Assembly (NCBI GenBank): GCA_005881275.1
Contig: VBEF01000018.1
Span: forward strand, 1-63,764
Direction of reading: 5' to 3'
Source: Chloroflexota bacterium
Lineage (GTDB): Bacteria; Chloroflexota; Dormibacteria; Dormibacterales; Dormibacteraceae
Length of the DNA stretch: 63,764 bases
Shown here: piece by piece, positions 1-63,764 of the stretch
How the letters are laid out: each line of letters opens with the position of its first letter
Position numbering within the stretch: the stretch's first letter is position 1
Notes under the pieces: generated by a model
Databases searched by the model: none
Told to the model about the DNA's origin: nothing
What the model saw: only the letters and a program-made list of their open reading frames with translations
Translations under genes and position numbers: made by a program

Positions 1-2
1 AG

Positions 3-704
3 CCGGTCGAGGCGAACCTCAATGTGCCGGCCGAGGTGACATGGCTCGAGCCGATCCCGCTTCATCTCATCGCGCCAGAGCCAGACCCTGCGGAGGCCGC
101 GGTTCAAAACGAATCCATCCGCCTCGCCTTCGTCGCCGCGTTGCAGCACCTTCCGGCGCGGCAGCGCGCGGTGCTCATCCTGCGCGAGGTGCTGGACTGG
201 CAGGCGTCCGAGGTCGCCGAGCTGCTCGGAAGCTCGGTCGCGTCTGTCAACAGCGCGCTGCAGCGGGCGAGGGCAACGCTGGCGAACAACAGCGCCGGCG
301 GAACCGGCACCGCAAAGCCACTCAGCCGGCAGGATCGCGCGCTCCTCGAGCGATATGTCTCCGCTTTCGAGCGCTATGACATCACTGCGCTGACTTCCCT
401 GATCCGCGAAGACGCCACGCAGTCCATGCCGCCGTACGACATGTGGCTGAGCGGCCGGGAGGACATCTTCAAGTGGTGGTTTGGGCCCGGCATCGGATGC
501 CAGGGTTCGCGCGTTCGGGCGATCGAAAGCGCAAACGGAATGCCGACCTTTGCCCAGTGGAAGCCCAGCCCGAACGGGGGCTACGACGCGTGGGCCATCC
601 AGGTGCTCGAGCTGTCAGATGGGCGTATCGGGGAGTTCACGTTCTTCCTCGACACGGCCAGGCTCTTTCCACTGTTCGGGCTTCCGCTGCACCTCGACGC
701 GTAG
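3..704 (+). CDS. ECF sigma factor with C-terminal SnoaL-like domain, 5' end outside window
   Basis: The frame is open from the first bases of the window, so the N-terminus (sigma region 2) lies outside. What remains has sigma region 4, with the helix-turn-helix around LPARQRAVLILREVLDWQASEVAELLG, in pieces LPARQRAVLILREVL and ASEVAELLGSSVASVNSALQRA, followed by a linker and an NTF2/SnoaL-like fold (MPPYDMWLSGRED, then WKPSPNGGYDAWAIQV). That architecture matches the ECF family in which a fused SnoaL domain takes the regulatory role of an anti-sigma factor (SigX5/TIGR02960-like). It would direct RNA polymerase to stress or cell-surface promoters. Its last 90 bases overlap the convergent STAS gene. 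Family assignment is good; the target promoters cannot be read from here. Confidence 0.85.
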   Translation, partial: PVEANLNVPAEVTWLEPIPLHLIAPEPDPAEAAVQNESIRLAFVAALQHLPARQRAVLILREVLDWQASEVAELLGSSVASVNSALQRARATLANNSAGGTGTAKPLSRQDRALLERYVSAFERYDITALTSLIREDATQSMPPYDMWLSGREDIFKWWFGPGIGCQGSRVRAIESANGMPTFAQWKPSPNGGYDAWAIQVLELSDGRIGEFTFFLDTARLFPLFGLPLHLDA

Positions 705-881
705 GACGTCGCCAAGGCCGGCGAACTCGATCAGGGCCGTGAGCTCGTCGCCGGCCGACGTCAGCTGGAGGTCGCACCCCGAGCGCCGCACCCCGAGGTG
801 AATTCGCGCAATGTCATCTATCGCACCGAGATCCGGTCTTTTGATCCGAGCGCAATTCAGGTTGACCGTTCCGGTCGCCAT
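615..881 (-). CDS. STAS-domain protein (anti-sigma-factor-antagonist-like)
   Basis: A protein of 88 residues with the half-STAS pattern seen in many actinobacterial proteins: DLGAIDDIARIHLGVRRSGC, then LQLTSAGDELTALIEFAG and a tail with PEQWKEPGRVEEE. STAS domains bind anti-sigma kinases or act as phospho-switches in partner-switching pathways. Here the domain is short and I do not see the usual phosphorylatable serine in a DSSG-like motif, so it may be a non-phosphorylated variant. The ATG at 881 is the only normal start near it. The conserved C-terminal tail is encoded in the 90 bases shared with the convergent sigma gene. Partnership with that sigma factor is inferred from position only. 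Confidence 0.7.
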   Translation of the reverse strand: MATGTVNLNCARIKRPDLGAIDDIARIHLGVRRSGCDLQLTSAGDELTALIEFAGLGDVLRVEVQRKPEQWKEPGRVEEERELPDTPI

Positions 882-907
882 CGCAATGCAGACGGAATAG
901 CCGCCTC

Positions 908-936
908 AAACTCATCGGTTTGCAACCGATGAGTTT
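908..936. promoter_or_regulatory. Perfect 13-bp-arm inverted repeat, candidate repressor operator
   Basis: Arms AAACTCATCGGTT (908-920) and its exact complement (924-936) flank a TGC spacer. The site lies between the divergent STAS and MFS genes, 6 bases before the ATG at 942 and 27 before the ATG at 963. Size and symmetry resemble TetR-family operators. No regulator gene is adjacent, so the binding protein is unknown. It could also form an RNA hairpin, but there is no T-tract. Confidence 0.65.
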
Positions 937-962
937 TGCTGATGGTTGGTGTCTCAACAGGC

Positions 963-2399
963 ATGAAGAATTCACGCTGGATCTCGCTTCTTGTCCTCTG
1001 CACGGGTTTCCTGCTGATCGTCGTCGACATGACGATCGTCAACGTCGCGCTGCCGTCCATCCAGCGAGATCTCGGCTTCTCGCAGTCCGGCCTGGCGTGG
1101 GTCATCAATGCGTACCTGATCGCGTTTGGCGGCCTGCTTCTGCTTGCGGGCCGCCTCGGCGACCTGGTGGGACGCAAGCGCGTGTTCCTCGCGGGGCTCG
1201 CGCTGTTCACCGCCGCGTCGCTTTTATGCGGCCTGTCGTTCAGCCAGCCCATGCTGATCGCCGCCCGCTTCATCCAGGGCATCGGCGGCGCGGTCAGCTC
1301 CGCGGTGATCCTTGCCATGATCGTGACGTCGTTTCCGGAGCCGCTCGAGCGCGCTAAGGCCTTTGGCATCTTCAGCTTTGTGGCCTCGTCCGGCGCGGTG
1401 GTCGGCCTGATCGCCGGTGGGCTGATCACCCAGTCTGTGAGCTGGCACTGGATCTTCTTCGTCAACCTTCCGATCGGCATCGGGACGGCCCTCCTGGCCA
1501 TCCGGCTGCTCGAGAACGACAAAGGAATCGGCATCGGCCAGGGCGCCGACATCCTCGGCGCGCTCATGGTCACGGCCGCCCTGATGCTGGGTGTATACAC
1601 GATCGTCCAGACATCCGACTACGGGCTCTTCTCCCTCCGAACGGCGATCCTCGGCACCGTTGCGATCGCTTTGCTCGCCGCCTTCGTCGTTCGCCAGGCG
1701 CGGAGTAGCAACCCGATCCTGCCGCTCCGCCTGTTCCGCTCCCGCCAGGTCAGCGGCTCGAACCTGGTGCAGGCGCTGATGTCGACGTCCTTCCTCGGGT
1801 TCTTCTTTGTCTGCTCGCTCGACTTCCAGCGCGTGCAGGGCTACGGCCCCATGGAGATCGGCCTCGCCTTCCTCCCGGTGGCCGTCGTGATGGCGCTGTT
1901 CTCGATCCGGTTCTCGGCCCAGCTCATCGGCCGGTTCGGCGCGGGCCCGATGCTCGTGGCTGGCCAGACCGTGGCGCTGCTCGCGCTGGCGCTGATGGCG
2001 GTCGCGCCGACCCACGCCAACTACCTCGTCCACCTCCTGCTCCCGATGGCGCTGCTGGGGCTGGGTGGCGGGCTGACCTTTCCGGCATTGACGATGATCG
2101 CGATGGCGGACGTCGCGCCCAGCGATGCCGGCCTCGCGTCAGGCTTGCTCAACACAACCGGGCAGGTGGGCGGTGCCTTCGGCCTGGCGGTGCTGGCCAC
2201 GCTGGCCGGCGCACGCACGGTCGATATGGTCCATGGCGGAGCCGACACGGTTGCCGCGCTGGCGAGCGGCTACCACTTCGCGTGGCTGGTTGCCGCGGGC
2301 GTGGTCGTGGTCACGCTCGCTGTGGCCGCCTGGCTCCTGCGCGCGAAGCCCGTCGAGCATGCCGACGTGGCCGGTGCGGAGTGCGAGGCGGCGGCGTAA
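963..2399 (+). CDS. MFS multidrug exporter, DHA2 (EmrB/QacA-like) family
   Basis: A predicted 478-residue membrane protein with about 14 hydrophobic helices. Motif D1 of 14-TM exporters is visible (VVDMTIVNVALPSIQRDLG), as is motif A with GRLGDLVGRKRVF and motif C in helix 5 (SGAVVGLIAGG). Such proteins exchange protons for drugs or other amphipathic compounds across the inner membrane. The ATG at 963 (MKNSRW) was chosen because homologues begin just before the first helix and because upstream starts at 936 and 942 touch or abut the palindromic operator. It is followed 2 bases later by the RibD-like gene, so the two are probably cotranscribed and controlled by the palindrome. Confidence 0.9.
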   Translation: MKNSRWISLLVLCTGFLLIVVDMTIVNVALPSIQRDLGFSQSGLAWVINAYLIAFGGLLLLAGRLGDLVGRKRVFLAGLALFTAASLLCGLSFSQPMLIAARFIQGIGGAVSSAVILAMIVTSFPEPLERAKAFGIFSFVASSGAVVGLIAGGLITQSVSWHWIFFVNLPIGIGTALLAIRLLENDKGIGIGQGADILGALMVTAALMLGVYTIVQTSDYGLFSLRTAILGTVAIALLAAFVVRQARSSNPILPLRLFRSRQVSGSNLVQALMSTSFLGFFFVCSLDFQRVQGYGPMEIGLAFLPVAVVMALFSIRFSAQLIGRFGAGPMLVAGQTVALLALALMAVAPTHANYLVHLLLPMALLGLGGGLTFPALTMIAMADVAPSDAGLASGLLNTTGQVGGAFGLAVLATLAGARTVDMVHGGADTVAALASGYHFAWLVAAGVVVVTLAVAAWLLRAKPVEHADVAGAECEAAA

Positions 2400-2401
2400 C
2401 G

Positions 2402-2974
2402 ATGCGGAAGCTGTCGTCCTTCTTGATGGTGACCCTCGACGGCTACTTCGAGGGCGAGAAGCCGTGGGAGATCGACTGGCACAACGTCGACGACGAGTTC
2501 AACGACTTCGCGATCAAGCAGCTGGACGCAAGCGACGGCCTCATCTTCGGCCGCGCGACCTATGCCGGCATGGCCCAGTACTGGCCATCCGAGGAGGCCA
2601 TCAAGACGGACCCGATGGTGGCGGGGAGGATGAACAGCGCGCCCAAGTACGTGGTTTCGCGGACGCTCGATGAGCCCGAGCCGGAGTGGTCGAACACCCG
2701 GTTGCTGACGGATGTCGACGAGCTGGCCGCGCTGAAGCGGCAGCCTGGCAAAGAGCTCCTCGTTCTCGGTAGCTCGGTGCTGACGACCAGCCTCATGGAG
2801 CATGGTCTTCTGGACGAGCTGAGGATCATCATCAACCCGGTGCTCATCGGCGCGGGCAACTCGTTGTCCGGGACTGCGGGGCACCGGATTCCGTTGAGGC
2901 TGCTTTCCACCCGCGAGTTTCGGTCGGGCAACGTCCTGTTGACGTACGAACCGCAATCGCCCACGAAAAATTGA
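2402..2974 (+). CDS. Dihydrofolate-reductase-like (RibD C-terminal domain) protein
   Basis: A 190-residue protein starting MRKLSSFLMVTLDGYFEG, the typical opening of the RibD_C/DHFR-like family (YyaP/YwjB group). GLIFGRATYAGMAQYW and the nucleotide-binding loop ELLVLGSSVLTTSLMEHGLLDEL followed by NPVLIGAG, all visible as short blocks, fit an NAD(P)H-binding reductase fold. Its true substrate is not known for this subfamily; proximity to RibD or folate genes is lacking. It starts 2 bases after the exporter stop, so translation is probably coupled. A role in resistance or detoxification with the exporter is only a guess. Confidence 0.85.
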   Translation: MRKLSSFLMVTLDGYFEGEKPWEIDWHNVDDEFNDFAIKQLDASDGLIFGRATYAGMAQYWPSEEAIKTDPMVAGRMNSAPKYVVSRTLDEPEPEWSNTRLLTDVDELAALKRQPGKELLVLGSSVLTTSLMEHGLLDELRIIINPVLIGAGNSLSGTAGHRIPLRLLSTREFRSGNVLLTYEPQSPTKN

Positions 2975-3002
2975 CCACCACACCGCGAAATCCCCGCCCC
3001 TA

Positions 3003-3029
3003 TTGAATCGGACGGCGGCGTTCTAGACT
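3003..3029 (+). promoter_or_regulatory. Possible promoter (TTGAAT ... TAGACT)
   Basis: TTGAAT at 3003-3008 and TAGACT at 3024-3029 are separated by 15 bases, a short spacing, 17 bases before the ATG at 3047. The same TAGACT hexamer occurs at 4236-4241 before the paralogous gene, and TAGATT at 35677-35682 before another small membrane protein gene. The repetition of a TANNNT -10 element is what makes this worth noting; the -35 is weak. Confidence 0.35.
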
Positions 3030-3046
3030 GAACGCGGCGGGCCGTG

Positions 3047-4198
3047 ATGGACAGGACGGCGTGTTTCTTGGGAGCGCTTTCCCCGCGTGTGCGGCGCGCG
3101 ATCGGAATGATGCTGCTGGCGGTGATCGTGGTCGGCGCGACGGCTCTCTATTTCCTCCACCCCTGGCAGACGTCTCAACGAGCGATTGCGACCACGCAGG
3201 TCAAGCGCTCGTCCGCGGTCCCCGCGGGCAACTTTGCGCGCTACGAATTCCTGAACGCCTCTGTCGGATGGGCGGTTGAAATAGCGCCCGATTCGAGGAA
3301 CGCGGGACCGTACTGGATATTCAAGACGGTCGACGGTGCCAAGCACTGGCAGAAGGTCCTGTCCGGCCAGAGCACCTGGATAGGGACGACCGTCCAGTCC
3401 CTTCACTTTGTCGACGCGAGGAACGGATTCGTCGCCGGCGGCGATCCGCTCACCCTGCATCGGTCTACGGACGGAGGTGCGCGGTGGGCGCAGCTGGAGC
3501 TACCAATGCCAGACGCGCTGATCCTCAACTTCGTCGACTCTTCGCACGGCTGGCTTCTGGCGGGACCCAACGAGCCCAACCCTCGGATGAGGACGTATTC
3601 AACCGCGGATGGAGGCTCGACCTGGAACCGCCTGCCAGACGGACCGTCGGACGCTGTGTCCACAGCAACATTTCGTGGCCTGTCCGAGGGGTGGAGCGGG
3701 GCTTCGGGCACCGATAGGCCGCATGTGTATCTGAGCCTCGATGGTGGTGGGACGTGGGCGCGGCGCGACTTGCCTCTAGAGGCGGACCTGCCAGAAGCGG
3801 GGGTGGTGACGACGGTGCAGCTCCTGCCCGGCTCCGGCGTGGTGGCGTATGTCCTCGCGCAGGCGCAGGGTCCTCTCCACACCTACACCTCGTTTGACGA
3901 GGGAGCGACGTGGAGGCTCGTCACCACTCCCAGCGCAAGCGGAGCCAGCGGGGAGTATGTCTTCGAGGACGCGAGGCACTGGTGGATGTTCCAGGGCCTG
4001 GATTTCTTCAAGACAGCAGACAGCGGTCTGTCCTGGACCCTCGCCTCTCGCGGCGCGAGCACGGGCCCCAACCAGGTACAGGTGCTCGACGCGATGCATG
4101 CTTGGGGGCAGCTGGACGATGGCAATGGCGCGCAGCTCCTGTTCACGTCGGATGGCGGGTTTCACTGGCAACAGATGAACGTTCCGGTCGCGCAATAG
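3047..4198 (+). CDS. Membrane-anchored Ycf48/BNR-like beta-propeller protein, copy 1
   Basis: A 383-residue protein with an N-terminal cytoplasmic tail, one membrane anchor (AIGMMLLAVIVVGATALYF) and an extracytoplasmic part built from repeated blades such as YEFLNASVGWAVEI, SLHFVDARNGFVAGG, LNFVDSSHGWLLAGP and STADGGSTWNRL. These GW and D-G-G-x-T-W signatures are those of Ycf48-like and sialidase-type (BNR) propellers. Such propellers mostly serve as assembly or binding scaffolds; the active-site residues of sialidases are not evident. ATG at 3047 is preferred over the adjacent GTG at 3044 because the second copy begins at the matching residue. The two copies are adjacent, 65 bases apart. Function unknown. 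Confidence 0.75.
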   Translation: MDRTACFLGALSPRVRRAIGMMLLAVIVVGATALYFLHPWQTSQRAIATTQVKRSSAVPAGNFARYEFLNASVGWAVEIAPDSRNAGPYWIFKTVDGAKHWQKVLSGQSTWIGTTVQSLHFVDARNGFVAGGDPLTLHRSTDGGARWAQLELPMPDALILNFVDSSHGWLLAGPNEPNPRMRTYSTADGGSTWNRLPDGPSDAVSTATFRGLSEGWSGASGTDRPHVYLSLDGGGTWARRDLPLEADLPEAGVVTTVQLLPGSGVVAYVLAQAQGPLHTYTSFDEGATWRLVTTPSASGASGEYVFEDARHWWMFQGLDFFKTADSGLSWTLASRGASTGPNQVQVLDAMHAWGQLDDGNGAQLLFTSDGGFHWQQMNVPVAQ

Positions 4199-4263
4199 GC
4201 AAAGAGCAGCCGCACCGATGCGGTGCCACCCCGCATAGACTGGACCGGGCCAGGGTCTGGCAT

Positions 4264-5430
4264 ATGGAGAAGACGAGCTCGGTGTTGGCGGCGCTCTCTC
4301 CCCGGGCTCGGCGAGCCGTCGCCCTGATCGCGCTGGCCACGGTTGCGATTGCCGGAGCGTCCACCTATTACTTGCGACCCTGGGTGGTGCTGCGGGCGGC
4401 ATCGAACCCGGCCTCGATCCCAAGCCCACCAGCGCGCGAGCAGGGAGGCTGGGTCCAGTACACGTTCCTCAATGCGGCTCTCGGCTGGGCCATGGTTGTC
4501 TCGCCAGGGCCGGACCGAGACGTCGGAGCGTACGCAGTTCTGAAGACGGTTGACGGCGCAAAACATTGGGAAAAGCGATTCGAAGGTCGGAAGTCACTCC
4601 TCTCGGGCGCGAACCTGCAGTTCGTCGATCGAAGCACCGGTTTCGTCGCGGTGGGCGATCCACTCGAGCTGCACAGGACAAGGGACGGTGGTGAGCATTG
4701 GACCGCAATGGCGGTGCCCGAGCAGGCCCTCAGTGGCTTTGGCTTCCGTTTCGTAGATCCGTTGAACGGCTGGCTGTTCGCCGGTCCCGGGAACCAGGGC
4801 CCGCACCTTTTTGCAAGCCACGATGGGGGTGTGACCTGGGCTGAGCTGAACAGCCTCCCGGCGGACATTGGCTGGCCGGAATTCCGCAGCTCGCTCGAGG
4901 GCTGGGCAGGTTCCTCCGGCAGCGGCCTTCCGCACGTTTACAAGACCATCGATGGCGGCACGACCTGGGAGCGCCGCGACTTGCCCGACGCGCCCGAACT
5001 GGCTCAGGCGGATCAGGTGTCGACGTGGGTCACCTTGATCCCTCACGTCGGCGTGATCGTGGGCGCTTTCCCACAAGCTCCTGGTTCAGGGCGCCAATAC
5101 GGCTACAAGTCCCTTGACGAAAGGACCTGGACCCCGCTCGTTGGGCCGACCGGCTCGGACGGACGGACGGAGGACGTTCTAGGCAGCGTGTTCCAGGATG
5201 CCACCCACTGGTGGGTGGTGGAGGGTCCCGACCTCTACAAGACGGCCGACCGTGGTGACACCTGGTTCCACATCGACGCCCACCTGCCCGAGAACCTGTA
5301 CGTGATTCAGGTACTCGATTCGAGGCATGCCTGGGGCCAGACATTCAGCGGCCCGTCCAGCGGTGGCCTGGTTTTTACGGCTGACGGAGGCCTTCACTGG
5401 ACGATTGCAACCCCGCCCAGCCGCCAATAA
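4264..5430 (+). CDS. Membrane-anchored Ycf48/BNR-like beta-propeller protein, copy 2
   Basis: A 388-residue tandem paralogue of the preceding gene. The N-termini align without gaps (MDRTACFLGALSPRVRRA against MEKTSSVLAALSPRARRA), as do the anchors and the blades (FLNAALGWAMVVSPG, FVDPLNGWLFAGPG, FASHDGGVTWAEL, KTIDGGTTWERRDLP). The frame is open upstream of 4264, but the ATG there matches the paralogue start and follows a TAGACT hexamer at 4236. Like its neighbour it should sit on the outer face of the membrane and bind an unknown protein or glycan. The pair looks like a recent duplication that has diverged considerably in sequence. Confidence 0.75.
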   Translation: MEKTSSVLAALSPRARRAVALIALATVAIAGASTYYLRPWVVLRAASNPASIPSPPAREQGGWVQYTFLNAALGWAMVVSPGPDRDVGAYAVLKTVDGAKHWEKRFEGRKSLLSGANLQFVDRSTGFVAVGDPLELHRTRDGGEHWTAMAVPEQALSGFGFRFVDPLNGWLFAGPGNQGPHLFASHDGGVTWAELNSLPADIGWPEFRSSLEGWAGSSGSGLPHVYKTIDGGTTWERRDLPDAPELAQADQVSTWVTLIPHVGVIVGAFPQAPGSGRQYGYKSLDERTWTPLVGPTGSDGRTEDVLGSVFQDATHWWVVEGPDLYKTADRGDTWFHIDAHLPENLYVIQVLDSRHAWGQTFSGPSSGGLVFTADGGLHWTIATPPSRQ

Positions 5431-5439
5431 TGGCCGTGG

Positions 5440-6888
5440 GTGCGCTCGGCTAGGAAACAGGCATCGCTTTTCGACCTCAATGTCGAGAAGATCCTCGACC
5501 ACTGGGGCGTGGCCGAGGCGATCCGCGAGGTCATCGCGAACGCGCTCGACGAGCAGGCGCTCAGCGGCACTGCCGAACCACAGATCGTCAAGCGGCGCGA
5601 CGGCTGGCACGTCACGGACTTCGGCCGCGGGCTTCACTACCAGCACCTGACCCAGAACGAGAATCCCGAGAAGCGGCGCAAGTCCGCGCTTGTGGTTGGC
5701 AAATTCGGAGTCGGATTGAAGGATGCGCTTGCCACTTTCTATCGTCGCGGCATCGAGGTGAAGGTTCGTACCCCCCAGGCAGACATCACGCTGCGGCGGG
5801 CGGCGAAGAGCAACTTCGCCGATGTGAAGACGTTGCACGCGGCAATCTCACCGCCGTCCGAACCAAAGCGGCGCGGGACCGATTTCATCCTCAGCGGCCT
5901 ACCCGACGAGGACATGGCCGCGGCGCGGGATTACTTCCTGCGTTTCGCCGGCGATGAGGAGCTCGAGCGCACCGAATTCGGCACCATCCTGCAGCGGCGC
6001 CCTAACGAACCCGCGCGGATTTACGTCAAGGGCGTGCGCGTGGCGGTTGAGGAGCAGTTTCTCTTCTCTTACAACATCACCTCGACCACTGCTCAGCTGC
6101 AGCGCGCGCTAAATCGGGAGCGCACCAACGTCGGCCGCAGCGCCTATCAGGACCGGGTGAAAGCCATCCTGCTGAAGGCCACGTCGGACGTCATCGCGGA
6201 GCAGCTCGCGCAAGACCTGACCCGCATTCCCGCCGGCACGAACCACGACGAGATCCTCTGGCTCGATGTGCAGGAGCAAGCCGTCCGGATCCTGGCGACC
6301 AGGGGCAAAACTGTCTTCGTCACTTCGCAGCAGATGTTCACCATGGGGGCGACCATCATCGAAGCAAGGGCCGACGGCTACAAGGTGATCATGATTCCCG
6401 ACCGCTTGCTGGCGCGTCTCGGGAGCCTGCGCGACCTCAACGGCGACCCCATCCTCGACATCAGAGGTTTCATCCAGGTGTGGAACGCGTCCTTCACGTA
6501 CGACTTCATCGATGCCTCCAAGCTCAAGAAGGCGGAGCGGGAGACCTGGCGGATCCTACCCGAGCTGCTGCGCCTGGCCGGCGACCACGCGAAGCGCGTG
6601 AGGGAGATCCGGATCTCGAACACGATGCGGCTCGATGAGGGCGCTTACGAGACGGAGGGTGTCTGGGACTCGCCCAACATAGTGATCAAGCGGTCGGTGC
6701 TGGATTCACCGCGTCACTTCGCGCGTGTCGTCCTGCACGAGATCGCTCACGCGAGCTCGGGCGGCAATCACGGCAGCATTCCTTTCATGGCCGCCATCGA
6801 CGACCTGGCCGCAATCGGTGCGGTAGAAGCAGCTAACGCCGCTCCAGGTCGCGCTGGCGCTTCACCCAGTAGTCCAGGCGGTGCCTGA
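5440..6888 (+). CDS. GHKL (Hsp90/MutL-type) ATPase fused to a HExxH metallopeptidase-like domain
   Basis: A 482-residue protein. The N-terminal part has the ATP-binding motifs of GHKL ATPases: REVIANALDE (N-box, N34), TDFGRGL (G1, D60) and VGKFGVGLKDAL (G2, about 87-97). The middle, including RIYVKGVRVAVEE, resembles the domain that follows the ATPase in Hsp90/MutL-like proteins. Near the C-terminus VVLHEIAHASSGGNHG carries an HExxH zinc motif (H433, E434, H437) followed by HGSIPF, as in SprT-like and related peptidases. This suggests an ATP-driven clamp coupled to proteolysis, inferred from motifs. GTG at 5440 is the only start in the frame after the preceding stop. The last 56 bases overlap the convergent small gene. 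Not a family I can name. Confidence 0.7.
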   Translation: MRSARKQASLFDLNVEKILDHWGVAEAIREVIANALDEQALSGTAEPQIVKRRDGWHVTDFGRGLHYQHLTQNENPEKRRKSALVVGKFGVGLKDALATFYRRGIEVKVRTPQADITLRRAAKSNFADVKTLHAAISPPSEPKRRGTDFILSGLPDEDMAAARDYFLRFAGDEELERTEFGTILQRRPNEPARIYVKGVRVAVEEQFLFSYNITSTTAQLQRALNRERTNVGRSAYQDRVKAILLKATSDVIAEQLAQDLTRIPAGTNHDEILWLDVQEQAVRILATRGKTVFVTSQQMFTMGATIIEARADGYKVIMIPDRLLARLGSLRDLNGDPILDIRGFIQVWNASFTYDFIDASKLKKAERETWRILPELLRLAGDHAKRVREIRISNTMRLDEGAYETEGVWDSPNIVIKRSVLDSPRHFARVVLHEIAHASSGGNHGSIPFMAAIDDLAAIGAVEAANAAPGRAGASPSSPGGA

Positions 6889-7144
6889 ACCGTTCGACTT
6901 GCGTTGCCAGCACCGGCAGATTGGTCTGCTCGGCTTCTCTCTGCGCCTCGTTCGGCATCGTCGGGATCATTCGTGCGAGCACGTCGAAGAGCTGCTGCTC
7001 GAGGTTGACCAGATGCCGGTAGACCCCAGCCCAGTGCCGCGCGTCATCGAGCGACTGCGATTGCGGATCCTCTCCGACTATCGGTCGCTCGAGATCGGCG
7101 CCTTCCCATGCCGCCCCAGCAGCCTCCTCTTGATTGGAGGCCAT
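6833..7144 (-). CDS. Small helical protein of the signalling island (paralogue A)
   Basis: A 103-residue acidic, mostly helical protein. I do not recognise a named family. The C-terminal 65 residues align without gaps with the protein at 9762-10148: ARHWAGVYRHLVNLEQQL against ALHWATTYDDLIKFKHEL, and RFRHRLDYWVKR against RFELKRDYWKIR. The shared pattern HWA-x2-Y-x2-L ... RF ... DYW suggests a helical hairpin. ATG at 7144 gives MASNQEEA, with the N-terminal 35 residues low in complexity. It lies downstream of the Y-family polymerase gene on the same strand, 43 bases away, and overlaps the GHKL gene tail to tail. Confidence 0.65.
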   Translation of the reverse strand: MASNQEEAAGAAWEGADLERPIVGEDPQSQSLDDARHWAGVYRHLVNLEQQLFDVLARMIPTMPNEAQREAEQTNLPVLATQVERFRHRLDYWVKRQRDLERR

Positions 7145-7187
7145 ATCCCTATTGTGTTCCTTCTCCCCCAACAAGTCACTCCTTCCC

Positions 7188-8480
7188 TCAGGCGTCATCC
7201 TTTCGGGCTTCATCGGGGTGGCCTGTATTACCAAAGGCGATCCGCTCTCGCACCACCCGGGCCCTGCCGAGGAGGCGCGAGCGCTGGAGAGCCTCCTCAC
7301 CGAACCGATCGCGGATCGCGTCCATGGCAGCTTCGAGCCGCTCGCCGCGCGGTCGGGCCGCGGGGGCAAACAGGTCGAGCTGACCGGCATCGCCGTCGCT
7401 AAGCCCGGACAGGCCCACACCTAGCGTGCCGACCGTCCGCCGCGGATCGCGCGCCGCGAGCAGCGTGAGCGCCGCCTGGTAGATCTCGTCGCCGGTCGAG
7501 ATCGGGCTCGGCTGCTTCGACTGCTTCGAGAAGCCGCCGGCGTCCGGACGGTAGACGACCCCGACGGACACAACGCTGCCGAGGCGGTTGGCCGACCGGA
7601 GCCGCCTCCCGACCATGTCAGACAGGCGCATCAGCAGCTCTTCCAGCTCGCCCTGGGAAGCGGTCGCCCTGGCAAGCACATGCGAGTGGCTGTAGCTCTT
7701 GCGGCGGGCGGTCTCGAACGCGCCGACCTCGAACCCGCGCAATCGCATGCTCCATCCACGCGCCAGCTCGACATGCATCCCAGCGAGCCCGAGCCGGGGA
7801 GGCGTTGCCTGAAGGAACTGCAGCGGCGTCACGATGCCCGCCCGCGCAAGCCGGCGTGCTGTGGCTTCCGCGATGCCCGACAGGTCGGTGAGCTGAAGGC
7901 TCGCGAAGACCGACAACAGGTTGGAGTGGTCGATCCGTCGCAGCCCATCGCGTTTGTCGAGGTTCGACGCTTGCTTGGCCATCCAGATCGAGGTCGACAC
8001 GCCGACCGACGCGGTCACGCACTCGCCGACCTCCTCGCGGATTGCCTGCTTGACGGCGCGTCCCACCCCTTCCGGTCCAAGCTTCTTCAAGCCAGGCGTG
8101 CCGGCCAGGTTCATCGACGCCTCGTCGATCGACATGCGGAGCACCTCGGGGCTGTGGCGCAGCATGATCTCGATGAGCTTGTCTGACACCGTTCGGTAGA
8201 GCGGTGGGTCTGGCTCGCGGATCACGATCGCGGGAAAGATGGCTTTTGCCTCGAAGACGCGCATCCCGGTCTTGATGCCGAGGTCGCGTGCCTCGCGCGA
8301 TGAGGAGACGATGGTCGCTGCGTCGGTGGCATAGGCGGCGATCGCCAGGGGGCGGCCGCGCAGCTCCGCGGCGTGCTGCTGCTCGATCGAGGCGAAGGCG
8401 CAGTTCAAGTCGATGACAAGGGTGGCGGGATCGGCGGTGTTGAGGCCGAGCCCGACGGCTTCCGGCGACGGCGAACTCAC
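7188..8480 (-). CDS. Y-family translesion DNA polymerase (DinB/UmuC-like)
   Basis: About 430 residues. Catalytic motifs of Y-family polymerases are present: VIDLNCAFASIEQQ (metal-binding Asp, with Asn-Cys in place of the usual Met-Asp) and MSIDEASMNL (Asp-Glu pair), plus SSREARDLGIKTGM and the HhH region DLSGIAEATARRLARAG. QLDLFAP near the C-terminus is a canonical beta-clamp-binding motif. It should bypass DNA lesions at stalled forks. GTG at 8480 is preferred over TTG at 8489 because the latter lies inside a LexA-like box; both give the same core. It may be cotranscribed with the small gene downstream. Assignment to DinB or a UmuC subgroup is uncertain. Confidence 0.85.
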   Translation of the reverse strand: MSSPSPEAVGLGLNTADPATLVIDLNCAFASIEQQHAAELRGRPLAIAAYATDAATIVSSSREARDLGIKTGMRVFEAKAIFPAIVIREPDPPLYRTVSDKLIEIMLRHSPEVLRMSIDEASMNLAGTPGLKKLGPEGVGRAVKQAIREEVGECVTASVGVSTSIWMAKQASNLDKRDGLRRIDHSNLLSVFASLQLTDLSGIAEATARRLARAGIVTPLQFLQATPPRLGLAGMHVELARGWSMRLRGFEVGAFETARRKSYSHSHVLARATASQGELEELLMRLSDMVGRRLRSANRLGSVVSVGVVYRPDAGGFSKQSKQPSPISTGDEIYQAALTLLAARDPRRTVGTLGVGLSGLSDGDAGQLDLFAPAARPRGERLEAAMDAIRDRFGEEALQRSRLLGRARVVRERIAFGNTGHPDEARKDDA

Positions 8481-8482
8481 AA

Positions 8483-8496
8483 CGAGCAAATGTTCG
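8483..8496 (-). promoter_or_regulatory. LexA (SOS) box candidate over the polymerase start
   Basis: CGAACATTTGCTCG, read on the minus strand, differs at one base from the Gram-positive/actinobacterial LexA consensus CGAAC-N4-GTTCG. It lies 3 bases upstream of the GTG at 8480 of a lesion-bypass polymerase, the expected kind of SOS gene. A second upstream start (TTG 8489) falls inside it, which favours the GTG. No lexA gene is in the window. Confidence 0.55.
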
Positions 8497-8500
8497 CATG

Positions 8501-8526
8501 CTTCCCGGCACTCCGGGAAGGTTTTT
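8501..8526 (+). terminator. Intrinsic terminator reading on the plus strand
   Basis: CTTCCCGG (8501-8508), loop CACT, CCGGGAAG (8513-8520), then GTTTTT. The stem is perfect and the T-run follows on the plus strand, yet both flanking genes are on the minus strand. It would stop transcription running antisense through the polymerase gene toward the kinase gene. On the minus strand the hairpin follows the kinase stop but without a T-run. Confidence 0.6.
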
Positions 8527-8534
8527 CGGCCGTC

Positions 8535-9692
8535 CTAGGCGGGAACCGTCGGAAGCGTGAGCGTGAACTCGGACCCGTCTCCAGGAGCCGATATCACGCT
8601 GATGTCGCCGCCGTGGCGAGTCGCGATCTCACGGCACAGGAACAGCCCGAGGCCGGTGCCCGGAATCGTCACGTTCTGTTCGGTCGGCAGCCGGCCGAAA
8701 CGGGAGAAGAGCTTCGGGATGTGCTCGGCCGCGATCCCCAACCCTGAGTCACGCACGCTGATGAAGCCTTGCGAACCGCGCCTGCCCGTGGTGCAGCGGA
8801 TCTCGCCACCATCAGGTGAGTACTTGAGGGCGTTGTCCATGAAGTTCGCGATGATCGTCGCGATCCGCGACCGGTCACCCTCGACCAGAAGCGGAGCCTC
8901 GTGCACATGCATCACGAAATGATGGCCGCGGCTCAACGGCCGGAAGATGTCGAGCTGGTCCTGGGCCACGGCCCGCAGGTCAAAAGTGCGCTTATCGAGC
9001 TCGAGCGTGTCGTGCTCCAGGCGAGCGGTCTCCAGCATCTGCTCCACCAGCAGGTCCATCTGGGCCAGCTTCCCCTCCAGGATCCGAGCCACTGCTGGGA
9101 TCTGCTCAGGCGGTATCGACCCGTCCTGCATCATCGAGTTGTATCCGCGGACCACGGTCAGCGGTCCTCGCAGCTCATGCGACGCGAGGTTCAAGAAATG
9201 TGCCTTCGTGCGCTCGAGCTCGGCCATGCGATCGGCATGCGCGCGGAGACGGGCGGCCTCTCGCTCGCGTTCAGCATCGCGGGCGTTCTCCTGCCGGCGT
9301 CGCTCCGTAAGATCGCGCGTCACCTTTCCGAAGCCGCGAAGCTTGCCGGACTCGTCTCTCAGCGCGGTGATGACAACGTTCGCCCAGAAACGGGTGCCGT
9401 CCTTGCGCAGACGCCAGCCTTCTTCCTCGTACCGGCCTTCGCGCTTGGCGACCTCGAGCTCCCAGTCAGGTTTGCGGCTCCTGGCGTCTTCGGGCGGGTA
9501 GAAGATCGAGAAATGCCGGCCGATGATCTCGTCGGCGGTGTAGCCCTTGATCCGCTCGGCGCCCTCGTTCCAAGTGACGATCTTGCCCGTCGCGTCCAGC
9601 ATCAGGATCGCGTAATCGACCACGCTTGACACGAGCAGCGCGAACTGATCGCCGAGGACTTTCGGCTCGAGCGTATTCGCCTTCCGCAGCAC
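8535..9692 (-). CDS. PAS-domain sensor histidine kinase
   Basis: A 385-residue cytoplasmic kinase with no membrane segment. A PAS domain (about 20-135: YAILMLDATGKIVTWNEGAE, GYTADEIIGRHFSIFYPPED, and a PAC tail GFGKVTRDLTERR) is followed by a short coiled coil, the H-box LNLASHELRGPLTVV, N-box NFMDNALKYSP, G1 DSGLGIA and G2 GTGLGLFLCREIA. The PAS type with YTADEIIG and FYPPED is common in bacterial phytochrome-like and light or redox sensors, but the ligand cannot be deduced. The GTG at 9692 directly follows an in-frame stop, so it is the start. No response regulator is adjacent; the NarL-type regulator at 13866 or the CheB/CheR proteins are possible partners. Confidence 0.9.
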   Translation of the reverse strand: MLRKANTLEPKVLGDQFALLVSSVVDYAILMLDATGKIVTWNEGAERIKGYTADEIIGRHFSIFYPPEDARSRKPDWELEVAKREGRYEEEGWRLRKDGTRFWANVVITALRDESGKLRGFGKVTRDLTERRRQENARDAEREREAARLRAHADRMAELERTKAHFLNLASHELRGPLTVVRGYNSMMQDGSIPPEQIPAVARILEGKLAQMDLLVEQMLETARLEHDTLELDKRTFDLRAVAQDQLDIFRPLSRGHHFVMHVHEAPLLVEGDRSRIATIIANFMDNALKYSPDGGEIRCTTGRRGSQGFISVRDSGLGIAAEHIPKLFSRFGRLPTEQNVTIPGTGLGLFLCREIATRHGGDISVISAPGDGSEFTLTLPTVPA

Positions 9693-9761
9693 CTAGTCGA
9701 TCTTAAGCACGGAGGCGGGCGCGGTGCAAAGGACCTATCGCCTTCCGCACGGATCGGGAGC

Positions 9762-10148
9762 ATGATGGCAGGTACAAATTCGGACGGTCCGGTTAACGGG
9801 GTATGGGACGAGTGGACACAGATGCAGCGGCGTGAGGCGGCGACGGCGTTTCTCCAGCGGATCGGCGACCCTGGCTACCGGCTTCAGGGTGAAAATCCGG
9901 CAACAGCCACCCGCGAGCAGGCACTTCACTGGGCGACCACCTACGACGACCTGATCAAGTTCAAGCACGAGCTCCTCGAACTATGCCGGCGGTACGCGGA
10001 CCAGTCGGCACCGGAGGTGGCGAGGGCCATTCGCGAGACCGACGTCATCCTCCTGGAACTGCAGGCATCGCGGTTCGAGCTTAAGCGTGACTACTGGAAG
10101 ATCCGGGCGGCGGAAATGCAAGGCGGTCGAGGCCGCGCCCCGGACTGA
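9762..10148 (+). CDS. Small helical protein of the signalling island (paralogue B)
   Basis: A 128-residue protein, start ATG at 9762 behind GGGAG. Its C-terminal part is paralogous to the product of 6833-7144 (ALHWATTYDDLIKFKHEL and RFELKRDYWKIR). The N-terminus has MQRREAATAFLQRIGDPGYR and is not shared. Predicted all-helical and soluble, with no known family that I can name. It lies divergently from the histidine kinase and its TGA overlaps the probable start of the CheB-like gene (CTGA), suggesting translational coupling, so it may work in the same signalling pathway. Confidence 0.65.
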   Translation: MMAGTNSDGPVNGVWDEWTQMQRREAATAFLQRIGDPGYRLQGENPATATREQALHWATTYDDLIKFKHELLELCRRYADQSAPEVARAIRETDVILLELQASRFELKRDYWKIRAAEMQGGRGRAPD

Positions 10149-10747
10149 ACCTCCCGGTTCGATCGGAAGCCTCGTTTGACATAGTCGCGATTGCCGCCTC
10201 GGCCGGCGGCGTCACCGCCCTGACCCAACTCCTCGGCCGCCTGCCGGCTCAGCTTGGAGCGATCATCGTCATCGTGCAGCACCTCGACCCCCGTCACCGC
10301 AGCCTGATGCCGCAAGTCATCGGGCGGCAGTCCCGGCTTCCGGTCATGCACGCTGAAGAAGGCTTGAAGCTGCTGGCGGACCACATCTACCTCGCGCCTC
10401 CGAATCAGCACATGCTCATCAACCGCAAGGGGACCCTCACCCTGACCGATACGGAGCTGGTCAACTTCGTGAGACCTTCGGCGGACCTGATGTTCGAATC
10501 GGTGGCGGCCGCCTATGGCGATCGCGCGATCGCAGTCGTCCTGACCGGCTCCGGCCACGATGGCGCGATGGGCGTGACCGCGATCAAACAGCGAGGCGGG
10601 ACCGTCATCGCGCAGGACGAGGCTTCTTCGGAATTCTTCGGCATGCCGTCCGCGGCGATTGCGACTGGCGCGGTCGACTTCGTTTTGCCGCTCGACGAGA
10701 TTGCTCCCGGCCTCATGGCGCTGCTGGCTGGTGCGGCGGTCGATTGA
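10145..10747 (+). CDS. CheB-type protein-glutamate methylesterase domain, no receiver domain
   Basis: About 200 residues matching the catalytic domain of CheB: VAIAASAGGVTALTQLL with the active-site serine, IVQHLDPRHRSLMP with the catalytic histidine, and GSGHDGAMGVTAIKQRGG with the catalytic aspartate. The receiver domain of classical CheB is absent, as in CheB-CheR fusion proteins. The frame has no ATG, GTG or TTG before the active-site block; the first such codon (GTG 10274) would remove the serine. A CTG at 10145 overlapping the preceding stop is the best candidate. Its TGA overlaps the TTG of the CheR gene (TTGA), so the usual fusion is split here. No chemoreceptor is present, so a sensory role other than chemotaxis is likely. 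Confidence 0.8.
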   Translation: MNLPVRSEASFDIVAIAASAGGVTALTQLLGRLPAQLGAIIVIVQHLDPRHRSLMPQVIGRQSRLPVMHAEEGLKLLADHIYLAPPNQHMLINRKGTLTLTDTELVNFVRPSADLMFESVAAAYGDRAIAVVLTGSGHDGAMGVTAIKQRGGTVIAQDEASSEFFGMPSAAIATGAVDFVLPLDEIAPGLMALLAGAAVD

Positions 10748-12555
10748 CGCTGCAAGCCGGAGCCGATTTCGAGGCCTTGATCGAATACCTTCGCGACACG
10801 CGTGGGTTTGACTTCACCGGCTACAAGCGCGCGAGCCTGATTCGGCGGGTGGCGCTGCGATGCTCGGAGCTCGGCATTGACAGCTTCCGCGCCTATCTCG
10901 ACTACCTCCAGGTCCATACCGAAGAGTTCGCCACGCTCTTCAACAAGATCCTGATCAACGTCACGGAATTCTTCCGCGACAAGGACAGCTGGGACTATCT
11001 GGCCAAGAACATCGTTCCTCGCGTCGCTGCCAAGAGTGGAGACATCCGCGTCTGGAGCACGGGGACCTCATCGGGCGAAGAGGCGTATTCGGCGGCCGTC
11101 CTCCTGTGCGAGGCGCTGGGCGAGGAGAGCTTCGTCGACAGGGTCAAGATCTACGCCACAGATGTCGACGAGGAGGCGCTGAGCAAAGCTCGCGCCGGCT
11201 ACTCCTCCAGAGAGCTCGAGTCGCTGGACCAGAACCTGAGGTCGCGCTACTTCGAGCGCCAGGGCGACCGTTTCATGTTTCGGGCGGCGCTGCGCCGAGC
11301 GATCATCTTCGGCCGCCACGACCTGACGCAAGACGCGCCCATCTCCAGGCTCGACTTGCTGATCTGTCGCAACACGCTCATCTACTTCACGGCGGAGGCC
11401 CAGGGCCGGATCCTGGCCAGGTTCCACTACGCGCTGAACGACGACGGCTATCTGTTTTTGGGCCGGGCCGAGATGCTGCTCACACATACGGCGCTTTTCA
11501 CGCCGGTCGACCTGAAGGAACGCATTTTCAGCAAGGTGGCGACGCTGCATCTTCAGGAGCGCCTCGTCCTGCTGGCGCAGTCCGGCAGCGCCGAGGCCAC
11601 GAATCATGTCGCCCGCCAGTTGCGGGTCCGTGAGCTGACCACCGAAGGCACTCCGTACCCCCAGGTCGTAGTGGACGCGACCGGGGTGGTGATCAGCGCC
11701 AACCAGTCCGCGCGCAAGCTGTTTGAGATCGCGCCCGCCGATCTGGGGCGCTCGCTGAAGGATCTCGAGCTTTCCTACAAGCCGATCGATCTTCGGACGC
11801 CGATCGACCGCGTCACCCGCGAACGCCGCCCGACGTCGACCTCCGGCGTCGAGATCAAAAGAGCCGACGGCACGCCCGGGCTGTTTGACATTCACGTCGC
11901 CCCCCTGATCGATGACGACAGCTCGCTCGTGGGGGTCGCGATCAACTTCGTCGACGTCACGAGCGCGATGCAGCTGCGTTCAGAGCTCGAGCGATTAAGC
12001 CAGGAGCTGCAGTCGCACAGGGAGGAGCTCGAGACGACGAACGAGGAGCTTCAATCGACGGTTGAAGAGCTGGAAACGACCAACGAGGAGCTTCAGTCGA
12101 CCAACGAGGAGCTGGAGACGTTGAACGAGGAGCTCGAATCGACCAACGCCGAGCTGAACAGCATCAACACTGATCTGCAGCTTCGCACCAGCGAGGTGGA
12201 ACGGCTGAACAAGCTCCTCGTCGCAATCACCGGCAACATCGAAGTCGGCGCCGCTGTGCTGGACAAGAGCATGAGGGTCCAGGTATGGAACGAGCGGGCG
12301 GCCGATCTCTGGGGCGTGCGGTCCGATGAGGCGCTAGGAAAGTCCTTCTTCGACCTCGAGATCGGACTCCCCGCTGAGAAGCTCAGGGCGCTGATCGATG
12401 CGGGCGCGGGAGGGCATCCCCGCCACGACGAGCTGGTGGTCACGGCGATGACGCGCAAGGGCCGGGAGATCCGCTGCCGGGTGATGGCGCACACGGTCGG
12501 TGACGGAAGCGGGCCGGCCGGCCTTGTGCTGGTGATGGAAGAGCTGAAGCCCTAA
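10744..12555 (+). CDS. CheR methyltransferase fused to PAS domains and a heptad coiled coil
   Basis: A 603-residue protein. CheR N-terminal helices (FDFTGYKRASLIRRVALRC) and the SAM-binding domain (VWSTGTSSGEEAYSAAVLL, LDLLICRNTLIYF) fill about 1-275. A PAS domain (about 290-405) follows, then about 90 residues of coiled coil built on EELETTNEELQST-type heptads, then a second PAS (VQVWNERAADLWGVRSDEALG). This is the C-terminal layout of CheB-CheR-PAS sensor proteins; many of them continue into a histidine kinase, which is missing here. The separate kinase at 8535 may supply it. TTG at 10744 is coupled to the CheB stop. It ends by overlapping the convergent gene by 4 bases. Confidence 0.88.
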   Translation: MTLQAGADFEALIEYLRDTRGFDFTGYKRASLIRRVALRCSELGIDSFRAYLDYLQVHTEEFATLFNKILINVTEFFRDKDSWDYLAKNIVPRVAAKSGDIRVWSTGTSSGEEAYSAAVLLCEALGEESFVDRVKIYATDVDEEALSKARAGYSSRELESLDQNLRSRYFERQGDRFMFRAALRRAIIFGRHDLTQDAPISRLDLLICRNTLIYFTAEAQGRILARFHYALNDDGYLFLGRAEMLLTHTALFTPVDLKERIFSKVATLHLQERLVLLAQSGSAEATNHVARQLRVRELTTEGTPYPQVVVDATGVVISANQSARKLFEIAPADLGRSLKDLELSYKPIDLRTPIDRVTRERRPTSTSGVEIKRADGTPGLFDIHVAPLIDDDSSLVGVAINFVDVTSAMQLRSELERLSQELQSHREELETTNEELQSTVEELETTNEELQSTNEELETLNEELESTNAELNSINTDLQLRTSEVERLNKLLVAITGNIEVGAAVLDKSMRVQVWNERAADLWGVRSDEALGKSFFDLEIGLPAEKLRALIDAGAGGHPRHDELVVTAMTRKGREIRCRVMAHTVGDGSGPAGLVLVMEELKP

Positions 12556-12968
12556 GCGACCGCCACGATCGATTTCCGGATCGACTCGCGCCACTCTTCG
12601 GCCAGCGTTTCGAGGATCTCCACCTCAGCCGCCACCTGATAACGCTCCTCCGGTGGGAGGCCCGTCGAGGCTCCTCGCAGTTTGGCCGACAGCTTCGCCG
12701 CCGTTTCGACAAGGCGCCCGTAGGCCACGGGCCAGTAGTCCGGCGTCGCCGGCGATCCCCATGTCAGGACGTACGAGCAATACTGCTCGTGCGCCGTTTT
12801 TGTCTCCTCGCGAAGCCGATCCGTCTCCACGCGTAGCGAGTCGCGTCCCTTTTGTTTCGAGCGCCGTTCCACGCTGGCGAGCAGCAGTCGCTTGGACTGC
12901 AGCATGAGCAATTTTGCGGAGATGAGCAGTTCGGCGACGGACTCCGGGGCCGCCTTGGTCTCGTCCAT
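12552..12968 (-). CDS. Unknown small helical protein, operon partner of the winged-helix regulator
   Basis: A 138-residue, charged, largely helical protein of no family I recognise. The first half forms an amphipathic helix (LLISAKLLMLQSKRLLLASV, then ETDRLREETKTAHEQY), the second a helical region ending WRESIRKSIVAVA. ATG at 12968 overlaps the TGA of the upstream winged-helix gene (TGATG), so the two are cotranslated. Its composition resembles the other small helical proteins in this island, but I cannot align it convincingly. Its stop overlaps the stop of the CheR gene on the opposite strand. Confidence 0.6.
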   Translation of the reverse strand: MDETKAAPESVAELLISAKLLMLQSKRLLLASVERRSKQKGRDSLRVETDRLREETKTAHEQYCSYVLTWGSPATPDYWPVAYGRLVETAAKLSAKLRGASTGLPPEERYQVAAEVEILETLAEEWRESIRKSIVAVA

Positions 12969-13492
12969 CACGTCTCGACCTTACCGAGTGTCGCCGTGAC
13001 GCCGTATCCCCGGTTCCTGACGACAGTGATCACATGCTCCAGGCCAACCTCTCGCAGGCGGTTCCTGAGCCGCATGATGTAGGTGCGGACCTGGGCGTCG
13101 GAGAGCCTCGAATTCTGCCACGCCAGCGTCGCGAGCTGGCTGCTGGTGAACGGGTGTTTGGGGTGCCGGAGGAGAAAGTCCAGCAGGTCCGCTTCCCGCC
13201 TTGTCAGGCGAAGGGATTTCCCCCCGTACGTGAGGGTATGGTCACTCCGGTCGATCACCACCCCGGCCAGCTCCGTGTGGCGGTCGCGCCATGCGGCGAG
13301 CCTGAGTTCGATCCATTCCAGGTGATTTCGCAGCTCGGCGCTCTCGGCGGACCCGTTGGCGCGCGACAGGACGGAGCCGAGGACTGACGCCAGCTCCTCG
13401 TAAATCGAGATCCAACCCGCCACCTCTGGCAGGACGGAAGTGGTCAGATCCTCGCCCGGAAGCTCGTAGAAATCCAGCCGCGCCTCGCGCAT
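12968..13492 (-). CDS. Orphan winged-helix (OmpR/PhoB-type) DNA-binding regulator with helical N-terminal domain
   Basis: A 174-residue protein. The C-terminal 90 residues are a Trans_reg_C winged helix: LRLTRREADLLDFLLRHP, VRTYIMRLRNRLREVG and ITVVRNRGYGVTA. There is no receiver domain; instead about 80 residues of helix (PEVAGWISIYEELASVLGSV, then LEWIELRLAAWRDRHTEL) whose W-x2-Y-x2-L start and R-rich second helix recall the small proteins at 6833 and 9762. ATG at 13492 has GGAGG 9 bases upstream; ATG at 13525 is an alternative. It probably binds DNA under control of a helical partner rather than by phosphorylation. This is inference from domain layout. Confidence 0.75.
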   Translation of the reverse strand: MREARLDFYELPGEDLTTSVLPEVAGWISIYEELASVLGSVLSRANGSAESAELRNHLEWIELRLAAWRDRHTELAGVVIDRSDHTLTYGGKSLRLTRREADLLDFLLRHPKHPFTSSQLATLAWQNSRLSDAQVRTYIMRLRNRLREVGLEHVITVVRNRGYGVTATLGKVET

Positions 13493-13590
13493 GAGCCTTG
13501 CCTCCGCCCTGAGGGTACAACGCATTGGCGGATTCGACCAGTTAATTTTGACCCCGAATGTTGCGGTACGCGGGGTAAGGTGTGGCCGTC

Positions 13591-13857
13591 ATGGCTGCTG
13601 GGAGCAGCAAGTTCCAATCGTCCAACCGGGGGGCAACGCGAGGGCAGGGGGCCAAGGCCCAGAGGGAGGGCCTGGCCCCTTCGCCTTCCTTTGACCTCTA
13701 CGTGCCGGCGATCGACAGCCTGGAAGAGATCTGCGGATGGCTCGGCACGTTCCGAGAGCGGCTTCACGCCGCCCGTCATGACGAGCGAGCAAACGTCGCG
13801 GCCGTCGTCCAGCAGCTGGAGGCCCGCTACCAGACCAGGCGGGCCGAGCTGTCCTAG
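13591..13857 (+). CDS. Small protein of unknown function upstream of the NarL regulator
   Basis: An 88-residue protein, ATG at 13591 after AAGGTG, with a Gly/Ser/Gln-rich N-terminal 30 residues and a helical C-terminus (DSLEEICGWLGTFRERLHAA, VVQQLEARYQTRRAEL). The W-x2-F-x2-L pattern and following helix may make it another relative of the small helical proteins in this island, but the match is weak. The response regulator gene starts 9 bases downstream, so they are very likely cotranscribed. Confidence 0.55.
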   Translation: MAAGSSKFQSSNRGATRGQGAKAQREGLAPSPSFDLYVPAIDSLEEICGWLGTFRERLHAARHDERANVAAVVQQLEARYQTRRAELS

Positions 13858-13865
13858 GCCCGCCG

Positions 13866-14552
13866 GTGAGTCAGCTGAAATCAAGACAGCGGTTGCCCGT
13901 CGCGAGGACCAACGGCGGCCCGCGGCCGATCCGGGTCATCATCGTCGAGAACCATCAGCTCGTCTCGGAAAGCCTCGGCCTGCTGCTCGACGGGCAGCAA
14001 GACATGGTCGTGGTCGGGAAGGCCGGCTCCGTGAGTGAGGCCGCCGCCCTGCCGCGCCAGCTGGATCCCGATATCGTCGTGATGGACTTCCACCTTGGCG
14101 ACGGGACCGGCCGCGATGCGGCGATTGCCATGCGCGAGGCGTTTCCGACTGTCAGGTTCGTGTTCCTGAGCCGCGACGGCGGTGACAATGCCCGCCTCGC
14201 CGCCGTCGAAGCGGGCGCCAGCGCCTACGTGCTGAAGTCGAGCCCGGCGTCCGAGGTGATAGCGGCTATCCGCAAGGCCGCTGAGGGCGCGACCCTGATC
14301 TCGCCGGCGATGATCGCCCGCCTGGTCAGCCGGGGTGCCGACAGGGTCCACATGCAGGAGAGCCTCAGCCCGCGAGAGCGTGAGGTCCTTCAGCTGCTCG
14401 CGGATGGGATCGCCACCCGGCAGATCGCGCGCCAGCTGGCCATCAGCTACTCCACGGTGCGCACCCACATGCGGTCGATCAGCGCCAAGCTGGGCACGAA
14501 GTCGATGGTCAGCGCGGTGGTCACCGCGCGTGAGCTGGAGCTTGTGAACTAA
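13866..14552 (+). CDS. NarL/FixJ-family response regulator
   Basis: A 228-residue protein with an N-terminal receiver domain (IRVIIVENHQLVSESLGLLL, phosphorylatable Asp in IVVMDFHLGDGTG, conserved Lys in AYVLKSSP) and a C-terminal LuxR-type helix-turn-helix (SPREREVLQLLADGIATRQI, then SYSTVRTHMRSISAKLG). The acidic pocket reads E-N-H rather than the commoner D-D-H, still with one acidic residue. GTG at 13866. The protein at 34910-35593 is a paralogue. It may take phosphate from the PAS kinase at 8535. It ends by overlapping the YjbQ gene by 4 bases. Confidence 0.9.
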   Translation: MSQLKSRQRLPVARTNGGPRPIRVIIVENHQLVSESLGLLLDGQQDMVVVGKAGSVSEAAALPRQLDPDIVVMDFHLGDGTGRDAAIAMREAFPTVRFVFLSRDGGDNARLAAVEAGASAYVLKSSPASEVIAAIRKAAEGATLISPAMIARLVSRGADRVHMQESLSPREREVLQLLADGIATRQIARQLAISYSTVRTHMRSISAKLGTKSMVSAVVTARELELVN

Positions 14553-14950
14553 AGCGCGGAAATTGCGACTTCGACCCGCCTTGTCCGAGGCCCGTCCCAC
14601 TCGCACAGGAAGATCGCCTGCCAGGTCCCCAGGCCGAGCTTGCCACCGCGCACCGGAGCGACGCAGGACGGGCCGACCAGCACGGTCTTGATGTGGGCGT
14701 CGGAGTTGCCCTCCGCGTGCTCGAACACCGCTTCCTTCGGAACGAGCTCTGCCAGTAGCGACGCGATATCGCTCGCGACGTTGGGGTCAGCGCCCTCGTT
14801 GATCGTCACACCCGCGGTCGTGTGAGGCACGAACACATTGCATGTGCCGTCTGCGACGCCTGACCGCGCGACCGCTTCGGCCACGCGTTCGGTGATGTCG
14901 ACGAGCTCGGCGCGCCGTTTGGTGCGCACCTCGAAGTTGACCCAGCCCAT
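14549..14950 (-). CDS. yjbQ: YjbQ/UPF0047 family protein (secondary thiamine-phosphate synthase-like)
   Basis: A 133-residue protein with the UPF0047 signature: NVFVPHTTAGVTINEGADPN, EGNSDAHIKTVLVGPS and the closing LGTWQAIFLCEWDGPRTR. The histidines in PHTTA and DAHIK bind a metal in family structures. The E. coli protein has weak thiamine-phosphate synthase activity, but the physiological role of the family is unsettled. ATG at 14950 overlaps a TGA of an upstream frame (TGATG). Convergent with the response regulator gene. Confidence 0.92.
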   Translation of the reverse strand: MGWVNFEVRTKRRAELVDITERVAEAVARSGVADGTCNVFVPHTTAGVTINEGADPNVASDIASLLAELVPKEAVFEHAEGNSDAHIKTVLVGPSCVAPVRGGKLGLGTWQAIFLCEWDGPRTRRVEVAISAL

Positions 14951-15099
14951 CAGGCCCAGGCCATCTCATAGCCGGCCGCTTTCGTCAGCGCGTCCGGATC
15001 AAGGACCGTTATGCCGCCTCCGCCTGTCGTGATGATGCCTTCGCGGCTCAACTCCCGGAGAGAATAAGTGCCCTGAATCTGACACAGTGGCGCGTTCAA
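14950..15099 (-). pseudogene. Possible remnant of a Crp/Fnr-type C-terminal DNA-binding domain
   Basis: Between the DJ-1/PfpI gene and yjbQ a frame of about 49 codons (from TTG at 15099) reads YSLRELSREGIIT, then GITVLDPDALTKAAGYE, which resembles the recognition-helix end and wing of Crp/Fnr regulators. No sensor domain or intact helix-turn-helix precedes it. The TGA overlaps the yjbQ ATG. It is most simply a decayed regulator gene, or a short unrelated frame. Confidence 0.35.
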
Positions 15100-15127
15100 A
15101 CGCGGTGCGCTTGGCGCACCCGAGCAA

Positions 15128-15652
15128 CTACCGCCTGGCGGGGACCTGCTCCAGGGCCTTCAGCGATTCGCGAATGAAGGCGGAAATGTCAGACGGTTGG
15201 CGTGAGGTCACGAGGTTGCGGTCCACCACCACCTCCTGATCGACCACGTTCGCGCCGGCCTTCTTCAAGTCGTCCTGGATCGTCTTCCACGCCGTCATCC
15301 TGTGGTTCTTGTACTCGTCGGCCGCGAGCAGCAGCTGCGGACCATGGCAGATCGCCAACACCGGCTTGCTCGCCTTCATGAACTCCTTGACGAAGCTCAC
15401 CGCCTCCGGGTGGGCGCGGAGCTTGTCCGGGCTGCCCCCGCCCGGGATCAAGAGGGCGTCGAAATCGTCTGTCTTTACATCTTTGAACGACTTGTCGACT
15501 CGGGCTTTCACCTTGCCTTTGTCGCCCTCGATCTCAGCCCCGGCTTCGAGTCCGACGATCGCTACCTCGTGGCCGGCCTTGCGGAAGGCGTCATAGGGCT
15601 CTTTGAACTCGGAATCCTCGAACTTAGGCCCGAGCACGCAAGCAATCTTCAT
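15128..15652 (-). CDS. DJ-1/PfpI family protein (type 1 glutamine amidotransferase-like)
   Basis: A 174-residue protein typical in length. DALLIPGGGSPDKLRAH and the nucleophile elbow VLAICHGPQLLLAAD with the conserved cysteine and following histidine identify the PfpI/YhbO branch. Members act as stress-protective deglycases or chaperone-like hydrolases on glycated proteins and nucleotides. The glutamate that tunes the cysteine pKa is near the N-terminus (GPKFEDSEF). A separate promoter is likely because its neighbours on both sides face away or are decayed. Confidence 0.92.
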   Translation of the reverse strand: MKIACVLGPKFEDSEFKEPYDAFRKAGHEVAIVGLEAGAEIEGDKGKVKARVDKSFKDVKTDDFDALLIPGGGSPDKLRAHPEAVSFVKEFMKASKPVLAICHGPQLLLAADEYKNHRMTAWKTIQDDLKKAGANVVDQEVVVDRNLVTSRQPSDISAFIRESLKALEQVPARR

Positions 15653-15750
15653 CCCATACCTCCACCTTCAAATTGGTCTGGCAAAAACCACCTTACGCGC
15701 ATCTCCTCGCGGGTTTGTCCAGACGGCCCGGTGGGTAAGTTCATCGGTGC

Positions 15751-16728
15751 ATGCAACTCCAGTCCAACGTCTCAACCTGGTTCGACGACACCGAGGATGA
15801 GGGCCGCGCCGGCGCGCAGGAAGCAACGCCGGATCTCGCCGATGTCCTTTCCGAGATCGAAGCGCGTCCCCAGACTCAGCCCGAGCCCGGCCAGGCCGAG
15901 GTCGACGACGCGCTCGGCGCGTACCTGCGGGAGATCGGACGCGGCACGCTGCTGACCAAGGAGCAGGAGATCGAGCTGGCGAAGCAGATCGAGGCCGGCT
16001 CAGATGCTGCACGGCGCCACATGACCGAAGCCAACCTGAGACTCGTCGTTTCGATTGCCAAGAAGTACCAGGGTCGCGGCATGCCGCTGCTCGACCTCAT
16101 CCAGGAGGGCAACGTCGGCCTCATGCGGGCTGTAGCGAAGTTCGACCACCGACGCGGGTTCAAGTTCTCGACTTACGCGACGTGGTGGATCCGGCAGGCG
16201 GTGCTGCGCGCGATCGGCGACCAGGCGCGCACCATCCGGCTTCCGATCCACATCGGCGACCAGACCAACAAGCTGGTCCGCGTTTCCGACAGGCTGCGCG
16301 ACTCGCTCGGCCGGCAGCCGACCGATGAGGAGATCGGCGAAGAGCTCGGCCTCACCACGGATGAAGTCGAGGCGCTGCGCCAGACCTCGCGCGACACTGT
16401 CTCGCTCGAGACGCCTATCGGCGAGGAGGGTGACACCGAGCTCGGCCACCTGATCGAGGACGCGACGGCCGAATCCCCGGCCACGGCCGCGCTGGAGTCG
16501 GACCTGAAGGACCAGGTCGACGATGTGCTCAGCACGCTCGAGCCGCGGGAGCGGCGCGTGATCCAGCTCAGGTTCGGGTTGACCGACGGACACCAGCGCG
16601 CGCTGGACGAGGTCGCCCGCCGGCTCGGCACGAGCCGGGAAACCGTGCGTCAGCTCGAGCGGCATGCGCTCGACAAGCTGCGCCGGACAGGGCGTGCCGA
16701 CGCGCTTCGGGCCTACTCCTCGAACTAA
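15751..16728 (+). CDS. RNA polymerase sigma factor, sigma-70 principal/primary-like
   Basis: A 325-residue sigma factor with region 1.2 ([20 protein letters not shown]), region 2 ([40 protein letters not shown]), region 3 ([20 protein letters not shown]) and region 4 ([35 protein letters not shown]). The length lacks the long region 1.1 of RpoD, as in SigA/HrdB-like and SigB-type factors of actinobacteria and Chloroflexota. It could be the housekeeping factor or a principal-like stress factor; the acidic N-terminal 50 residues and lack of dnaG or rpsU nearby favour the latter. ATG at 15751. Confidence 0.92.
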
Positions 16729-16861
16729 CCTGAGCCCTGATCGGGCTGAGAACCCGCCGCCATCGTCGGTGCGCGGTCCGGTGCAGGCACAGGGAGGCCG
16801 CGTTCATGCAGTTGTGCGTGTAAGCTCCGAGGCCCTCGCGTCTTCTTAATAGTGTCAGCTG

Positions 16862-16890
16862 GGGGAAGGCCGCGGCGCGCGGCCCTCCCC
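16862..16890. terminator. GC-rich hairpin between convergent sigma and hsp20 genes
   Basis: GGGGAAGGCCGCG pairs with CGCGGCCCTCCCC around a 3-base loop, with one mismatch. It sits downstream of both the sigma gene and the convergent hsp20 gene, about 20 bases from the hsp20 stop. No T-run follows on either strand, so it may slow polymerase or act with Rho. Confidence 0.5.
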
Positions 16891-16909
16891 ACGCCTGGCT
16901 TAGCTCTTC

Positions 16910-17338
16910 TCAAGAATTGGCTCCGACGAGCTGCTTCTCCGGCTTGCCGACGACCGGGATCTTCACCGGCTGCGGGGCCGGGACCTTCGGGATTTCGATG
17001 CTCAGCATCCCGTTCTCGAAGCCGGCCCTGATGTCCGCCTCCCTGACATCGCCCGGCAGCTGAACCCGCCGCTCATAGTCGCCGTACGTCAGCTCGCGGC
17101 GCAGGTAGCCGCCGTCCTTCGACTCGGTTTCCTGCTTCCGCTGCGCCTTGATGTCCAGCACCCCGTCCGCGACGGTCACCTCGACCTCCTCGGGCTTCAA
17201 GCCGGGGAGGGCAGCCTTGACCTGATAGGCGTTGCCGAGGTCGGCGATGTCCAGCGCCAGCGGCCAGGTGCGCGGCTCGCGCGCATACTCGACGGGCGTC
17301 CCAAAGAAATCCACGAACAGCCTGTCGAACTCCCGCAT
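16910..17338 (-). CDS. Small heat shock protein, Hsp20/alpha-crystallin family
   Basis: A 142-residue protein with the alpha-crystallin domain at about 25-120: YQVKAALPGLKPEEVEVTVA, GYLRRELTYGDYERRVQLPG, and FENGMLSIEIPKVP with the conserved G-x-L. The C-terminal V-x-I/IP-V sequence (VKIPVVGK) is the anchor that docks into a neighbouring subunit. It is an ATP-independent holdase for unfolding proteins. ATG at 17338 follows a TGA in the same frame by 6 bases, so no upstream start is possible. The strong AGGAGG at 17374-17379 is about 35 bases away and instead serves a five-codon leader. Confidence 0.92.
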   Translation of the reverse strand: MREFDRLFVDFFGTPVEYAREPRTWPLALDIADLGNAYQVKAALPGLKPEEVEVTVADGVLDIKAQRKQETESKDGGYLRRELTYGDYERRVQLPGDVREADIRAGFENGMLSIEIPKVPAPQPVKIPVVGKPEKQLVGANS

Positions 17339-17344
17339 CGGGCT

Positions 17345-17362
17345 TCAGCGACTCAACGTCAT
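17345..17362 (-). CDS. Possible five-codon leader peptide upstream of hsp20
   Basis: ATG ACG TTG AGT CGC TGA (MTLSR) begins 11 bases after the best ribosome-binding site in the area, AGGAGG at 17374-17379, and ends 6 bases before the hsp20 ATG, in the same frame. Ribosomes terminating at TGA could reinitiate on hsp20. Whether it is translated is unproven. Confidence 0.35.
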   Translation of the reverse strand: MTLSR

Positions 17363-17491
17363 CTTGAATCACACCTCCTGATCTTTGACCTTGGGAGTCG
17401 CTTCCACGCTCGAAATGCCTCATGTGCCAAGCCCTTAAACATGCCTACACTTGCCTCGACTTTTCGTCGGATTCACGAGGAGAAATGGGGC

Positions 17492-17881
17492 ATGCCACGG
17501 GCCAAGCAGCTGACGCTATGGGTCCCGGACCAACCGGGAATGCTCGGCGAGATCGCATCCGCGCTGGGCGAAAAGAAGACAAACATCGTCGCGGTCATGG
17601 GCGCCACCGAAGGCGGACGCGGGGCTGTCCGGGTGGTCGTGGACAAGCCGGCCACGGCGCGCAAGGTGTTTGCTTCCAAGGGTTGGCAGACCTCAGAAGA
17701 GGAGGTCCTCGCGGTCACGCTGGGCGACTCGCCTGGCACTCTGGGCAGGCTCGCGACCAAGCTCGGCCGGGCGGGCGTCAACATCCAGTACATCTACGCC
17801 GGGTCGGCGGGCAGCGCGCGCAAGCTCAACGCCTACATGGGCGTCTCGGACCTCAAGGCCGCCCTCAAAGCCGCCCGCTGA
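17492..17881 (+). CDS. Tandem ACT-domain protein
   Basis: A 129-residue protein made of two ACT-like repeats: KQLTLWVPDQPGMLGEIASA then NIVAVMGATEGGRGAVRVVV, and LAVTLGDSPGTLGRLATKLG then VNIQYIYAGSAGS. The P-G-x-L-G turns are the amino-acid or ligand-binding sites of ACT domains. No catalytic domain is attached, so it is a stand-alone sensor of an amino acid or similar ligand. ATG at 17492 has GAGGAG upstream. Its neighbours are unrelated to amino-acid synthesis, so the target is unknown. Confidence 0.85.
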   Translation: MPRAKQLTLWVPDQPGMLGEIASALGEKKTNIVAVMGATEGGRGAVRVVVDKPATARKVFASKGWQTSEEEVLAVTLGDSPGTLGRLATKLGRAGVNIQYIYAGSAGSARKLNAYMGVSDLKAALKAAR

Positions 17882-17884
17882 GAG

Positions 17885-18523
17885 CTATCGCTTGACGGCG
17901 TAGTCGCCCAGGCCGCGTTCGAGGCGGGCGAAAGTCCGGCGGGCCTGCGCGCGGTAGTCGTCGGCAAGCCGCTGGCCTCGCACCCCGGAGAGAACGCGGC
18001 CGCGCACGTGGCTGACCAGTGCCCTGTGGGTCGCCATCAGGGCGCTGGCCATGCTGATAGCCACGACATCGCCATGGTCGGCGCCCGATTCCTCGGCCAG
18101 GATCTCGGCGAGACGTTTGGTGTAGCGCTCGACGATCTCCCGCTCGCGCGCCGCCAGTGACGGGCTGGCCGGGATCGCTCGCGCTGCTCGCGAGATCGCG
18201 TCTGCGCTTTCCTTGGTCGCCAGCCGGTCAGCCCCGGCGAGCAGGGTGCGGCGAAATGCCTTGAGCGCCGGCTCCCCCTTCGGGCGGCCGCGGACGGACT
18301 CGATCAAAACCTCCTCGAAGAACTGCATGCCTCCGTAGAACAGGTCTTCCTTGGTCGAGAAGTAGTTGAAGACGGTCACCTCGGAGACGTCGGCCGCGCG
18401 GGCGACCTCGGCCACGCTCACGCCGTCGAAGCCCTTTGCCTCGAACAGCTTTCGAGCGGCGTCGAAGATCAGCTGACGTGTCTGCTCCTTTTTGCGCTCC
18501 CTCAACCCGGGTCGCGATGCCAC
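17885..18523 (-). CDS. TetR-family transcriptional regulator
   Basis: A 212-residue protein with an N-terminal TetR helix-turn-helix (RQLIFDAARKLFEAKGFDGV, SVAEVARAADVSEVTVFNYF, STKEDLFY) and a helical ligand-binding domain. GTG at 18523. It is divergent from the membrane protein/DHA2 exporter pair at 18626-20490, the classic arrangement of a TetR repressor controlling an exporter, so it most likely represses that operon and itself through the AT-rich motif in the intergenic region. The inducer is unknown. Confidence 0.92.
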   Translation of the reverse strand: MASRPGLRERKKEQTRQLIFDAARKLFEAKGFDGVSVAEVARAADVSEVTVFNYFSTKEDLFYGGMQFFEEVLIESVRGRPKGEPALKAFRRTLLAGADRLATKESADAISRAARAIPASPSLAAREREIVERYTKRLAEILAEESGADHGDVVAISMASALMATHRALVSHVRGRVLSGVRGQRLADDYRAQARRTFARLERGLGDYAVKR

Positions 18524-18562
18524 CGGCCCGATTGTACCCGGAATAAGTTAGGCAGCCCAATA

Positions 18563-18581
18563 CTTTAAGTCACTATAAGTT
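18563..18581. promoter_or_regulatory. Candidate TetR operator in the divergent intergenic region
   Basis: ACTTTAAGT (18563-18571) and ACTATAAGT (18573-18581) are two near-palindromic 9-mers one base apart in an AT-rich island between tetR and the exporter operon. Position and symmetry suggest binding by the TetR protein and overlap with the promoter. The -10 and -35 elements themselves are not clear. Confidence 0.4.
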
Positions 18582-18625
18582 TGTGGTAACCTAGCTGGCC
18601 AAGGCTGGATTCAAGGAGGCAATCG

Positions 18626-19081
18626 ATGAATCTGTATTCGATCGCGTTGTTCGTGCACATCGTCGGAGCTCTCTTGCTGTTCGTTCTGTTGACGATCGAA
18701 GGCGTCAGCCTCCGAGCCGGCATCCCGGCCGGGCAGCTGAACCGGGTCCTCGGGCCCATCTCGGGGCTCGCGATCCTGGTCCCCGGGCTGTATTTGGTGG
18801 CGGCCGGGACCGGCTGGAAGGGATGGGTCGCGGTTGGCTTCACGAGCTGGGTATTGATTGCGGTGGCCAGCGCCGTCACCGGTGTCAGCCTCATGCGGGG
18901 AAGGGTGAGCCGCCGCACCGCAGCGATCTCCTGGATGATCAGGGTGGGCATGGCGTTGGGCGTCGTTTTCGACATGACGGTCAAGCCGGATGCCTGGGTC
19001 GCGATCGTTGCAGTAGTGGTCGGGGCGGCCCTCGGCGCCACGGCGGGTGTCGCGGCGCGGCGCGAGGTTCGCCCGACATGA
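18626..19081 (+). CDS. Four-helix integral membrane protein (DUF2269-like)
   Basis: A 151-residue protein with four hydrophobic helices (LYSIALFVHIVGALLLFVLL, a segment with GLAILVPGLYLVAAG, SWVLIAVASAVTGVSLM and AWVAIVAVVVGAALGA). The opening with HIVGALLLF resembles DUF2269-type membrane proteins, whose function is unknown. ATG at 18626 has AGGAGG upstream. Its stop overlaps the ATG of the exporter gene (ATGA), so the two are translated together. It might be an accessory subunit of the exporter. Confidence 0.7.
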   Translation: MNLYSIALFVHIVGALLLFVLLTIEGVSLRAGIPAGQLNRVLGPISGLAILVPGLYLVAAGTGWKGWVAVGFTSWVLIAVASAVTGVSLMRGRVSRRTAAISWMIRVGMALGVVFDMTVKPDAWVAIVAVVVGAALGATAGVAARREVRPT

Positions 19082-20490
19082 GCGCGGCCACCGCAGAAAC
19101 GCAGACCTGGACGGCTCCGCCACCGGACAGCAGGAGATGGACTGCGCTTGCCTTCATCGCGATCGCCCAGCTGATGATCGCGCTGGACGCCACCATCGTC
19201 AGCATCGCGCTGCCCTCGGCCCAGTCGGCCCTTGGTGCGTCGGACGCCGACCGGCAGTGGGTGGTAACCGCGTACGCGCTCGCGTTCGGCGGTCTGCTTC
19301 TCCTCGGCGGCAAAGTCGCCGACTACGCCGGTCGCAAGCGTGCATTCCTCATCGGTCTCGCCGGGTTCGCCGTCGCGTCGGCGATCGGCGGCGCCGCACC
19401 GAACTTTGCGACCCTTGTCGCGGCGCGAGCATTGCAGGGCGCATTCGCTGCCTTGCTTGCCCCGACGGCACTGTCCCTGCTCGCGGTCTCTTTCACGCAG
19501 CCACGGGAACGGGCGACGGCTTTTGCTGTTTACGGCTCGATCGCGGGAAGCGGGGCGGCGATCGGGCTTCTGCTGGGTGGAGCATTGACCCAGTACCTCG
19601 CCTGGCGCTGGTGTCTCTACGTGAACATCCCGATCGCGGTCATGGCAGGGATCGGTGGATGGCTCGTCCTTCCGGCGGGGAGCGGGCGAGCCAAAGCGGC
19701 GCTCGATTTGCCGGGCGTTGTCCTGGCCGCGGGCGGGATGGTGGCGCTGGTCTATTCGAGCACGGCCGGGATCGGGCTTCTCGCGGTCGGTGGCCTCCTG
19801 CTCGCGCTGTTCGTCTTTCGAGAAGCGCGCACAGCAAATCCCCTGCTGCCGCTGCGCATCCTGACCGACCGCAACCGAGGCGGCTCCTACATCACGGTCG
19901 CGATGGCAATCGCCGGCATGTTCGGCGCGTTTCTGTTTCTCACCTACTACCTGCAGGTCGTGCTTCAATTCACGCCGCTGCAGGCGGGCCTCGCTTTTCT
20001 GCCCATGACAATCGCATCGCAGGCCGGCTCGTGGCTCATCGCCAGCCGCTTGATGCCGTACGTGGCGCCGCGTGCGCTGATGGCTCCGGGCGCCGCCGTC
20101 GCGGCTGCGGGCATGGCGCTGTTGACGCAGCTGCGCGCAGACAGCGCCTACCTGACGCTCGTGCTGCCGGCGGAAGTCCTTCTCGGCCTCGGCATCTCGT
20201 GCGTGATGGTGCCCGCCTTCAGCACGGCGACCCACGGCATCGACCCGCGCGAGGCCGGGGTTGCCTCGGCGACCGTGAACACCGCCCAGCAGATCGGAGG
20301 TTCGCTGGGCACGGCTCTCCTGAACTCGATCGCAATCAGCGCGACGGCGGCGTACGCCGGACCACGGGCGGCGGCACTGGTCCACGGCTTCTCGGTGGCG
20401 ACGGGGTGGGGCGTGGTGATCCTGCTTGTCGGGGCGATCGCTGCGGCGGTGCTGATCAACACGGGTCGCCCGGCACCACATCGCGTGTGA
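19078..20490 (+). CDS. MFS exporter, DHA2 family (second copy in window)
   Basis: A 470-residue membrane protein of about 14 helices, start ATG 19078 overlapping the preceding stop. Signatures: ALDATIVSIALPSAQ (motif D1), LLGGKVADYAGRKRAF (motif A) and GSGAAIGLLLGGALTQYLAW (motif C). It should expel drugs or hydrophobic metabolites by proton antiport. It is a paralogue of the exporter at 963-2399 but with a different genetic setting: a divergent TetR gene and a cotranscribed small membrane protein. Confidence 0.9.
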   Translation: MSAATAETQTWTAPPPDSRRWTALAFIAIAQLMIALDATIVSIALPSAQSALGASDADRQWVVTAYALAFGGLLLLGGKVADYAGRKRAFLIGLAGFAVASAIGGAAPNFATLVAARALQGAFAALLAPTALSLLAVSFTQPRERATAFAVYGSIAGSGAAIGLLLGGALTQYLAWRWCLYVNIPIAVMAGIGGWLVLPAGSGRAKAALDLPGVVLAAGGMVALVYSSTAGIGLLAVGGLLLALFVFREARTANPLLPLRILTDRNRGGSYITVAMAIAGMFGAFLFLTYYLQVVLQFTPLQAGLAFLPMTIASQAGSWLIASRLMPYVAPRALMAPGAAVAAAGMALLTQLRADSAYLTLVLPAEVLLGLGISCVMVPAFSTATHGIDPREAGVASATVNTAQQIGGSLGTALLNSIAISATAAYAGPRAAALVHGFSVATGWGVVILLVGAIAAAVLINTGRPAPHRV

Positions 20491-20517
20491 GGCCGGGCGC
20501 CCGTGCGCTACATCACG

Positions 20518-21435
20518 TCAGTCGTCGTCCTGGCCAAAGAAAGATCCGTTCCGCTCGTTGGCGATCTGGGCGAAGTTCACCGTTTGGTGGCCGCCGGTGG
20601 AGTGGAAATGGTCGCTGCCGGTGCGGCCGCTCCAAGAGATGCGCGCGTTCGTTTGCACGAATTCCATCTCGAAGGGCTTGCTCGCATCGCTAAACGTGCC
20701 ACGCGTCACCGCCCCAAACCAGCGAAGGTCGAACGAGACCTTGCCCGCCAATGGCTGACGGGTGTGGAACAGCCCGTTCAAGATGTCCCCATAGTCGGGA
20801 ATCGACAGGTTCGACAGGTGGAGGCGGGCCTCGGCTTCTTCTACGTCAGCTTTAACCGCGTCGTCGGACACGGCGATCGTCCAGAACAGACCCGCGCTCG
20901 GACCGCTCGCGACTATGCCGGGGTCGTAATCGTGGATCTGGGTCTTGAATGTTGGGTCCACCGGACCCGCGTAGACGTCCAGTCAAATGAAGGCGAAGGT
21001 GCCGCGGTGCTGTTTGCCATCGGCGCCGATGTAGACACCCTTCATGAACCGGTTGTCGGAGCCAAATTCCGCGTTGGACGGGAGAGGTTTGCCGTCATGC
21101 GTTCCCGCTCCAGGCCCACTGATGTCTGCGACCCCCACCGTGCCTTTGAAGTTGAAGATCGACGAGTCGTCCGTATTGGGTGCGGGAGGCAGAAAGTGAA
21201 ACAGATTGCCGATCGTAGTTCCGTAGGGAATCGGTACGGGTGCCGCCGAGGTCCTCGCCTCAGCCACGAGCGGCATCCAGATGCTGGACGTCACGACCGC
21301 GCCGCCGGCCAGTCCAGTCGTCGCAAGGAACTGACGGCGGCTCAAGGCCCGTTCCCAGAAGTGCGCATGGCCCTCCTGTTGTTGGGCCATCCGCGATGCG
21401 GCGAGCAACCGCAAACCCTCGTCTGCAAGGTTCAT
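20518..21435 (-). pseudogene. Tat-exported protein of unknown function, interrupted by one in-frame TGA
   Basis: One continuous frame of 306 codons from ATG 21435 (good GGAGGGG upstream) to 20518, with a single TGA at 20983-20985. The first part has a twin-arginine signal (SRRQFLATTGLAGGAVV) and a domain ending HRGTFAFI; after the TGA it continues in the same frame LDVYAGPVDPTFKTQIHDYD through a C-terminus rich in polar residues. Both halves look like protein of the same kind, so this is either a nonsense-mutated gene, a read-through product, or a sequence error. I do not recognise the family; it may be an exported lipid- or sugar-binding protein. Translated without read-through it gives 150 residues. 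Confidence 0.6.
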
Positions 21436-21535
21436 AGGCCCCCTCCTGCCCGTTAGGGCAACCCCAGCGCCGCGTGCCGGCGCCGCGACGCAAGACTACT
21501 CTCGACCTGGAGCTTGTGCCGCGCCAAAACAGCCC

Positions 21536-21582
21536 TTGACAAGGCCGCGTTGGAGTTCGTATTCTACCGATTAGTTAATTAG
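21536..21582 (+). promoter_or_regulatory. Promoter and AT-rich operator of the arsR-SRPBCC operon
   Basis: TTGACA (21536-21541), 18 bases, TATTCT (21560-21565), then TTAGTTAATTAG (21571-21582) just past the predicted transcription start and 17 bases before the ArsR ATG. The AT-rich symmetric sequence is the likely autorepression site of the ArsR protein encoded next. Confidence 0.65.
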
Positions 21583-21599
21583 CCGGACAGAAAAGTACG

Positions 21600-21971
21600 A
21601 TGGCAAACGATCAACTGAGCGTCACGTTCGCAGCCCTCGCCGATCCCACCCGGCGAGCGATCCTGGCCCGTCTCGCAGAGGGGGAGGCCTCAGTCACGGA
21701 GCTGGCCAAGCCGTTCGACCTGAGCCTTCCGGGAGTCTCCAAACATCTGAAAGTGCTGCAGCGCGCGGGCCTCGTGCGGCAGAGCCGCAACGCGCAGTGG
21801 CGGCCGTGCCGCCTCGAGGTCGGCCGCCTGAAAGAGGCGTCCGAGTGGGTGGGGGATTACCGAAGGTTCTGGGACGAGAGCTTCCAGCGCCTGGACGATG
21901 TTTTGCAGGATCTGATCAAGAAGGAGAAGACTGATGAGCACCAAGGAGACCAGAACGATGCCCAAGACTGA
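21600..21971 (+). CDS. ArsR-family transcriptional regulator
   Basis: A 123-residue winged-helix protein: FAALADPTRRAILARLAEGE, VTELAKPFDLSLPGVSKHLK, VLQRAGLVRQSRNAQWRPCR. It lacks the metal-binding cysteine box of ArsR/SmtB, as usual for the branch paired with SRPBCC genes. It probably represses its own operon through the AT-rich site before it. The 3' end overlaps the SRPBCC gene by 38 bases. Confidence 0.92.
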   Translation: MANDQLSVTFAALADPTRRAILARLAEGEASVTELAKPFDLSLPGVSKHLKVLQRAGLVRQSRNAQWRPCRLEVGRLKEASEWVGDYRRFWDESFQRLDDVLQDLIKKEKTDEHQGDQNDAQD

Positions 21972-22440
21972 GTACGTGATCGAGCCTGGCAAGCAGGAGA
22001 TCATCTCGACGACGATCCTCGACGCGCCGCGCGAGCTGGTCTTCAAGGCTTACACCGACCCAAAGCTGTTCGCGCAGTGGTGGGGCCCGCGGCGGTACGA
22101 GATCAAGATCGACAAGTTCGACTCACGGCCGGGAGGCTCCTGGCGGGTCGAGCATGTGGCCGCCGACGGAGGCAGGCACGGCTTCCGCGGCGTCAACCAC
22201 GACGTCGTGGCGCCGGAGCGGATCGTCTCGACATTCGAGTACGAAGGCGTGCCCGGTCACGTCGCGCTCCAGACGGCTACGTTCGAGCCACTCGGCAACA
22301 AGACCAAGCTCGTGGCGCACCAGGTCTTCCAGTCGGTGATGGACCGCGATGGCATGGTCGCCTCCGGCATGGAATCGGGAGCCAACGAATCGCTCGAGCG
22401 CCTGGCCGAGCTCCTCGAAAGGATGAAGGCCGGAAAGTGA
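21934..22440 (+). CDS. SRPBCC/AHSA1-domain protein
   Basis: A 168-residue START-like (Bet v 1) fold protein of the activator-of-Hsp90 branch: ISTTILDAPRELVFKAYTDP, FAQWWGPRRYEIKIDKFD, ERIVSTFEYEG and the C-terminal helix MESGANESLERLAELLE. These bind hydrophobic ligands in a large cavity. The combination ArsR-SRPBCC-DUF1801 is a recurring operon in soil bacteria of unknown function. ATG at 21934 lies inside the arsR gene. Confidence 0.9.
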   Translation: MSTKETRTMPKTEYVIEPGKQEIISTTILDAPRELVFKAYTDPKLFAQWWGPRRYEIKIDKFDSRPGGSWRVEHVAADGGRHGFRGVNHDVVAPERIVSTFEYEGVPGHVALQTATFEPLGNKTKLVAHQVFQSVMDRDGMVASGMESGANESLERLAELLERMKAGK

Positions 22441-22844
22441 CCCCCGAGGCCTCGAGCAGCTCGATGAAGGCGGTTGACGCGTACATAGCGGCTGCGCCGA
22501 AAGCGGCGCAGCCACGCCTTCGTGAGCTGCGCAAACTGATCAAGGCAGTGGCGCCGAAAGCCACCGAGCGACTCAGCTATGGGATGCCCCACTTCGACTA
22601 CAAGGGACGGCTGATCTATTTCTCGGCGTTCAAAAACCACATCGGCGTGTATCCGGTGGGTGAGGCGGAGCAGCACAAAGAGCTGCACCGCTTCATGACC
22701 GGCAAGGGCACGTACCGCTTCTCGCTGGATGAGCCGATGCCGATGGCTCTGCTCAAGAAACTGGTCGAGGCCCGGGTCAGGAAGAACGAGGGGTCGGGCG
22801 GCCAAAAGGCGGGATACGGACGCCGTTCCGCGAGTGCTCGATGA
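22437..22844 (+). CDS. DUF1801 family protein (YdhG-like)
   Basis: A 135-residue protein with the DUF1801 pattern: VDAYIAAAPKAAQPRLRELR, TERLSYGMPHFDYKGRLIYF and HIGVYPVGEAEQ. Function unknown; E. coli YdhG and relatives have been linked to iron handling on thin evidence. GTG at 22437 overlaps the preceding TGA. The last 68 bases overlap the convergent YdeI-like gene. Confidence 0.88.
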   Translation: MTPEASSSSMKAVDAYIAAAPKAAQPRLRELRKLIKAVAPKATERLSYGMPHFDYKGRLIYFSAFKNHIGVYPVGEAEQHKELHRFMTGKGTYRFSLDEPMPMALLKKLVEARVRKNEGSGGQKAGYGRRSASAR

Positions 22845-23376
22845 GCTTTTCGAGGCGTCGCACTTTGGTCTCGTCGCGTTTGGCGCTCATCACCCAGTAA
22901 GAAGCCGTCATTCGATACGACGGAGCCTGTGCCTCGAAAAATTTCCAGGCAGCCTTGTGCTCGCGAAACGCAGCCTCGCTTGGCGGGTCGAGGCCACGCG
23001 AGCGGTTTTCGTACGAGTAGATCCGCGACCGTGCCTCGTCCCTTTTCTCGAACGCCGCCCGTCCGCTCGGGTGGACGAGGCCCAGGCGGTCCAGGTCTCC
23101 GAACCGTTTGATGTTGACATCGCTCCAGATGCTGCCCTTGCGCCGGGGCGTGATCCGCTGCGCCGTTCGGTCATCGCCTAGCGAGTAGCGAACGCTGTCG
23201 ATCCAGCCGAAGCAGAGCTCCTGGTCGACAACGTCCTGCCACGTGACCGACGGACGGCCGGTCCGCTTGCGGTGATATCCGATCCAGAGCTCCGTCGCTG
23301 TCTCGTGGTTGGCTTCGAACCACGCGCGCAACTCGGCGGCCGTCGCGAAGAATTGCACGTTCTCGGGCGTGGGCAT
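22777..23376 (-). CDS. YdeI/OmpD-associated family protein
   Basis: A 199-residue protein of the YdeI (bacteriocin-resistance) family: AAELRAWFEANHETATELWI, DVVDQELCFGWIDSVRY, AQRITPRRKGSIWSDVN and SYWVMSAKRDETKVRRLEKL. Family members are associated with resistance to antimicrobial peptides in enteric bacteria, but the mechanism is unknown. ATG at 23376; 17 bases from the divergent TMEM175 gene. Confidence 0.9.
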   Translation of the reverse strand: MPTPENVQFFATAAELRAWFEANHETATELWIGYHRKRTGRPSVTWQDVVDQELCFGWIDSVRYSLGDDRTAQRITPRRKGSIWSDVNIKRFGDLDRLGLVHPSGRAAFEKRDEARSRIYSYENRSRGLDPPSEAAFREHKAAWKFFEAQAPSYRMTASYWVMSAKRDETKVRRLEKLIEHSRNGVRIPPFGRPTPRSS

Positions 23377-23393
23377 GTCGCGACAATCTACAC

Positions 23394-24041
23394 GTGGCCA
23401 ACGTCCCCAACCGGCAGCGCGACTACAACGAGGTGGCCGGCTCGAGCATCCACAGGCTGGCCGGTCTCGCGGACGGCATTTTTGCCGTCGGCATGACGTT
23501 GCTCGTGCTGGGACTGGCGGTTCCGGCTATGGATACGGTCAAGTCGGAGGGAGACCTGCTGCGCCAGCTCGGTGGCTTGCTGCCGGCCGTTGTCACCTAC
23601 TTCATGAGCTTTTTGACTCTTGGCATCTTCTGGGTAGCTCAACAGACGCAGCTGGGCCGGTTGGAGCGGGCCAACCGCAACTTCACCTGGATCCATCTGG
23701 GCTTCTTGCTGGCGGTCACCTTGATTCCGTTCTCGACGCTGCTTCTCGCCCGGTTCCACTGGTCCAGGGTGGCCCTGGTCGAGTACTGGCTGAACATCTT
23801 CGTCCTCGGATCGGTGCTCCTCGTTGCCTTCGAATACGGTGCTCGGGCCAAGCTGTTTCCCGAAGCTGACACGGCGTCCATAGCGCACCTCACTCGGCGT
23901 CGCGTCATAGGTGCTCAGACCCTGTATCTGCTCGGAATGCTCCTGTGCATTTTCGACACCCACTGGAGCATCGCGGCAATCGTCGCCATCCAGCTCAACT
24001 ACGCGATCGCGCCTCGTATCCCGCTCTTACGCCGCCTCTGA
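23394..24041 (+). CDS. TMEM175/DUF1211 family membrane protein (putative K+ channel)
   Basis: A 215-residue protein with six predicted helices. The first helix has the family signature RLAGLADGIFAVGMTLLVLG, a variant of RxxxFSD found in bacterial TMEM175 channels (here L-A-D replaces F-S-D, which could alter ion selectivity). Bacterial members form tetrameric K+ channels. GTG at 23394. Downstream is a short-chain dehydrogenase, 20 bases on. Confidence 0.85.
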   Translation: MANVPNRQRDYNEVAGSSIHRLAGLADGIFAVGMTLLVLGLAVPAMDTVKSEGDLLRQLGGLLPAVVTYFMSFLTLGIFWVAQQTQLGRLERANRNFTWIHLGFLLAVTLIPFSTLLLARFHWSRVALVEYWLNIFVLGSVLLVAFEYGARAKLFPEADTASIAHLTRRRVIGAQTLYLLGMLLCIFDTHWSIAAIVAIQLNYAIAPRIPLLRRL

Positions 24042-24061
24042 CCCCGGCGCTCGTCAATAGA

Positions 24062-24829
24062 ATGCCCGCTGTGGTACAGGGCGAGCCGCAGCCCCGCGGT
24101 GTGTTGTCCGGCAAGGTCGCCGTCGTCGTGGGAGGCGCCAGCGGGCTCGGAAGGACTGTGGCCAACGCCCTTGCGAGGCAGGGCGCTCGGGTGGTCATCG
24201 CCGATTTCGACTCGGAGCGAATGGAGCGAACCGTGGAGGAAATCCTGGAGCTGGGCATTGCCGACGCGATGGCCCTCTCCACGGACGTCCGCAGCGACGC
24301 CTCGGTGCGCTCGATGGCCGGCGACGCGATCAAGGCGATGGGACAGGTCGACATCCTGATCAACATGGCCGGCGTGTTGCTGGAGGGCCCCCTCGACCGG
24401 ATCAAGCCAAGCGACTGGAAGTGGATGCTCCAAACGAACCTGCTCGGCCCGGTGCGCACGACCACGGCGCTGCTGCCTCACATGAAGGAGCGGCGCTCCG
24501 GCCACGTCATCAATACGGTGAGCGCGGACGGCCCAGCGCTGCACGACCCGCTGACCATCGCGTACGACGCCGGGCATGCCGCCCTCGCCTCGTTCACGCG
24601 CAGCCTGGCGGCCGAGCTCGACGGAACAGGCGTCAACGTGTCCCTTTACTGCACTGGGTCGAAGGGCCCGCGCATAGGCGAGAACACGCGGACGCGCGGC
24701 GTCGGCCGCCTGCTCCATCCCGACAAAGACCTCGATGAAGCCTCCAAGCCTTCAGGTCAGCTGATCGACAGCCTCATCGACGCCGTGCACCATCCGCGCT
24801 TCCTCGTGCTCGCGGAGCGTGGCAGTTGA
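24062..24829 (+). CDS. Short-chain dehydrogenase/reductase-like protein lacking the catalytic lysine
   Basis: A 255-residue SDR. The cofactor loop VVVGGASGLGRTVANALARQ and LINMAGVLLEG are intact, and a serine stands in NTVSADGP. The active-site motif Y-x3-K is instead Y168-D-A-G-H172, and the usual PG after the last core strand is TG (LYCTGSKGP). The missing lysine suggests weak or no oxidoreductase activity; it may bind NAD(P) in a regulatory way. ATG at 24062. It shares a TTGA junction with the Kef-type antiporter gene and may be an NAD(H)-sensing partner, by analogy with KefF/KefG, though those are unrelated proteins. Confidence 0.82.
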   Translation: MPAVVQGEPQPRGVLSGKVAVVVGGASGLGRTVANALARQGARVVIADFDSERMERTVEEILELGIADAMALSTDVRSDASVRSMAGDAIKAMGQVDILINMAGVLLEGPLDRIKPSDWKWMLQTNLLGPVRTTTALLPHMKERRSGHVINTVSADGPALHDPLTIAYDAGHAALASFTRSLAAELDGTGVNVSLYCTGSKGPRIGENTRTRGVGRLLHPDKDLDEASKPSGQLIDSLIDAVHHPRFLVLAERGS

Positions 24830-26571
24830 ACGTACCGACCGACCTTCTCTCGAGCATCGGCATCTGTGTCGGCGCCGCTGCGCTGATCGCAGCGGTCACA
24901 TGGCGCTTCAAGCAGCCGCTGATCATCGCCTACCTCCTGACTGGCGTGATCATCGGGCCCAGGATCGGGCTGAGGTTCATCACCAACGAGGACAGCATCC
25001 AGACGGTCGCCGAGATCGGGCTGATCCTGCTCCTCTTTGTGATCGGGCTCGAGATCGACCTGCGAAAGATGGCCTCCGGCGGCGCCGCGGTCTTGCTCAC
25101 CGGCGCGCTGCAGGTGCCCATCTGCATCGCGCTTGGGCTGGCGTTCTTCGCGGTGCTCGGCGTGACGAACTCCGAGCACAGCTACGCGCTGCTCTACCTG
25201 GCGGCGTGCATGAGCCTCTCGAGCACGCTGGTCGTCGTGAAGATCCTGAACGACAAGTTCGAGCTCGACACTCTGCCCGGGCGCATCACGCTCGGCGTGC
25301 TGGTGATCCAGGACCTCTGGGCGGTGGGCATGCTCGCCGTGCAGCCGAACATCCTGAACCCAAATCTGGTTCCTCTCCTGGGGTCTCTCTGGCGCGGCGC
25401 GGTTCTGGTGGTGGGAGGTTTCGCCCTCTCCAAGTACGCGTTGCCTTACCTCTTCCGCATGGTCGCCAAGGCGCCCGAGCTTGTGCTGGTATCCGCGCTG
25501 GGGTGGTGCTTCTTCCTCGCCGGCGCCGCCAGCCTGATCGGGCTCTCGCGCGAGATGGGGGCGCTGATCGCCGGCGTAAGTCTGTCCACGTTTCCCTACA
25601 ACGTCGACGTCGTCGCCAAAGCCGTCAGCCTCCGCGACTTCTTTGTCACGCTGTTCTTCGTCGCCTTAGGCATGCAGATCACCATTCCCAGCCCGGAGGT
25701 GCTGGGCCTGGCGCTCGCCGCATCTGCGTTCGTCATCGTCAGCCGGGTGGTCGTCGTGCCGATCCTGTACGCGCTCCGGCTCGGTTTGCGGACGAGCATC
25801 GTGCCCGCAATCAACCTGGCGCAGGTGAGCGAGTTCTCGATCGTCATCGCGTCCCTTGGCGTGACGCTGCACCAGATCAACCAGGACGTGCTCACGGTCG
25901 TGATCGTCACCTTTGCGGTGACCTCGGTTGTTTCGACCTACATGATCAACTTCAGCCACGCGATCCAGAGACTGCTGGCCGCCGGCTTCAGGGCTGTCGG
26001 CCTGAAGGACCTGGACGCTGCCAAGGCGGCCAGCCAGGACGGGACAGAACCGCTGCACCAGCCGGTGATCTTCCTCGGTTTCTTCCGCGACACGAGCTCC
26101 ATCCTTTACGAGTTCGAGCACGAGGGCTCGGCCGAAGAGTCGAAGCGCTTCCTGGAAAAAATCCTGGTCATCGACTTCAATCCAACAGTGCTGCGGGAGC
26201 TGCGCCGCAAGAACATCACATGCGTGTACGGCGACATCGCCCACGCGGACACGCTGCGTCACGCCGGGGTCGAGCATGCGCAGCTGGTGGTCTCGAGCAT
26301 CACCGACGATGTGCTGAGGGGCACCAGCAACCTGCGACTCATGAACAGCGTCCACACGCACGCGCCGAACGCCCGCGTGGTTCTCACCACGGACCACATC
26401 CCACAGGCGCTGCGCTTCTACGAAGAAGGGGCCGACTTCGTCTTCATTCCTCGGCTGTACTCCGCGGCGGCCTGCGCGCGGATCCTGCGCAAGGGCCTGG
26501 CGGGAGGCTTCGAAGAAGTCCGCTCCCAAGCAATCGAGCATCTCTCGAAACGACAGGAAGTCCTCGCCTAG
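24826..26571 (+). CDS. Kef-type potassium:proton antiporter with TrkA-N domain
   Basis: A 581-residue CPA2 antiporter. About 12 helices cover 1-390 (PLIIAYLLTGVIIGPRIG, GLILLLFVIGLEIDLRKM, VSEFSIVIASLGVTLHQ). A cytosolic Rossmann domain follows (ILVIDFNPTVLRELRRKNIT, YGDIAHADTLRHAGVEHAQL, VVSSITDD), as in RCK/TrkA-N modules. It would exchange K+ or Na+ for H+ under control of a nucleotide or adduct. TTG at 24826 overlaps the SDR stop (TTGA). Downstream is a paired operator region, so this gene probably ends the operon. Confidence 0.92.
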   Translation: MNVPTDLLSSIGICVGAAALIAAVTWRFKQPLIIAYLLTGVIIGPRIGLRFITNEDSIQTVAEIGLILLLFVIGLEIDLRKMASGGAAVLLTGALQVPICIALGLAFFAVLGVTNSEHSYALLYLAACMSLSSTLVVVKILNDKFELDTLPGRITLGVLVIQDLWAVGMLAVQPNILNPNLVPLLGSLWRGAVLVVGGFALSKYALPYLFRMVAKAPELVLVSALGWCFFLAGAASLIGLSREMGALIAGVSLSTFPYNVDVVAKAVSLRDFFVTLFFVALGMQITIPSPEVLGLALAASAFVIVSRVVVVPILYALRLGLRTSIVPAINLAQVSEFSIVIASLGVTLHQINQDVLTVVIVTFAVTSVVSTYMINFSHAIQRLLAAGFRAVGLKDLDAAKAASQDGTEPLHQPVIFLGFFRDTSSILYEFEHEGSAEESKRFLEKILVIDFNPTVLRELRRKNITCVYGDIAHADTLRHAGVEHAQLVVSSITDDVLRGTSNLRLMNSVHTHAPNARVVLTTDHIPQALRFYEEGADFVFIPRLYSAAACARILRKGLAGGFEEVRSQAIEHLSKRQEVLA

Positions 26572-26583
26572 GGACGTCACCTG

Positions 26584-26649
26584 CCCGGATAGTCCGGACG
26601 AACCGACCTGGGCTAGGGCGCTACCCCTTGATAGTCCGGACTATCCGGG
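26584..26649. promoter_or_regulatory. Pair of operators spaced 42 bp, inside a 16-bp inverted repeat
   Basis: GATAGTCCGGAC occurs at 26588-26599 and again at 26630-26641, exactly 42 bases apart, about four helical turns. The second copy completes the perfect 16-bp palindrome GATAGTCCGGACTATC (26630-26645). In addition CCCGGATAGTCCGGAC (26584-26599) and its exact complement (26634-26649) form an inverted repeat. This lies 45 bases before the MpaB-like gene. It looks like a double binding site for a dimeric regulator not encoded nearby. Confidence 0.6.
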
Positions 26650-26693
26650 AACCCGCCGGGTGGGGGCGTTTGGGTCGGTATCGTGGCGGTGCG

Positions 26694-27557
26694 ATGGACA
26701 CCGCCCGGCTCAGCCCCCTCGAACCGCTGGCCAGGGCTTACCAGCGGGCGGTTCCGGAGCATCCCGCCGACGACGGCCTGTTCGGACCGCGAAGCATCGT
26801 CTGGCGCGTCAACCGCGACCGGTCCTTCCCGCTGGCGGGAATGCGTTCGCTCATGATCCAGGCGCTGCACCCTCTGGCGATGGCGGGGGTGGCCCAGCAC
26901 AGCAACTGGCGGCAGGACCCGTTCGGCCGGCTCGCCGCCACGAGCAGCTACTTGCTGACGACGACCTACGGCGACTCCGCCTCGGCGCTGGCGGCGGCGG
27001 CCTGGGTCCGCAAGATCCACACCCATGTGCGCGGGATCGACCCCGAGACGGGACTGCCCTACTCCGCGGAGGACCCCTCGCTCCTGCTCTGGGTTCACGC
27101 CGGGATGGTCGAGTCGATCGTCACGGTGGTTCAGAGGTACGGGCGAGTGCTGGACGCTGGCGACGCCGATCGCTACGTCGCCGAGATGGTCCGCTTCGCG
27201 GAGATTGTGGGAGTTCCAGCGGAGCAAGTGCCGTCGAGCGTGGCTTCCGTGCGGACCTACATCGAGTCGGTGGAGCTGCGGCAGGCCACCCCTGCTGCGC
27301 GCGACGCGATCGGCGTCGTGCTCGACCCGCCCGACCTGGACGCCGAGATGCGGGACCTGTGGCATGACCTCGCCCAGGTCGCCGTCGGCACGCTGCCGGA
27401 TTGGGCGCGCGAGATGTACGGCTTCGCGGCGCCGCCCGCCGAGCTGATGGAGCGCGAGCCGGTCCGCCAGCTGCTCGGCGCGCTCGACCTGGCGTTCGAG
27501 TCCCTGCCAGGCGTGCTTGAGGCGAGAGACCGCATAGAGCTCCGGATGCGCTCGTGA
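26694..27557 (+). CDS. MpaB/DUF2236-type oxygenase-like protein
   Basis: A 287-residue protein with family features: RSLMIQALHPLAMAGVAQHS, DPFGRLAATSSYLLTTTYGD, VRKIHTHVRGIDPETGLPYS, LLLWVHAGMVESIVTVV. The MpaB/Lcp latex-clearing and DUF2236 proteins bind a b-type heme through a histidine and act as oxygenases or lack known function. Histidines in ALHP, IHTHV and VHAG are the family's conserved ones. ATG at 26694; GTG of the AarF-like kinase overlaps its stop, so the two form an operon. Confidence 0.85.
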   Translation: MDTARLSPLEPLARAYQRAVPEHPADDGLFGPRSIVWRVNRDRSFPLAGMRSLMIQALHPLAMAGVAQHSNWRQDPFGRLAATSSYLLTTTYGDSASALAAAAWVRKIHTHVRGIDPETGLPYSAEDPSLLLWVHAGMVESIVTVVQRYGRVLDAGDADRYVAEMVRFAEIVGVPAEQVPSSVASVRTYIESVELRQATPAARDAIGVVLDPPDLDAEMRDLWHDLAQVAVGTLPDWAREMYGFAAPPAELMEREPVRQLLGALDLAFESLPGVLEARDRIELRMRS

Positions 27558-28951
27558 GCGCATCGACCGACGCCCTCCGACTGTCTCGTGTCAGCCGCGG
27601 CGCCGCGCTCGCGCGCCTTGCCCTCCGCATCGGCGGCCGGTACGCCATGCGTTCGCCGCGGCTGCTGTTCGCGTCGGTGGAACGGCGCGGTGAGCTCCGC
27701 CACGACCTGGCCCTTCGCTCCGCCGACGAGGTCGCCGAGGAGCTCGGCTCGATGAAAGGCGTCCTGATGAAGCTCGGCCAGATGGCGAGCTACATCTACG
27801 ACGACATGCCGCTGACCTTTCGTTCCGCGATGTCCCGGCTGCAGCACAAAGCGCCGCCGATGACCGCAGCGCTCGCCGCATCGGTCATCGTCGACGAGCT
27901 GGGCGACGTTCCAGAGCGCGTCTTCGCCGAGTGGGATCCGCTGCCCTTCGCCGCGGCCTCGATCGGCCAGGTGCACCGCGCCATCACGCGCGACGGCCGT
28001 GCGGTCGCGGTCAAGGTGCAGTACCCCGGCATCGCGCGCAGCATCACCTCCGACCTTCGCAACGTCGGGCTGCTAAAGCGCATCGTGGGCGCCGCGTTCC
28101 CGGGCCTTGATGTGCGCTCGCTGGTAGACGAGCTTGGCGCGCGGCTTCAGGAAGAGGTCGACTACGTCCGCGAGGCCGAGAGCCAGGAGATGTTTGCGCG
28201 CTATTACGACGGCCACCCGGTGATCGGGGTGCCTCACGTCCTGTTCGAGCTCAGCACCTCGCGCGTCCTGACCAGCGAGCTCGTGTCCGGCGCGACGTTT
28301 GACGAGCTCCTGGTCTGGGACCAGCACGAGAAGGACCTCGCGGCCGAGACGATCCACCGCTTCGTCTTTCGCAGCCTTTACCGGCTGCACGCGTTCAACG
28401 GCGACCCGCATCCCGGCAACTACCTGTTCCATCGCGGTGGCCGTGTCACGTTCCTGGACTTCGGGCTGACCAAGCTCTTCACGCAGCAGGACCTGGCGCC
28501 GCTTGTAGATGCCGTCCGCTTCCTCGTGTTCGAAAAGGACTACGAGGCGTTTCGCGCGGCGCTCGAGCAGGCCGGCTTCCTGCGGGCCGGGGCGCCGGTG
28601 CCGACAGAGACGGTGGTCGACCGGTTCGGGCAGTTTTACGGGACGGTCCTGCGGGACGCCCCGATGACGATCACTTCCGCCTATGCCTCCGCGATCGTGC
28701 GCCGCTTCTTCGACGCGCGGGGACCCCTGGCCCCGTATTCGGACGTGCCCCGGGCGTACGTGATCATGCAGCGGATCAACCTGGGGCTCTACGCCCTGCT
28801 CGGGAGCCTGAACGCGACGGCCAACTGGCGGCGCATCGCGGAAGAGATATGGCCGTTCCGCAACGGGCCGCCGTCGACCCCGATCGGCGAGGCGGAAGCC
28901 CGGTGGGAGGCAGGTCGGGCGTCCACAACCCCCCAAAAAGTGAAGAATTAA
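27554..28951 (+). CDS. AarF/UbiB/ABC1 family atypical kinase
   Basis: A 465-residue protein. ABC1 family marks are present: the extension with KGVLMKLGQMAS (KxGQ), the alanine-rich loop LPFAAASIGQVHRA in place of a Gly-rich loop, VAVKVQYPG with the ATP lysine, GDPHPGNYLFH, and FLDFGLTKLF (DFG). UbiB/ADCK proteins support coenzyme Q or other isoprenoid lipid metabolism by ATP-dependent lipid handling. The pairing with an MpaB-like gene recurs in actinobacteria. GTG at 27554. Unusually for UbiB, I see no C-terminal membrane helices. Confidence 0.88.
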   Translation: MSASTDALRLSRVSRGAALARLALRIGGRYAMRSPRLLFASVERRGELRHDLALRSADEVAEELGSMKGVLMKLGQMASYIYDDMPLTFRSAMSRLQHKAPPMTAALAASVIVDELGDVPERVFAEWDPLPFAAASIGQVHRAITRDGRAVAVKVQYPGIARSITSDLRNVGLLKRIVGAAFPGLDVRSLVDELGARLQEEVDYVREAESQEMFARYYDGHPVIGVPHVLFELSTSRVLTSELVSGATFDELLVWDQHEKDLAAETIHRFVFRSLYRLHAFNGDPHPGNYLFHRGGRVTFLDFGLTKLFTQQDLAPLVDAVRFLVFEKDYEAFRAALEQAGFLRAGAPVPTETVVDRFGQFYGTVLRDAPMTITSAYASAIVRRFFDARGPLAPYSDVPRAYVIMQRINLGLYALLGSLNATANWRRIAEEIWPFRNGPPSTPIGEAEARWEAGRASTTPQKVKN

Positions 28952-28987
28952 GAAGCTACAGGCTAAGTCTGCTGGGGGGATTGATAC

Positions 28988-30382
28988 ATGGCGAGTAACG
29001 CTTCGTCCGTCTTGGCGTCCCTGTCGCCCGAGGAGCGTCGTAAACAGATGGTGCGGGCCGTGGTGGCCAGCACCGTCGGCACCTCGATCGAGTGGTACGA
29101 CTACTTCCTGTTCGGCACCGCGGGTGCGCTTGTTTTCGCCAAGCTCTTCTTTCCGAAGTCCGATCCGCTGACCGGCACGCTAAACACGTACGCGATCTTC
29201 TTTGCCGGCTTTTTGGCCCGGCCCATCGGGGCATGGCTGTTCGGCACCTACGGCGATCGCATCGGCCGCAAGGCGACCCTGATCGCGACGCTGCTCTTCA
29301 TGGGCGTGGCGACGTTCTTGATCGGCGTGATCCCGACCTACACCACGCTTGGTTTGGGTGCGGCGTTGATCCTGCTGGCCCTGCGACTCGCCCAGGGCAT
29401 CGGCGTCGGCGGGGAATGGGGCGGCTCTGTCCTGATGGCGATGGAGTGGGGCAGCGCCAAGCGCAAGGGCTTCCTCGGCAGCTGGCCCCAGTTCGGGGTG
29501 CCCATCGGCCTGGTCCTTGCCAACGGGATAGTCGCCTTGACGGTCACCCTTGCCGGTACCAAGGGATTCGAGGCGGGAGCCTGGCGCATCCCGTTCCTGC
29601 TCAGCATCATCCTGGTCGGCGTCGGTCTCTACATCCGGCTCGGCATCATGGAGACGCCCGTCTTCCAGGCCCTTCTGCAGGAGAAGCGAATCGAGCCTGC
29701 GCCTATGCGCGAGGTCGTGCGTCGGAACTGGAGGGAGATCATCCTGAGCGCCTTGCTCAGGCTCCCAGAGCAGGCGCCGTTCTACCTCTTCACGACCTTT
29801 GTTTTCACGTTCGGCGCTTTCGCGACTCCCAAGCTTGGCAAACCGTTTCTCACCTGGGCGGTGAGCGTGGCCGGCCTCATCTCGTTCATCAGCATCCCCT
29901 TGTTCGGCCATCTGTCCGACCGCATCGGACGCAAGAACATCTACATGGCCGGCATCGTGGTGATGGCGTTTTGGGGCTTTGTCTATTTCGGTCTCTACGC
30001 GACCGCTATTCCGCTGGTCGTCTTCATCGTCATCGCGCTTTCGCTCATCCCACACGATATGCAGTACGGCCCCCAGGCGTCCCTGATCGCGGAGAGCTTC
30101 ACTGGAAGGCTGCGCTACAGCGGCGCCTCGCTCGGCTACCAGCTGGCTTCGATCGTCGCCGGCGGCCCGGCGCCGTATATCGCGACGAAGATCTGGTCGG
30201 GCGAAACGTTCTTGCCCGGCAAGAACCCATACATGATCAGCTTCTACATCCTCGCGTGTTGTGTCATCGGATTCGTCGCAACCGTGATGCTGAAGGACCG
30301 CTCCCAATACGACCATACGCGGGAGTACGAGGAGCAGGAGACCGTCGCGGCGGAGGGCATCCGCAAGCCTGCCATGGGCTGA
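28988..30382 (+). CDS. MHS-family MFS transporter (metabolite:proton symporter)
   Basis: A 464-residue, 12-helix transporter. TSIEWYDYFLFGTAGALVFA, the motif A GDRIGRKATLIATLL and GIGVGGEWGGSVLMAMEWG are diagnostic of the metabolite:H+ symporter (ProP/ShiA/KgtP) group. Substrates there are osmolytes or organic acids. ATG at 28988 behind GGGGGG. It is followed by an intrinsic terminator and appears monocistronic. Confidence 0.92.
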   Translation: MASNASSVLASLSPEERRKQMVRAVVASTVGTSIEWYDYFLFGTAGALVFAKLFFPKSDPLTGTLNTYAIFFAGFLARPIGAWLFGTYGDRIGRKATLIATLLFMGVATFLIGVIPTYTTLGLGAALILLALRLAQGIGVGGEWGGSVLMAMEWGSAKRKGFLGSWPQFGVPIGLVLANGIVALTVTLAGTKGFEAGAWRIPFLLSIILVGVGLYIRLGIMETPVFQALLQEKRIEPAPMREVVRRNWREIILSALLRLPEQAPFYLFTTFVFTFGAFATPKLGKPFLTWAVSVAGLISFISIPLFGHLSDRIGRKNIYMAGIVVMAFWGFVYFGLYATAIPLVVFIVIALSLIPHDMQYGPQASLIAESFTGRLRYSGASLGYQLASIVAGGPAPYIATKIWSGETFLPGKNPYMISFYILACCVIGFVATVMLKDRSQYDHTREYEEQETVAAEGIRKPAMG

Positions 30383-30400
30383 GACTGCAAACGAGGAGAT

Positions 30401-30445
30401 GCGCACGCACCCGCGTTAACGCTTTGGGGGCGTGCGCGTTTTCTT
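30401..30445 (+). terminator. Intrinsic terminator after the MHS transporter gene
   Basis: GCGCACGC (30401-30408) pairs with GCGTGCGC (30430-30437) around a 21-base loop, whose ends also pair CCC with GGG, followed by GTTTTCTT. The second arm overlaps the GTG of the following small frame. Confidence 0.75.
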
Positions 30446-30632
30446 CGTCTTCAACATCTTTCTGTGGGTCGTCCTGTTCCTGGCGTGGCTGCCGTACACC
30501 GCGCTGATGGGCCTCGCCGATCCCGTGAGCACCGACGTGCGATTCATTCTCTCCGTCACGGCGGCGCTCCTCATCCTCCAGGGGTTCGTGCGGCACCGCC
30601 GCGCGAGAAGCCGGAAGCAGCTGCTCACCTAG
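30432..30632 (+). CDS. Small two-helix membrane protein
   Basis: A 66-residue protein with two strongly hydrophobic segments (FVFNIFLWVVLFLAWLPYT and STDVRFILSVTAALLILQGF) and a basic tail (RHRRARSRKQ), a composition unlikely by chance in this GC-rich DNA. GTG at 30432 lies in the terminator stem, with a G-rich stretch just upstream as a possible ribosome-binding site. Expression would need read-through or a start inside the hairpin. No homologue recognised. Confidence 0.5.
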   Translation: MRVFFVFNIFLWVVLFLAWLPYTALMGLADPVSTDVRFILSVTAALLILQGFVRHRRARSRKQLLT

Positions 30633-30666
30633 GCGCTACAGTTTCGGCATAGAGCCCGACCCGGTT

Positions 30667-31029
30667 TTGGTCCTGCTTTTCGACGGGACTTGAGGTGTTT
30701 GAACACGCATGGCGCGCTGGGTCCGCCGGCGCGACCGGGCCGGCCGTGTGCTGGTCGTCGCCAACCAGAATTCCGGAGTCCTCGAACGCTACGGCGTCAC
30801 ACGCGAGGAAGCGGACCGCGCCGCCTGGACCGTCGGTCGAAACGGCAGCCGGCTCGAGGGCGCGGCCGCGATCAACCGGGTGCTGAAAGAGCTCGGCGGC
30901 GGCTGGCCGGTGCTGGCAGCGTCTTATCGATTGCGACCGCTGGCGGCCCTCGAAGAGTCTTTCTATCGCTGGTTCGCCAGGAATCGCTCCCGGTTCCACC
31001 GGTTCGGTGTGACACCCGAGCGTGAGTGA
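30667..31029 (+). CDS. DCC-family (DUF393) thiol-disulfide oxidoreductase-like frame with TGA at both motif cysteines (candidate selenoprotein)
   Basis: The frame from TTG 30667 reads MVLLFDGT, TGA (30691), G-V, TGA (30700), T-R-M-A-R-W-V, then an uninterrupted DCC-family body: RDRAGRVLVVANQNSGVLER, LEGAAAINRVLKEL and the closing LEESFYRWFARNRSRFHRFG. The DCC family begins with D-G-x-C-x-x-C-T; here each cysteine is TGA, giving a U-x-x-U layout. A hairpin (CGCGC 30713-30717, GCGCG 30729-30733, 11-base loop containing GU) begins 11 bases after the second TGA, where a bacterial SECIS would be. Reading from ATG 30709 gives 106 residues without the motif. The remainder shows no decay. No sel genes are in the window, so a double-mutated pseudogene remains possible. 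The end overlaps the next gene by 8 bases. Confidence 0.6.
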
Positions 31030-31705
31030 CCTGCTGGCGCCGGAGCACGTCTTCGCGCTGGTCGCGATCGCGCTGTCGACGGCACTCCTGGTCGTCGCGG
31101 CCCGCCGGCGGCCTGGGTCGTGGCTGAAGGTGCTTGCGGCCGTGCTCGTGGTGGACGAGGTGAGCTGGTGGTTTTTCCTACTCGGCGGCGGGCAGCCCGG
31201 CAGCCAGGTTGCGCTCTCGCTTCCGCTCCAGCTGTGCGACGTCGCGATCTTCATCGCCGCCGCGGCGTTGTGGACGCGGCGGCAGCTGGTGGTCGAGGTG
31301 ACCTACTTCTGGGGACTGGCGGGGACGATCCAGGCTCTGCTGACGCCCGACCTGCCGCAGCACTTTCCGAGCTACCCCTACTTCCAGTACTACATCGCGC
31401 ACGGAGGTGTGGTGGCGGCGGCGCTGGTGCTGGTCGTCGGGCTTGGGCAGCGTCCACGACGGTGGGCGGTGGCCAGGGTCGCCGGCCTGACGGTCGCCTA
31501 CGCGGCGCTGGTCGGATTGGTGGATGCGGTCACTGGCGCCGACTACATGTATCTGCGCAGCAAGCCGCCCACCGCCACGCTCCTCGACGTCCTCGGCCCG
31601 TGGCCGTGGTACATCCTCTCCGCCTCCGTGATCGCCGCGTTTCTCTTCGCGATCCTCGACGCGCCGTTTCGTCTACGCGAAAGGCGTGCCGAAGCGCTCC
31701 GCTGA
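31022..31705 (+). CDS. YwaF/TMEM164-type (TIGR02206) integral membrane protein
   Basis: A 227-residue protein with seven hydrophobic helices. Typical parts: LPLQLCDVAIFIAAAALWTR, TYFWGLAGTIQALLTPDLPQ, YFQYYIAHGGVVAAALVLVV and DYMYLRSKPPTATLLDVLGP. Function of bacterial members is unknown; the animal relative TMEM164 is an acyltransferase with conserved Cys and His in positions comparable to LC and AHG here. GTG at 31022 overlaps the DCC-like frame by 8 bases. The 3' end overlaps the convergent nitroreductase gene by 33 bases. Confidence 0.88.
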   Translation: MSDLLAPEHVFALVAIALSTALLVVAARRRPGSWLKVLAAVLVVDEVSWWFFLLGGGQPGSQVALSLPLQLCDVAIFIAAAALWTRRQLVVEVTYFWGLAGTIQALLTPDLPQHFPSYPYFQYYIAHGGVVAAALVLVVGLGQRPRRWAVARVAGLTVAYAALVGLVDAVTGADYMYLRSKPPTATLLDVLGPWPWYILSASVIAAFLFAILDAPFRLRERRAEALR

Positions 31706-32185
31706 GACGACCTCGTTGAATGGTTTGCGTCTCTTTTTGCCGATTACGTTTCGCCTCGGGTAGCCGAGGGGGACCACCGCAATCACGTCATGGGAGTCGG
31801 GCAGCCCGAACTCCTTGCGCACGCTCTCCATCCCCACCCAGCCGGCCCAGTTCGACCCGACGCCGTCACCCCACGCGGTAAGGATCATGGACTGGATCGC
31901 ACGGCTGGCATCCGAGACTCCCAAAGAGTTCTTCCTCTCGTACGCGACGATGACCGCCGCAGCCGCTCCGGCTACGTAGGGTCCGGTCCTGATCAGGGAT
32001 CCGAGCTTGCGCAGCCCATCGCGCTGGCGGACCAGGATGAAGTGCCAGGGCTGGGCATTGGACGCGCTGGCGGTCAGGTGCGCCGCCTCCACGATCCGGC
32101 GCAAGGCTTCCTCGGGCACCTCCTTGTCCTGATACTCCCGCACCGCTATGACCGTACGGGCCGCTTCATAAACCTGGTTTGCCAT
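31673..32185 (-). CDS. Nitroreductase-family protein
   Basis: A 170-residue FMN-dependent nitroreductase-like protein: AVREYQDKEVPEEALRRIVE, AHLTASASNAQPWHFILVR, AIQSMILTAWGDGVGSNWAG and AVVPLGYPRRN. These are the FMN-binding and dimer elements. Likely reduces quinones, nitro compounds or flavins. ATG at 32185 is chosen because upstream codons add a stretch without family similarity. Divergent from the DUF1003 gene, 31 bases away. Confidence 0.9.
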   Translation of the reverse strand: MANQVYEAARTVIAVREYQDKEVPEEALRRIVEAAHLTASASNAQPWHFILVRQRDGLRKLGSLIRTGPYVAGAAAAVIVAYERKNSLGVSDASRAIQSMILTAWGDGVGSNWAGWVGMESVRKEFGLPDSHDVIAVVPLGYPRRNVIGKKRRKPFNEVVSAERFGTPFA

Positions 32186-32216
32186 ACGGGCAATTGTCTT
32201 AGCTTTATCCACCGAG

Positions 32217-32774
32217 ATGGACGAACCCAAGCCGGCTGAGCATCAACACGAGCGGCGGACCAGCAGCAAGCAGCATCGCGTCGAATACCAGGCCGCGAAA
32301 GACTCGCCAATGGAGCACAAGCCGCGGCTGATCACGTCGCGCTCGGTGGCCCCGACCATCCACGGCGCGGGAGCGATCGGCCGCTTCAACAGCTGGCTGG
32401 CGGTACACATCACGAGGGCCGTGGGCACGATGTGGGCCGCCTACCTCTTCGTCCTGATCGCGCTCGTGTCGTTTCCGGAGGCCCTGAAGGCATTCCTCCG
32501 CGGCGACACGGTGGTAGGCATCGCCTGGCTCAGCCAGTCCTTCCTACAGCTCATCCTGCTCCCGATCATCATCGTTGGCCAGAACGTGATCTCGGCCAGC
32601 CAGGATGCGCGCGCGGAGGCCGACCACATCACGCTCACCACGCTCCACTCCATCAACGTCCAGCAGCTCAAGATGCTCGAGCAGCAGCAGTCGATGCTGA
32701 AGCAGCAGCGAGAGATACTCGACCTGTTGGAGAGAAGGGGAATCTCGATCAGCACCGGCGAACCTGGTGCCTGA
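32217..32774 (+). CDS. DUF1003-type membrane protein with coiled-coil tail
   Basis: A 185-residue protein. The N-terminal 60 residues are charged and His-rich. Two membrane segments follow with the DUF1003 signature: FNSWLAVHITRAVGTMWAAY, FLQLILLPIIIVGQNVISA and SQDARAEADH. A C-terminal coiled coil (QQLKMLEQQQSMLKQQREIL) likely oligomerises it. Function of DUF1003 proteins is unknown. It overlaps the start of the SIS gene by 8 bases. Confidence 0.85.
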   Translation: MDEPKPAEHQHERRTSSKQHRVEYQAAKDSPMEHKPRLITSRSVAPTIHGAGAIGRFNSWLAVHITRAVGTMWAAYLFVLIALVSFPEALKAFLRGDTVVGIAWLSQSFLQLILLPIIIVGQNVISASQDARAEADHITLTTLHSINVQQLKMLEQQQSMLKQQREILDLLERRGISISTGEPGA

Positions 32775-33789
32775 CGCTCACGAAGCGGGCGCCTTTCTGA
32801 AGGCGACCCTGGAAGGCCAGCCCCGCGAGCTGGCGAGGCTGATGTCCGACGATTCCGCGGCCAGGGCGGCGGCTCGGCTTCGTGGCTGCGCGCGGATCTT
32901 CCTGGTCGGCACTGGAACGAGCTATCACGGCGCCTTGGCGGGGCAATTCATGTTTCGCAGCTCTGGGCTGGAGGCTTGGGCGGTCCGCGCTTTCGAGTTC
33001 GCAAGCTATCCGCCCGCCTTCAGGGCGGACGATGGACTTGTTCTGCTCAGCCACCGCGGCAGCAAACGTTTCAGCCGGGCGGCACTGGACGTCTTCGAGC
33101 GGCATGCCAAGCGCTGGGTGGCCGTCACGGGCGAGGGTTCTGCGCTGGAGGGCGAAGGGGTGGTCCACACCGTCGAGCAGGAAAAGTCGCCGGTCCACAC
33201 CGCCAGCCACACCGCGGCCATGCTCAGGTTGGCGCAGGTCGCTGCCGCGCTAGGCAGGCCGGCATGGCAAGCGGAGCTGGCTGACCTTCCGGCGGCGGTG
33301 GCGACTGCGCTCGAGCTGCGCAACAGGGTTGCGGCCGCAGTACGGCGCATCGAGCTGAAACCCCTGGTCCACTACGCCGGCGGGGGGCCGGCGCGTGCCA
33401 CCGCCTACGAAGGTGCCCTCAAGTTGCGGGAGGCAGCGCACCTGGTGTCGGCCGAAGGCCATGACGTCGAGGGCATCCTGCACGGCCCGCTGGTCAGCAT
33501 TCAGGCCGGCCAGACCGTGGTCGTGATCGCCGAGGCAGGCCCCTCCCAGGACCGCACGCGAGACGTGATCAACGCGCTGGGCGAAATAGGAGCCGCGGTC
33601 ATCGAGGTTGGATCTGCTGCCGATGGTTTCAAGACACCGCGGGTGGACGAGGTCCTGGCGCCTATCGTGAACGTCGTGCCTCTGCAACTGCTCGCCTACG
33701 AGGCGTCTCGCCTGCTGGGTGTGGATGCCGACAGCTTCCGCCGCGACGAGCCGCCATATGCGGCTGCCCAGGCGGGGTTCACCCTGTAG
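32767..33789 (+). CDS. Double-SIS-domain sugar isomerase-like protein (GlmS C-terminal/AgaS type)
   Basis: A 340-residue protein with two SIS domains. The first carries IFLVGTGTSYHGALAGQFMF and LLSHRGSKRFSRAALDVF; the second HYAGGGPARATAYEGALKLR and EGHDVEGILHGPLVSI. EGALKLREAAH matches the isomerase half of GlmS (EGALKLKE), but the glutaminase domain is missing. It probably isomerises or deaminates a phosphorylated amino sugar. GTG at 32767. It is followed 2 bases later by an ion-channel gene. Confidence 0.87.
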   Translation: MPDAHEAGAFLKATLEGQPRELARLMSDDSAARAAARLRGCARIFLVGTGTSYHGALAGQFMFRSSGLEAWAVRAFEFASYPPAFRADDGLVLLSHRGSKRFSRAALDVFERHAKRWVAVTGEGSALEGEGVVHTVEQEKSPVHTASHTAAMLRLAQVAAALGRPAWQAELADLPAAVATALELRNRVAAAVRRIELKPLVHYAGGGPARATAYEGALKLREAAHLVSAEGHDVEGILHGPLVSIQAGQTVVVIAEAGPSQDRTRDVINALGEIGAAVIEVGSAADGFKTPRVDEVLAPIVNVVPLQLLAYEASRLLGVDADSFRRDEPPYAAAQAGFTL

Positions 33790-33791
33790 GC

Positions 33792-34901
33792 ATGGACGTG
33801 TTCATTGAGGTCCTGACCACGGCCCTCGGGCTCGCGCTCCTCGCCGTGACCCTCTACGACCTCTTTCAGTCCGTGGTGCTGCCGCGCCCCGCCGTGAACA
33901 AGGTCCAGCTGGCCAGGATCGTGATCCGGCCGCTGTGGATCGCATGGCGGTGGATTGGCTTGCGCTCCTCGCGCCTTGATCGGAACGAGGCTCGTCTGGC
34001 CGCGTTCGGGCCCGTCTCGCTCCTCGTGCTGTTCGGCATCTGGGCGTTTGCGCTGGTGCTTGCCTACGGGCTGATCATCTATGGCGTTCGCGATGAGTTC
34101 CGTCCCGTCCTGCAGGACTTTCCTGAAGCGTTTTACGTTTCCGCGTCCACGCTCGTGCCCTTGGCTTACGGCGACTTCATTCCAGAGCAGGGCTTCGCGC
34201 GCACGGTCATCTTCTTCGAGAGCTTGAACGGGGTTGCGCTGGCCGCACTCGCGATCACGCTGTTGTTCGAGCTCTATGGCGCGTTCCGCTCACGTGAGGA
34301 GCCCGTGGTTGCGCTCGACGCCCTCGCGGGCGCGCCTGCCTCGGCGGTGCAGCTGCTGGAGACAGCGGCCGGAAAAGGCATGGATGGGATCCTGAAGGAG
34401 ACGTTCGATGAGTGGAGGCAGTGGTCGGCCATGGTGCTGGAGAGTCACCTGGCATATCCGCTGCTGGTCTACTTCCGCTCCAGCCACGACAACGAGGCGT
34501 GGATCAACTCGTTCGGCGCGGTGATGGATTCCGCGGCGCTGGTGATGAGCTCGATGGAAGAAGAGCCGACCGCCGGCGCCGCCAAGCTCATGTTCACTGT
34601 AGGCAACCACCTCGTCGAGGACATGGCGTGGGTCTTCGGCCTCAAGCTGCAGTCGGACGCGATCATCGAGGAGAGCGAATACGTGGCAGCGATCGCCCGT
34701 CTGAAGGCGGCGGGGTACCGTGCCCACGACGGCGACGTGCACTGGCAGAAGTTCTCCAAGATGCGCGGGAAATACGCCTCGGGTCTGAATCAGATCGCGC
34801 AGTGGCTTGCCGCGCCGCCCGCGCCCTGGGTGGGCGATCGGTCGTACCTGCCGCACCGCCAGCGGCCGCGCCGGGTGACGGCTCCGAAACCGGCTAGCTG
34901 A
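33792..34901 (+). CDS. Two-pore-helix ion-channel-like membrane protein
   Basis: A 369-residue protein. Helix 1 is VLTTALGLALLAVTLYDLFQ, a longer region leads to LLVLFGIWAFALVLAYGLII, then a pore loop SASTLVPLAYGDFIPEQGFA and a closing helix (LNGVALAALAITLLFELYG), the layout of Ion_trans_2 (KcsA-like) channels. The filter reads L-A-Y-G-D rather than V-G-Y-G-D. The C-terminal 200 residues are cytosolic and helical, of unknown function. The stop codon lies in the 8-bp tandem repeat shared with the convergent regulator gene. Confidence 0.8.
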   Translation: MDVFIEVLTTALGLALLAVTLYDLFQSVVLPRPAVNKVQLARIVIRPLWIAWRWIGLRSSRLDRNEARLAAFGPVSLLVLFGIWAFALVLAYGLIIYGVRDEFRPVLQDFPEAFYVSASTLVPLAYGDFIPEQGFARTVIFFESLNGVALAALAITLLFELYGAFRSREEPVVALDALAGAPASAVQLLETAAGKGMDGILKETFDEWRQWSAMVLESHLAYPLLVYFRSSHDNEAWINSFGAVMDSAALVMSSMEEEPTAGAAKLMFTVGNHLVEDMAWVFGLKLQSDAIIEESEYVAAIARLKAAGYRAHDGDVHWQKFSKMRGKYASGLNQIAQWLAAPPAPWVGDRSYLPHRQRPRRVTAPKPAS

Positions 34902-34922
34902 TCAGCTGATCAGCTGATCAGC
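34897..34922. repeat. Three tandem copies of GCTGATCA at converging stop codons
   Basis: GCTGATCA is repeated three times without change (34897-34920) and a partial GC follows. Each unit contains the palindrome TGATCA, so the repeat supplies TGA in both directions: the ion-channel stop (34899-34901) and the response-regulator stop (34910-34912) both lie in it. Confidence 0.85.
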
Positions 34923-35593
34923 CCGAGCTCGCGCGCCTTGACGATCGCCTCGAGCTTGGAGTGCACCGCCAGCTTGCTTCCCAGGCTGCGGATGTGTGTG
35001 CGCACCGTCGTGTAGCTGATCCCCATCTCGGCGGCGATCGCGCGGCTTGGGTGACCTTCCGCCATCAAGCGGAGAACCTCTTTCTCGCGAGGCGTAAGTC
35101 GGTCGAGCTGGGCCTCGATCGACCTTCGTTTTGCGATCAGGGTTGAGATCGTGCGGGGCGTGATCAGCATCCGCCCGCGTGCGACATCCCGGATCGCGGA
35201 CACGACTTCCGCCGCGGCGCGCGACTTGTGGAGGAACGCGCTCGCGCCTGACTGAACGGCCGCGAATCGTGCGGCGTCCGTGTCCTCTCGGGTGAGGAAG
35301 ATCATCTTCGCGGCGGGCCGGATGCTCCGAACAGCGGCCGCCGCATCTGGCCCGGTTCCGTCGGGCAACCTGAAGTCGAGCAGGACCACGTCTGGGTTGA
35401 GCTCGGCCGCGGCCTGCACGCATTCGCCAACCGTGCCGACGTTGCCCACAACCTTCATGTCCGACTGGTCGTTGATCAACGCGGCGAGCCCCTCGGCCAC
35501 CACCCGGTGGTCCTCCACGATCAGCACGCGTGTGGGGTTGTCATTGTCTTGAGGTTGGCCAGATGACGCGTCTGGTTCTTCGGCTAGGGTCAC
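34910..35593 (-). CDS. NarL/FixJ-family response regulator (second copy)
   Basis: A 227-residue response regulator paralogous to the one at 13866. Receiver: TRVLIVEDHRVVAEGLAALI, Asp in VVLLDFRLPDGTG, Lys in AFLHKSRA. LuxR helix-turn-helix: LTPREKEVLRLMAEGHPSRA, GISYTTVRTHIRSLGSKLAV. GTG at 35593. No histidine kinase gene is adjacent, so it is an orphan; the PAS kinase at 8535 is one candidate partner. It starts 95 bases from the divergent small-anchor gene. Confidence 0.92.
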   Translation of the reverse strand: MTLAEEPDASSGQPQDNDNPTRVLIVEDHRVVAEGLAALINDQSDMKVVGNVGTVGECVQAAAELNPDVVLLDFRLPDGTGPDAAAAVRSIRPAAKMIFLTREDTDAARFAAVQSGASAFLHKSRAAAEVVSAIRDVARGRMLITPRTISTLIAKRRSIEAQLDRLTPREKEVLRLMAEGHPSRAIAAEMGISYTTVRTHIRSLGSKLAVHSKLEAIVKARELGLIS

Positions 35594-35688
35594 ATTGCTA
35601 AAACCGGCGTATTCGGATGAGTACCCGAGCTAACGTTTGTCAAGAAAAGAAGCGGGAAACTGTTGCTCTGAGCCGCTAGATTGAATCC

Positions 35689-36021
35689 ATGGCGAAGACG
35701 AGAAACGCCGTTTTGATTCCACTCTGGGTGGCCGTCGTCGCGGCGGGAGTGCTTCTTGCGCTGATGCTGCGGGCGGAGGCGGTCCTTGGTCCGACCAAAG
35801 TCTCGAAGCCGACGTTTATCGCCGCTCCTTCGCCATCGACCGCGCCGAGCACAAATCCTTCATCGAGCGATGCGGTGCAGCGAAGCATCGGCAAGTCGCA
35901 AACCACAACTCCGCGGTTTGCGCCGGTCGCTCCGCAATCCGCCTCGGAGACGGCTCCAGCGCCCGGTCCGGCCCAGTGCCCGCCGCACGCAGGAAGCGGG
36001 CTGCCGTGTGTGGGGCCCTAA
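35689..36021 (+). CDS. Small membrane-anchored Pro/Ser/Thr-rich protein
   Basis: A 110-residue protein with one N-terminal membrane helix (VLIPLWVAVVAAGVLLALML) followed by a low-complexity extracytoplasmic stretch (SPSTAPSTNPSSS, APAPGPAQCPPHAG) with two cysteines near the end. It looks like a surface or cell-wall-associated protein. ATG at 35689; TAGATT at 35677-35682 is a possible -10 element. A clear terminator follows. No family recognised. Confidence 0.6.
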   Translation: MAKTRNAVLIPLWVAVVAAGVLLALMLRAEAVLGPTKVSKPTFIAAPSPSTAPSTNPSSSDAVQRSIGKSQTTTPRFAPVAPQSASETAPAPGPAQCPPHAGSGLPCVGP

Positions 36022-36035
36022 AAAAGAACCAAGAG

Positions 36036-36071
36036 GCCGGCCGCATCAAAAAGCCGCCGGCACTTTTGTTT
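36036..36071 (+). terminator. Intrinsic terminator
   Basis: GCCGGCCGC (36036-36044) and GCCGCCGGC (36053-36061) form a stem with one mismatch and an A-rich 8-base loop, followed by ACTTTTGTTT. It ends the small-anchor gene. The A-run within the loop also makes it useful for the converging gene. Confidence 0.7.
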
Positions 36072-36090
36072 GAGCCTCTGGGGGACGCGA

Positions 36091-38097
36091 TCAGTCGGCG
36101 ATGGCGACCTTGGTGATGCGGGTGTCCCAGTTGGCCAGCCCCGATCGAGTGCCGCCGCAACGTCCGAATGGGCTCGCGATGAACTGCGTGTAGTTGCACG
36201 TCTGGCCGATGTACTCGGACGCAACCCAGATGCTCGACCCGTCAACAACGGCCGCGCCGTAGTCGCCCCAGCGGGTACGCGGGGGGTCGATGCCGAAGGC
36301 GGCGGCGTAGTTGGTGAAGCCATCGTCCGGGCCGACGCCGGCCTGGGCGATGTGAATGCTCCCGACGCCGGCCTTCGAGTCGAAGCCGGCGTATGCCGCG
36401 CTCGGGTAGTCGCCAGGCCCAACCAGCGTGAAGGCCACCACGCCGGCGCCGTTGTCGTTGACCGCCAGCGCCGGATAGCTCAGGTTCGCGTCCGCCAGGC
36501 CCGCGTAGCCACCACCGGCTAGCTGAGCGTGAACTCGGCCGCCGGTGACATGCGGTCGCGCCGCGAACCACTCGATGCCTGCCCGGATGTGGCCGTTGAT
36601 GTTCAGTCCGGTGTCAAGAGCTCCGTAGATGATTCCGTTGGCGAAGGTGACCTGCTGCATCCGCGTGTCGTTGGTGTCGATGGCCTGTCCCTCGACCTGG
36701 TTGTGAGCCGGCTCGACGCCGACCGCCAGCCGCCAGCATCCCGACAGAGTTGCCGTGACCGGAAGCGTCGTGTCGTTGAGACAGTCAGCCAGCGGGGTCG
36801 CTCCTGGCTTCTGCTGCGCCTTGGGCGGCATGGCGTACCGACCGACACGCACGACGGCGTTGCTCATCCTGATGTTGGGCTGCGGCGAGTTGAGCGAGCT
36901 GGTGTTGGTGAGGGCCCAGACGATCAGGTCGGTCGACGTTCCGCTCATAGCTGCGTTCACCTCGTCGGCGGCGTTTGAGCTCAAGAAGAACTCGGTTCCG
37001 CTGCGCGAGGCGCTCGAGTCGTCGCTGTTTCGCGTATCGCTGTTCGGCGCCACCGCCGGCCACACGGTGAAGCCGGCCTGGTTTCCCCGGACCATGCTTG
37101 TCGTGTCAATCTGGCTCACGTCAACAGTGGCGGCACCCGAGGCCAGCGCCCGTTTCGAAAAGGCGTAGACCTGCGCCGCCTTGTATTCCGGTCCGAAGAG
37201 GCTGTACTCGTTGGTGCTCACGTAGAAGCCGTTCGCGTCAGCTCCGATGTGCGGATAGTCGCCAATGCACGCGTTGGGATTGGTCCGCCAGGTTGCCGGC
37301 GGACTACCGGCCGAGCAGCCGTGGTTGGGTGTGCCCTGCGTGCCATCGTCCTGGACCGGCAGGTGGTAAAGGCTCCACGTTCCGGTCGGATCGGACGTCT
37401 GGCTGACGGCGATGTCGAGGCGGTTTGGTCCGGTAAGTCTTCCGCCGTTCGCTCCGGACGGCACGACCTCCAACGTCAAGACGACGTGGAACCATCGCTG
37501 GGTGGCCGCGTCGAAGTAGCAGCTGGGGTCCGTAAGCTCCGGACCTCGAACCCCTGTCGTGCGATTGATGGCGGCGGCGTAGGCATAGAAAGTGTTCAGG
37601 TCAACAGGGCCGACCAGCTTGTTGCCACTTGTGTTGTAGACGGCCAGCACATCGTTCACCGTCTCGATCACAAAGCCGTTGCCGGCGCACAGGCCCTGGT
37701 CTGGAGGCTCCAGCGAAAATTGATTTCCGCCGTTCGCGAACCGCTGATCGTTGTGGTTCAGACCATCGAAGCTCAGGAGCTGCCGGGTGTTGGAGCGGTC
37801 CCTGGACGACTCGCCACTGTGCTGTCCGTCAGCCTTCCGGCCATTTGACTTGCTGCGGTCCGGAAAGATAGGGGCGGCGTCGCTGGGTGTCCCTCCTGCA
37901 TCGGAGCCGAGCCGGGCCAGCTCGGGAGCTTGCACGCTCCCGCCGACGAGCTCGTCTGTGGCGAATGAGCTGGTTCCATAGGCCGCGATCTGTCGTGTGC
38001 CTGACTCGCTCGACGCGCCCACCGGTATGGCAGCCGCCATGCCTGCGACGATCGCGCCCGCCGCAAACCACACCATCTTGCGTCCACGCACACCCAT
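36091..38097 (-). CDS. Large secreted protein of unknown function
   Basis: A 668-residue protein. Signal peptide GRKMVWFAAGAIVAGMAAAI then PVGASS, with ATG at 38097 behind AGGAGG. After a Ser/Asp-rich linker the mature part reads FDGLNHNDQRFANGGNQFSL, EPPDQGLCAGNGFVIETVND, ADCLNDTTLPVTATLSGCWR and ends WVASEYIGQTCNYTQFIASP. It has several cysteine pairs suited to disulfides outside the cell and repeated beta-rich stretches such as YPHIGADANGFYVSTNEYS, reminiscent of secreted beta-propellers in soil bacteria. No enzyme motif recognised. Confidence 0.75.
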   Translation of the reverse strand: MGVRGRKMVWFAAGAIVAGMAAAIPVGASSESGTRQIAAYGTSSFATDELVGGSVQAPELARLGSDAGGTPSDAAPIFPDRSKSNGRKADGQHSGESSRDRSNTRQLLSFDGLNHNDQRFANGGNQFSLEPPDQGLCAGNGFVIETVNDVLAVYNTSGNKLVGPVDLNTFYAYAAAINRTTGVRGPELTDPSCYFDAATQRWFHVVLTLEVVPSGANGGRLTGPNRLDIAVSQTSDPTGTWSLYHLPVQDDGTQGTPNHGCSAGSPPATWRTNPNACIGDYPHIGADANGFYVSTNEYSLFGPEYKAAQVYAFSKRALASGAATVDVSQIDTTSMVRGNQAGFTVWPAVAPNSDTRNSDDSSASRSGTEFFLSSNAADEVNAAMSGTSTDLIVWALTNTSSLNSPQPNIRMSNAVVRVGRYAMPPKAQQKPGATPLADCLNDTTLPVTATLSGCWRLAVGVEPAHNQVEGQAIDTNDTRMQQVTFANGIIYGALDTGLNINGHIRAGIEWFAARPHVTGGRVHAQLAGGGYAGLADANLSYPALAVNDNGAGVVAFTLVGPGDYPSAAYAGFDSKAGVGSIHIAQAGVGPDDGFTNYAAAFGIDPPRTRWGDYGAAVVDGSSIWVASEYIGQTCNYTQFIASPFGRCGGTRSGLANWDTRITKVAIAD

Positions 38098-38468
38098 TCC
38101 TCCTGTGCCTAACCGAACCCGAATCGAGCCCGCGACCACCATGAATCGATGCGCCCTGTCAGCTCTGGAGCCCAACTCAATCTCCACTCCAGCGGTTTCA
38201 CAGCGGAATGGGCCGATCCCCACGGCCACATCTCGAAGCCGTACTAATGTGGCAAAGGCTAGAAGTGAAAGTCAAGCATCGATAAGTCGCCGACCCGCTC
38301 GCGCGCAATTCTTCGCCGGCATTTCATTCAGATGTGGTTTGCGGCCCGCGACGAGCGACGGCTAAGGTGGGTTGTGGAGCGCCTGTGAAGCACCGAGACC
38401 GTGCCAATCGTGTGCCATCCGCGCGTCGCGCGACGCCGGCCCGGCTGCTCGCCGGCGATGAGACGAGC
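38098..38468. other. 371-base region between divergent genes
   Basis: It holds the 5' regions of the secreted protein gene and of the glucosidase gene. On the minus strand TTGACT stands at about 38270, but no well-spaced -10 follows. The frame of the glucosidase gene is open back to 38334, with a GTG at 38385 as an alternative start. I see no repeat or RNA gene. Confidence 0.5.
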
Positions 38469-40652
38469 ATGGCGCCCTGGCGGACGCTCATCACCGCGGT
38501 TCACCCTCATCCGTCGGTCAAAATCAACCACGGCGCGACGTTCATGGTCACCGACCGGTACGGCGCGATCCGCGTCGGGTCGGAAGGCGAGTTCGGGCTC
38601 TACTCATCCGACACGCGGTACCTCTCGAGACACGAGCTGAGAATCAACGGCAGGCGGCCGGACTCGGTCGCCTCAGTGCGCCTCTCCTACCGCCACGCCC
38701 GCTGGCACATGATCGCGGACAACATCGCCGGGCCTGGAGGCGATATGCGCGAGGCGCGCGTCGCGGTCACCATCGACCGGCTGATCAACCTGCACCAGAT
38801 GCACGAGGACGTCTCGCTGCATACGTACGCACGCGGGCCGGTGACCGTCCTGCTCGAGATCGCGTTGGAGAGCGACTTCGCCGACCTCTTCGAGGTCCGC
38901 TATCGCTCGTGGCAGCGGCGTGCTGACCTCAACACCTGGTGGCGCGGTCCCAACTGCCTCGAATCGCGCTATCAAAACGGCGATTTCGTCCGCCGCTGCG
39001 TCATTCGCATCCTGAAGGAAGAAGCAGGCGTGACCTACGCGAACGGTGCTCTTCGCATCCCGGTCGACCTGGAGCCCGGAAAGGAGTGGTCGATGTGCCT
39101 GCAGTACGACCTCCTGACCTCGGATGACCAGGCTCCCGACCTCGCCCGGCGGTGCGCGTTCGACCCGGAAGAGCCGGATCCGATGCGCCAGGCTCGAAGC
39201 TGGCAGCTATCGGTATCACAGGTCGAACCGTCGGATCTCCGACTGCAGTTCGCCTATCGGCGCGCTGTTGAAGACCTCGCTGCTCTGCGTCTGCACGAGC
39301 AGGAGACGATGTCGGAGCGCTGGATGCCCGCCGCGGGGCTGCCATGGTTCATGGCGCTGTTCGGGCGCGACTCGCTGATCGCGTCACTGCAGGCGATGGT
39401 CGTGCAGCCCACAGCCGCAATCGGCACCTTGGAGAACCTGGCGCGTTGGCAGTCCGAGGGCGACGATCCCGAGCGCGATGCCGAACCGGGCAAGATTCCG
39501 CATGAGCTTCGCGTCGGCGAGTGGGCTCATTTCGGCATCGTCCCGCACCGCCCGTACTACGGGACCGCCGACGCCACTCCCCTGTATCTGCTGCTGCTGG
39601 CTGAACACTACCGTTGGGTAGGGGACGCCCAGGCCCTGGCGTCGTTCCGACACGCCGCGGAGCGCTGCCTCGAGTGGATCGACCGGTATGGCGACCGTGA
39701 CGGCGACGGCTTTCAGGAGTACGCGACACGAAGTCCGAAGGGCTACCGCAATCAAGGGTGGCGCGACGCGCATGATGGCGTGCTGGATGAGCTCGGTGCG
39801 TTCCCTGAGCTGCCGATCGGCACATCCGAGATGCAGGCCTACGTCTACGGCGCGAAGATGCGCATCGCGCCTCTATTCGAAGCTTGGGGTGACAGCGCAC
39901 GAGCCGTCCGGCTGAGAAGTCAGGCGGCCGAGCTGCGCCGCCGGTTCATCGAGAAGTTCTGGCTGGACGAGCCGGGCGAGCTGGCGTTCTGCATCGGCGG
40001 CAAGAAGAGGGCGGTACCGACCGTCGTCTCGGACTCCGGCCACTGCATGTGGATGGGCATCCTCGACGAGGAGCGCGGTCGGGCGGCAGGCCGGCGCCTC
40101 ATGCAGCCGGACATCTTCACGGGGTGGGGGCTGCGTGTCCTCTCCGATCGCCACCCCGCCTATGACCCGCATTCATACCAGCGCGGATCTGTGTGGCCGC
40201 ACGACAGCGTGATCGCCGCGGCGGGGCTACGCCGGTACGGCATGATCGAGGAGGCGTGGTCGATCCTCGACGGCCTGCTGGCCGCGGTCATGTGCTTCGA
40301 GGACATACAGATGCCGGAGCTCTTCGCCGGCCTGCCGAAGCGCGAGTTCGCGGTGCCGGTGCCCTATCGGACGGCCAACGTGCCTCAAGCGTGGGCCGCC
40401 GGGTCGGTGATGCAAATGGTGCGGATCCTGCTGGGCCTCGAGCCCGACGTGCCGGCGGGCAAGGTGTATCTCGACCCGGCGCTGCCGGTGTGGTGTTCCA
40501 GGCTTGAAGTGCGGAATCTACAGCTCGGACGGCACGGAGTGAAGCTGGTAGTGGAGCGGCGGCCGGATGGAGAGCATTCCGTTGATGCGGAGGCGGATGG
40601 GCTGGAGATTGTGCGGGGCGTGCCGGACTGGTTGAGGGTCGCGGCCGACTGA
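38469..40652 (+). CDS. Glycogen-debranching-type amylo-alpha-1,6-glucosidase, copy 1
   Basis: A 727-residue enzyme from ATG 38469 (a longer start at 38385 is possible). The N-terminal domain (FMVTDRYGAIRVGSEGEFGL, SSDTRYLSRHELRING) is the GDE_N_bis type; the (alpha/alpha)6-barrel C-terminal part carries PWFMALFGRDSLIASLQAM, PKGYRNQGWRDAHDGV and DPHSYQRGSVWPHDSVIAAA with the conserved carboxylates. Enzymes of this type hydrolyse alpha-1,6 or alpha-1,4 glucosyl bonds of glycogen-like polymers or trehalose derivatives. It is paralogous to the protein at 41784, and the GT4 gene lies between them, suggesting joint metabolism of one alpha-glucan. Confidence 0.87.
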   Translation: MAPWRTLITAVHPHPSVKINHGATFMVTDRYGAIRVGSEGEFGLYSSDTRYLSRHELRINGRRPDSVASVRLSYRHARWHMIADNIAGPGGDMREARVAVTIDRLINLHQMHEDVSLHTYARGPVTVLLEIALESDFADLFEVRYRSWQRRADLNTWWRGPNCLESRYQNGDFVRRCVIRILKEEAGVTYANGALRIPVDLEPGKEWSMCLQYDLLTSDDQAPDLARRCAFDPEEPDPMRQARSWQLSVSQVEPSDLRLQFAYRRAVEDLAALRLHEQETMSERWMPAAGLPWFMALFGRDSLIASLQAMVVQPTAAIGTLENLARWQSEGDDPERDAEPGKIPHELRVGEWAHFGIVPHRPYYGTADATPLYLLLLAEHYRWVGDAQALASFRHAAERCLEWIDRYGDRDGDGFQEYATRSPKGYRNQGWRDAHDGVLDELGAFPELPIGTSEMQAYVYGAKMRIAPLFEAWGDSARAVRLRSQAAELRRRFIEKFWLDEPGELAFCIGGKKRAVPTVVSDSGHCMWMGILDEERGRAAGRRLMQPDIFTGWGLRVLSDRHPAYDPHSYQRGSVWPHDSVIAAAGLRRYGMIEEAWSILDGLLAAVMCFEDIQMPELFAGLPKREFAVPVPYRTANVPQAWAAGSVMQMVRILLGLEPDVPAGKVYLDPALPVWCSRLEVRNLQLGRHGVKLVVERRPDGEHSVDAEADGLEIVRGVPDWLRVAAD

Positions 40653-40711
40653 AGGTTGCCTCGTATCTCCCATTTATGGGGATGTCGCCACCGTGGGCGT
40701 GTTCTACCTGT

Positions 40712-41791
40712 ATGGACTCTCGGCGGATAGCCATCATCGTCAGCCCCTGGTTTCCCGTTCCGCCGCAGGGTTATGGGGGCATCGAGCTGATGGCGTACAA
40801 CCTCGGCCGCGAGCTGTCGAGCCGGGGGCACCATGTCACGATCATCGGGCGCCAGGGATCGCAAGGGCCGTACGAGTCGCTGGCGCTCGCACCTGAAAGC
40901 TGGACACGCCAGCTCGGGACTCGTGACGAGCTTGCGCGAGAGAACCTGTTCCTCTATCGCGCGTATGAGACCGTACGCCGTCGGGCGTTCGACGTCATCC
41001 ACGACAACTCTGGAATGAACGGCATCCTGGTCGCGGCGCAGTCGCGCCTGCAGGCTCCTGTCGTGGCGACGCTGCATGGTGCGCTATCAGAAGCCGAGGG
41101 CGATTTCCTCAACGCCGTCGATCGACAGGTTCACCTTGTGTCGATCAGCCGAGCGCAGCAGGCGCTGGTCGCCAGCGTTGAGTGGCGTGGCATGGTCCAC
41201 AACGCGATCAATCCCGAGGAATACACGCCGATCACCAAGCCGGAAGAAAAGCAGGACTACCTCGTCGAGCTGGCGCGAATCAGCCCGGAGAAAGGACAGG
41301 ATGTCGCGATCGAGATCGCCAAGCGCTTGAGGATGCCGCTCGTACTTGCGGGCAAGGTCGATTACGACGCGCGGCGCTACTTCGAAGAGAAGATCAAGCC
41401 CAACCTCGATGGACAGGTGACCTGGAGGGAGGACGTGCGGGGCAAGGAGAAGGCGGAGCTGCTGGCTCGCGCGAGGGCGATGCTCTTCCCGATCCAATGG
41501 GAGGAACCATTTGGCATTGCGATGGTCGAAGCCATGGTCAGCGGCACCCCTGTGATCGCGATGCGCCGAGGTGCCGCACCCGAGGTGGTCGAGCCGGGCG
41601 TCACAGGATTTCTCGCCGAGGATCTGGACGGAATGGTCGAAGCCTTCGGCAGGATCAAGGAGATCGACCTGAAGCGATGCGCGGAAGTCGCAACCGGGCG
41701 TTTTGGTCCCGCACAGATGGCGGACGGTTACGTGAACGTCTACGAGCGCGCGATCGACGACGCGTTGTACACCGCCCCGCCTCTCAGCTAG
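40712..41791 (+). CDS. GT4-family glycosyltransferase
   Basis: A 359-residue GT-B fold enzyme. N-terminal RIAIIVSPWFPVPPQGYGGI and the donor-binding C-terminal half with ARISPEKGQDVAIEIAKRL and LLARARAMLFPIQWEEPFGI (E-x7-E motif: EEPFGIAMVE) are characteristic of retaining GT4 enzymes such as sucrose/trehalose-phosphate or mannosyl transferases. ATG at 40712 gives the family start. It lies between two debranching-enzyme genes, so it probably makes or extends an alpha-glucan or glycoside. It overlaps the convergent gene by 8 bases. Confidence 0.9.
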   Translation: MDSRRIAIIVSPWFPVPPQGYGGIELMAYNLGRELSSRGHHVTIIGRQGSQGPYESLALAPESWTRQLGTRDELARENLFLYRAYETVRRRAFDVIHDNSGMNGILVAAQSRLQAPVVATLHGALSEAEGDFLNAVDRQVHLVSISRAQQALVASVEWRGMVHNAINPEEYTPITKPEEKQDYLVELARISPEKGQDVAIEIAKRLRMPLVLAGKVDYDARRYFEEKIKPNLDGQVTWREDVRGKEKAELLARARAMLFPIQWEEPFGIAMVEAMVSGTPVIAMRRGAAPEVVEPGVTGFLAEDLDGMVEAFGRIKEIDLKRCAEVATGRFGPAQMADGYVNVYERAIDDALYTAPPLS

Positions 41792-43760
41792 TGATTCGAA
41801 TCCCGGCCGGCATCGGGCCGGGCCTCACCTGCGTGCCGTCGACTGAAAAATCCAGGCGCTCACCCGCAAAGTGGAGGCCGGTCACCTCGATCCGGTTCCA
41901 CAACCCGGTTTCGATTGGCGCAATGCGGAGCGTCTTGCTGTGTGGGTCGGCGTCCAGGCCCAGAATCGACGACACGCACGTGAACATCGCGGCCGCTGAC
42001 CAGAGCTGCGGAGTGCAGGTGTTCCAGTACTCCTTGGGCGGCTCGCCCGGTGTACGCACGTCACCGCAGAAAAGCTCCGGCGGCCGGTGCATCGGGAAGT
42101 CGATTGATGCCTCGATCAGCGCGCGGGCGGTGCGTTCGGCCTCCGCTGCGAATCCGTACTGCCGCATCCCGGCCACGGCAAGCGCTGTGTCGAACGGCCA
42201 CACCGAGCCGTTGTGGTAGCTGCATGGGTCGTAGTTGACCGCACGGTCCGAGAGCGTGCGGATTCCCCAACCCGAGAAGAGGTCCCGGGACATGAGGCGA
42301 CTCGTCACATGCGCAGCCGTGGGCCCATCAAGGATCCTCATCCAGAGGCAGTGCCCGGGATTTGAGGTGATGGCTTCGACGGGGCGCTTGGCGCCGTCGA
42401 GCGCCTGGGCTATGAACTTTTCATGCGGCATCCAGAAGTCACGGTTGAAATCGCGCTTCAGCCTGGCCGCATCTTTCTTCAGCGCGGGGTTACGACGGGA
42501 CATACCGACGAGACCGCGCTGCAGATAAGCCTGCACCTCGCACAACGCGGCGGGATGAGCCACCTCGCTTCCATCGTTGCTGGTGAGCGAATCATCGGAA
42601 TCCTTCCATCCCTGGTTGCGCGCGCGGCCTCCGTAGTGCTCGATGTAACCGTCCCCATCCGGGTCGCCGAAGGTCGTGCACCACTCGAGCGCGGCTTCGG
42701 CCGCAGGCCAAAGCTCGTCCGCAAGGCGATGGTCGTACGTCCAGTGCTCGGTTTCAGTGAGGGCACAGAGAAAGAGCGGCGTGGCGTCGATGGTGCCGTA
42801 GAGGATGTGCGGCCACAGGCCGCGCTCGACCACCTCGCCGGAGCGCACCTCGTGGAGGATCCTGCCCGGCTGTTCTTCGCTGCTCTCGTCGACGCGCCTG
42901 CCCTGGTGCTTGGCGAGGTACCGCAGGACGCCGCGCGCGAGCTCGGGGTTGACGTGGAGGAGCTGGATCGAGCTGATCAGCGTGTCGCGGCCGAACGGCA
43001 CCGCGAACCACGGCAGCCCGGCTGTCGGATAGATGCCCGTGTCGTAGGTGTTGGACAGCATGCGGACGTCTGCGATTGCCTGCTCCAGCAAATCATTGAG
43101 GACCGGGTTGTCGGTGCGTACCGACATGCAATCGGCCGCCCAGCGCGGGTATGCGTCTCGGACGGCACCAAGGCCGGTGTCGAAATCGACAGCGGCTGCG
43201 TCTGCGTCAGGCACCACGTCAACTGTCAGGACGAATTCCTGGCCCGGCGCGAGCCGCAGCTGGTGCTGCAGGCCCTCGGGAAAAGTGACAACCCGCGTCG
43301 AGCGGCCGTCACGCGAGAAGCGCACTCCGTCGACGGTCTTGACGGCCGGTGCGGGAACTGGAGCTCCCAGCCCGGGCGCCGCGCCGCGAATCGCGAGCAT
43401 GGCGGCGAAGTCGGACGCCACATCCAGCTCGAGCACAGCGTCGACTCTCGTCGAGCCGCGGTTGGCGACCGTGATCCTTTCGTGCAGGCCTGCGTCCACA
43501 AACCGCAGGCGAGTCACGTGCACGGCCCCTGCGTTCAGCTCGAAGGATGCAGAGGCGTCGTCCGCCCGGACGGCCACCGGGTGAGGCCGAACACCGTCGA
43601 CGAGAACTTGAAACGTCGACAGAATTCGCGTGTCGCCCGACCACAGGCCATCGCCGCCGAACTCGCCCGGCCTCATCGACCCATCCCGCGCCGACACCGC
43701 GAAGAACTGATCGTTCTTCAGCATCACGCGCTCGGAGACGAGCTGCCCCGTAGAAATCAT
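41784..43760 (-). CDS. Glycogen-debranching-type amylo-alpha-1,6-glucosidase, copy 2
   Basis: A 658-residue protein with the same two-part layout as the enzyme at 38469: FFAVSARDGSMRPGEFGGDG, SGDTRILSTFQVLVDGV at the N-terminus, and PWFAVPFGRDTLISSIQLLH, NQGWKDSDDSLTSNDG and NYDPCSYHNGSVWPFDTALA in the catalytic barrel. The two share motif order but are diverged, and they face opposite strands with the GT4 gene between. Start ATG at 43760. Its 3' end overlaps the GT4 gene by 8 bases. Confidence 0.87.
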   Translation of the reverse strand: MISTGQLVSERVMLKNDQFFAVSARDGSMRPGEFGGDGLWSGDTRILSTFQVLVDGVRPHPVAVRADDASASFELNAGAVHVTRLRFVDAGLHERITVANRGSTRVDAVLELDVASDFAAMLAIRGAAPGLGAPVPAPAVKTVDGVRFSRDGRSTRVVTFPEGLQHQLRLAPGQEFVLTVDVVPDADAAAVDFDTGLGAVRDAYPRWAADCMSVRTDNPVLNDLLEQAIADVRMLSNTYDTGIYPTAGLPWFAVPFGRDTLISSIQLLHVNPELARGVLRYLAKHQGRRVDESSEEQPGRILHEVRSGEVVERGLWPHILYGTIDATPLFLCALTETEHWTYDHRLADELWPAAEAALEWCTTFGDPDGDGYIEHYGGRARNQGWKDSDDSLTSNDGSEVAHPAALCEVQAYLQRGLVGMSRRNPALKKDAARLKRDFNRDFWMPHEKFIAQALDGAKRPVEAITSNPGHCLWMRILDGPTAAHVTSRLMSRDLFSGWGIRTLSDRAVNYDPCSYHNGSVWPFDTALAVAGMRQYGFAAEAERTARALIEASIDFPMHRPPELFCGDVRTPGEPPKEYWNTCTPQLWSAAAMFTCVSSILGLDADPHSKTLRIAPIETGLWNRIEVTGLHFAGERLDFSVDGTQVRPGPMPAGIRITS

Positions 43761-43787
43761 CGGGGCGGTAGTGTGCCGTATGGGAGG

Positions 43788-46700
43788 CTAGTTCGCGCTC
43801 CCTACAGCTGAAGTCGCGGCGCCGGCTTCAAACGCCGGGCGGGAGCCGAGCGCGTAGCTGGTCCACTCATTGCGCGAAAGCAGCTCGACTGCGATTGCCT
43901 CGAGGTCGCGCACGCGCTGGTTGGCGCGGATCGCCTCGCGGATCGAGAGAATGCCCACCGCGGGATGGCGTTTCTCGATCACGTGCCGGAGCATGTTGAG
44001 GTGTGCGTTGTCGGGCACACCAGGCTCGCGGATGCGCCGCACGGCGGCGCGAACGGTCGCCTGCGTTCCGTCGATCGCCTCGCCCTTCCCGAAATCGAAC
44101 TTGTAGCTGGGGCTGCGTCCGGCTGAGCGCTTCTCGCCGCTGAGCTTGATCCACTTCGCGTTTTCCGCCCCTTTGCCGACGTCGATCACGAGCCGCACGT
44201 TGCGACCCTGGTACTCGAAGGTCGCGTTCATCCGCGCGTAGCTCTCGCGCTGCCCGGTCAGCCCTTCGTGACGGCCGATCAGGAGAGGCGACTCCGCGTC
44301 GAGCTTGATCCGGTCGATCGGCGTGACCAGCGAGATGATCGCGAAGGCGTGCGGGATGAGGTCGGCGATCACGCCGATATCCGCGGCCGCGCCCGTCAGC
44401 GGCTGCTCTTCGAGGATCTCGATCCGGATCTCCTCCACGCTGTCGAGGAAGTTGCGCAGCGTTCGCTCCTCCGTCAGCAGCATTCCGAGCAGCCGCACCT
44501 CGAGCTTGAAGTAGTAGTGGTCGGCGGCCACAATCTCAACCCCGCCGGGAGCCGTGTCAAGGAAATTGCGGTACTCGTCGGGTGGGGCGCCCAGAGGTTT
44601 TTCGATCAGCACGACGTCGCTGAGGTCGTAGTAGCGAGCGAGCGTCGGAAGGTGGGTCGCCGCCGGCGTCGCGATGTAGGTGATGACGTAGGAGCTCGAT
44701 TCCAGCTCGCGTTCGAGCTGGTCGCGCGCAGGCGAACCGTGGCTGTCCCAGTAGAAGGCGTCACCGTGCGTGCGCACCTCCTCTTCCTTCACGCCAAGCC
44801 GATCGCGCGCGCCCGGTGAATCCTGCTCCACCACGTGGGTCCGGAAGTTGAAGAACTGCTTGAGCGTGAGGAGGTGTTGGTACGCCTTCTGCCCCCACTG
44901 GCCGAAACCGATGAGCACGAAGTCTTTCTGCAGGTGACGTTCCTCTTCGGCGAGCGCATGGAGGCGCGCGTTCTTGATCGCCACCGCGGCCTGCACAGCC
45001 AGTGACTGAGCGCGCTGAACCTCGTCCGGCGTGAATGTCCGGTTGCGATTTCGCTCGGCCAGGATCGCTGCGCCGATGGCCTGCTCGTCCGCCATCAGGG
45101 GAAGCGCCATAAGCGACCTGACGCCAAATGTCCGGACGTACGCTGGGTCGACCTGGGAGTTGGCGGAAGTGTCGTCGATCACGACCGGCTGCTCTCGGTT
45201 CATCACGTCAAACAGAAAGGACGCGCCCGACCGCTCGCCGTGTTGGCGGCGCCAGAGGTCCTGCATGTCGGACGCCGCCGCCCCGTACCAACCCTCGCGA
45301 TCCTCTTCGTACAGCGCGATCTGGCACAGGGACGCGTCGACGAGCCGCACCAGGTTCTGGGCGACGAGGGTCAGCGTCTGGTCGAGGTCGATGGAGCTTG
45401 CGATCGCCTTGCTGACATCGGCCACCAGCTCCAGCTGCTCGGCGTGGCGCTGCGCCTCTTCGTACAGGCGCGCGGTTTCGACCGCGACCGCGAGCTGACC
45501 TGCTGCAGCGCGCAGGGCCTCGACCTGCCCCCAGTCGGGTCGGCGCTGGTCGGAACGGTGATAGCCGACTTCGAGGACCCCGGTCGCTCGCCGCGATTGA
45601 TCGCTGCCAAACGGCACGAAGATCCGGACCAGATCCTTGTGGCCCCCGCGTTCGAACACCTCGCCGGCCAGCGTGAACGGCGCGTTGTCCGCGGCATATC
45701 CTTGCTCCCTCTCGCCGACAAGACACGCGAGCACCTTGCCGAGCACCATGCCGTTGCTGTAGACGACGGGGACCTCGATCCACGTCGACTGGACCGGGAT
45801 CCCACCGGAGACCACATCTGAGTGATCGGTGGATGGCATCGGCCCGACGATGACCGGCTGCCAGGTGCGGGCGACGTACACGAGCACGTCGTCCTGGGCG
45901 AGCTCGCGGTCCTCATCCAGGGCCCAACGCGGCACCCGTGCGTGCGCCCCTCGCGACCCTGCCCGCGAGGTCTCGGTGGAGTCGATTGCCGCCGCGGTCG
46001 CCGCGCCGGCCGCCATCCGCACGCTCATCGCCTCGATCGGGTCCTCGCGTTCCTCGAGCAGATACACCGTGGCGAAGTTGAAGTCGAATTCCGGAACCTC
46101 GGAATCCGTCAGATGACCGGCCACGGCATCGATGACCTGGTGCCGGCTGGCACCGGGCTTCAGCATCGCGGTGGTCATGTCGCCGAGCGCGCTGAGCAGG
46201 CGGTTGCTGTTCTCCAGCTCAGCGATCAGGCGCTGCGAGGCGAGCGCGCCTCCGATCAGCTGGGCGCCCGCCTTCAACATCTCGTCGGTAGACGGCGCGC
46301 GCCGGACGGTGGCGAGGCGGTCGCGGCTGAGCAGCACCAGGTAGCCGTGCGGGTCGTCGGGCTGGCCCAGCGCGTACGCCGCGACCGGGTGCAGGTCGGC
46401 CTCTGCGGTCGCGTCGCCCAGGGTTTTCTTGAGCACTGCGTCCCACGGTGTGGATGGATCGCTGCGCTCGATTTGCGTGGGTGCCGCCACCCGCAGATGC
46501 GCGGTGACGAGCTCGAGGTGTGAACGTTGGTGGCCGAACTGGTAGATCGCCGCGCCGTCCAGGTTGCTTGCCATGAGAAGGTCGGCGAGCGCGATCGAGA
46601 GCAGCCGGCGGAGCTCTTTGGCATTCGTCCTCGCGTCTCCGACCGGAGTTGTGAGCAGCGAGGTGAGGCGCGACAGGCCATCCAGCGCGGCCCGTTCGGC

Positions 46701-47225
46701 TCCCTCCAGCGCGGCCTGGACGAGCCCTGCGGCGGTGCCGGCCCGTCGCTCCAGCTCCTTGAGCCGGCTGTCATCCGGGGCGCGCTCCTTGTTGCGGTAG
46801 TTCAGGTAGATCAGGCCGAGGAGCCGGTCGCCGGACAGGAGGGGCAAGCCGATGGTCGACTGGACCTGGTACCGGCGGATGAACGTCGAATCGATCTCGG
46901 CCGGCGCGTTGCGAGCCACGAGGTGCTGGCGCGTCACGGTGAGCCAAACCGTCGAGCCGTACTGGTGCACCGCCAGGTCGTCGGGTACCTTGCCCTGCGA
47001 CTCGTCGGCCAGATATCGCGTCAATTGCTCGTGCATGTCGGTCAGCGAGTCGAGCAGGCTCTCCTGCGGCTGTCCCGTGGCGAAGGGCGCGTAGTAGCTG
47101 TGAGTCGACTCTTCATAAAGGAAGATCGACACGATCTCCGCCCCGGACGCGTGCTGAAAGTCGGCGATCACACCGCGGAGGACCGCGGCAAGCCCCGAGT
47201 TGGCTTCGACCGGCGGGCGAATCAC
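43788..47225 (-). CDS. Multi-GAF sensor fused to a G6PD/Gfo-Idh-like oxidoreductase domain
   Basis: A 1145-residue protein with no membrane segment. About 1-755 contains several GAF-like domains (SGAEIVSIFLYEESTHSYYA, IGLPLLSGDRLLGLIYLNY; and LVRLVDASLCQIALYEEDRE, VRSLMALPLMADEQAIGAAI). From about 762 a Rossmann domain begins (DFVLIGFGQWGQKAYQHLL), followed by TYIATPAATHLPTLARYY, the lysine motif VLIEKPLGAPPDE (about 875) and AADHYYFKLEV (about 902). EKPxG and DHYxxK at this spacing are those of glucose-6-phosphate dehydrogenase and Gfo/Idh-type enzymes. Such a fusion would couple ligand sensing to sugar oxidation. GTG at 47225. Located between the glucosidase and GH1 genes. I know no characterised protein of this layout. 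Confidence 0.8.
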   Translation of the reverse strand: MIRPPVEANSGLAAVLRGVIADFQHASGAEIVSIFLYEESTHSYYAPFATGQPQESLLDSLTDMHEQLTRYLADESQGKVPDDLAVHQYGSTVWLTVTRQHLVARNAPAEIDSTFIRRYQVQSTIGLPLLSGDRLLGLIYLNYRNKERAPDDSRLKELERRAGTAAGLVQAALEGAERAALDGLSRLTSLLTTPVGDARTNAKELRRLLSIALADLLMASNLDGAAIYQFGHQRSHLELVTAHLRVAAPTQIERSDPSTPWDAVLKKTLGDATAEADLHPVAAYALGQPDDPHGYLVLLSRDRLATVRRAPSTDEMLKAGAQLIGGALASQRLIAELENSNRLLSALGDMTTAMLKPGASRHQVIDAVAGHLTDSEVPEFDFNFATVYLLEEREDPIEAMSVRMAAGAATAAAIDSTETSRAGSRGAHARVPRWALDEDRELAQDDVLVYVARTWQPVIVGPMPSTDHSDVVSGGIPVQSTWIEVPVVYSNGMVLGKVLACLVGEREQGYAADNAPFTLAGEVFERGGHKDLVRIFVPFGSDQSRRATGVLEVGYHRSDQRRPDWGQVEALRAAAGQLAVAVETARLYEEAQRHAEQLELVADVSKAIASSIDLDQTLTLVAQNLVRLVDASLCQIALYEEDREGWYGAAASDMQDLWRRQHGERSGASFLFDVMNREQPVVIDDTSANSQVDPAYVRTFGVRSLMALPLMADEQAIGAAILAERNRNRTFTPDEVQRAQSLAVQAAVAIKNARLHALAEEERHLQKDFVLIGFGQWGQKAYQHLLTLKQFFNFRTHVVEQDSPGARDRLGVKEEEVRTHGDAFYWDSHGSPARDQLERELESSSYVITYIATPAATHLPTLARYYDLSDVVLIEKPLGAPPDEYRNFLDTAPGGVEIVAADHYYFKLEVRLLGMLLTEERTLRNFLDSVEEIRIEILEEQPLTGAAADIGVIADLIPHAFAIISLVTPIDRIKLDAESPLLIGRHEGLTGQRESYARMNATFEYQGRNVRLVIDVGKGAENAKWIKLSGEKRSAGRSPSYKFDFGKGEAIDGTQATVRAAVRRIREPGVPDNAHLNMLRHVIEKRHPAVGILSIREAIRANQRVRDLEAIAVELLSRNEWTSYALGSRPAFEAGAATSAVGSAN

Positions 47226-47285
47226 TTTGTCAGCCGATCATCACACGGATTGCGCCCGGCCGTTGGCTCCTCCGGCGTTCGACCA

Positions 47286-47306
47286 CCCCACGCCTAGGGC
47301 GTGGGG
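47286..47306 (-). terminator. Hairpin at the end of the GH1 gene
   Basis: CCCCACGCC pairs perfectly with GGCGTGGGG around TAG (47286-47306), containing the GH1 stop codon. No T-run follows on the minus strand, so it may act as a weak terminator or RNA stabiliser between GH1 and the GAF-fusion gene. Confidence 0.5.
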
Positions 47307-48535
47307 ACCCCAGTAGGAATGGGGAGGAGGCCCGCCCTCGCCACCCCGCCCAGCCATGACGCGCTGGGTCGCGGATGGCGAGCGAACGTCTGCCGGTCCA
47401 CGGCGACCAGGCCAAATGTCGGCGCGTATCCGAAGGCCCACTCGAAGTTGTCGAGCAGCGACCAGTAGAGGTAGCCACGCACGTCGATCCCCTCACCGAG
47501 GCACGCCACGACCTCGCGAAGGGCCGCGTGAATGTAGGCCGTCCGCTTGTCGTCGTTACCGGTCGCGATCCCATTTTCGGTGACCAGGATCGGGACGCCC
47601 GGACAGCTTCGGTGGGCCCGCCGGATGGCTCCGCCCAGGGCCTGCGGGTAGTACTCGTAACCCATCTGCGTCGTCTGGTCCGTCTCCGACATCTCGCGGG
47701 TGACGTCGCTCCAGTCATGGCCGGGGCTGCGCGCTCCCTCGGGGCCGTACCGAAAGCGCGTGTAGGTCTGCACCCCGATGAAGTCATCCTGGCGCGCCAT
47801 CTCCAGGAACCAGTCGCTGACGCGCGACTCGACCTCGAGCGAGCTCGCGCCAGGTTGAGCTCCGTCCTCGTACTGGAGATCCGGCATCGCCAGCGTCACG
47901 CCCGTGGGAATGCCCGCCCGGGCCCGGATGGCAGCCGCGCCGAGGCGGTGCGCCTCGAGCAGGTTGTCGACCGCCCGCTGCGCGCCGTCCCGGTCGTCGG
48001 TGTGACCTGGTGGGTTGATCCCGAGCAACCAGCCGCTCGAGCCCAGGCCTTGCGGCTCGTTGAGCGTGCACGCATGGGCGATGCGGTCGCCAAGCGCCTG
48101 CGCGACCCGGTCGCAGTAGCGTTCGAAAAGGGCGGGGAACCCCTCGTGCGCCATCCCGCCCAGATCGTTCAGCCACCTCGGCACGGTGAAGTGGTGAAAG
48201 GTGACGATCGGGGCCACACCGTGCTCGTGGCAAGCGTCCAGTACGCGCCGGTAGTGCGCAAGCTCGGCACGGGAGAACTCGCCCGGGGCCGGCTCGATGC
48301 GGGCCCATTCGATGCCGAACCGGAACGAGTTGAGCCCAAAGCCCGCGAGCATCGCGATGTCCTCGCGGTAGCGGTGATAGAAGTCGCACGCATCGCCTGA
48401 CGGCTCGCGGGACGGAGTGGATTCGATGTGCTCCCACCACCACCAGTCGCTGTTGCTGTTGCCTCCCTCCGTCTGGTAGGCGGAGATCGACGCGCCGAAA
48501 AGGAAGCCGTCTGGAAACTGCAGCGTGTCCCTCAT
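47294..48535 (-). CDS. Family 1 glycoside hydrolase (beta-glucosidase type)
   Basis: A 413-residue TIM-barrel enzyme from ATG 48535 with GAGGAGG upstream. TLNEPQ (acid/base E160) and ILVTENGIA (nucleophile E320) are the two catalytic glutamates; FLFGASISAYQTEGG, FRFGIEWARIEP and LLDNFEWAFGYAPTFGL are family signatures. No signal peptide, so it acts on imported or phosphorylated disaccharides in the cytoplasm. It is divergent from the sugar ABC transporter operon with the operator at 48612 between, so both are probably induced by the same beta-linked sugar. Confidence 0.93.
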   Translation of the reverse strand: MRDTLQFPDGFLFGASISAYQTEGGNSNSDWWWWEHIESTPSREPSGDACDFYHRYREDIAMLAGFGLNSFRFGIEWARIEPAPGEFSRAELAHYRRVLDACHEHGVAPIVTFHHFTVPRWLNDLGGMAHEGFPALFERYCDRVAQALGDRIAHACTLNEPQGLGSSGWLLGINPPGHTDDRDGAQRAVDNLLEAHRLGAAAIRARAGIPTGVTLAMPDLQYEDGAQPGASSLEVESRVSDWFLEMARQDDFIGVQTYTRFRYGPEGARSPGHDWSDVTREMSETDQTTQMGYEYYPQALGGAIRRAHRSCPGVPILVTENGIATGNDDKRTAYIHAALREVVACLGEGIDVRGYLYWSLLDNFEWAFGYAPTFGLVAVDRQTFARHPRPSASWLGGVARAGLLPIPTGVPTP

Positions 48536-48569
48536 CCGGCCGAGTTTAGATCCTCCTCGAACACCAAGA

Positions 48570-48630
48570 TTGACAAGGTGCCGGGGTGCCACTACCATTC
48601 CCGATCGTCGCCTAGGCGAACGTTCGTCTT
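48570..48630 (+). promoter_or_regulatory. Promoter of the sugar ABC operon with a LacI-type operator
   Basis: TTGACA (48570-48575), 17 bases, TACCAT (48593-48598). Just past the predicted start is CTAGGCGAACGTTCG (48612-48626), with the perfect palindromic core CGAACGTTCG at 48617-48626. The same 15 bases occur, on the other strand, at 57276-57290 next to the LacI gene, so this is very probably its operator. It could control the divergent GH1 gene as well. Confidence 0.75.
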
Positions 48631-48654
48631 GGCGCGCGCCACCGGGTCACATGA

Positions 48655-48691
48655 GCCCCGGCAGGGGTCGAAGCTGACGCCCCGGCAGGGG
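48655..48691 (+). repeat. Two copies of GCCCCGGCAGGGG in the leader of the ABC operon
   Basis: GCCCCGGCAGGGG occurs at 48655-48667 and 48679-48691, 24 bases apart. Each copy can fold on itself (CCCC-GGCA-GGGG). They lie in the transcribed leader, before the GGGAGGAG ribosome-binding site of the binding-protein gene. Confidence 0.7.
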
Positions 48692-48715
48692 ATGAATTTG
48701 GGGAGGAGTGCACTA

Positions 48716-50044
48716 ATGACCGACGTCTTGGCGAAGCTTAGTTCGCGGGCGATTGCGGGAGGTCTCGGGGTCTTGCTCCTGATCGCCTGCTCGTCCGGCG
48801 GTGGTACCAACAATCAGACGGCTTCCTCGACCGACGTCACGGTCTGGACCGCGTGGGGCGGCAACGAGCTTGCCGCGTTCCAGAAGGTCTTGAAGCCCTT
48901 TCACGACCAAACCGGGATCACGGTTCACCTGACGACGGTTCGAGACGCGAACCAGCTGTCCATCAACGTGGACGCAGGCACCAGCCTTCCCGACATCGCT
49001 CCAGGCCCCACGGTTGACAAGGTCAAGGACTGGGCCACCAAAGGCACCATGAAGCCGGTCGAGACGGCCCTCGGTTCGTCCTTCAACGACTACATCACGA
49101 ACACGTACCCCGCGCTGACCACCGTGCCGTCTGGCGGTGGCGACAACCTGTATATCGGCATCGTGGGCGGCAAGCACTACGAGCTGATGGTCAAGACTCA
49201 GGTCAAGGGTTTGTTCTGGTACAACAAGAAGGTCTTCACCGGCACCGCGCCGAAGACGTTCGACGAGCTCCTCGCGATCAATCCTTCGCAGTACGGAGCT
49301 GACAAGCTCTTCTGCGTCGGACTCGAATCAGGCGGCGCGTCCGGCTGGCCCGCGAGCGACCAGATCGACAACATCATCATGCGGCAGTCTGGCGACAAGG
49401 TCTACACCGACTGGATCCAGGGCAAGGTGAAGTTCAGCTCGCCCCAGATCAAGCTCGGGTACCAGACCTACCTGAAGGAAGTCTCCGCCCAGAACGTGTA
49501 CGGCGGACCCAACACTGTTCTGTCGACCGCGTTCCAGAGGGCCGGCAAGCCGCTGTTCGCGGCCAAGCCGGGATGCCTGTTCCTGGAGCAGGCGACCTTC
49601 ATCCCGAGCTTCTTCCTCGAGGACTATCCAAACCTCAAGGCCGGCGTCGACTTCGACTTCTTCGGACACCCCAGCGTCGCCTCGCAGTACGACGGCAACG
49701 TCAACGGCTTCTACGACCAGTTCGCGATGTACAACGACACGCCCGCGGCGCGCAAGCTGATGCAATACATGGCGACGTCCCCCGCGCAGCAGATCTGGGC
49801 GGACGCCGGGGGCACGCTGACCGCCATCAAGACCATCAAGTACAACGACCCGGTGTTCAATCGCGCGGCCGAGGTCGCCAACAGCGCCAAGAACTTGCTC
49901 GTGACCGCCGGGGACTTCATGCCCTCGGACATGCAGGCTGCGTTCTGGAAATCCCTGCTCAACGTCACCAAGAATCCGTCAAGCCTCGATTCCGAGCTGG
50001 CAAAGCTCGACCAGGTACAAGCCGCCGCGTACAAGACCAGTTAG
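48716..50044 (+). CDS. Sugar ABC transporter substrate-binding lipoprotein
   Basis: A 442-residue family 1 solute-binding protein. N-terminal lipoprotein signal (GGLGVLLLIACSSGGG, lipobox cysteine after LLIA), then VTVWTAWGGNELAAFQKVLK, NVDAGTSLPDIAPGPTVDKV and the C-terminal AGDFMPSDMQAAFWKSLLN. It should be anchored to the outside of the membrane and deliver an oligosaccharide to the two permeases downstream. ATG 48716 behind GGGAGGAG. No ATPase gene is in the operon. Confidence 0.92.
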   Translation: MTDVLAKLSSRAIAGGLGVLLLIACSSGGGTNNQTASSTDVTVWTAWGGNELAAFQKVLKPFHDQTGITVHLTTVRDANQLSINVDAGTSLPDIAPGPTVDKVKDWATKGTMKPVETALGSSFNDYITNTYPALTTVPSGGGDNLYIGIVGGKHYELMVKTQVKGLFWYNKKVFTGTAPKTFDELLAINPSQYGADKLFCVGLESGGASGWPASDQIDNIIMRQSGDKVYTDWIQGKVKFSSPQIKLGYQTYLKEVSAQNVYGGPNTVLSTAFQRAGKPLFAAKPGCLFLEQATFIPSFFLEDYPNLKAGVDFDFFGHPSVASQYDGNVNGFYDQFAMYNDTPAARKLMQYMATSPAQQIWADAGGTLTAIKTIKYNDPVFNRAAEVANSAKNLLVTAGDFMPSDMQAAFWKSLLNVTKNPSSLDSELAKLDQVQAAAYKTS

Positions 50045-50067
50045 CGACCAGGATCGTCTTTGATCGG

Positions 50068-50092
50068 CCGGGGCGGGCGCATCCCGCCCCGG
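50068..50092 (+). terminator. Intercistronic hairpin between binding-protein and permease genes
   Basis: CCGGGGCGGG (50068-50077) pairs perfectly with CCCGCCCCGG (50083-50092) around a 5-base loop. No T-run follows. Such hairpins between a binding-protein gene and its permease genes commonly raise the ratio of binding protein to permease by stabilising the upstream mRNA. Confidence 0.6.
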
Positions 50093-50123
50093 TCCCAGGC
50101 ACCCTCAGAAGGAGGTAGACGGG

Positions 50124-51089
50124 GTGGATCAGGTCATCACGGCAGTTGTTGCGGTCATCGGTGTTCCGCTGGTCCTGCTTGGCTACATCGTCCTCGGTGA
50201 GCGCGTCATCGAGCGCCTACCCGATACCATCCAGACCTGGATCCGACCTTACTTCTGGGCTCTGCCGGCGATCGGCTTTGCCACGATCTTCATGGTCTAC
50301 CCGCTGCTTCGCACGGTCTTTCTGAGCTTCCGCAACAACGCCGACACCGACTGGGTCGGCTTCAACAACTACGTCTATTTCTTCACGTTCCCAGATACCT
50401 TGACGTCTCTTCGAAACAGCTTGCTGTGGCTGATCTTCTACACCTTCTTCGCCGTAGGCCTGGGTTTGATCATCGCGATCCTCCTCGACCGCGTGCGCTA
50501 CGAGCAGGTGGCGAAGATCGCCATCTTCCTACCGGTGCCGATCAGCGCGGTCGCCGCGTCGATCATCTGGAAATTCATGTTCGACTACCAGCCGCCGGGC
50601 AGCGTGCAGACCGGCACGCTCAATGCCGCGATCGGCGCATTCGGGGGACAGCCGGTTGCATGGCTGGTGAACTCGACCACCAACAACCCGGCCCTGATCT
50701 TCGTGGGCATCTGGAGCATCACTGGCTTTTGCATGGTGATCATCTCGGCCAGCCTGAAGTCGATCAGCACCGAGGTCCTCGAGGCAGCCCGAATCGATGG
50801 AGCCAATGAGTTTCGGATCGTGCAGCTGATCGTCACGCCGCTTTTGTGGCCGACGATCACGGTCGTGGGCACCACCATGATCATCAACGCCCTCAAGACA
50901 TTCGACATCGTTTACGTGCTTACCAGCGGCGCCTATGACACGGATGTCATCGCGACCAACATGTTCCGGCAGCTGGCGACGTCGCACTATGCGCGCGCGG
51001 CCGCTGTTGGAGTCGTCCTCTTTCTGGCCATCGTGCCGCTGCTCGTGGTCAACATCCGTCGGTTCCAGCAACAGGAGGAGACACGATGA
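50124..51089 (+). CDS. Sugar ABC transporter permease (MalF type)
   Basis: A 321-residue permease with about eight helices. The cytoplasmic coupling motif EAARIDGANEFRIVQLIVTP is the EAA loop that docks on the ATPase. WALPAIGFATIFMVYPLLRT and FLSFRNNADTDWVGFNNY are typical of MalF/UgpA-like proteins. GTG at 50124 behind AAGGAGG. An extra N-terminal helix precedes the standard core. Overlaps the next gene by 4 bases. Confidence 0.92.
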   Translation: MDQVITAVVAVIGVPLVLLGYIVLGERVIERLPDTIQTWIRPYFWALPAIGFATIFMVYPLLRTVFLSFRNNADTDWVGFNNYVYFFTFPDTLTSLRNSLLWLIFYTFFAVGLGLIIAILLDRVRYEQVAKIAIFLPVPISAVAASIIWKFMFDYQPPGSVQTGTLNAAIGAFGGQPVAWLVNSTTNNPALIFVGIWSITGFCMVIISASLKSISTEVLEAARIDGANEFRIVQLIVTPLLWPTITVVGTTMIINALKTFDIVYVLTSGAYDTDVIATNMFRQLATSHYARAAAVGVVLFLAIVPLLVVNIRRFQQQEETR

Positions 51090-51994
51090 GCCAGGCCGAG
51101 GCCACGACCCGCCGGGAGACGGCCGGGGCCGGCGCAGCTGTAGGGGTACTGGACCGGTGGGGCCACCAGCTGCAGCGACTGCCGCTTCACCTCGTGATCA
51201 TCATCTTCATCGCAATCTGGATCGTCCCGACGATCGGACTGATCGTCAACTCGTTCCGCAACGTGCAGGACATGGGCAGCGCCGGATGGTGGAGCGCGCT
51301 GTTTCCACCCCACGGTTTTTCCCTGGGCAGCTACCAGCAGGTGCTCAACACGGAGAACGTGACGACATCGATTTTCAACAGCGTGCTGATCACGGTTCCC
51401 GCGACGGTGATCCAGCTCGCGATCGCCACGATGGGCGCCTACGCCTTCGCCTGGATGAAGTTCCCCGGCAAGGACCTCTTCTTCATCGTGATCGTGGGCC
51501 TGATGGTGGTTCCGATCCAGATGACGCTGATCCCGGTGCTTCAAATCTTCAAAGCCACGGGTCTCGCGGGTACGTTCATCGCCGTCTGGCTCGCCCACTC
51601 GGGCTACGGCCTGCCGTTCGAGGTCTTCCTCCTGCGCAACTACCTGGGCGGTCTGCCGCGGGAGATCTTTGAGTCGGCCGAGATGGACGGCGCCGGTCAT
51701 GCCGTCCGCTTCTTGCGGATCGCAGTCCCGATGACCGTGCCGGCGATCGCGTCGCTGACCATCTTCGTTTTCCTCGGGGTGTGGAACGACCTTCTGGTCT
51801 CGCTGACCTTCCTGGGGAGCAGCCCGAACCGTCCGTTCACGGTCGTCATCACCCAGCTGGTGACGTCGCTGGGCGGAGGCTGGCAGTTCCTGACCGCCGC
51901 GGCGGTCCTTCAGATGTCGCTGCCTCTCGCCGTGTTCATCTTCCTGCAGCGCTACTTCGTCCGCGGCATCACGAGCGGATCGGTCAAGGGCTGA
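51086..51994 (+). CDS. Sugar ABC transporter permease (MalG type)
   Basis: A 302-residue permease with six helices. EAA-loop motif ESAEMDGAGHAVRFLRIAVP and WIVPTIGLIVNSFRNVQDMG are typical of the MalG/UgpE class. ATG 51086 overlaps the stop of the first permease (ATGA). With the binding protein it forms a complete importer except for the ATPase. Confidence 0.93.
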   Translation: MSQAEATTRRETAGAGAAVGVLDRWGHQLQRLPLHLVIIIFIAIWIVPTIGLIVNSFRNVQDMGSAGWWSALFPPHGFSLGSYQQVLNTENVTTSIFNSVLITVPATVIQLAIATMGAYAFAWMKFPGKDLFFIVIVGLMVVPIQMTLIPVLQIFKATGLAGTFIAVWLAHSGYGLPFEVFLLRNYLGGLPREIFESAEMDGAGHAVRFLRIAVPMTVPAIASLTIFVFLGVWNDLLVSLTFLGSSPNRPFTVVITQLVTSLGGGWQFLTAAAVLQMSLPLAVFIFLQRYFVRGITSGSVKG

Positions 51995-52019
51995 CGGCGT
52001 AACGACCCAAGCATTCGAC

Positions 52020-53237
52020 GTGGTCGTGATGACCACGCACGATATCGGCCGCCATCTCCACTGCTACGGCGTGGCGAGCGTCGTCAGTCCGAATCTGGAC
52101 GCGCTCGCCGCGGACGGAGTGCGGTTCGCCATGGCTTTCGCGACCGCGCCACAGTGCAGCCCGAGCCGGGCCAGTCTCGCGACCGGTCTCTACCCCCACA
52201 ACAACGGGGTCATGGGGCTCGCGCATCGCGGTTTCGACTGGGAGCTGACCGCGACGCATACGGCGGCGGTCCTCGCGAGCGCCGGGTTCGAGACCCACCT
52301 GTTCGGAGGCCAGCACGTAACGCACCACCCGGACCGACTTGGGTTCCACAGGATCCATCCCGCCGACGCGATCGAGGAGGTGATCGCCGCACAGCCGGGC
52401 GACCGTCGCATGTACATCGAGATCAACTTCGACGAGACCCATCGCCCGTATCCGGCTGCGGGCGAACCTCCCGCCGGCCTTGTGATCCCCGGCTACCTGC
52501 CGGACGGCCCCGAGGCGATCGACGAGATGACGGCCGTCGAGCAGACCATCACAGCCATGGACGGCTCAGTTGGACGCGTCCTGGCCGCGCTGGAGAGAAC
52601 CGGGCGTGCCGCGAATGCGCTGGTTGTGTTCACCACCGACCACGGCCTCGCCATGCCGCGCGCGAAGTGCACGCTCTACGACCCGGGCCTGGAGGTCGCT
52701 CTCATCGTGCGGTGGCCCGACGGGGGCATCGGGCGCGGCGTCTCAAACTCCGAGTTGGTGAGCAACATCGACGTTCTGCCCACGCTTCTCGAGTCGTGCG
52801 GCATCACGATTCCGGCCGGCATCCAGGGCCGATCCCTGTTCGAGCGGGGGCGGGAGGCGATCTTCGCCGAGAAGACCTTTCACAGCTACTACGACCCGAT
52901 GCGCTGCATCCGCACGCACCGGCACAAGTTCATCCGCAACTTCGAGACGGCTTTCGCGGTCGAGGTCCCTGCGGACATCCAGGTGGGCGCGGTCTTTCGC
53001 GCCAACCCCGCGCGCTACTCGACAGATCGCCCAAGCATGGTCGAGCTCTACGACCTCGAGGCTGATCCCCTCGAACAGCGCAACCTGGCCGGCAGCGAGT
53101 CGGTGCGCGATGTGGAAGCTGACCTGAGCGCTGCGCTGTGGGACTGGATGCGCCAAACCAGCGATCCGGTGCTGGACGGGCCCGTGCAATCGCCGCGGTA
53201 CCGCCAGGCGATGCAGGGTCAGCCGCATCGAAGCTAG
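52020..53237 (+). CDS. Sulfatase
   Basis: A 405-residue sulfatase. The formylglycine motif is C46-S-P-S-R (TAPQCSPSRASLATGLYP), and FTTDHGLAMPR is the second metal-binding motif. The first metal site is unusual: VVVMTTHDIGRHLHCYG instead of the usual D-D-Q. No signal peptide, so the enzyme would be cytoplasmic. Directly downstream of the permeases, it may remove sulfate from an imported sugar, though a phosphonate or similar hydrolase role cannot be excluded. The formylglycine-generating enzyme is not in the window. GTG at 52020; GTA 21 bases upstream also lies in frame. Confidence 0.85.
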   Translation: MVVMTTHDIGRHLHCYGVASVVSPNLDALAADGVRFAMAFATAPQCSPSRASLATGLYPHNNGVMGLAHRGFDWELTATHTAAVLASAGFETHLFGGQHVTHHPDRLGFHRIHPADAIEEVIAAQPGDRRMYIEINFDETHRPYPAAGEPPAGLVIPGYLPDGPEAIDEMTAVEQTITAMDGSVGRVLAALERTGRAANALVVFTTDHGLAMPRAKCTLYDPGLEVALIVRWPDGGIGRGVSNSELVSNIDVLPTLLESCGITIPAGIQGRSLFERGREAIFAEKTFHSYYDPMRCIRTHRHKFIRNFETAFAVEVPADIQVGAVFRANPARYSTDRPSMVELYDLEADPLEQRNLAGSESVRDVEADLSAALWDWMRQTSDPVLDGPVQSPRYRQAMQGQPHRS

Positions 53238-53238
53238 C

Positions 53239-54357
53239 GTGCGGCCGGACCGCGTTGTCCTTTCGAGGACGGCGGTCATCGCAATCGGGCTCACGTTCCT
53301 GCTGATGGGCCTGGTCGTCTCGGCTTACGGGCCCCTCCTCGAGCACCTGACGCGGCGATTCGGTGTGAGCCTTCCAGTGGCGGGTGCGACGATCAGCGTC
53401 CACTTCGGCGGCGGGCTGCTCGGCGTGCTGATCGCGATGCGGTCGATGGAGCGACTGCCGGCACGAGTCACCGTGATGGTTGCCTGCGGAATCGGCGCCC
53501 TGGGCTGCGCCGCCGTCGCCGTGGCGTTCATCTGGCCTTTCTTCCTGGCGGCGATCTTCGTGGTCGGGCTGGGCTTCGGCGCTCTCGTGCTCGGACTGAA
53601 CCAGCTTGTCGCCTACAGCGAGGGCCGCCGCAGAGCGGCGCTCCTGAGCGGGCTCAACAGCGCGTACTCAGCCGGCGCCGTCGCTGGGCCGGTCCTGGTC
53701 GCGGCCTTCGCGCGCGACCACTTCTCGCTTCTATTCCTGGCCGCGGCGGCGGTCGCGCTGGCGTTGAGCCTCGGAACGGCCGGCATCGTCGGGCGGCTCC
53801 CCGTCGGGTCAGGCTCCTCCGGCCGCCCGGGTCTGCTTGTCATCGTCTTCATCGTCGCCTTCACGCTGTACGTCGGCCTTGAGACCGGCACCGGAGGTTG
53901 GATGCCGTCTCACCTCGAATCTGCCGGCCTGCGCTCGCAGGACGCGGCAGCAGCGACTTCGGGCTTCTTTCTTGCGATCGTCACGGGTCGCTTGCTCATG
54001 ACGCTGATGCCCGCGCACGTGCCAGAGCACGTGATCGTGATCACGGGAGCGGCGCTGGCCACGGCTGCCTTGCTCGCGACATTCATCGCTCCGCTGGCGC
54101 CATGGGCTTACATCGCGGCCGGACTCGCGCTCGCTCCGATCTTTCCGACCGGGATCGTGTGGCTGGCGAAGCTGAGGCCTGGCGACTCGCGGGCGACGTC
54201 CTGGCTCTTTCCTGCCGCCTCGGTCGGCGGCATCGCGGGCCCGGGTGCAATCGGCCTGGTGGTCGCCGGGTTCGGTGTCGCCTGGGTCCCCGCGGTGCTG
54301 GCGGCGGTCGGCGCCGGCATGTCGGCCGCCTTCTGGCTCGCGACCCGCCTCAGGTGA
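53239..54357 (+). CDS. MFS transporter, sugar-permease-like
   Basis: A 372-residue membrane protein with 12 helices ([76 protein letters not shown]-like stretch [17 protein letters not shown]). The GLETGTGGW region recalls FucP/GlcP-type sugar permeases. GTG at 53239, one base after the sulfatase stop, so it belongs to the same operon. It could import or export a sugar or product. Confidence 0.8.
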
Positions 54358-55120
54358 CCGTGGTAGGGAGATACCAGCCGCGCGGCGCGTTGCCGCCTGT
54401 TTTCACGGACTCGTTGTTGGACGGCGCAGCGCCGGCGCACCAGGCCACGCCGTTGGCGATGACACGCTGAACCTCGGGCTGGTGGTAGACCGGGAATTCC
54501 TGGTCGCCGGGGCCGAAGTAAAAGATCCGTCCTGCGCCCCGTTGGAAGCAGCAGCCGCTGCGAAAGACCTCACCGCCCTCGTACGAGCTGACGAACACCA
54601 GCTCGTCCGGCGGGGGGACGTCGAAGAACTCCCCGTACATCTCCTGGTGCGGGATGACGATGGGCTGCGGCAGGCCGGCAGCGATCGGGTGAGCCGGGTT
54701 CAGCGTCCAGACCACCTCGCGCTCGCCTCCGGGATCCGACCGCCAGCGCAGGTTGCAGCTCGTCCCCATCAGGCGTCTGAAGATCTTGGAGTGATGGCCC
54801 GAGTGCAGTACGACGATTCCCATGCCGTCGAGCACTCGTCGATGCACGCGCTCGACGATTGCATCATCGACCTTGTCGTGCGCGGCGTGCCCCCACCATG
54901 TGAGCACGTCGGTCTGTGCGAGTACTTCTTCGGTGAGCCCGTGCTCAGGCTCGTCGAGGGTCGCGACCCCGATCGTTACGTCGGCGCCGAGCTCTCGCCT
55001 GATCCCATCGGCGATCGGACGGTGCATGCCGTCCGGGTAGATCCGTTTGACCGAATCATCGCGCAGCTCGTGGACATGCTCGTTCCAGATGGTGATCCGA
55101 AGTTGGCGGCGGCCCGCCAT
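54350..55120 (-). CDS. ThuA-domain protein (trehalose-utilisation type)
   Basis: A 256-residue ThuA-fold protein: [75 protein letters not shown] and [20 protein letters not shown]. ThuA proteins occur with sugar dehydrogenases in trehalose and other disaccharide catabolism; the biochemical role is not settled. ATG 55120 overlaps the Gfo/Idh stop (TGATG), so the pair is coupled. Confidence 0.9.
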
Positions 55121-56166
55121 CAACTTGCGGCTGCTGCGCCGGTCGCTCTCCCGGTTGTGTAGATCGCCACAGGCTCTCGCAGCGTAGCCGATTCCACAGC
55201 CGCCTCCATCAAGGCGATCGTCCCGAGATTGTTGCGACCTGATGTCTCCGGCTCGCGCCCGGACCTGATCGCGTGAGCGAACTCGGTCAACGTGCCCGAC
55301 GTGCCGGTCCGCAGAACCGGAGGTAGCGCCACCGCGCGCGGCTCGCCGTTACGCGGTCGGATCTCGACCCTGTCCTGCGTGACGTCGCTGTCAGCCGCGC
55401 TGGTCCACACGATCTCTCCACGCTCGAACTCCATGGTCCACTCGCCGGCCCACGGCGTGACCGGGCCGGCGCTGACCCAGCTCCCGCGGTAGCTAACGAC
55501 GACACCGTCGAAAACGATCGTGGCCAGCGCGATCGAGGGGCCGGTAAACGATGTCCATTCCGGGTTCCAGGCTTCGCAGTAGATCCGTTCCGGCTCTCGG
55601 TCGAGGATGAGCCGCATCAGGTCGAAATGGTGAATCGACATGTCGACGAGAAGTGGCTGCTCCTCGAGGTGATGGCGGCCGCGACCGTTTGGGCCGGCGG
55701 TCGAGAAGCGACGGAAATCGATCGACACCTGATGGAGCTGGCCGAGAGCCTGCTCGCGGACCAGCTCGGCGATGGCGCGCGGAGCGGGGAAGAAGCGGTA
55801 GTTCTGGCTCACCATCAGGACGAGGTTTCTGGCGGCCGCCGCGTCCACCAGCTGCCGCGCAATGGCGAGGCTCGGGGCGAACGGCTTCTCGACGAGGACG
55901 TGGAGCCCAGCCTCAAAACCGGCGCGAATTACCGCTACATGCGCCGACAAGGCGGTGGTGTTGAGCATCGCCTCCGGCTCGGTTGCCGCGATCGCTTCCT
56001 TGAGCGACTCGAAGCACCGGTCGGCCGGCACGCCGGCATCCTTCTGCAGCGCGTCCAGCGCGTAGGGGTCGGTGTCGACGTAAGCGACGACGTCGATCTC
56101 GTGGACGTTTGGAAGCACCTGGCGAGCCCAGTTGCGGCCGTGCGGGCCGAGGCCGACCTGCACCAT
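55120..56166 (-). CDS. Gfo/Idh/MocA-family oxidoreductase
   Basis: A 348-residue NAD(P)-dependent sugar dehydrogenase-like enzyme. Rossmann [19 protein letters not shown], the lysine motif [20 protein letters not shown], and [18 protein letters not shown] typical of the family. Members oxidise a hydroxyl of a sugar or sugar glycoside. ATG 56166 puts the start directly at the first strand; ATG 56217 would add 17 residues. Coupled to thuA, and downstream of the LacI gene on the same strand. Confidence 0.9.
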
Positions 56167-56223
56167 CCGCACGGAATTCACGTCGCACAATGATGCGGGA
56201 GCACGGCCGGATTTCATCCGGGT

Positions 56224-56239
56224 TAGACGAAAACGTCTA
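56224..56239. promoter_or_regulatory. Short inverted repeat between the LacI and Gfo/Idh genes
   Basis: TAGACG and CGTCTA flank AAAA (56224-56239), overlapping the LacI stop codon. Its edges resemble the outer half of the LacI operators (CTAGGCG) but the core differs. It may be a weak extra operator or an intercistronic hairpin. Confidence 0.3.
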
Positions 56240-57250
56240 GGTCGTTGCGCGTGTCACGAGCTGCACAGGGAGGAGCACATTGCGCTGCGCGACGGAACCC
56301 GCCGTGATCATCTCGATGAGCAGTCGCATCCCCTGCGCGCCCGCCTCGTAGAACGGCACGCGGACCGTCGTCAGCGGAGGCACGGTGAACGCCGCCATGT
56401 CGATGTCGTCGCAGCCGACCACCGCGCAGTCCTGGGGAACTCGCTTCCCACCGTCCCGCAGCGCGTTCAGGACCCCGATGGCCATGTTGTCGTTCTGGGC
56501 GAAGATCGCCGTCACCTCGGGCACGCGCCGAAGAAGGTCCATGGCGGCGACGCCCGCCAGCATGAGGTCGCCGCCGCCTTCCGCCACGAGCCGCTCATCC
56601 AACCGCAGCCTGGCTTCTGCGAGCGCCCGCCGGTAGCCGCGGAGCCTGTCCTCCGTAACCCGACGCGCACGGATCCCGATGACCATTGCGATCGCCTTGT
56701 GTCCCCTGGCCACAAGGTGCTTCGTCGCCAGGAGTCCGGCCAGCTCTTGATCCGAGCCCACGGTGGCGATTCCTCCCCCAGGGACGGGATAGAGGCTCAC
56801 GACGGGCAGGGATTTGTCGAGGACGTGCGCGAGCGCGTGGTCGTCCTCCATCTGCGGCGCGGCCAGAAGGATGCCGTCGACCCGTCTCTCCATCAGGGCC
56901 GGGAGCGCGTACTCGGTGCCAGAGCCCTGTGGCTCGATACCGGCGATGAGGACGCCGTAACCCTGGCGCCGTGCCTCCTGCTCGGCGCCCAGGTTGAACC
57001 GGCTCAGGTTGGGGTCGCTGAAGTCACCGGCGACGAGCCCGACCGTCCGCGTCCTCTGCATCACCAGGCTGCGCGCCTGGAGGTTCGGCACGTAGCCGAG
57101 ATCGCTGGCGACCTGCAGGATTCTTGCCCGGGTCACCTCGGAGACGGTGCCGCCGCCGTTCAGGACCTTGCTCGTGGTCTGAAAGCTGACGCCGACCTGA
57201 GCGGCCACATCCTTGACCGAGACGCGCCTCGCCGGTTTGCTCAGCGTCAC
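56237..57250 (-). CDS. LacI-family transcriptional regulator 1
   Basis: A 337-residue regulator from GTG 57250. DNA-binding domain: RRVSVKDVAAQVGVSFQTTS then KVLNGGG (note the LNGGG hinge entry), followed by a periplasmic-binding-protein-like domain (TRTVGLVAGDFSDPNLSRFN, MERRVDGILLAAPQ, AIFAQNDNMAIGVLNALRDG). The TTG at 57274 is rejected because CATAAT at 57260-57265 (minus strand) would then lie inside the gene; with the GTG the message is nearly leaderless. It very likely binds the palindromes at 57275 and 48612, controlling itself, GH2, the importer operon and GH1. Confidence 0.9.
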   Translation of the reverse strand: MTLSKPARRVSVKDVAAQVGVSFQTTSKVLNGGGTVSEVTRARILQVASDLGYVPNLQARSLVMQRTRTVGLVAGDFSDPNLSRFNLGAEQEARRQGYGVLIAGIEPQGSGTEYALPALMERRVDGILLAAPQMEDDHALAHVLDKSLPVVSLYPVPGGGIATVGSDQELAGLLATKHLVARGHKAIAMVIGIRARRVTEDRLRGYRRALAEARLRLDERLVAEGGGDLMLAGVAAMDLLRRVPEVTAIFAQNDNMAIGVLNALRDGGKRVPQDCAVVGCDDIDMAAFTVPPLTTVRVPFYEAGAQGMRLLIEMITAGSVAQRNVLLPVQLVTRATT

Positions 57251-57259
57251 GTCGCGGTT

Positions 57260-57286
57260 ATTATGCGCGAGCAAGCGAACGTTCGC
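57260..57286 (-). promoter_or_regulatory. -10 element and palindromic operator of LacI regulator 1
   Basis: Minus-strand CATAAT at 57265-57260 lies 9 bases before the GTG. GCGAACGTTCGC at 57275-57286 is a perfect 12-bp palindrome, upstream of that -10, in the position of a repressor site. Read on the minus strand with flanks it is CTAGGCGAACGTTCGC, sharing 15 bases with the site at 48612. It also precedes the GH2 gene on the other strand. Confidence 0.7.
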
Positions 57287-57311
57287 CTAGTAAGGAGGAG
57301 GGCTGGCCACG

Positions 57312-58967
57312 ATGGAGCCCAGACCGGAGTATCCCCGGCCTCGATTGACGCGGCCGAACTGGATCAACCTGAACGGCGAGTGGGAGTTTGGCGCGGGGGA
57401 GCGTCCGGTTTTCGATCGCCGCATCGTCGTTCCGTTCTGCCCGCAGTCTGAGCTTTCAGGGATCGGCGAGGCGCCGGGCGACACTGTTTGGTACCGGCGC
57501 CGGTTCGATGCGCCGCCGGGTGAGCGCCTGATCCTGCATTGCGGGGCGGTCGACTATCGCGCCACGGTTTGGCTGAATGACGTCGAGGTCGCGCGTCACG
57601 AGGGCGGGCACACGCCGTTCAGCGCCGACGTCACCGCCAGCCTTCGAGGCCGCGACAACGTTCTCGTCGTGCGCGCCGAGGACCCGCTGACGGACAAGAC
57701 CATCCCCCGCGGCAAGCAGTTCTGGGGCGAACAACCTGAAGGGATCTTCTACACGCCGACGACGGGCATCTGGCAGACGGTATGGCTCGAGCCGCTGCCG
57801 GCGCGACATATCCGCGGGCTGCGCCTCATCCCGAACCTCGAGGCCGGGACCGTCGACTTCGAGCTCCACGGCGAAGGCGAGGCCGACGTGGTCATCAGGC
57901 TCGACGGCGACGATGTCGGTCGCGCGGCGGCCGTGGCCGGACGAGGTCGCATCGAGCTGGACACGGTCGCGCCCTGGCACCCTGACTCACCGACGCTTTA
58001 CGAGGTCGAAGCGACGCTGCTCGACGGAAACGGCAGCGGCAGGGTCCTCGACCGGGTGCTCACCTATTTCGGGTTGCGCAGCGTGGGCACGCATAACGGC
58101 CGCGTCTGGTTGAACGGCGAACCGTTCGTGGAGCGTCTGGTGCTCGACCAGGGCTACTTTCCGGGCGGCCTGCTGACGGCGCCCAGCGACCAGGCGCTGC
58201 GGGTTGACATCGAGGCGGCCAAGGGGCTCGGCTTCAATGGCGCCCGGAAGCACCAGAAGGTCGAAGACCCGAGGTGGCTCTACTGGGCGGATCGGCTTGG
58301 GTTTCTGGTCTGGGATGAGATGCCGAGCTTTCAGGAACGCACCGCCGAGGCCGAACGAAGGTTGGCGGCGGAGTGGGCCGACGTGGTCCGCCGCGATCGA
58401 GATCATCCGTCGGTCGTCGCCTGGGTGCCCGCCAACGAGAGCTTTGGTCTCGAACACGTAGAAGCCTCGGTCCGGTCGAGCTTTCTCGTCCGGCTGTACA
58501 ACCTGACCCACGAGCTCGACCCCACGAGGCCCGTGGTTTCCAACGACGGATGGGAGCACGCCATCACGGATCTCTGCGACCTGCACGACTACTCGGGACC
58601 GGCCGACTTCGCGAGTCGCTACCGGAGTCTCGATGGGGCTCTCGGCGACAGTTCCAACGGCCATGCGCCCTACGACCCGGGCTATGCGTATCGGGGCGAG
58701 CCGCTGCTGATCACCGAGTTCGGCGGACTGAAGCTATCCGGTTCGGACGGATGGGGCTACGCCCAGGTGGGCGGCGGCGCCGAGTTTCTGGACGTCTACC
58801 GCGGGCTCGTCGAGGGCCTCATGCAGCCAGGGCCGGTCGTCGGCTTCTGCTACACGCAGCTGACCGATGTCGAGCAGGAGCAAAACGGGCTCTTGACCTT
58901 CGCCCGGGAACCCAAGATCGACCCCGCCCTCGTTAAGCCAATCACGCAGACGGCCAAGCGCGGTTAA
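57312..58967 (+). CDS. Family 2 glycoside hydrolase (beta-galactosidase/glucuronidase type)
   Basis: A 551-residue GH2 enzyme with the jelly-roll sugar-binding domain (PRLTRPNWINLNGEWEFGA, YRRRFDAPPGERLILHCGAV), the immunoglobulin-like domain and the TIM barrel. Acid/base E376 lies in WVPANESFG and the nucleophile E469 in LLITEFGG. The missing long C-terminal domain of LacZ suggests a beta-galactosidase-, mannosidase- or glucuronidase-like enzyme of the shorter class. No signal peptide. ATG 57312 behind AAGGAGGAGG. Divergent from the LacI gene across the operator. Confidence 0.9.
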   Translation: MEPRPEYPRPRLTRPNWINLNGEWEFGAGERPVFDRRIVVPFCPQSELSGIGEAPGDTVWYRRRFDAPPGERLILHCGAVDYRATVWLNDVEVARHEGGHTPFSADVTASLRGRDNVLVVRAEDPLTDKTIPRGKQFWGEQPEGIFYTPTTGIWQTVWLEPLPARHIRGLRLIPNLEAGTVDFELHGEGEADVVIRLDGDDVGRAAAVAGRGRIELDTVAPWHPDSPTLYEVEATLLDGNGSGRVLDRVLTYFGLRSVGTHNGRVWLNGEPFVERLVLDQGYFPGGLLTAPSDQALRVDIEAAKGLGFNGARKHQKVEDPRWLYWADRLGFLVWDEMPSFQERTAEAERRLAAEWADVVRRDRDHPSVVAWVPANESFGLEHVEASVRSSFLVRLYNLTHELDPTRPVVSNDGWEHAITDLCDLHDYSGPADFASRYRSLDGALGDSSNGHAPYDPGYAYRGEPLLITEFGGLKLSGSDGWGYAQVGGGAEFLDVYRGLVEGLMQPGPVVGFCYTQLTDVEQEQNGLLTFAREPKIDPALVKPITQTAKRG

Positions 58968-59011
58968 GAGTGGTATAGTCCGCGCGCACTAACGCTTGGG
59001 AGGGCAGCCTG

Positions 59012-59221
59012 GTGAAACCAAGTAAGCCGTCCAAGGTCGGTGACGGCGCGAACGGAAACCCATCGCAGAGCATCGACAGCTGGCTCGCCAGGCTCCTCGT
59101 CGGAGAGCTGCGGGTCAGGCTCGATCCGCTCACTGGTGAGATACTGGCGGCTGACGGCGGCACACCATCGCCTGGCGGGGAAGAGGTGCCTCCTCCGGCG
59201 CCGACAAAAAATCCTTCTTGA
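59012..59221 (+). CDS. Small protein of unknown function
   Basis: A 69-residue protein, GTG 59012 with GGGAGGG 6 bases upstream and TATAGT at 58974-58979 as a possible -10. Sequence: a Lys/Asn-rich head, a short amphipathic helix (DSWLARLLVGELRVRLDPLT) and a Pro/Gly-rich tail. No family recognised. Its end overlaps the -35 element of the next promoter. Confidence 0.5.
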   Translation: MKPSKPSKVGDGANGNPSQSIDSWLARLLVGELRVRLDPLTGEILAADGGTPSPGGEEVPPPAPTKNPS

Positions 59222-59277
59222 CAGCTTGTCCGGTAGGCCATAGGATCGCCTGTAAACCGTTTTAGTAAATCGGTTTA
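59218..59277 (+). promoter_or_regulatory. Promoter and palindromic operator of LacI regulator 2
   Basis: TTGACA (59218-59223), exactly 17 bases, TAGGAT (59241-59246), then a 25-base palindrome (59253-59277) with arms TAAACCG and CGGTTTA and inner TTTA-G-TAAA, mismatched only at one symmetric pair besides the centre. It overlaps the predicted start of transcription, the position of a repressor site, and precedes a LacI-family gene by 43 bases. Confidence 0.8.
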
Positions 59278-59320
59278 TCGCCTGGGGAGGCGGCTTTTAT
59301 GAGATCTGGAGCCTGGTTGG

Positions 59321-60361
59321 GTGTCCCGGGTCACCATCGCTGAGGTGGCGAGCGCGGCCGGCGTCTCCAAAACCGCCGTGTCCTTCGCTTTCAACAGCCC
59401 CGAGCGGTTGGGTCAGGCCACCCTCGAACGCGTCCTGGGGGTAGCCCAGGATCTTGGCTACACGCCGCATCCGGCCGCTCGAGCGCTGTCGATGCGCCGG
59501 AGCGGGACGATCGGAGTCCTGATCCCGCAGCGGCTGTCCACCGTCTTTGCCAACCCGTTCCTGGGCGAGCTCATCCAGGGCCTGGGCGAGCTCTGTGAAG
59601 AGCACGACCTGACACTGCTTCTGGTGCCGCCCTTGAACGGGTCTCTCGAAGGCGCCATCCGCCAGGCGTCCGTCGACGGCTTCATCAGCCTTGGGCTCAG
59701 CCCTGATGACAGCGCGCTTGCAGTCCTGGACCGGATCGGCATCCCGACGGTGCTGATCGACTCCGAGGGTTCGCCTGCCCATCCGGCCGTCAATGTGGAC
59801 GACGCAGGCGGAGCCAGGGCGGCGGCCGGCCACCTGCTGGAGCTCGGCCACCGGCAGCTGGCCATCCTGGTTCTGCCACCCGCGCGTTCGCAGGTGCACA
59901 GCACGCCCACGGCCGTCAGGCGCCTGGCCGGCTACCGGGCGGCGATCACGGAGGCCGGTGTGCCCGCGCCGCACTCGGTCATTGCAGGCATCTCAGTCGC
60001 CGCCGGAGCACGCGCCTTTGACTCGCTGCCCAAAGGAAAGCACCGGCCGACAGGCGTCCTGGCGATGAGCGATATGGCCGCAATAGGCGTGGTCACGGCG
60101 GCACAGGCCAGCGGGCTCCTGGTGCCGGACGATCTTTCGGTGGTGGGGTTCGATGACGTGCCCGCCTCCGCGTGGACCAATCCGCCCCTCACGACGGTGC
60201 GCCAGCCGATCGTCGAGAAGGGCCGCATGGCCGCGCGCCTGTTGATTCAGAGCATGAAAGGCAAGTCGGTGGAGTCGCCGGCGCCTCTCAGCACGAGACT
60301 TATCGTTCGGAGCTCGACCGCACCCGTCAGAAATTTGGATTTGCGAATTAATGGGAGGTAA
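59321..60361 (+). CDS. LacI-family transcriptional regulator 2
   Basis: A 346-residue regulator. Helix-turn-helix VTIAEVASAAGVSKTAVSFA then FNSPERLGQATLERVLGVAQ, followed by the effector domain (SGTIGVLIPQRLSTVFANPF, QASVDGFISLGL, AMSDMAAIGVVTAAQASGLL, DLSVVGFDDVPASAWTNPPL). GTG 59321. It most likely controls itself and the following ATPase gene through the palindrome at 59253. Only distantly related in sequence to LacI regulator 1. Confidence 0.92.
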   Translation: MSRVTIAEVASAAGVSKTAVSFAFNSPERLGQATLERVLGVAQDLGYTPHPAARALSMRRSGTIGVLIPQRLSTVFANPFLGELIQGLGELCEEHDLTLLLVPPLNGSLEGAIRQASVDGFISLGLSPDDSALAVLDRIGIPTVLIDSEGSPAHPAVNVDDAGGARAAAGHLLELGHRQLAILVLPPARSQVHSTPTAVRRLAGYRAAITEAGVPAPHSVIAGISVAAGARAFDSLPKGKHRPTGVLAMSDMAAIGVVTAAQASGLLVPDDLSVVGFDDVPASAWTNPPLTTVRQPIVEKGRMAARLLIQSMKGKSVESPAPLSTRLIVRSSTAPVRNLDLRINGR

Positions 60362-60385
60362 ATAGAATTGTTCATTAAGGGGCAG

Positions 60386-60404
60386 GGATGCTCGTACAGC
60401 ATCC
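60386..60404 (+). terminator. Hairpin between LacI 2 and the ABC ATPase gene
   Basis: GGATGCT and AGCATCC pair perfectly around CGTAC. No T-run follows. It could reduce read-through from lacI into the ATPase gene or protect the ATPase mRNA 5' end. Confidence 0.45.
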
Positions 60405-60435
60405 TGGTGGACTCTGTTGAAGGGATAGGTAAAAG

Positions 60436-61494
60436 ATGGCATCTGTAACTTATGACCACGTCGTCAAGCGCTACACCGCTGACCTCACCGTCGTCAAGGA
60501 CTTCAACGTCGAGATCAAGGACAAGGAGTTCATGGTGCTCGTCGGTCCTTCGGGCTGCGGTAAGTCGACCGCGCTTCGCATGCTCGCCGGCCTCGAGGCC
60601 ATCAGCGAAGGCCGCATCATGATCGGCGAGCGCGTGGTGAACAACATTGCCGCCAAGGACCGCGACATCGCGATGGTGTTCCAGTCCTACGCGCTTTACC
60701 CGCACATGTCGGTCTACGACAACATGGCGTTCCCGCTGCAGATGCAGCACATGAAGAAGCAGGAGATCGACAAGCGCGTCCGTAACGCATCGCGCATCCT
60801 CGGTCTCGACAACTTCCTGAACCGCAAGCCGCGTGCCCTGTCCGGCGGCCAGCGGCAACGCGTGGCCCTCGGCCGCGCCATCGTGCGCAGCCCCAAGGTG
60901 TTCTTGCTCGACGAGCCACTCTCCAACCTGGACGCGAAGCTCCGCGGCCAGACCCGTGTCGAGCTGCAGAAGCTGCACCGTGACTTGCAGACCACCTTCA
61001 TCTATGTCACCCACGACCAGGTCGAGGCCATGACGATGGGCGACCGGATCGCGATCATGAACGCGGGCATCCTGCAGCAGGTCGGCACGCCGGGCGACAT
61101 TTACGACCACCCCGCCAACCTGTTCGTGGCCGGCTTCATCGGCACGCCAACCATGAACTTCGTGCCCGCCACCGTCACCAACGGTTCCGCGAAAGCTTCC
61201 GGCTTCGAGCTCAAGCTGCCCAAGGTCGTGCCTGCGCAGAAGGGCACGCTCGGGTTCCGCCCTGAGGCGGTGACCGACCGTGTGGTCGACGGGCAGCCGT
61301 CGTTCGAGATGAAAGTCGACGTCGTGGAGCGGCTGGGCTCCGACCAGTTCCTCTACGGGATGGTCGGCGGCGACCAGGTCACCGCTCGAGTCGACCCGCG
61401 TATGACAGTCGGACCGGGCGACCGTGTGAAGCTTGGGCTGGACACCCGATCCCTTCACTTCTTCGACGCGGAAAGCGAGCAAGCACTTCTCTAA
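60436..61494 (+). CDS. Sugar ABC transporter ATP-binding protein (MsmX/UgpC type)
   Basis: A 352-residue ATPase. Walker A GPSGCGKSTALRMLAG, signature LSGGQRQRVALGRAIVR, Walker B VFLLDEPLSNLDAKL, switch histidine VTHDQVEAMTMGDR, and a TOBE-like C-terminal domain. In many bacteria one MsmX-like ATPase serves several sugar permeases, and the permease operon at 48716 lacks one, so this is its likely energiser. ATG 60436 after an AAGGGATAGG ribosome-binding site. Confidence 0.94.
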   Translation: MASVTYDHVVKRYTADLTVVKDFNVEIKDKEFMVLVGPSGCGKSTALRMLAGLEAISEGRIMIGERVVNNIAAKDRDIAMVFQSYALYPHMSVYDNMAFPLQMQHMKKQEIDKRVRNASRILGLDNFLNRKPRALSGGQRQRVALGRAIVRSPKVFLLDEPLSNLDAKLRGQTRVELQKLHRDLQTTFIYVTHDQVEAMTMGDRIAIMNAGILQQVGTPGDIYDHPANLFVAGFIGTPTMNFVPATVTNGSAKASGFELKLPKVVPAQKGTLGFRPEAVTDRVVDGQPSFEMKVDVVERLGSDQFLYGMVGGDQVTARVDPRMTVGPGDRVKLGLDTRSLHFFDAESEQALL

Positions 61495-61523
61495 CACCCG
61501 CCGGCGCTAGGCTTTCGGTCGAT

Positions 61524-62414
61524 TTGGGCGTAGAGCGCATCCGCGCTATTCAGGACTTCGATGCTGCGCGGGCGCGGGCGTTTCGGCGTTCGCTCCGCAC
61601 GATCCTGACCGGCCGGGCCCAGCGCCTGCGGTCGATCGAGCCCGTGCTGCGCGCGGCGGGGTTCGAGGGTCGCGCGTTTGGCGGGGTGCAGGAGATCCCG
61701 GTCGACAAGATCGTCGGCTCGGTAGCCCCCGACGCCAAGGCCAGCGACTTCGACCCTGCCTTCCTTCCGCTCAACCGTCGGACGCGGGAGCGCTGGACGC
61801 GCATCTACCAGGCCATGGTGGAGGGGGATGAGCTGCCGCCGATCGACGTTTACAAGGTGGACGGCAACTACTACGTGATCGACGGCCACCACCGCGTCTC
61901 GGTGGCTCGAAACTTGGATCGCCCGACGATCAATGCGCGGGTGATCAACGTCCGGACGCGCGCTCCCCTCGCCCCCGACGTGGACGCCGAGGCACTTCTG
62001 AAAGCGGCCGAGTACGCGGCCTTCCTCGACATCACGCAGCTGCACCGCACACGTCCTGAGGCTCGGCTCGAATGCAGCCGGCTCGGTCGGTACGACGAGA
62101 TCATGCAGCACATCATCGGCCACCGCTATTTCCTGTCCCTCGAGCAGAAGCGTGACGTGCCGCTGCAGGAGGCGGCGGCCAGCTGGTACGACCATGTCTA
62201 CCATCCCATCGCGGAGGCGATCCGCAAGCACCACGTCCTGGAGAAGCTCCCGGGTTGGACCGAAACGGACCTTTACGTCGAGATCACGCGGCGCTGGCTG
62301 GCCCTGAGCAAGGAGGGCGAGCCGTCAGGTCCCGACCCCGCGATCGCGGCGCTGCTCGCGGAAAACGCCAAGAGCTGGTGGCGCCGCCGGCGCAAGATCC
62401 AGCTCCTCGGATGA
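61524..62414 (+). CDS. ParB-like/DUF4032-type protein
   Basis: A 296-residue protein. GVQEIPVDKIVGSVAPDAKA and VIDGHHRVSVARNLDRPTIN (the DGHHR motif) match ParB/Srx-like N-terminal domains; LYVEITRRWLALSKEGEPSG near the C-terminus resembles DUF4032. Such proteins in actinobacteria and Chloroflexota stand beside sugar ABC genes with unknown function; partition of chromosomes is unlikely. TTG 61524, 29 bases after the ATPase stop. Confidence 0.75.
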   Translation: MGVERIRAIQDFDAARARAFRRSLRTILTGRAQRLRSIEPVLRAAGFEGRAFGGVQEIPVDKIVGSVAPDAKASDFDPAFLPLNRRTRERWTRIYQAMVEGDELPPIDVYKVDGNYYVIDGHHRVSVARNLDRPTINARVINVRTRAPLAPDVDAEALLKAAEYAAFLDITQLHRTRPEARLECSRLGRYDEIMQHIIGHRYFLSLEQKRDVPLQEAAASWYDHVYHPIAEAIRKHHVLEKLPGWTETDLYVEITRRWLALSKEGEPSGPDPAIAALLAENAKSWWRRRRKIQLLG

Positions 62415-62986
62415 TCGGGGTCATCTTCGGCCCGCCTGGCAGCGGCAAGGGCACGCAGGCCGCGAAGATCGAGAACGCGTTCCGGCTGAAACATCTGTCA
62501 ACAGGGGACATCCTGCGTTCGGAGGTCGCCCGCGGAACGCCAATCGGCAAGGAGGCCGGCCGCATCATGGCGGCCGGCGACCTGGTACCCGATGAGCTCA
62601 TCGTCGACATCGTCCGCGGCCGCCTGCCCGAGGCGGAGGCCGGCGAGGGCGTCCTCCTGGACGGTTTCCCTCGCACCGTGGGCCAGGCGCAGGCACTGGA
62701 CAACATGCTCTCGGAGGAAGGCCACAAGGTCGACTTCGTCATCGCGCTCGACGTCCCGGAAGCGGAGCTGGTCGACCGGCTCCTGCACAGGGCGCAGGTG
62801 GAGGGCCGCGCCGACGACACCCGCGAGGCGATCGAGGAACGCATGCACGAGTACCACAAGCTCACTGAGGCGGTGCTCGACTACTACAGCCGCCACGGAG
62901 TCCCGGTGAAGCGGGTGAGCGGGGTGGGCAGGCCGGACGAGGTTTTCGAGCGCGTAAAGCGGGCCGTCAGCATATCCTCTGTGTAG
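62411..62986 (+). CDS. adk: Adenylate kinase-like protein (short, LID-reduced)
   Basis: A 191-residue nucleoside monophosphate kinase. P-loop GVIFGPPGSGKGTQAA, the NMP-binding LKHLSTGDILRSEVARGT, VLLDGFPRTVGQAQALDN, and the short lid HRAQVEGRADDTREAIEER. This is the 'short' type without the zinc-binding insertion. It balances AMP, ADP and ATP. It is away from the usual secY-adk ribosomal operon and coupled (ATGA) to the DUF4032 gene, so it may be a second adk serving the sugar-uptake region. Confidence 0.85.
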   Translation: MIGVIFGPPGSGKGTQAAKIENAFRLKHLSTGDILRSEVARGTPIGKEAGRIMAAGDLVPDELIVDIVRGRLPEAEAGEGVLLDGFPRTVGQAQALDNMLSEEGHKVDFVIALDVPEAELVDRLLHRAQVEGRADDTREAIEERMHEYHKLTEAVLDYYSRHGVPVKRVSGVGRPDEVFERVKRAVSISSV

Positions 62987-63001
62987 CTGGGGAGCGATGA
63001 G

Positions 63002-63764
63002 ATGACCGCCCGCAAAGCTCGCGAATCCGACCTGGGCCAGGCGATGCCGCCGGTTGATGCCGAGCGCCCCCGGTGGAACGGGGACGGCCATGAGGTCATC
63101 GAGATCGGGCCACAGGTCGCCGAGCCGCGTGTCTCCAGCCCATTCCCGCCGATCGCGGAGTACGCGTTTCTTTCCGACTGCGAGGTCAACTGCCTTATCG
63201 CCCCAAGCGGCCGCGTCGAGTGGATGTGCCTTCCGCGACCCGACAGTCCGAGCGTTTTCGCGGCCATGCTCGATCGGGCGGCGGGCAGCTTCCGGTTCGG
63301 GCCGAGCGGGGTGCAGGTGCCGGCCGGACGCCGCTACCTCCCCGGAACTCTGGTCCTGGAAACAACCTGGCGGACGCGCACCGGCTGGCTGATCGTCCGC
63401 GACGCGATGTGCATCGGGCCCTGGTACCACAGCCAGCGGCGCTCGGGGACCTATCGCCGGCCGCCGTCCGACAGCGAGGCCGAGCACATCCTGCTGCGCA
63501 CCGCGCGCTGCGTGGTCGGGAGCGTCGAGCTGAGCCTGGACTGCCAGCCTGTCTTCGACTACGGCCAGACGGCCGCGAAGTGGGATTACGCGGGGCAGGG
63601 TTATAACGAGGCGGTCGCGAGCGGGGGCCAGGACGAGGTCCCGGTTCGGCTCGTCACCGGCCTCCGCGTGGGTTTTGAAGGCCCCGGCGCGCACGCGACC
63701 AAGACGTTGCGCCAGGGCGAGCGCGCGTACGCGGCGCTCGTGTGGCCCCGATCGCGGCACTCGA
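63002..63764 (+). CDS. GH15-type glycoside hydrolase (trehalase/glucoamylase-like), 3' end outside window
   Basis: The frame is open from ATG 63002 to the window end (254 codons). FPPIAEYAFLSDCEVNCLIA, PSGRVEWMCLPRPDSPSVFA and AMLDRAAGSFRF match the N-terminal beta-sandwich domain that precedes the catalytic GH15 barrel in actinobacterial trehalases and glucoamylases. The catalytic residues lie beyond the window. No signal peptide. It follows adk by 15 bases and is probably cotranscribed, consistent with alpha-glucan or trehalose breakdown in this region. Confidence 0.85.
   Translation, partial: MTARKARESDLGQAMPPVDAERPRWNGDGHEVIEIGPQVAEPRVSSPFPPIAEYAFLSDCEVNCLIAPSGRVEWMCLPRPDSPSVFAAMLDRAAGSFRFGPSGVQVPAGRRYLPGTLVLETTWRTRTGWLIVRDAMCIGPWYHSQRRSGTYRRPPSDSEAEHILLRTARCVVGSVELSLDCQPVFDYGQTAAKWDYAGQGYNEAVASGGQDEVPVRLVTGLRVGFEGPGAHATKTLRQGERAYAALVWPRSRHS

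Follow-up and report, generated by a model that had tools for sequence, protein, structure and literature searches.

A DCC1-like oxidoreductase gene of a Chloroflexota bacterium with predicted selenocysteine at both cysteine positions of the redox motif

A gene on the forward strand of a 63,764-nucleotide stretch of Chloroflexota DNA (assembly GCA_005881275.1, contig VBEF01000018.1; hereafter, the window) very likely encodes a small, single-domain DCC1-like oxidoreductase with a U-x-x-U motif, for which one or two mRNA hairpins would recruit SelB and which would undergo a diselenol/diselenide cycle. Judging by the sequence, both active-site cysteines have very probably been replaced by selenocysteine (Sec). 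A preliminary description of the window had put forward such a U-x-x-U selenoprotein candidate, and this proposal gained support from the presence of the Sec machinery, the recurrence of the in-frame TGA codons in relatives, the exchange of Sec and Cys among these relatives and a SECIS-like hairpin.

When TGA is read as Sec (U), the DCC1-like coding frame (30667-31029, + strand; 120 residues) reads LVLLFDGT-U-GV-U-TRMARWVRRRDRAGRVLVVANQ... through FHRFGVTPERE, followed by the terminal TGA at 31027-31029. The first inner TGA (U1; 30691-30693, + strand) corresponds to residue 9 and the first motif cysteine, and the second (U2; 30700-30702, + strand) to residue 12 and the second motif cysteine; no other TGA precedes the end of the frame. 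With Cys placed at both TGAs, the translated product matched PF04134 (Pfam DCC1-like) at positions 1-111 of the 113-position profile (E 2.8e-20), with the score of 74.1 bits exceeding the gathering cut-off of 27.8 bits; the only other Pfam match was a sub-threshold one to DUF1491. Both places of the PF04134 redox-motif pair are kept in the window gene, as TGA, and are found in the Cys form in relatives. The frame and the full-length profile match thus confirmed the earlier statement that the TGA codons fall on the two motif cysteines and nowhere else.

The start codon proposed earlier, TTG 30667, is the sole ATG, GTG or TTG that precedes the first TGA without an intervening in-frame stop, the nearest such stop upstream being at 30526. 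In several relatives, however, Met or Val is encoded in frame 4-6 codons before the place of this TTG, such that the start of the window gene is uncertain. Translation could also be imagined to begin after both TGAs, at ATG 30709, so that the DCC protein would be shortened and lack the motif. This codon, found 6 nt after the second TGA, opens a 106-codon ORF that a gene caller would report, at the cost of the active site, and that matches PF04134 only at positions 14-111 (48.0 bits). Nonetheless, a start at this site was rejected as highly improbable, given that several relatives offer no start codon there (TTG, CTG, TGC, AGC, TGG, ACC or TCC being found in other relatives), that the motif region is conserved and that the upstream LVLLFDG is kept in frame.

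In the window, TGA ends 18 of the 40 long, GC3-rich and non-overlapping ORFs selected by a simple filter. Because TGA is therefore an ordinary stop codon here, recoding, a pseudogene and sequencing error are all unlikely, and genome-wide recoding of TGA was rejected on the same grounds. A related explanation, namely that a residue different from Sec is inserted at TGA through recoding or by a suppressor tRNA, would likewise leave the frame open, as would any sense reading of TGA. It is, however, very unlikely in light of that stop codon usage, the position of the inner TGAs on cysteine codons (TGY in relatives) and the presence of a tRNA-Sec.

The UGA-tolerant search for DCC genes covered 61 genomes of near relatives and 400 genomes of one phylum. 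Among the near relatives, homologues were detected in 31 of the 61 genomes, with the 33 matches representing 32 genes when two end-of-contig pieces in one genome (G003) are taken as a single gene. These genes encode the motifs U-x-x-U (17), U-x-x-C (4), C-x-x-U (4) and C-x-x-C (7). Chance placement of the TGAs is excluded because 17 of the 32 related genes have both at the same codons. In the window's genus, the gene was found in 15 of 17 genomes (12 U-x-x-U, 2 U-x-x-C and 1 C-x-x-C); U-x-x-U, U-x-x-C and C-x-x-C are hence all held by one genus, with C-x-x-U being held by a sister group. In the phylum sample, 107 of the 400 genomes contained a homologue at E 1e-8. A set of 50 motif-bearing sequences from this sample, comprising mainly stop-flagged members and high-scoring loci rather than a random selection, and leaving out L036 (no motif) and L156 (truncated), included 21 U-x-x-U, 5 U-x-x-C, 6 C-x-x-U and 18 C-x-x-C forms. 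The U-x-x-U forms were distributed over several Chloroflexota families (f1, f3, f41, f83, f52 and f28 in the numbering of the search). Within the best 80 of 99 loci, the 57 loci L081-L137 were all C-x-x-C, as read with two patterns, one of which demands Cys. When a 45-row tree was considered, in which 12 of the 42 inner branches are well supported, changes between Sec and Cys numbered at least 7 at site 1 and at least 10 at site 2. Two distant U-x-x-U homologues, L158 (G353) and L159 (G146), branch off separately and have a GGU loop 17 nt downstream of the second TGA; they perhaps reflect an independent gain of two Sec residues.

Relatives thus keep the frame in the manner anticipated, with TGA at these two codons only, or else with TGC or TGT there. 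Those bodies of relatives that were read contain no stop ahead of the natural end, and codons are constrained. Most near relatives possess a second pair of cysteines at the C-terminus, of the PECDEPGxxC type; in the window (31010-31029) and in G001, this tail is cut off, with the remaining Cys having become Arg in the window. This shortened tail, and the fact that the assembly is a draft metagenome-assembled genome (MAG), could be taken to mean that the gene is a pseudogene or the product of a sequencing or assembly error. Such an origin was rejected as scarcely credible, since these TGAs are found again in many separate assemblies and no premature stop interrupts the bodies read.

It could also be that the product is a selenoprotein in which only one UGA is decoded efficiently as Sec, the other mostly terminating translation or taking another residue. 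The two UGAs are separated by 9 nt and have a single stretch of RNA structure in common, and U-x-x-C and C-x-x-U relatives show that a single Sec is enough in some lineages. Still, U-x-x-U is the commonest state among the near relatives and occurs across several families, leaving decoding of one UGA only with a slim chance. Insertion of Sec at both positions is accordingly the reading considered below.

The genome containing the window (G000; 127 contigs, 86.4% complete) was found to include selA (504.7 bits; cut-off 267.9), an adjoining selB (341.3 bits; cut-off 242.25), selD (287.7 bits; cut-off 125) and a tRNA-Sec (69.3 bits; gathering score 47) that was called tRNA-SeC, with anticodon tca, by ARAGORN. 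As such, the Sec machinery presumed by the preliminary description is present. The selD gene itself contains one in-frame TGA and reads HGAGUACKL at this point, which is taken here to be the Sec site of SelD; this gene (G000:C118:19484-20254; L055) represents at least one more selenoprotein candidate in the genome. In some relatives (L179, L189 and L196), selD is found in a Cys form.

Across the 61 genomes, selA, selB and selD exceeded their cut-offs in 51, 49 and 51 instances, respectively. Among draft MAGs with a Sec-type gene, no match over the cut-off was obtained for selA in G001, G007 and G012, for selB in G001, G007, G008 and G012, or for selD in G003, G006, G017 and G024. One of these, G007, is listed as 95% complete and contains a DCC gene of the U-x-x-U type and a selD with a TGA, without selA or selB over the cut-off; an assembly gap is probably responsible. 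In G043, which encodes a C-x-x-C homologue, neither selA nor selD was matched and no selB exceeded the cut-off. Of seven further genomes with Sec forms, selA over the cut-off was detected in six (G244, G342, G146, G237, G348 and G366) and not in G353 (77% complete). As selA was also detected in 10 of the 12 other genomes of the same comparison (11 with C-x-x-C, and G125, in which the motif was not read), the Sec machinery permits Sec forms and does not predict them.

RNA structure downstream of the TGAs was also considered. As given in a recent review (PMC13188914), the bacterial SECIS model calls for a loop of 3-9 nt with G in the first two loop positions and a stem of 4-16 bp, located 16-37 nt after the UGA and with an energy of -7.5 kcal/mol or lower. 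The hairpin reported earlier after the second TGA (hairpin A; 30713-30733, + strand) is real, consisting of an 8-bp stem (30713-30720 paired with 30726-30733) and the loop GUCCG (30721-30725), but a second and more strongly conserved hairpin (hairpin B, addressed below) had been missed. Hairpin A, the loop of which starts 18 nt downstream of U2 and 27 nt downstream of U1, has an energy of -14.9 kcal/mol and fits the model; 3-4% of 300 synonymous versions of the window sequence do as well.

A qualifying hairpin after the second codon was found in 17 of 20 U-x-x-U, 3 of 5 U-x-x-C, 6 of 6 C-x-x-U and 6 of 18 C-x-x-C sequences, corresponding to 26 of 31 Sec forms as compared to 6 of 18 Cys forms, where L166 was left out as being too short and close relatives are not independent of each other. 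Those five Sec forms in which no such hairpin was found are L024, L030, L035, L014 and L164. Counting from the first codon instead gave 17 U-x-x-U, 3 U-x-x-C, 6 C-x-x-U and 2 C-x-x-C sequences. In 25 of the 26 passing Sec forms, L018 being the exception, the loop begins with G and starts 16-18 nt downstream of the second codon. All six sequences of the C-x-x-U branch share an identical 21-nt segment, within which lies the hairpin GCGCUG-GGUC-CAGCGC. When energies were compared to those of synonymous versions, only 9 of 20 U-x-x-U forms ranked in the best 5%, with the median standing at about 6% for U-x-x-U and 59-69% for C-x-x-C forms; the mean energy z of hairpin A was -2.13 for U-x-x-U, -1.56 for U-x-x-C, -1.37 for C-x-x-U and -0.35 for C-x-x-C. 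The minimum energy of the whole 60-nt stretch was uninformative (mean z of -0.50 to -0.56 for Sec forms and -0.05 for Cys forms), placing hairpin A in register 38 (63.0% of cells paired) led nowhere, and a search of Rfam at the site returned two matches at chance level and no known element.

Hairpin B (30739-30755, + strand) comprises a 6-bp stem (30739-30744 paired with 30750-30755) and the loop CGUGU (30745-30749; CGGGU in L151), in which G precedes U or G in keeping with the SECIS model. It is positioned 42 nt downstream of U2 and 51 nt downstream of U1, beyond the 37-nt limit of that model. The hairpin is built by codons 25-29 (30739-30753; GCC GGC CGT GTG CTG), which are nearly frozen in U1-bearing forms. 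Indeed, when codons for the same residue were compared across eight divergent groups (protein identity as low as about 50%), leaving out L158, L159 and L164, agreement at these five codons was 1.00, 1.00, 0.75, 1.00 and 1.00, as against 0.40 for codons 31-120. The corresponding values in Cys forms were 0.50, 0.21, 0.19, 0.37 and 1.00, the last reflecting 9 comparisons. Single columns elsewhere (D6, A16 and Y42) also reach 1.00, yet no other run of five codons does so.

Hairpin B is absent from the distant L158, L159 and L164 and from all six C-x-x-U forms, where hairpin A stands alone. Mean z values for hairpin B were -1.28 for U-x-x-U, -1.70 for U-x-x-C, 0.44 for C-x-x-U and 0.01 for C-x-x-C. 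The consensus fold reached -14.57 kcal/mol for 22 of 26 U1 forms, -13.54 for all six C-x-x-U forms and -1.02 for 11 of 18 C-x-x-C forms, although divergence alone weakens a consensus and the C-x-x-C set is the most divergent of the three. Covariation was weak: 92.2% of cells were paired, relative to 25.6-53.2% with slid partners, yet 205 of 500 shuffles also reached 92.2%. The sole C-x-x-C member found in the window's genus (L026, from G010) is without four codons at the place of hairpin B.

Because main-group U-x-x-U and U-x-x-C forms have hairpin B and the six C-x-x-U forms lack it, hairpin B could be tied to the first Sec, with hairpin A serving the second. Such a doubled or bipartite SECIS is offered tentatively, and is on present evidence rather doubtful. 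Were it true, two elements would serve a pair of UGAs separated by 9 nt; the near-frozen hairpin B provides a clear test of how a bacterium reads such a pair. In class relatives (L170-L178 and L180), selD presents two consecutive hairpins 3' of its TGA. The second of these has GGUC or GGUU in its loop, about 32 nt downstream of the TGA, and the arrangement may parallel the hairpin pair of the DCC gene. The idea that selD contains the same second hairpin as the DCC gene did not hold for every member.

An AlphaFold2 model (40 rows) of the window protein, with a mean pLDDT of 77.4 falling to 50-61 over the last 40 residues, places a strand at residues 2-5, followed by the motif and then a helix at residues 10-22. 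Foldseek returned no match to this model at E 0.001 (best E 0.18), with weak matches including glutathione S-transferase (GST), thioredoxin and glutaredoxin-2 chains. When solved structures were searched by sequence, the best match was to a photosystem I chain (E 0.0036), and no significant match to thioredoxin (E 0.46) was obtained.

The 3' end of the DCC gene overlaps by 8 bases a gene for a TMEM164-like membrane acyltransferase (31022-31705, + strand; TIGR02206, PF14808). Among the 50 loci searched, 14 have this gene immediately downstream, either overlapping or adjoining; these 14 all belong to the window's genus, in which it is a constant neighbour, and include the C-x-x-C locus L026. One might guess from this neighbour that the DCC protein is linked to membrane lipid chemistry. 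Upstream, between an MFS transporter gene and the DCC gene, lies a small hydrophobic ORF of 66 codons (30432-30632), whose proximity to the DCC gene is conserved within the genus.

Based on the family and the motif, the protein is likely a diselenol/diselenide oxidoreductase, assumed here to be cytosolic; the thiol-disulfide oxidoreductase activity that the family name implies is putative. In the mechanism proposed, SelB bearing Sec-tRNA-Sec would be recruited during translation by one or two hairpins located approximately 10-55 nt downstream of the second UGA, with Sec being inserted at both UGAs. Sec9 would then attack a disulfide, a peroxide or a similar substrate, with Sec12 resolving the intermediate. 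The oxidised protein would presumably contain an intramolecular diselenide, to be reduced by a cellular thiol or the thioredoxin system. Diselenides have a low potential and Sec is resistant to over-oxidation; a lower potential and such resistance would be the gain over C-x-x-C. With U-x-x-U, U-x-x-C, C-x-x-U and C-x-x-C all existing as natural variants, the contribution of each selenium atom would be measurable.

These findings point to the novelty of a DCC1-like protein in which Sec replaces one or both of the motif cysteines, belonging to a family absent from the catalogue checked. If so, the DCC family would join the selenoproteins, in soil bacteria of the Dormibacterota/Chloroflexota. Literature searches, covering few subscription papers and no preprints, revealed no paper linking selenoproteins or selenocysteine with DUF393, DCC or Dormibacter. 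No fitting selenoprotein model was found in NCBIfam, with only sub-threshold matches for the window protein and one sub-threshold match among four relatives, and assignment to a known NCBIfam selenoprotein model was hence rejected.

In terms of known systems, SelL is reportedly a Prx-like U-x-x-U selenoprotein. Selenoproteins of this type share two Sec residues in one redox motif with the window protein, yet rely on another domain (PF00578), to which the window protein gave no match in Pfam at E 0.1. In marine metagenomes, the Prx-like 2 family is described as comprising U-x-x-U selenoproteins with U-x-x-C members (PMC2398784). Table 1 of the 2026 review lists 119 prokaryotic selenoprotein families or subfamilies, in which U-x-x-U appears for Prx-like (PF00578), metal-binding NF041115 and FmdB-like proteins, and DCC/PF04134 does not figure in that table (PMC13188914). 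U-x-x-U is also noted for SELENOW of algae and amphioxus in another report (PMC7539508). NF041115, FmdB-like proteins and SELENOW thus share U-x-x-U with the window protein, which matches none of those NCBIfam models. Thioredoxin and glutaredoxin are listed as Sec families with a U-x-x-C redox motif (PMC13188914). They resemble the window protein in having a redox motif, situated before helix 1 in the AlphaFold2 model of the latter, and differ in containing a single Sec rather than two and in showing no significant sequence or fold match to it. The DCC1-like thiol-disulfide oxidoreductases (PF04134) resemble the window protein over nearly the whole sequence and present DGxCxxC at the same place, with relatives having C-x-x-C where both motif cysteines of the window gene are TGA.
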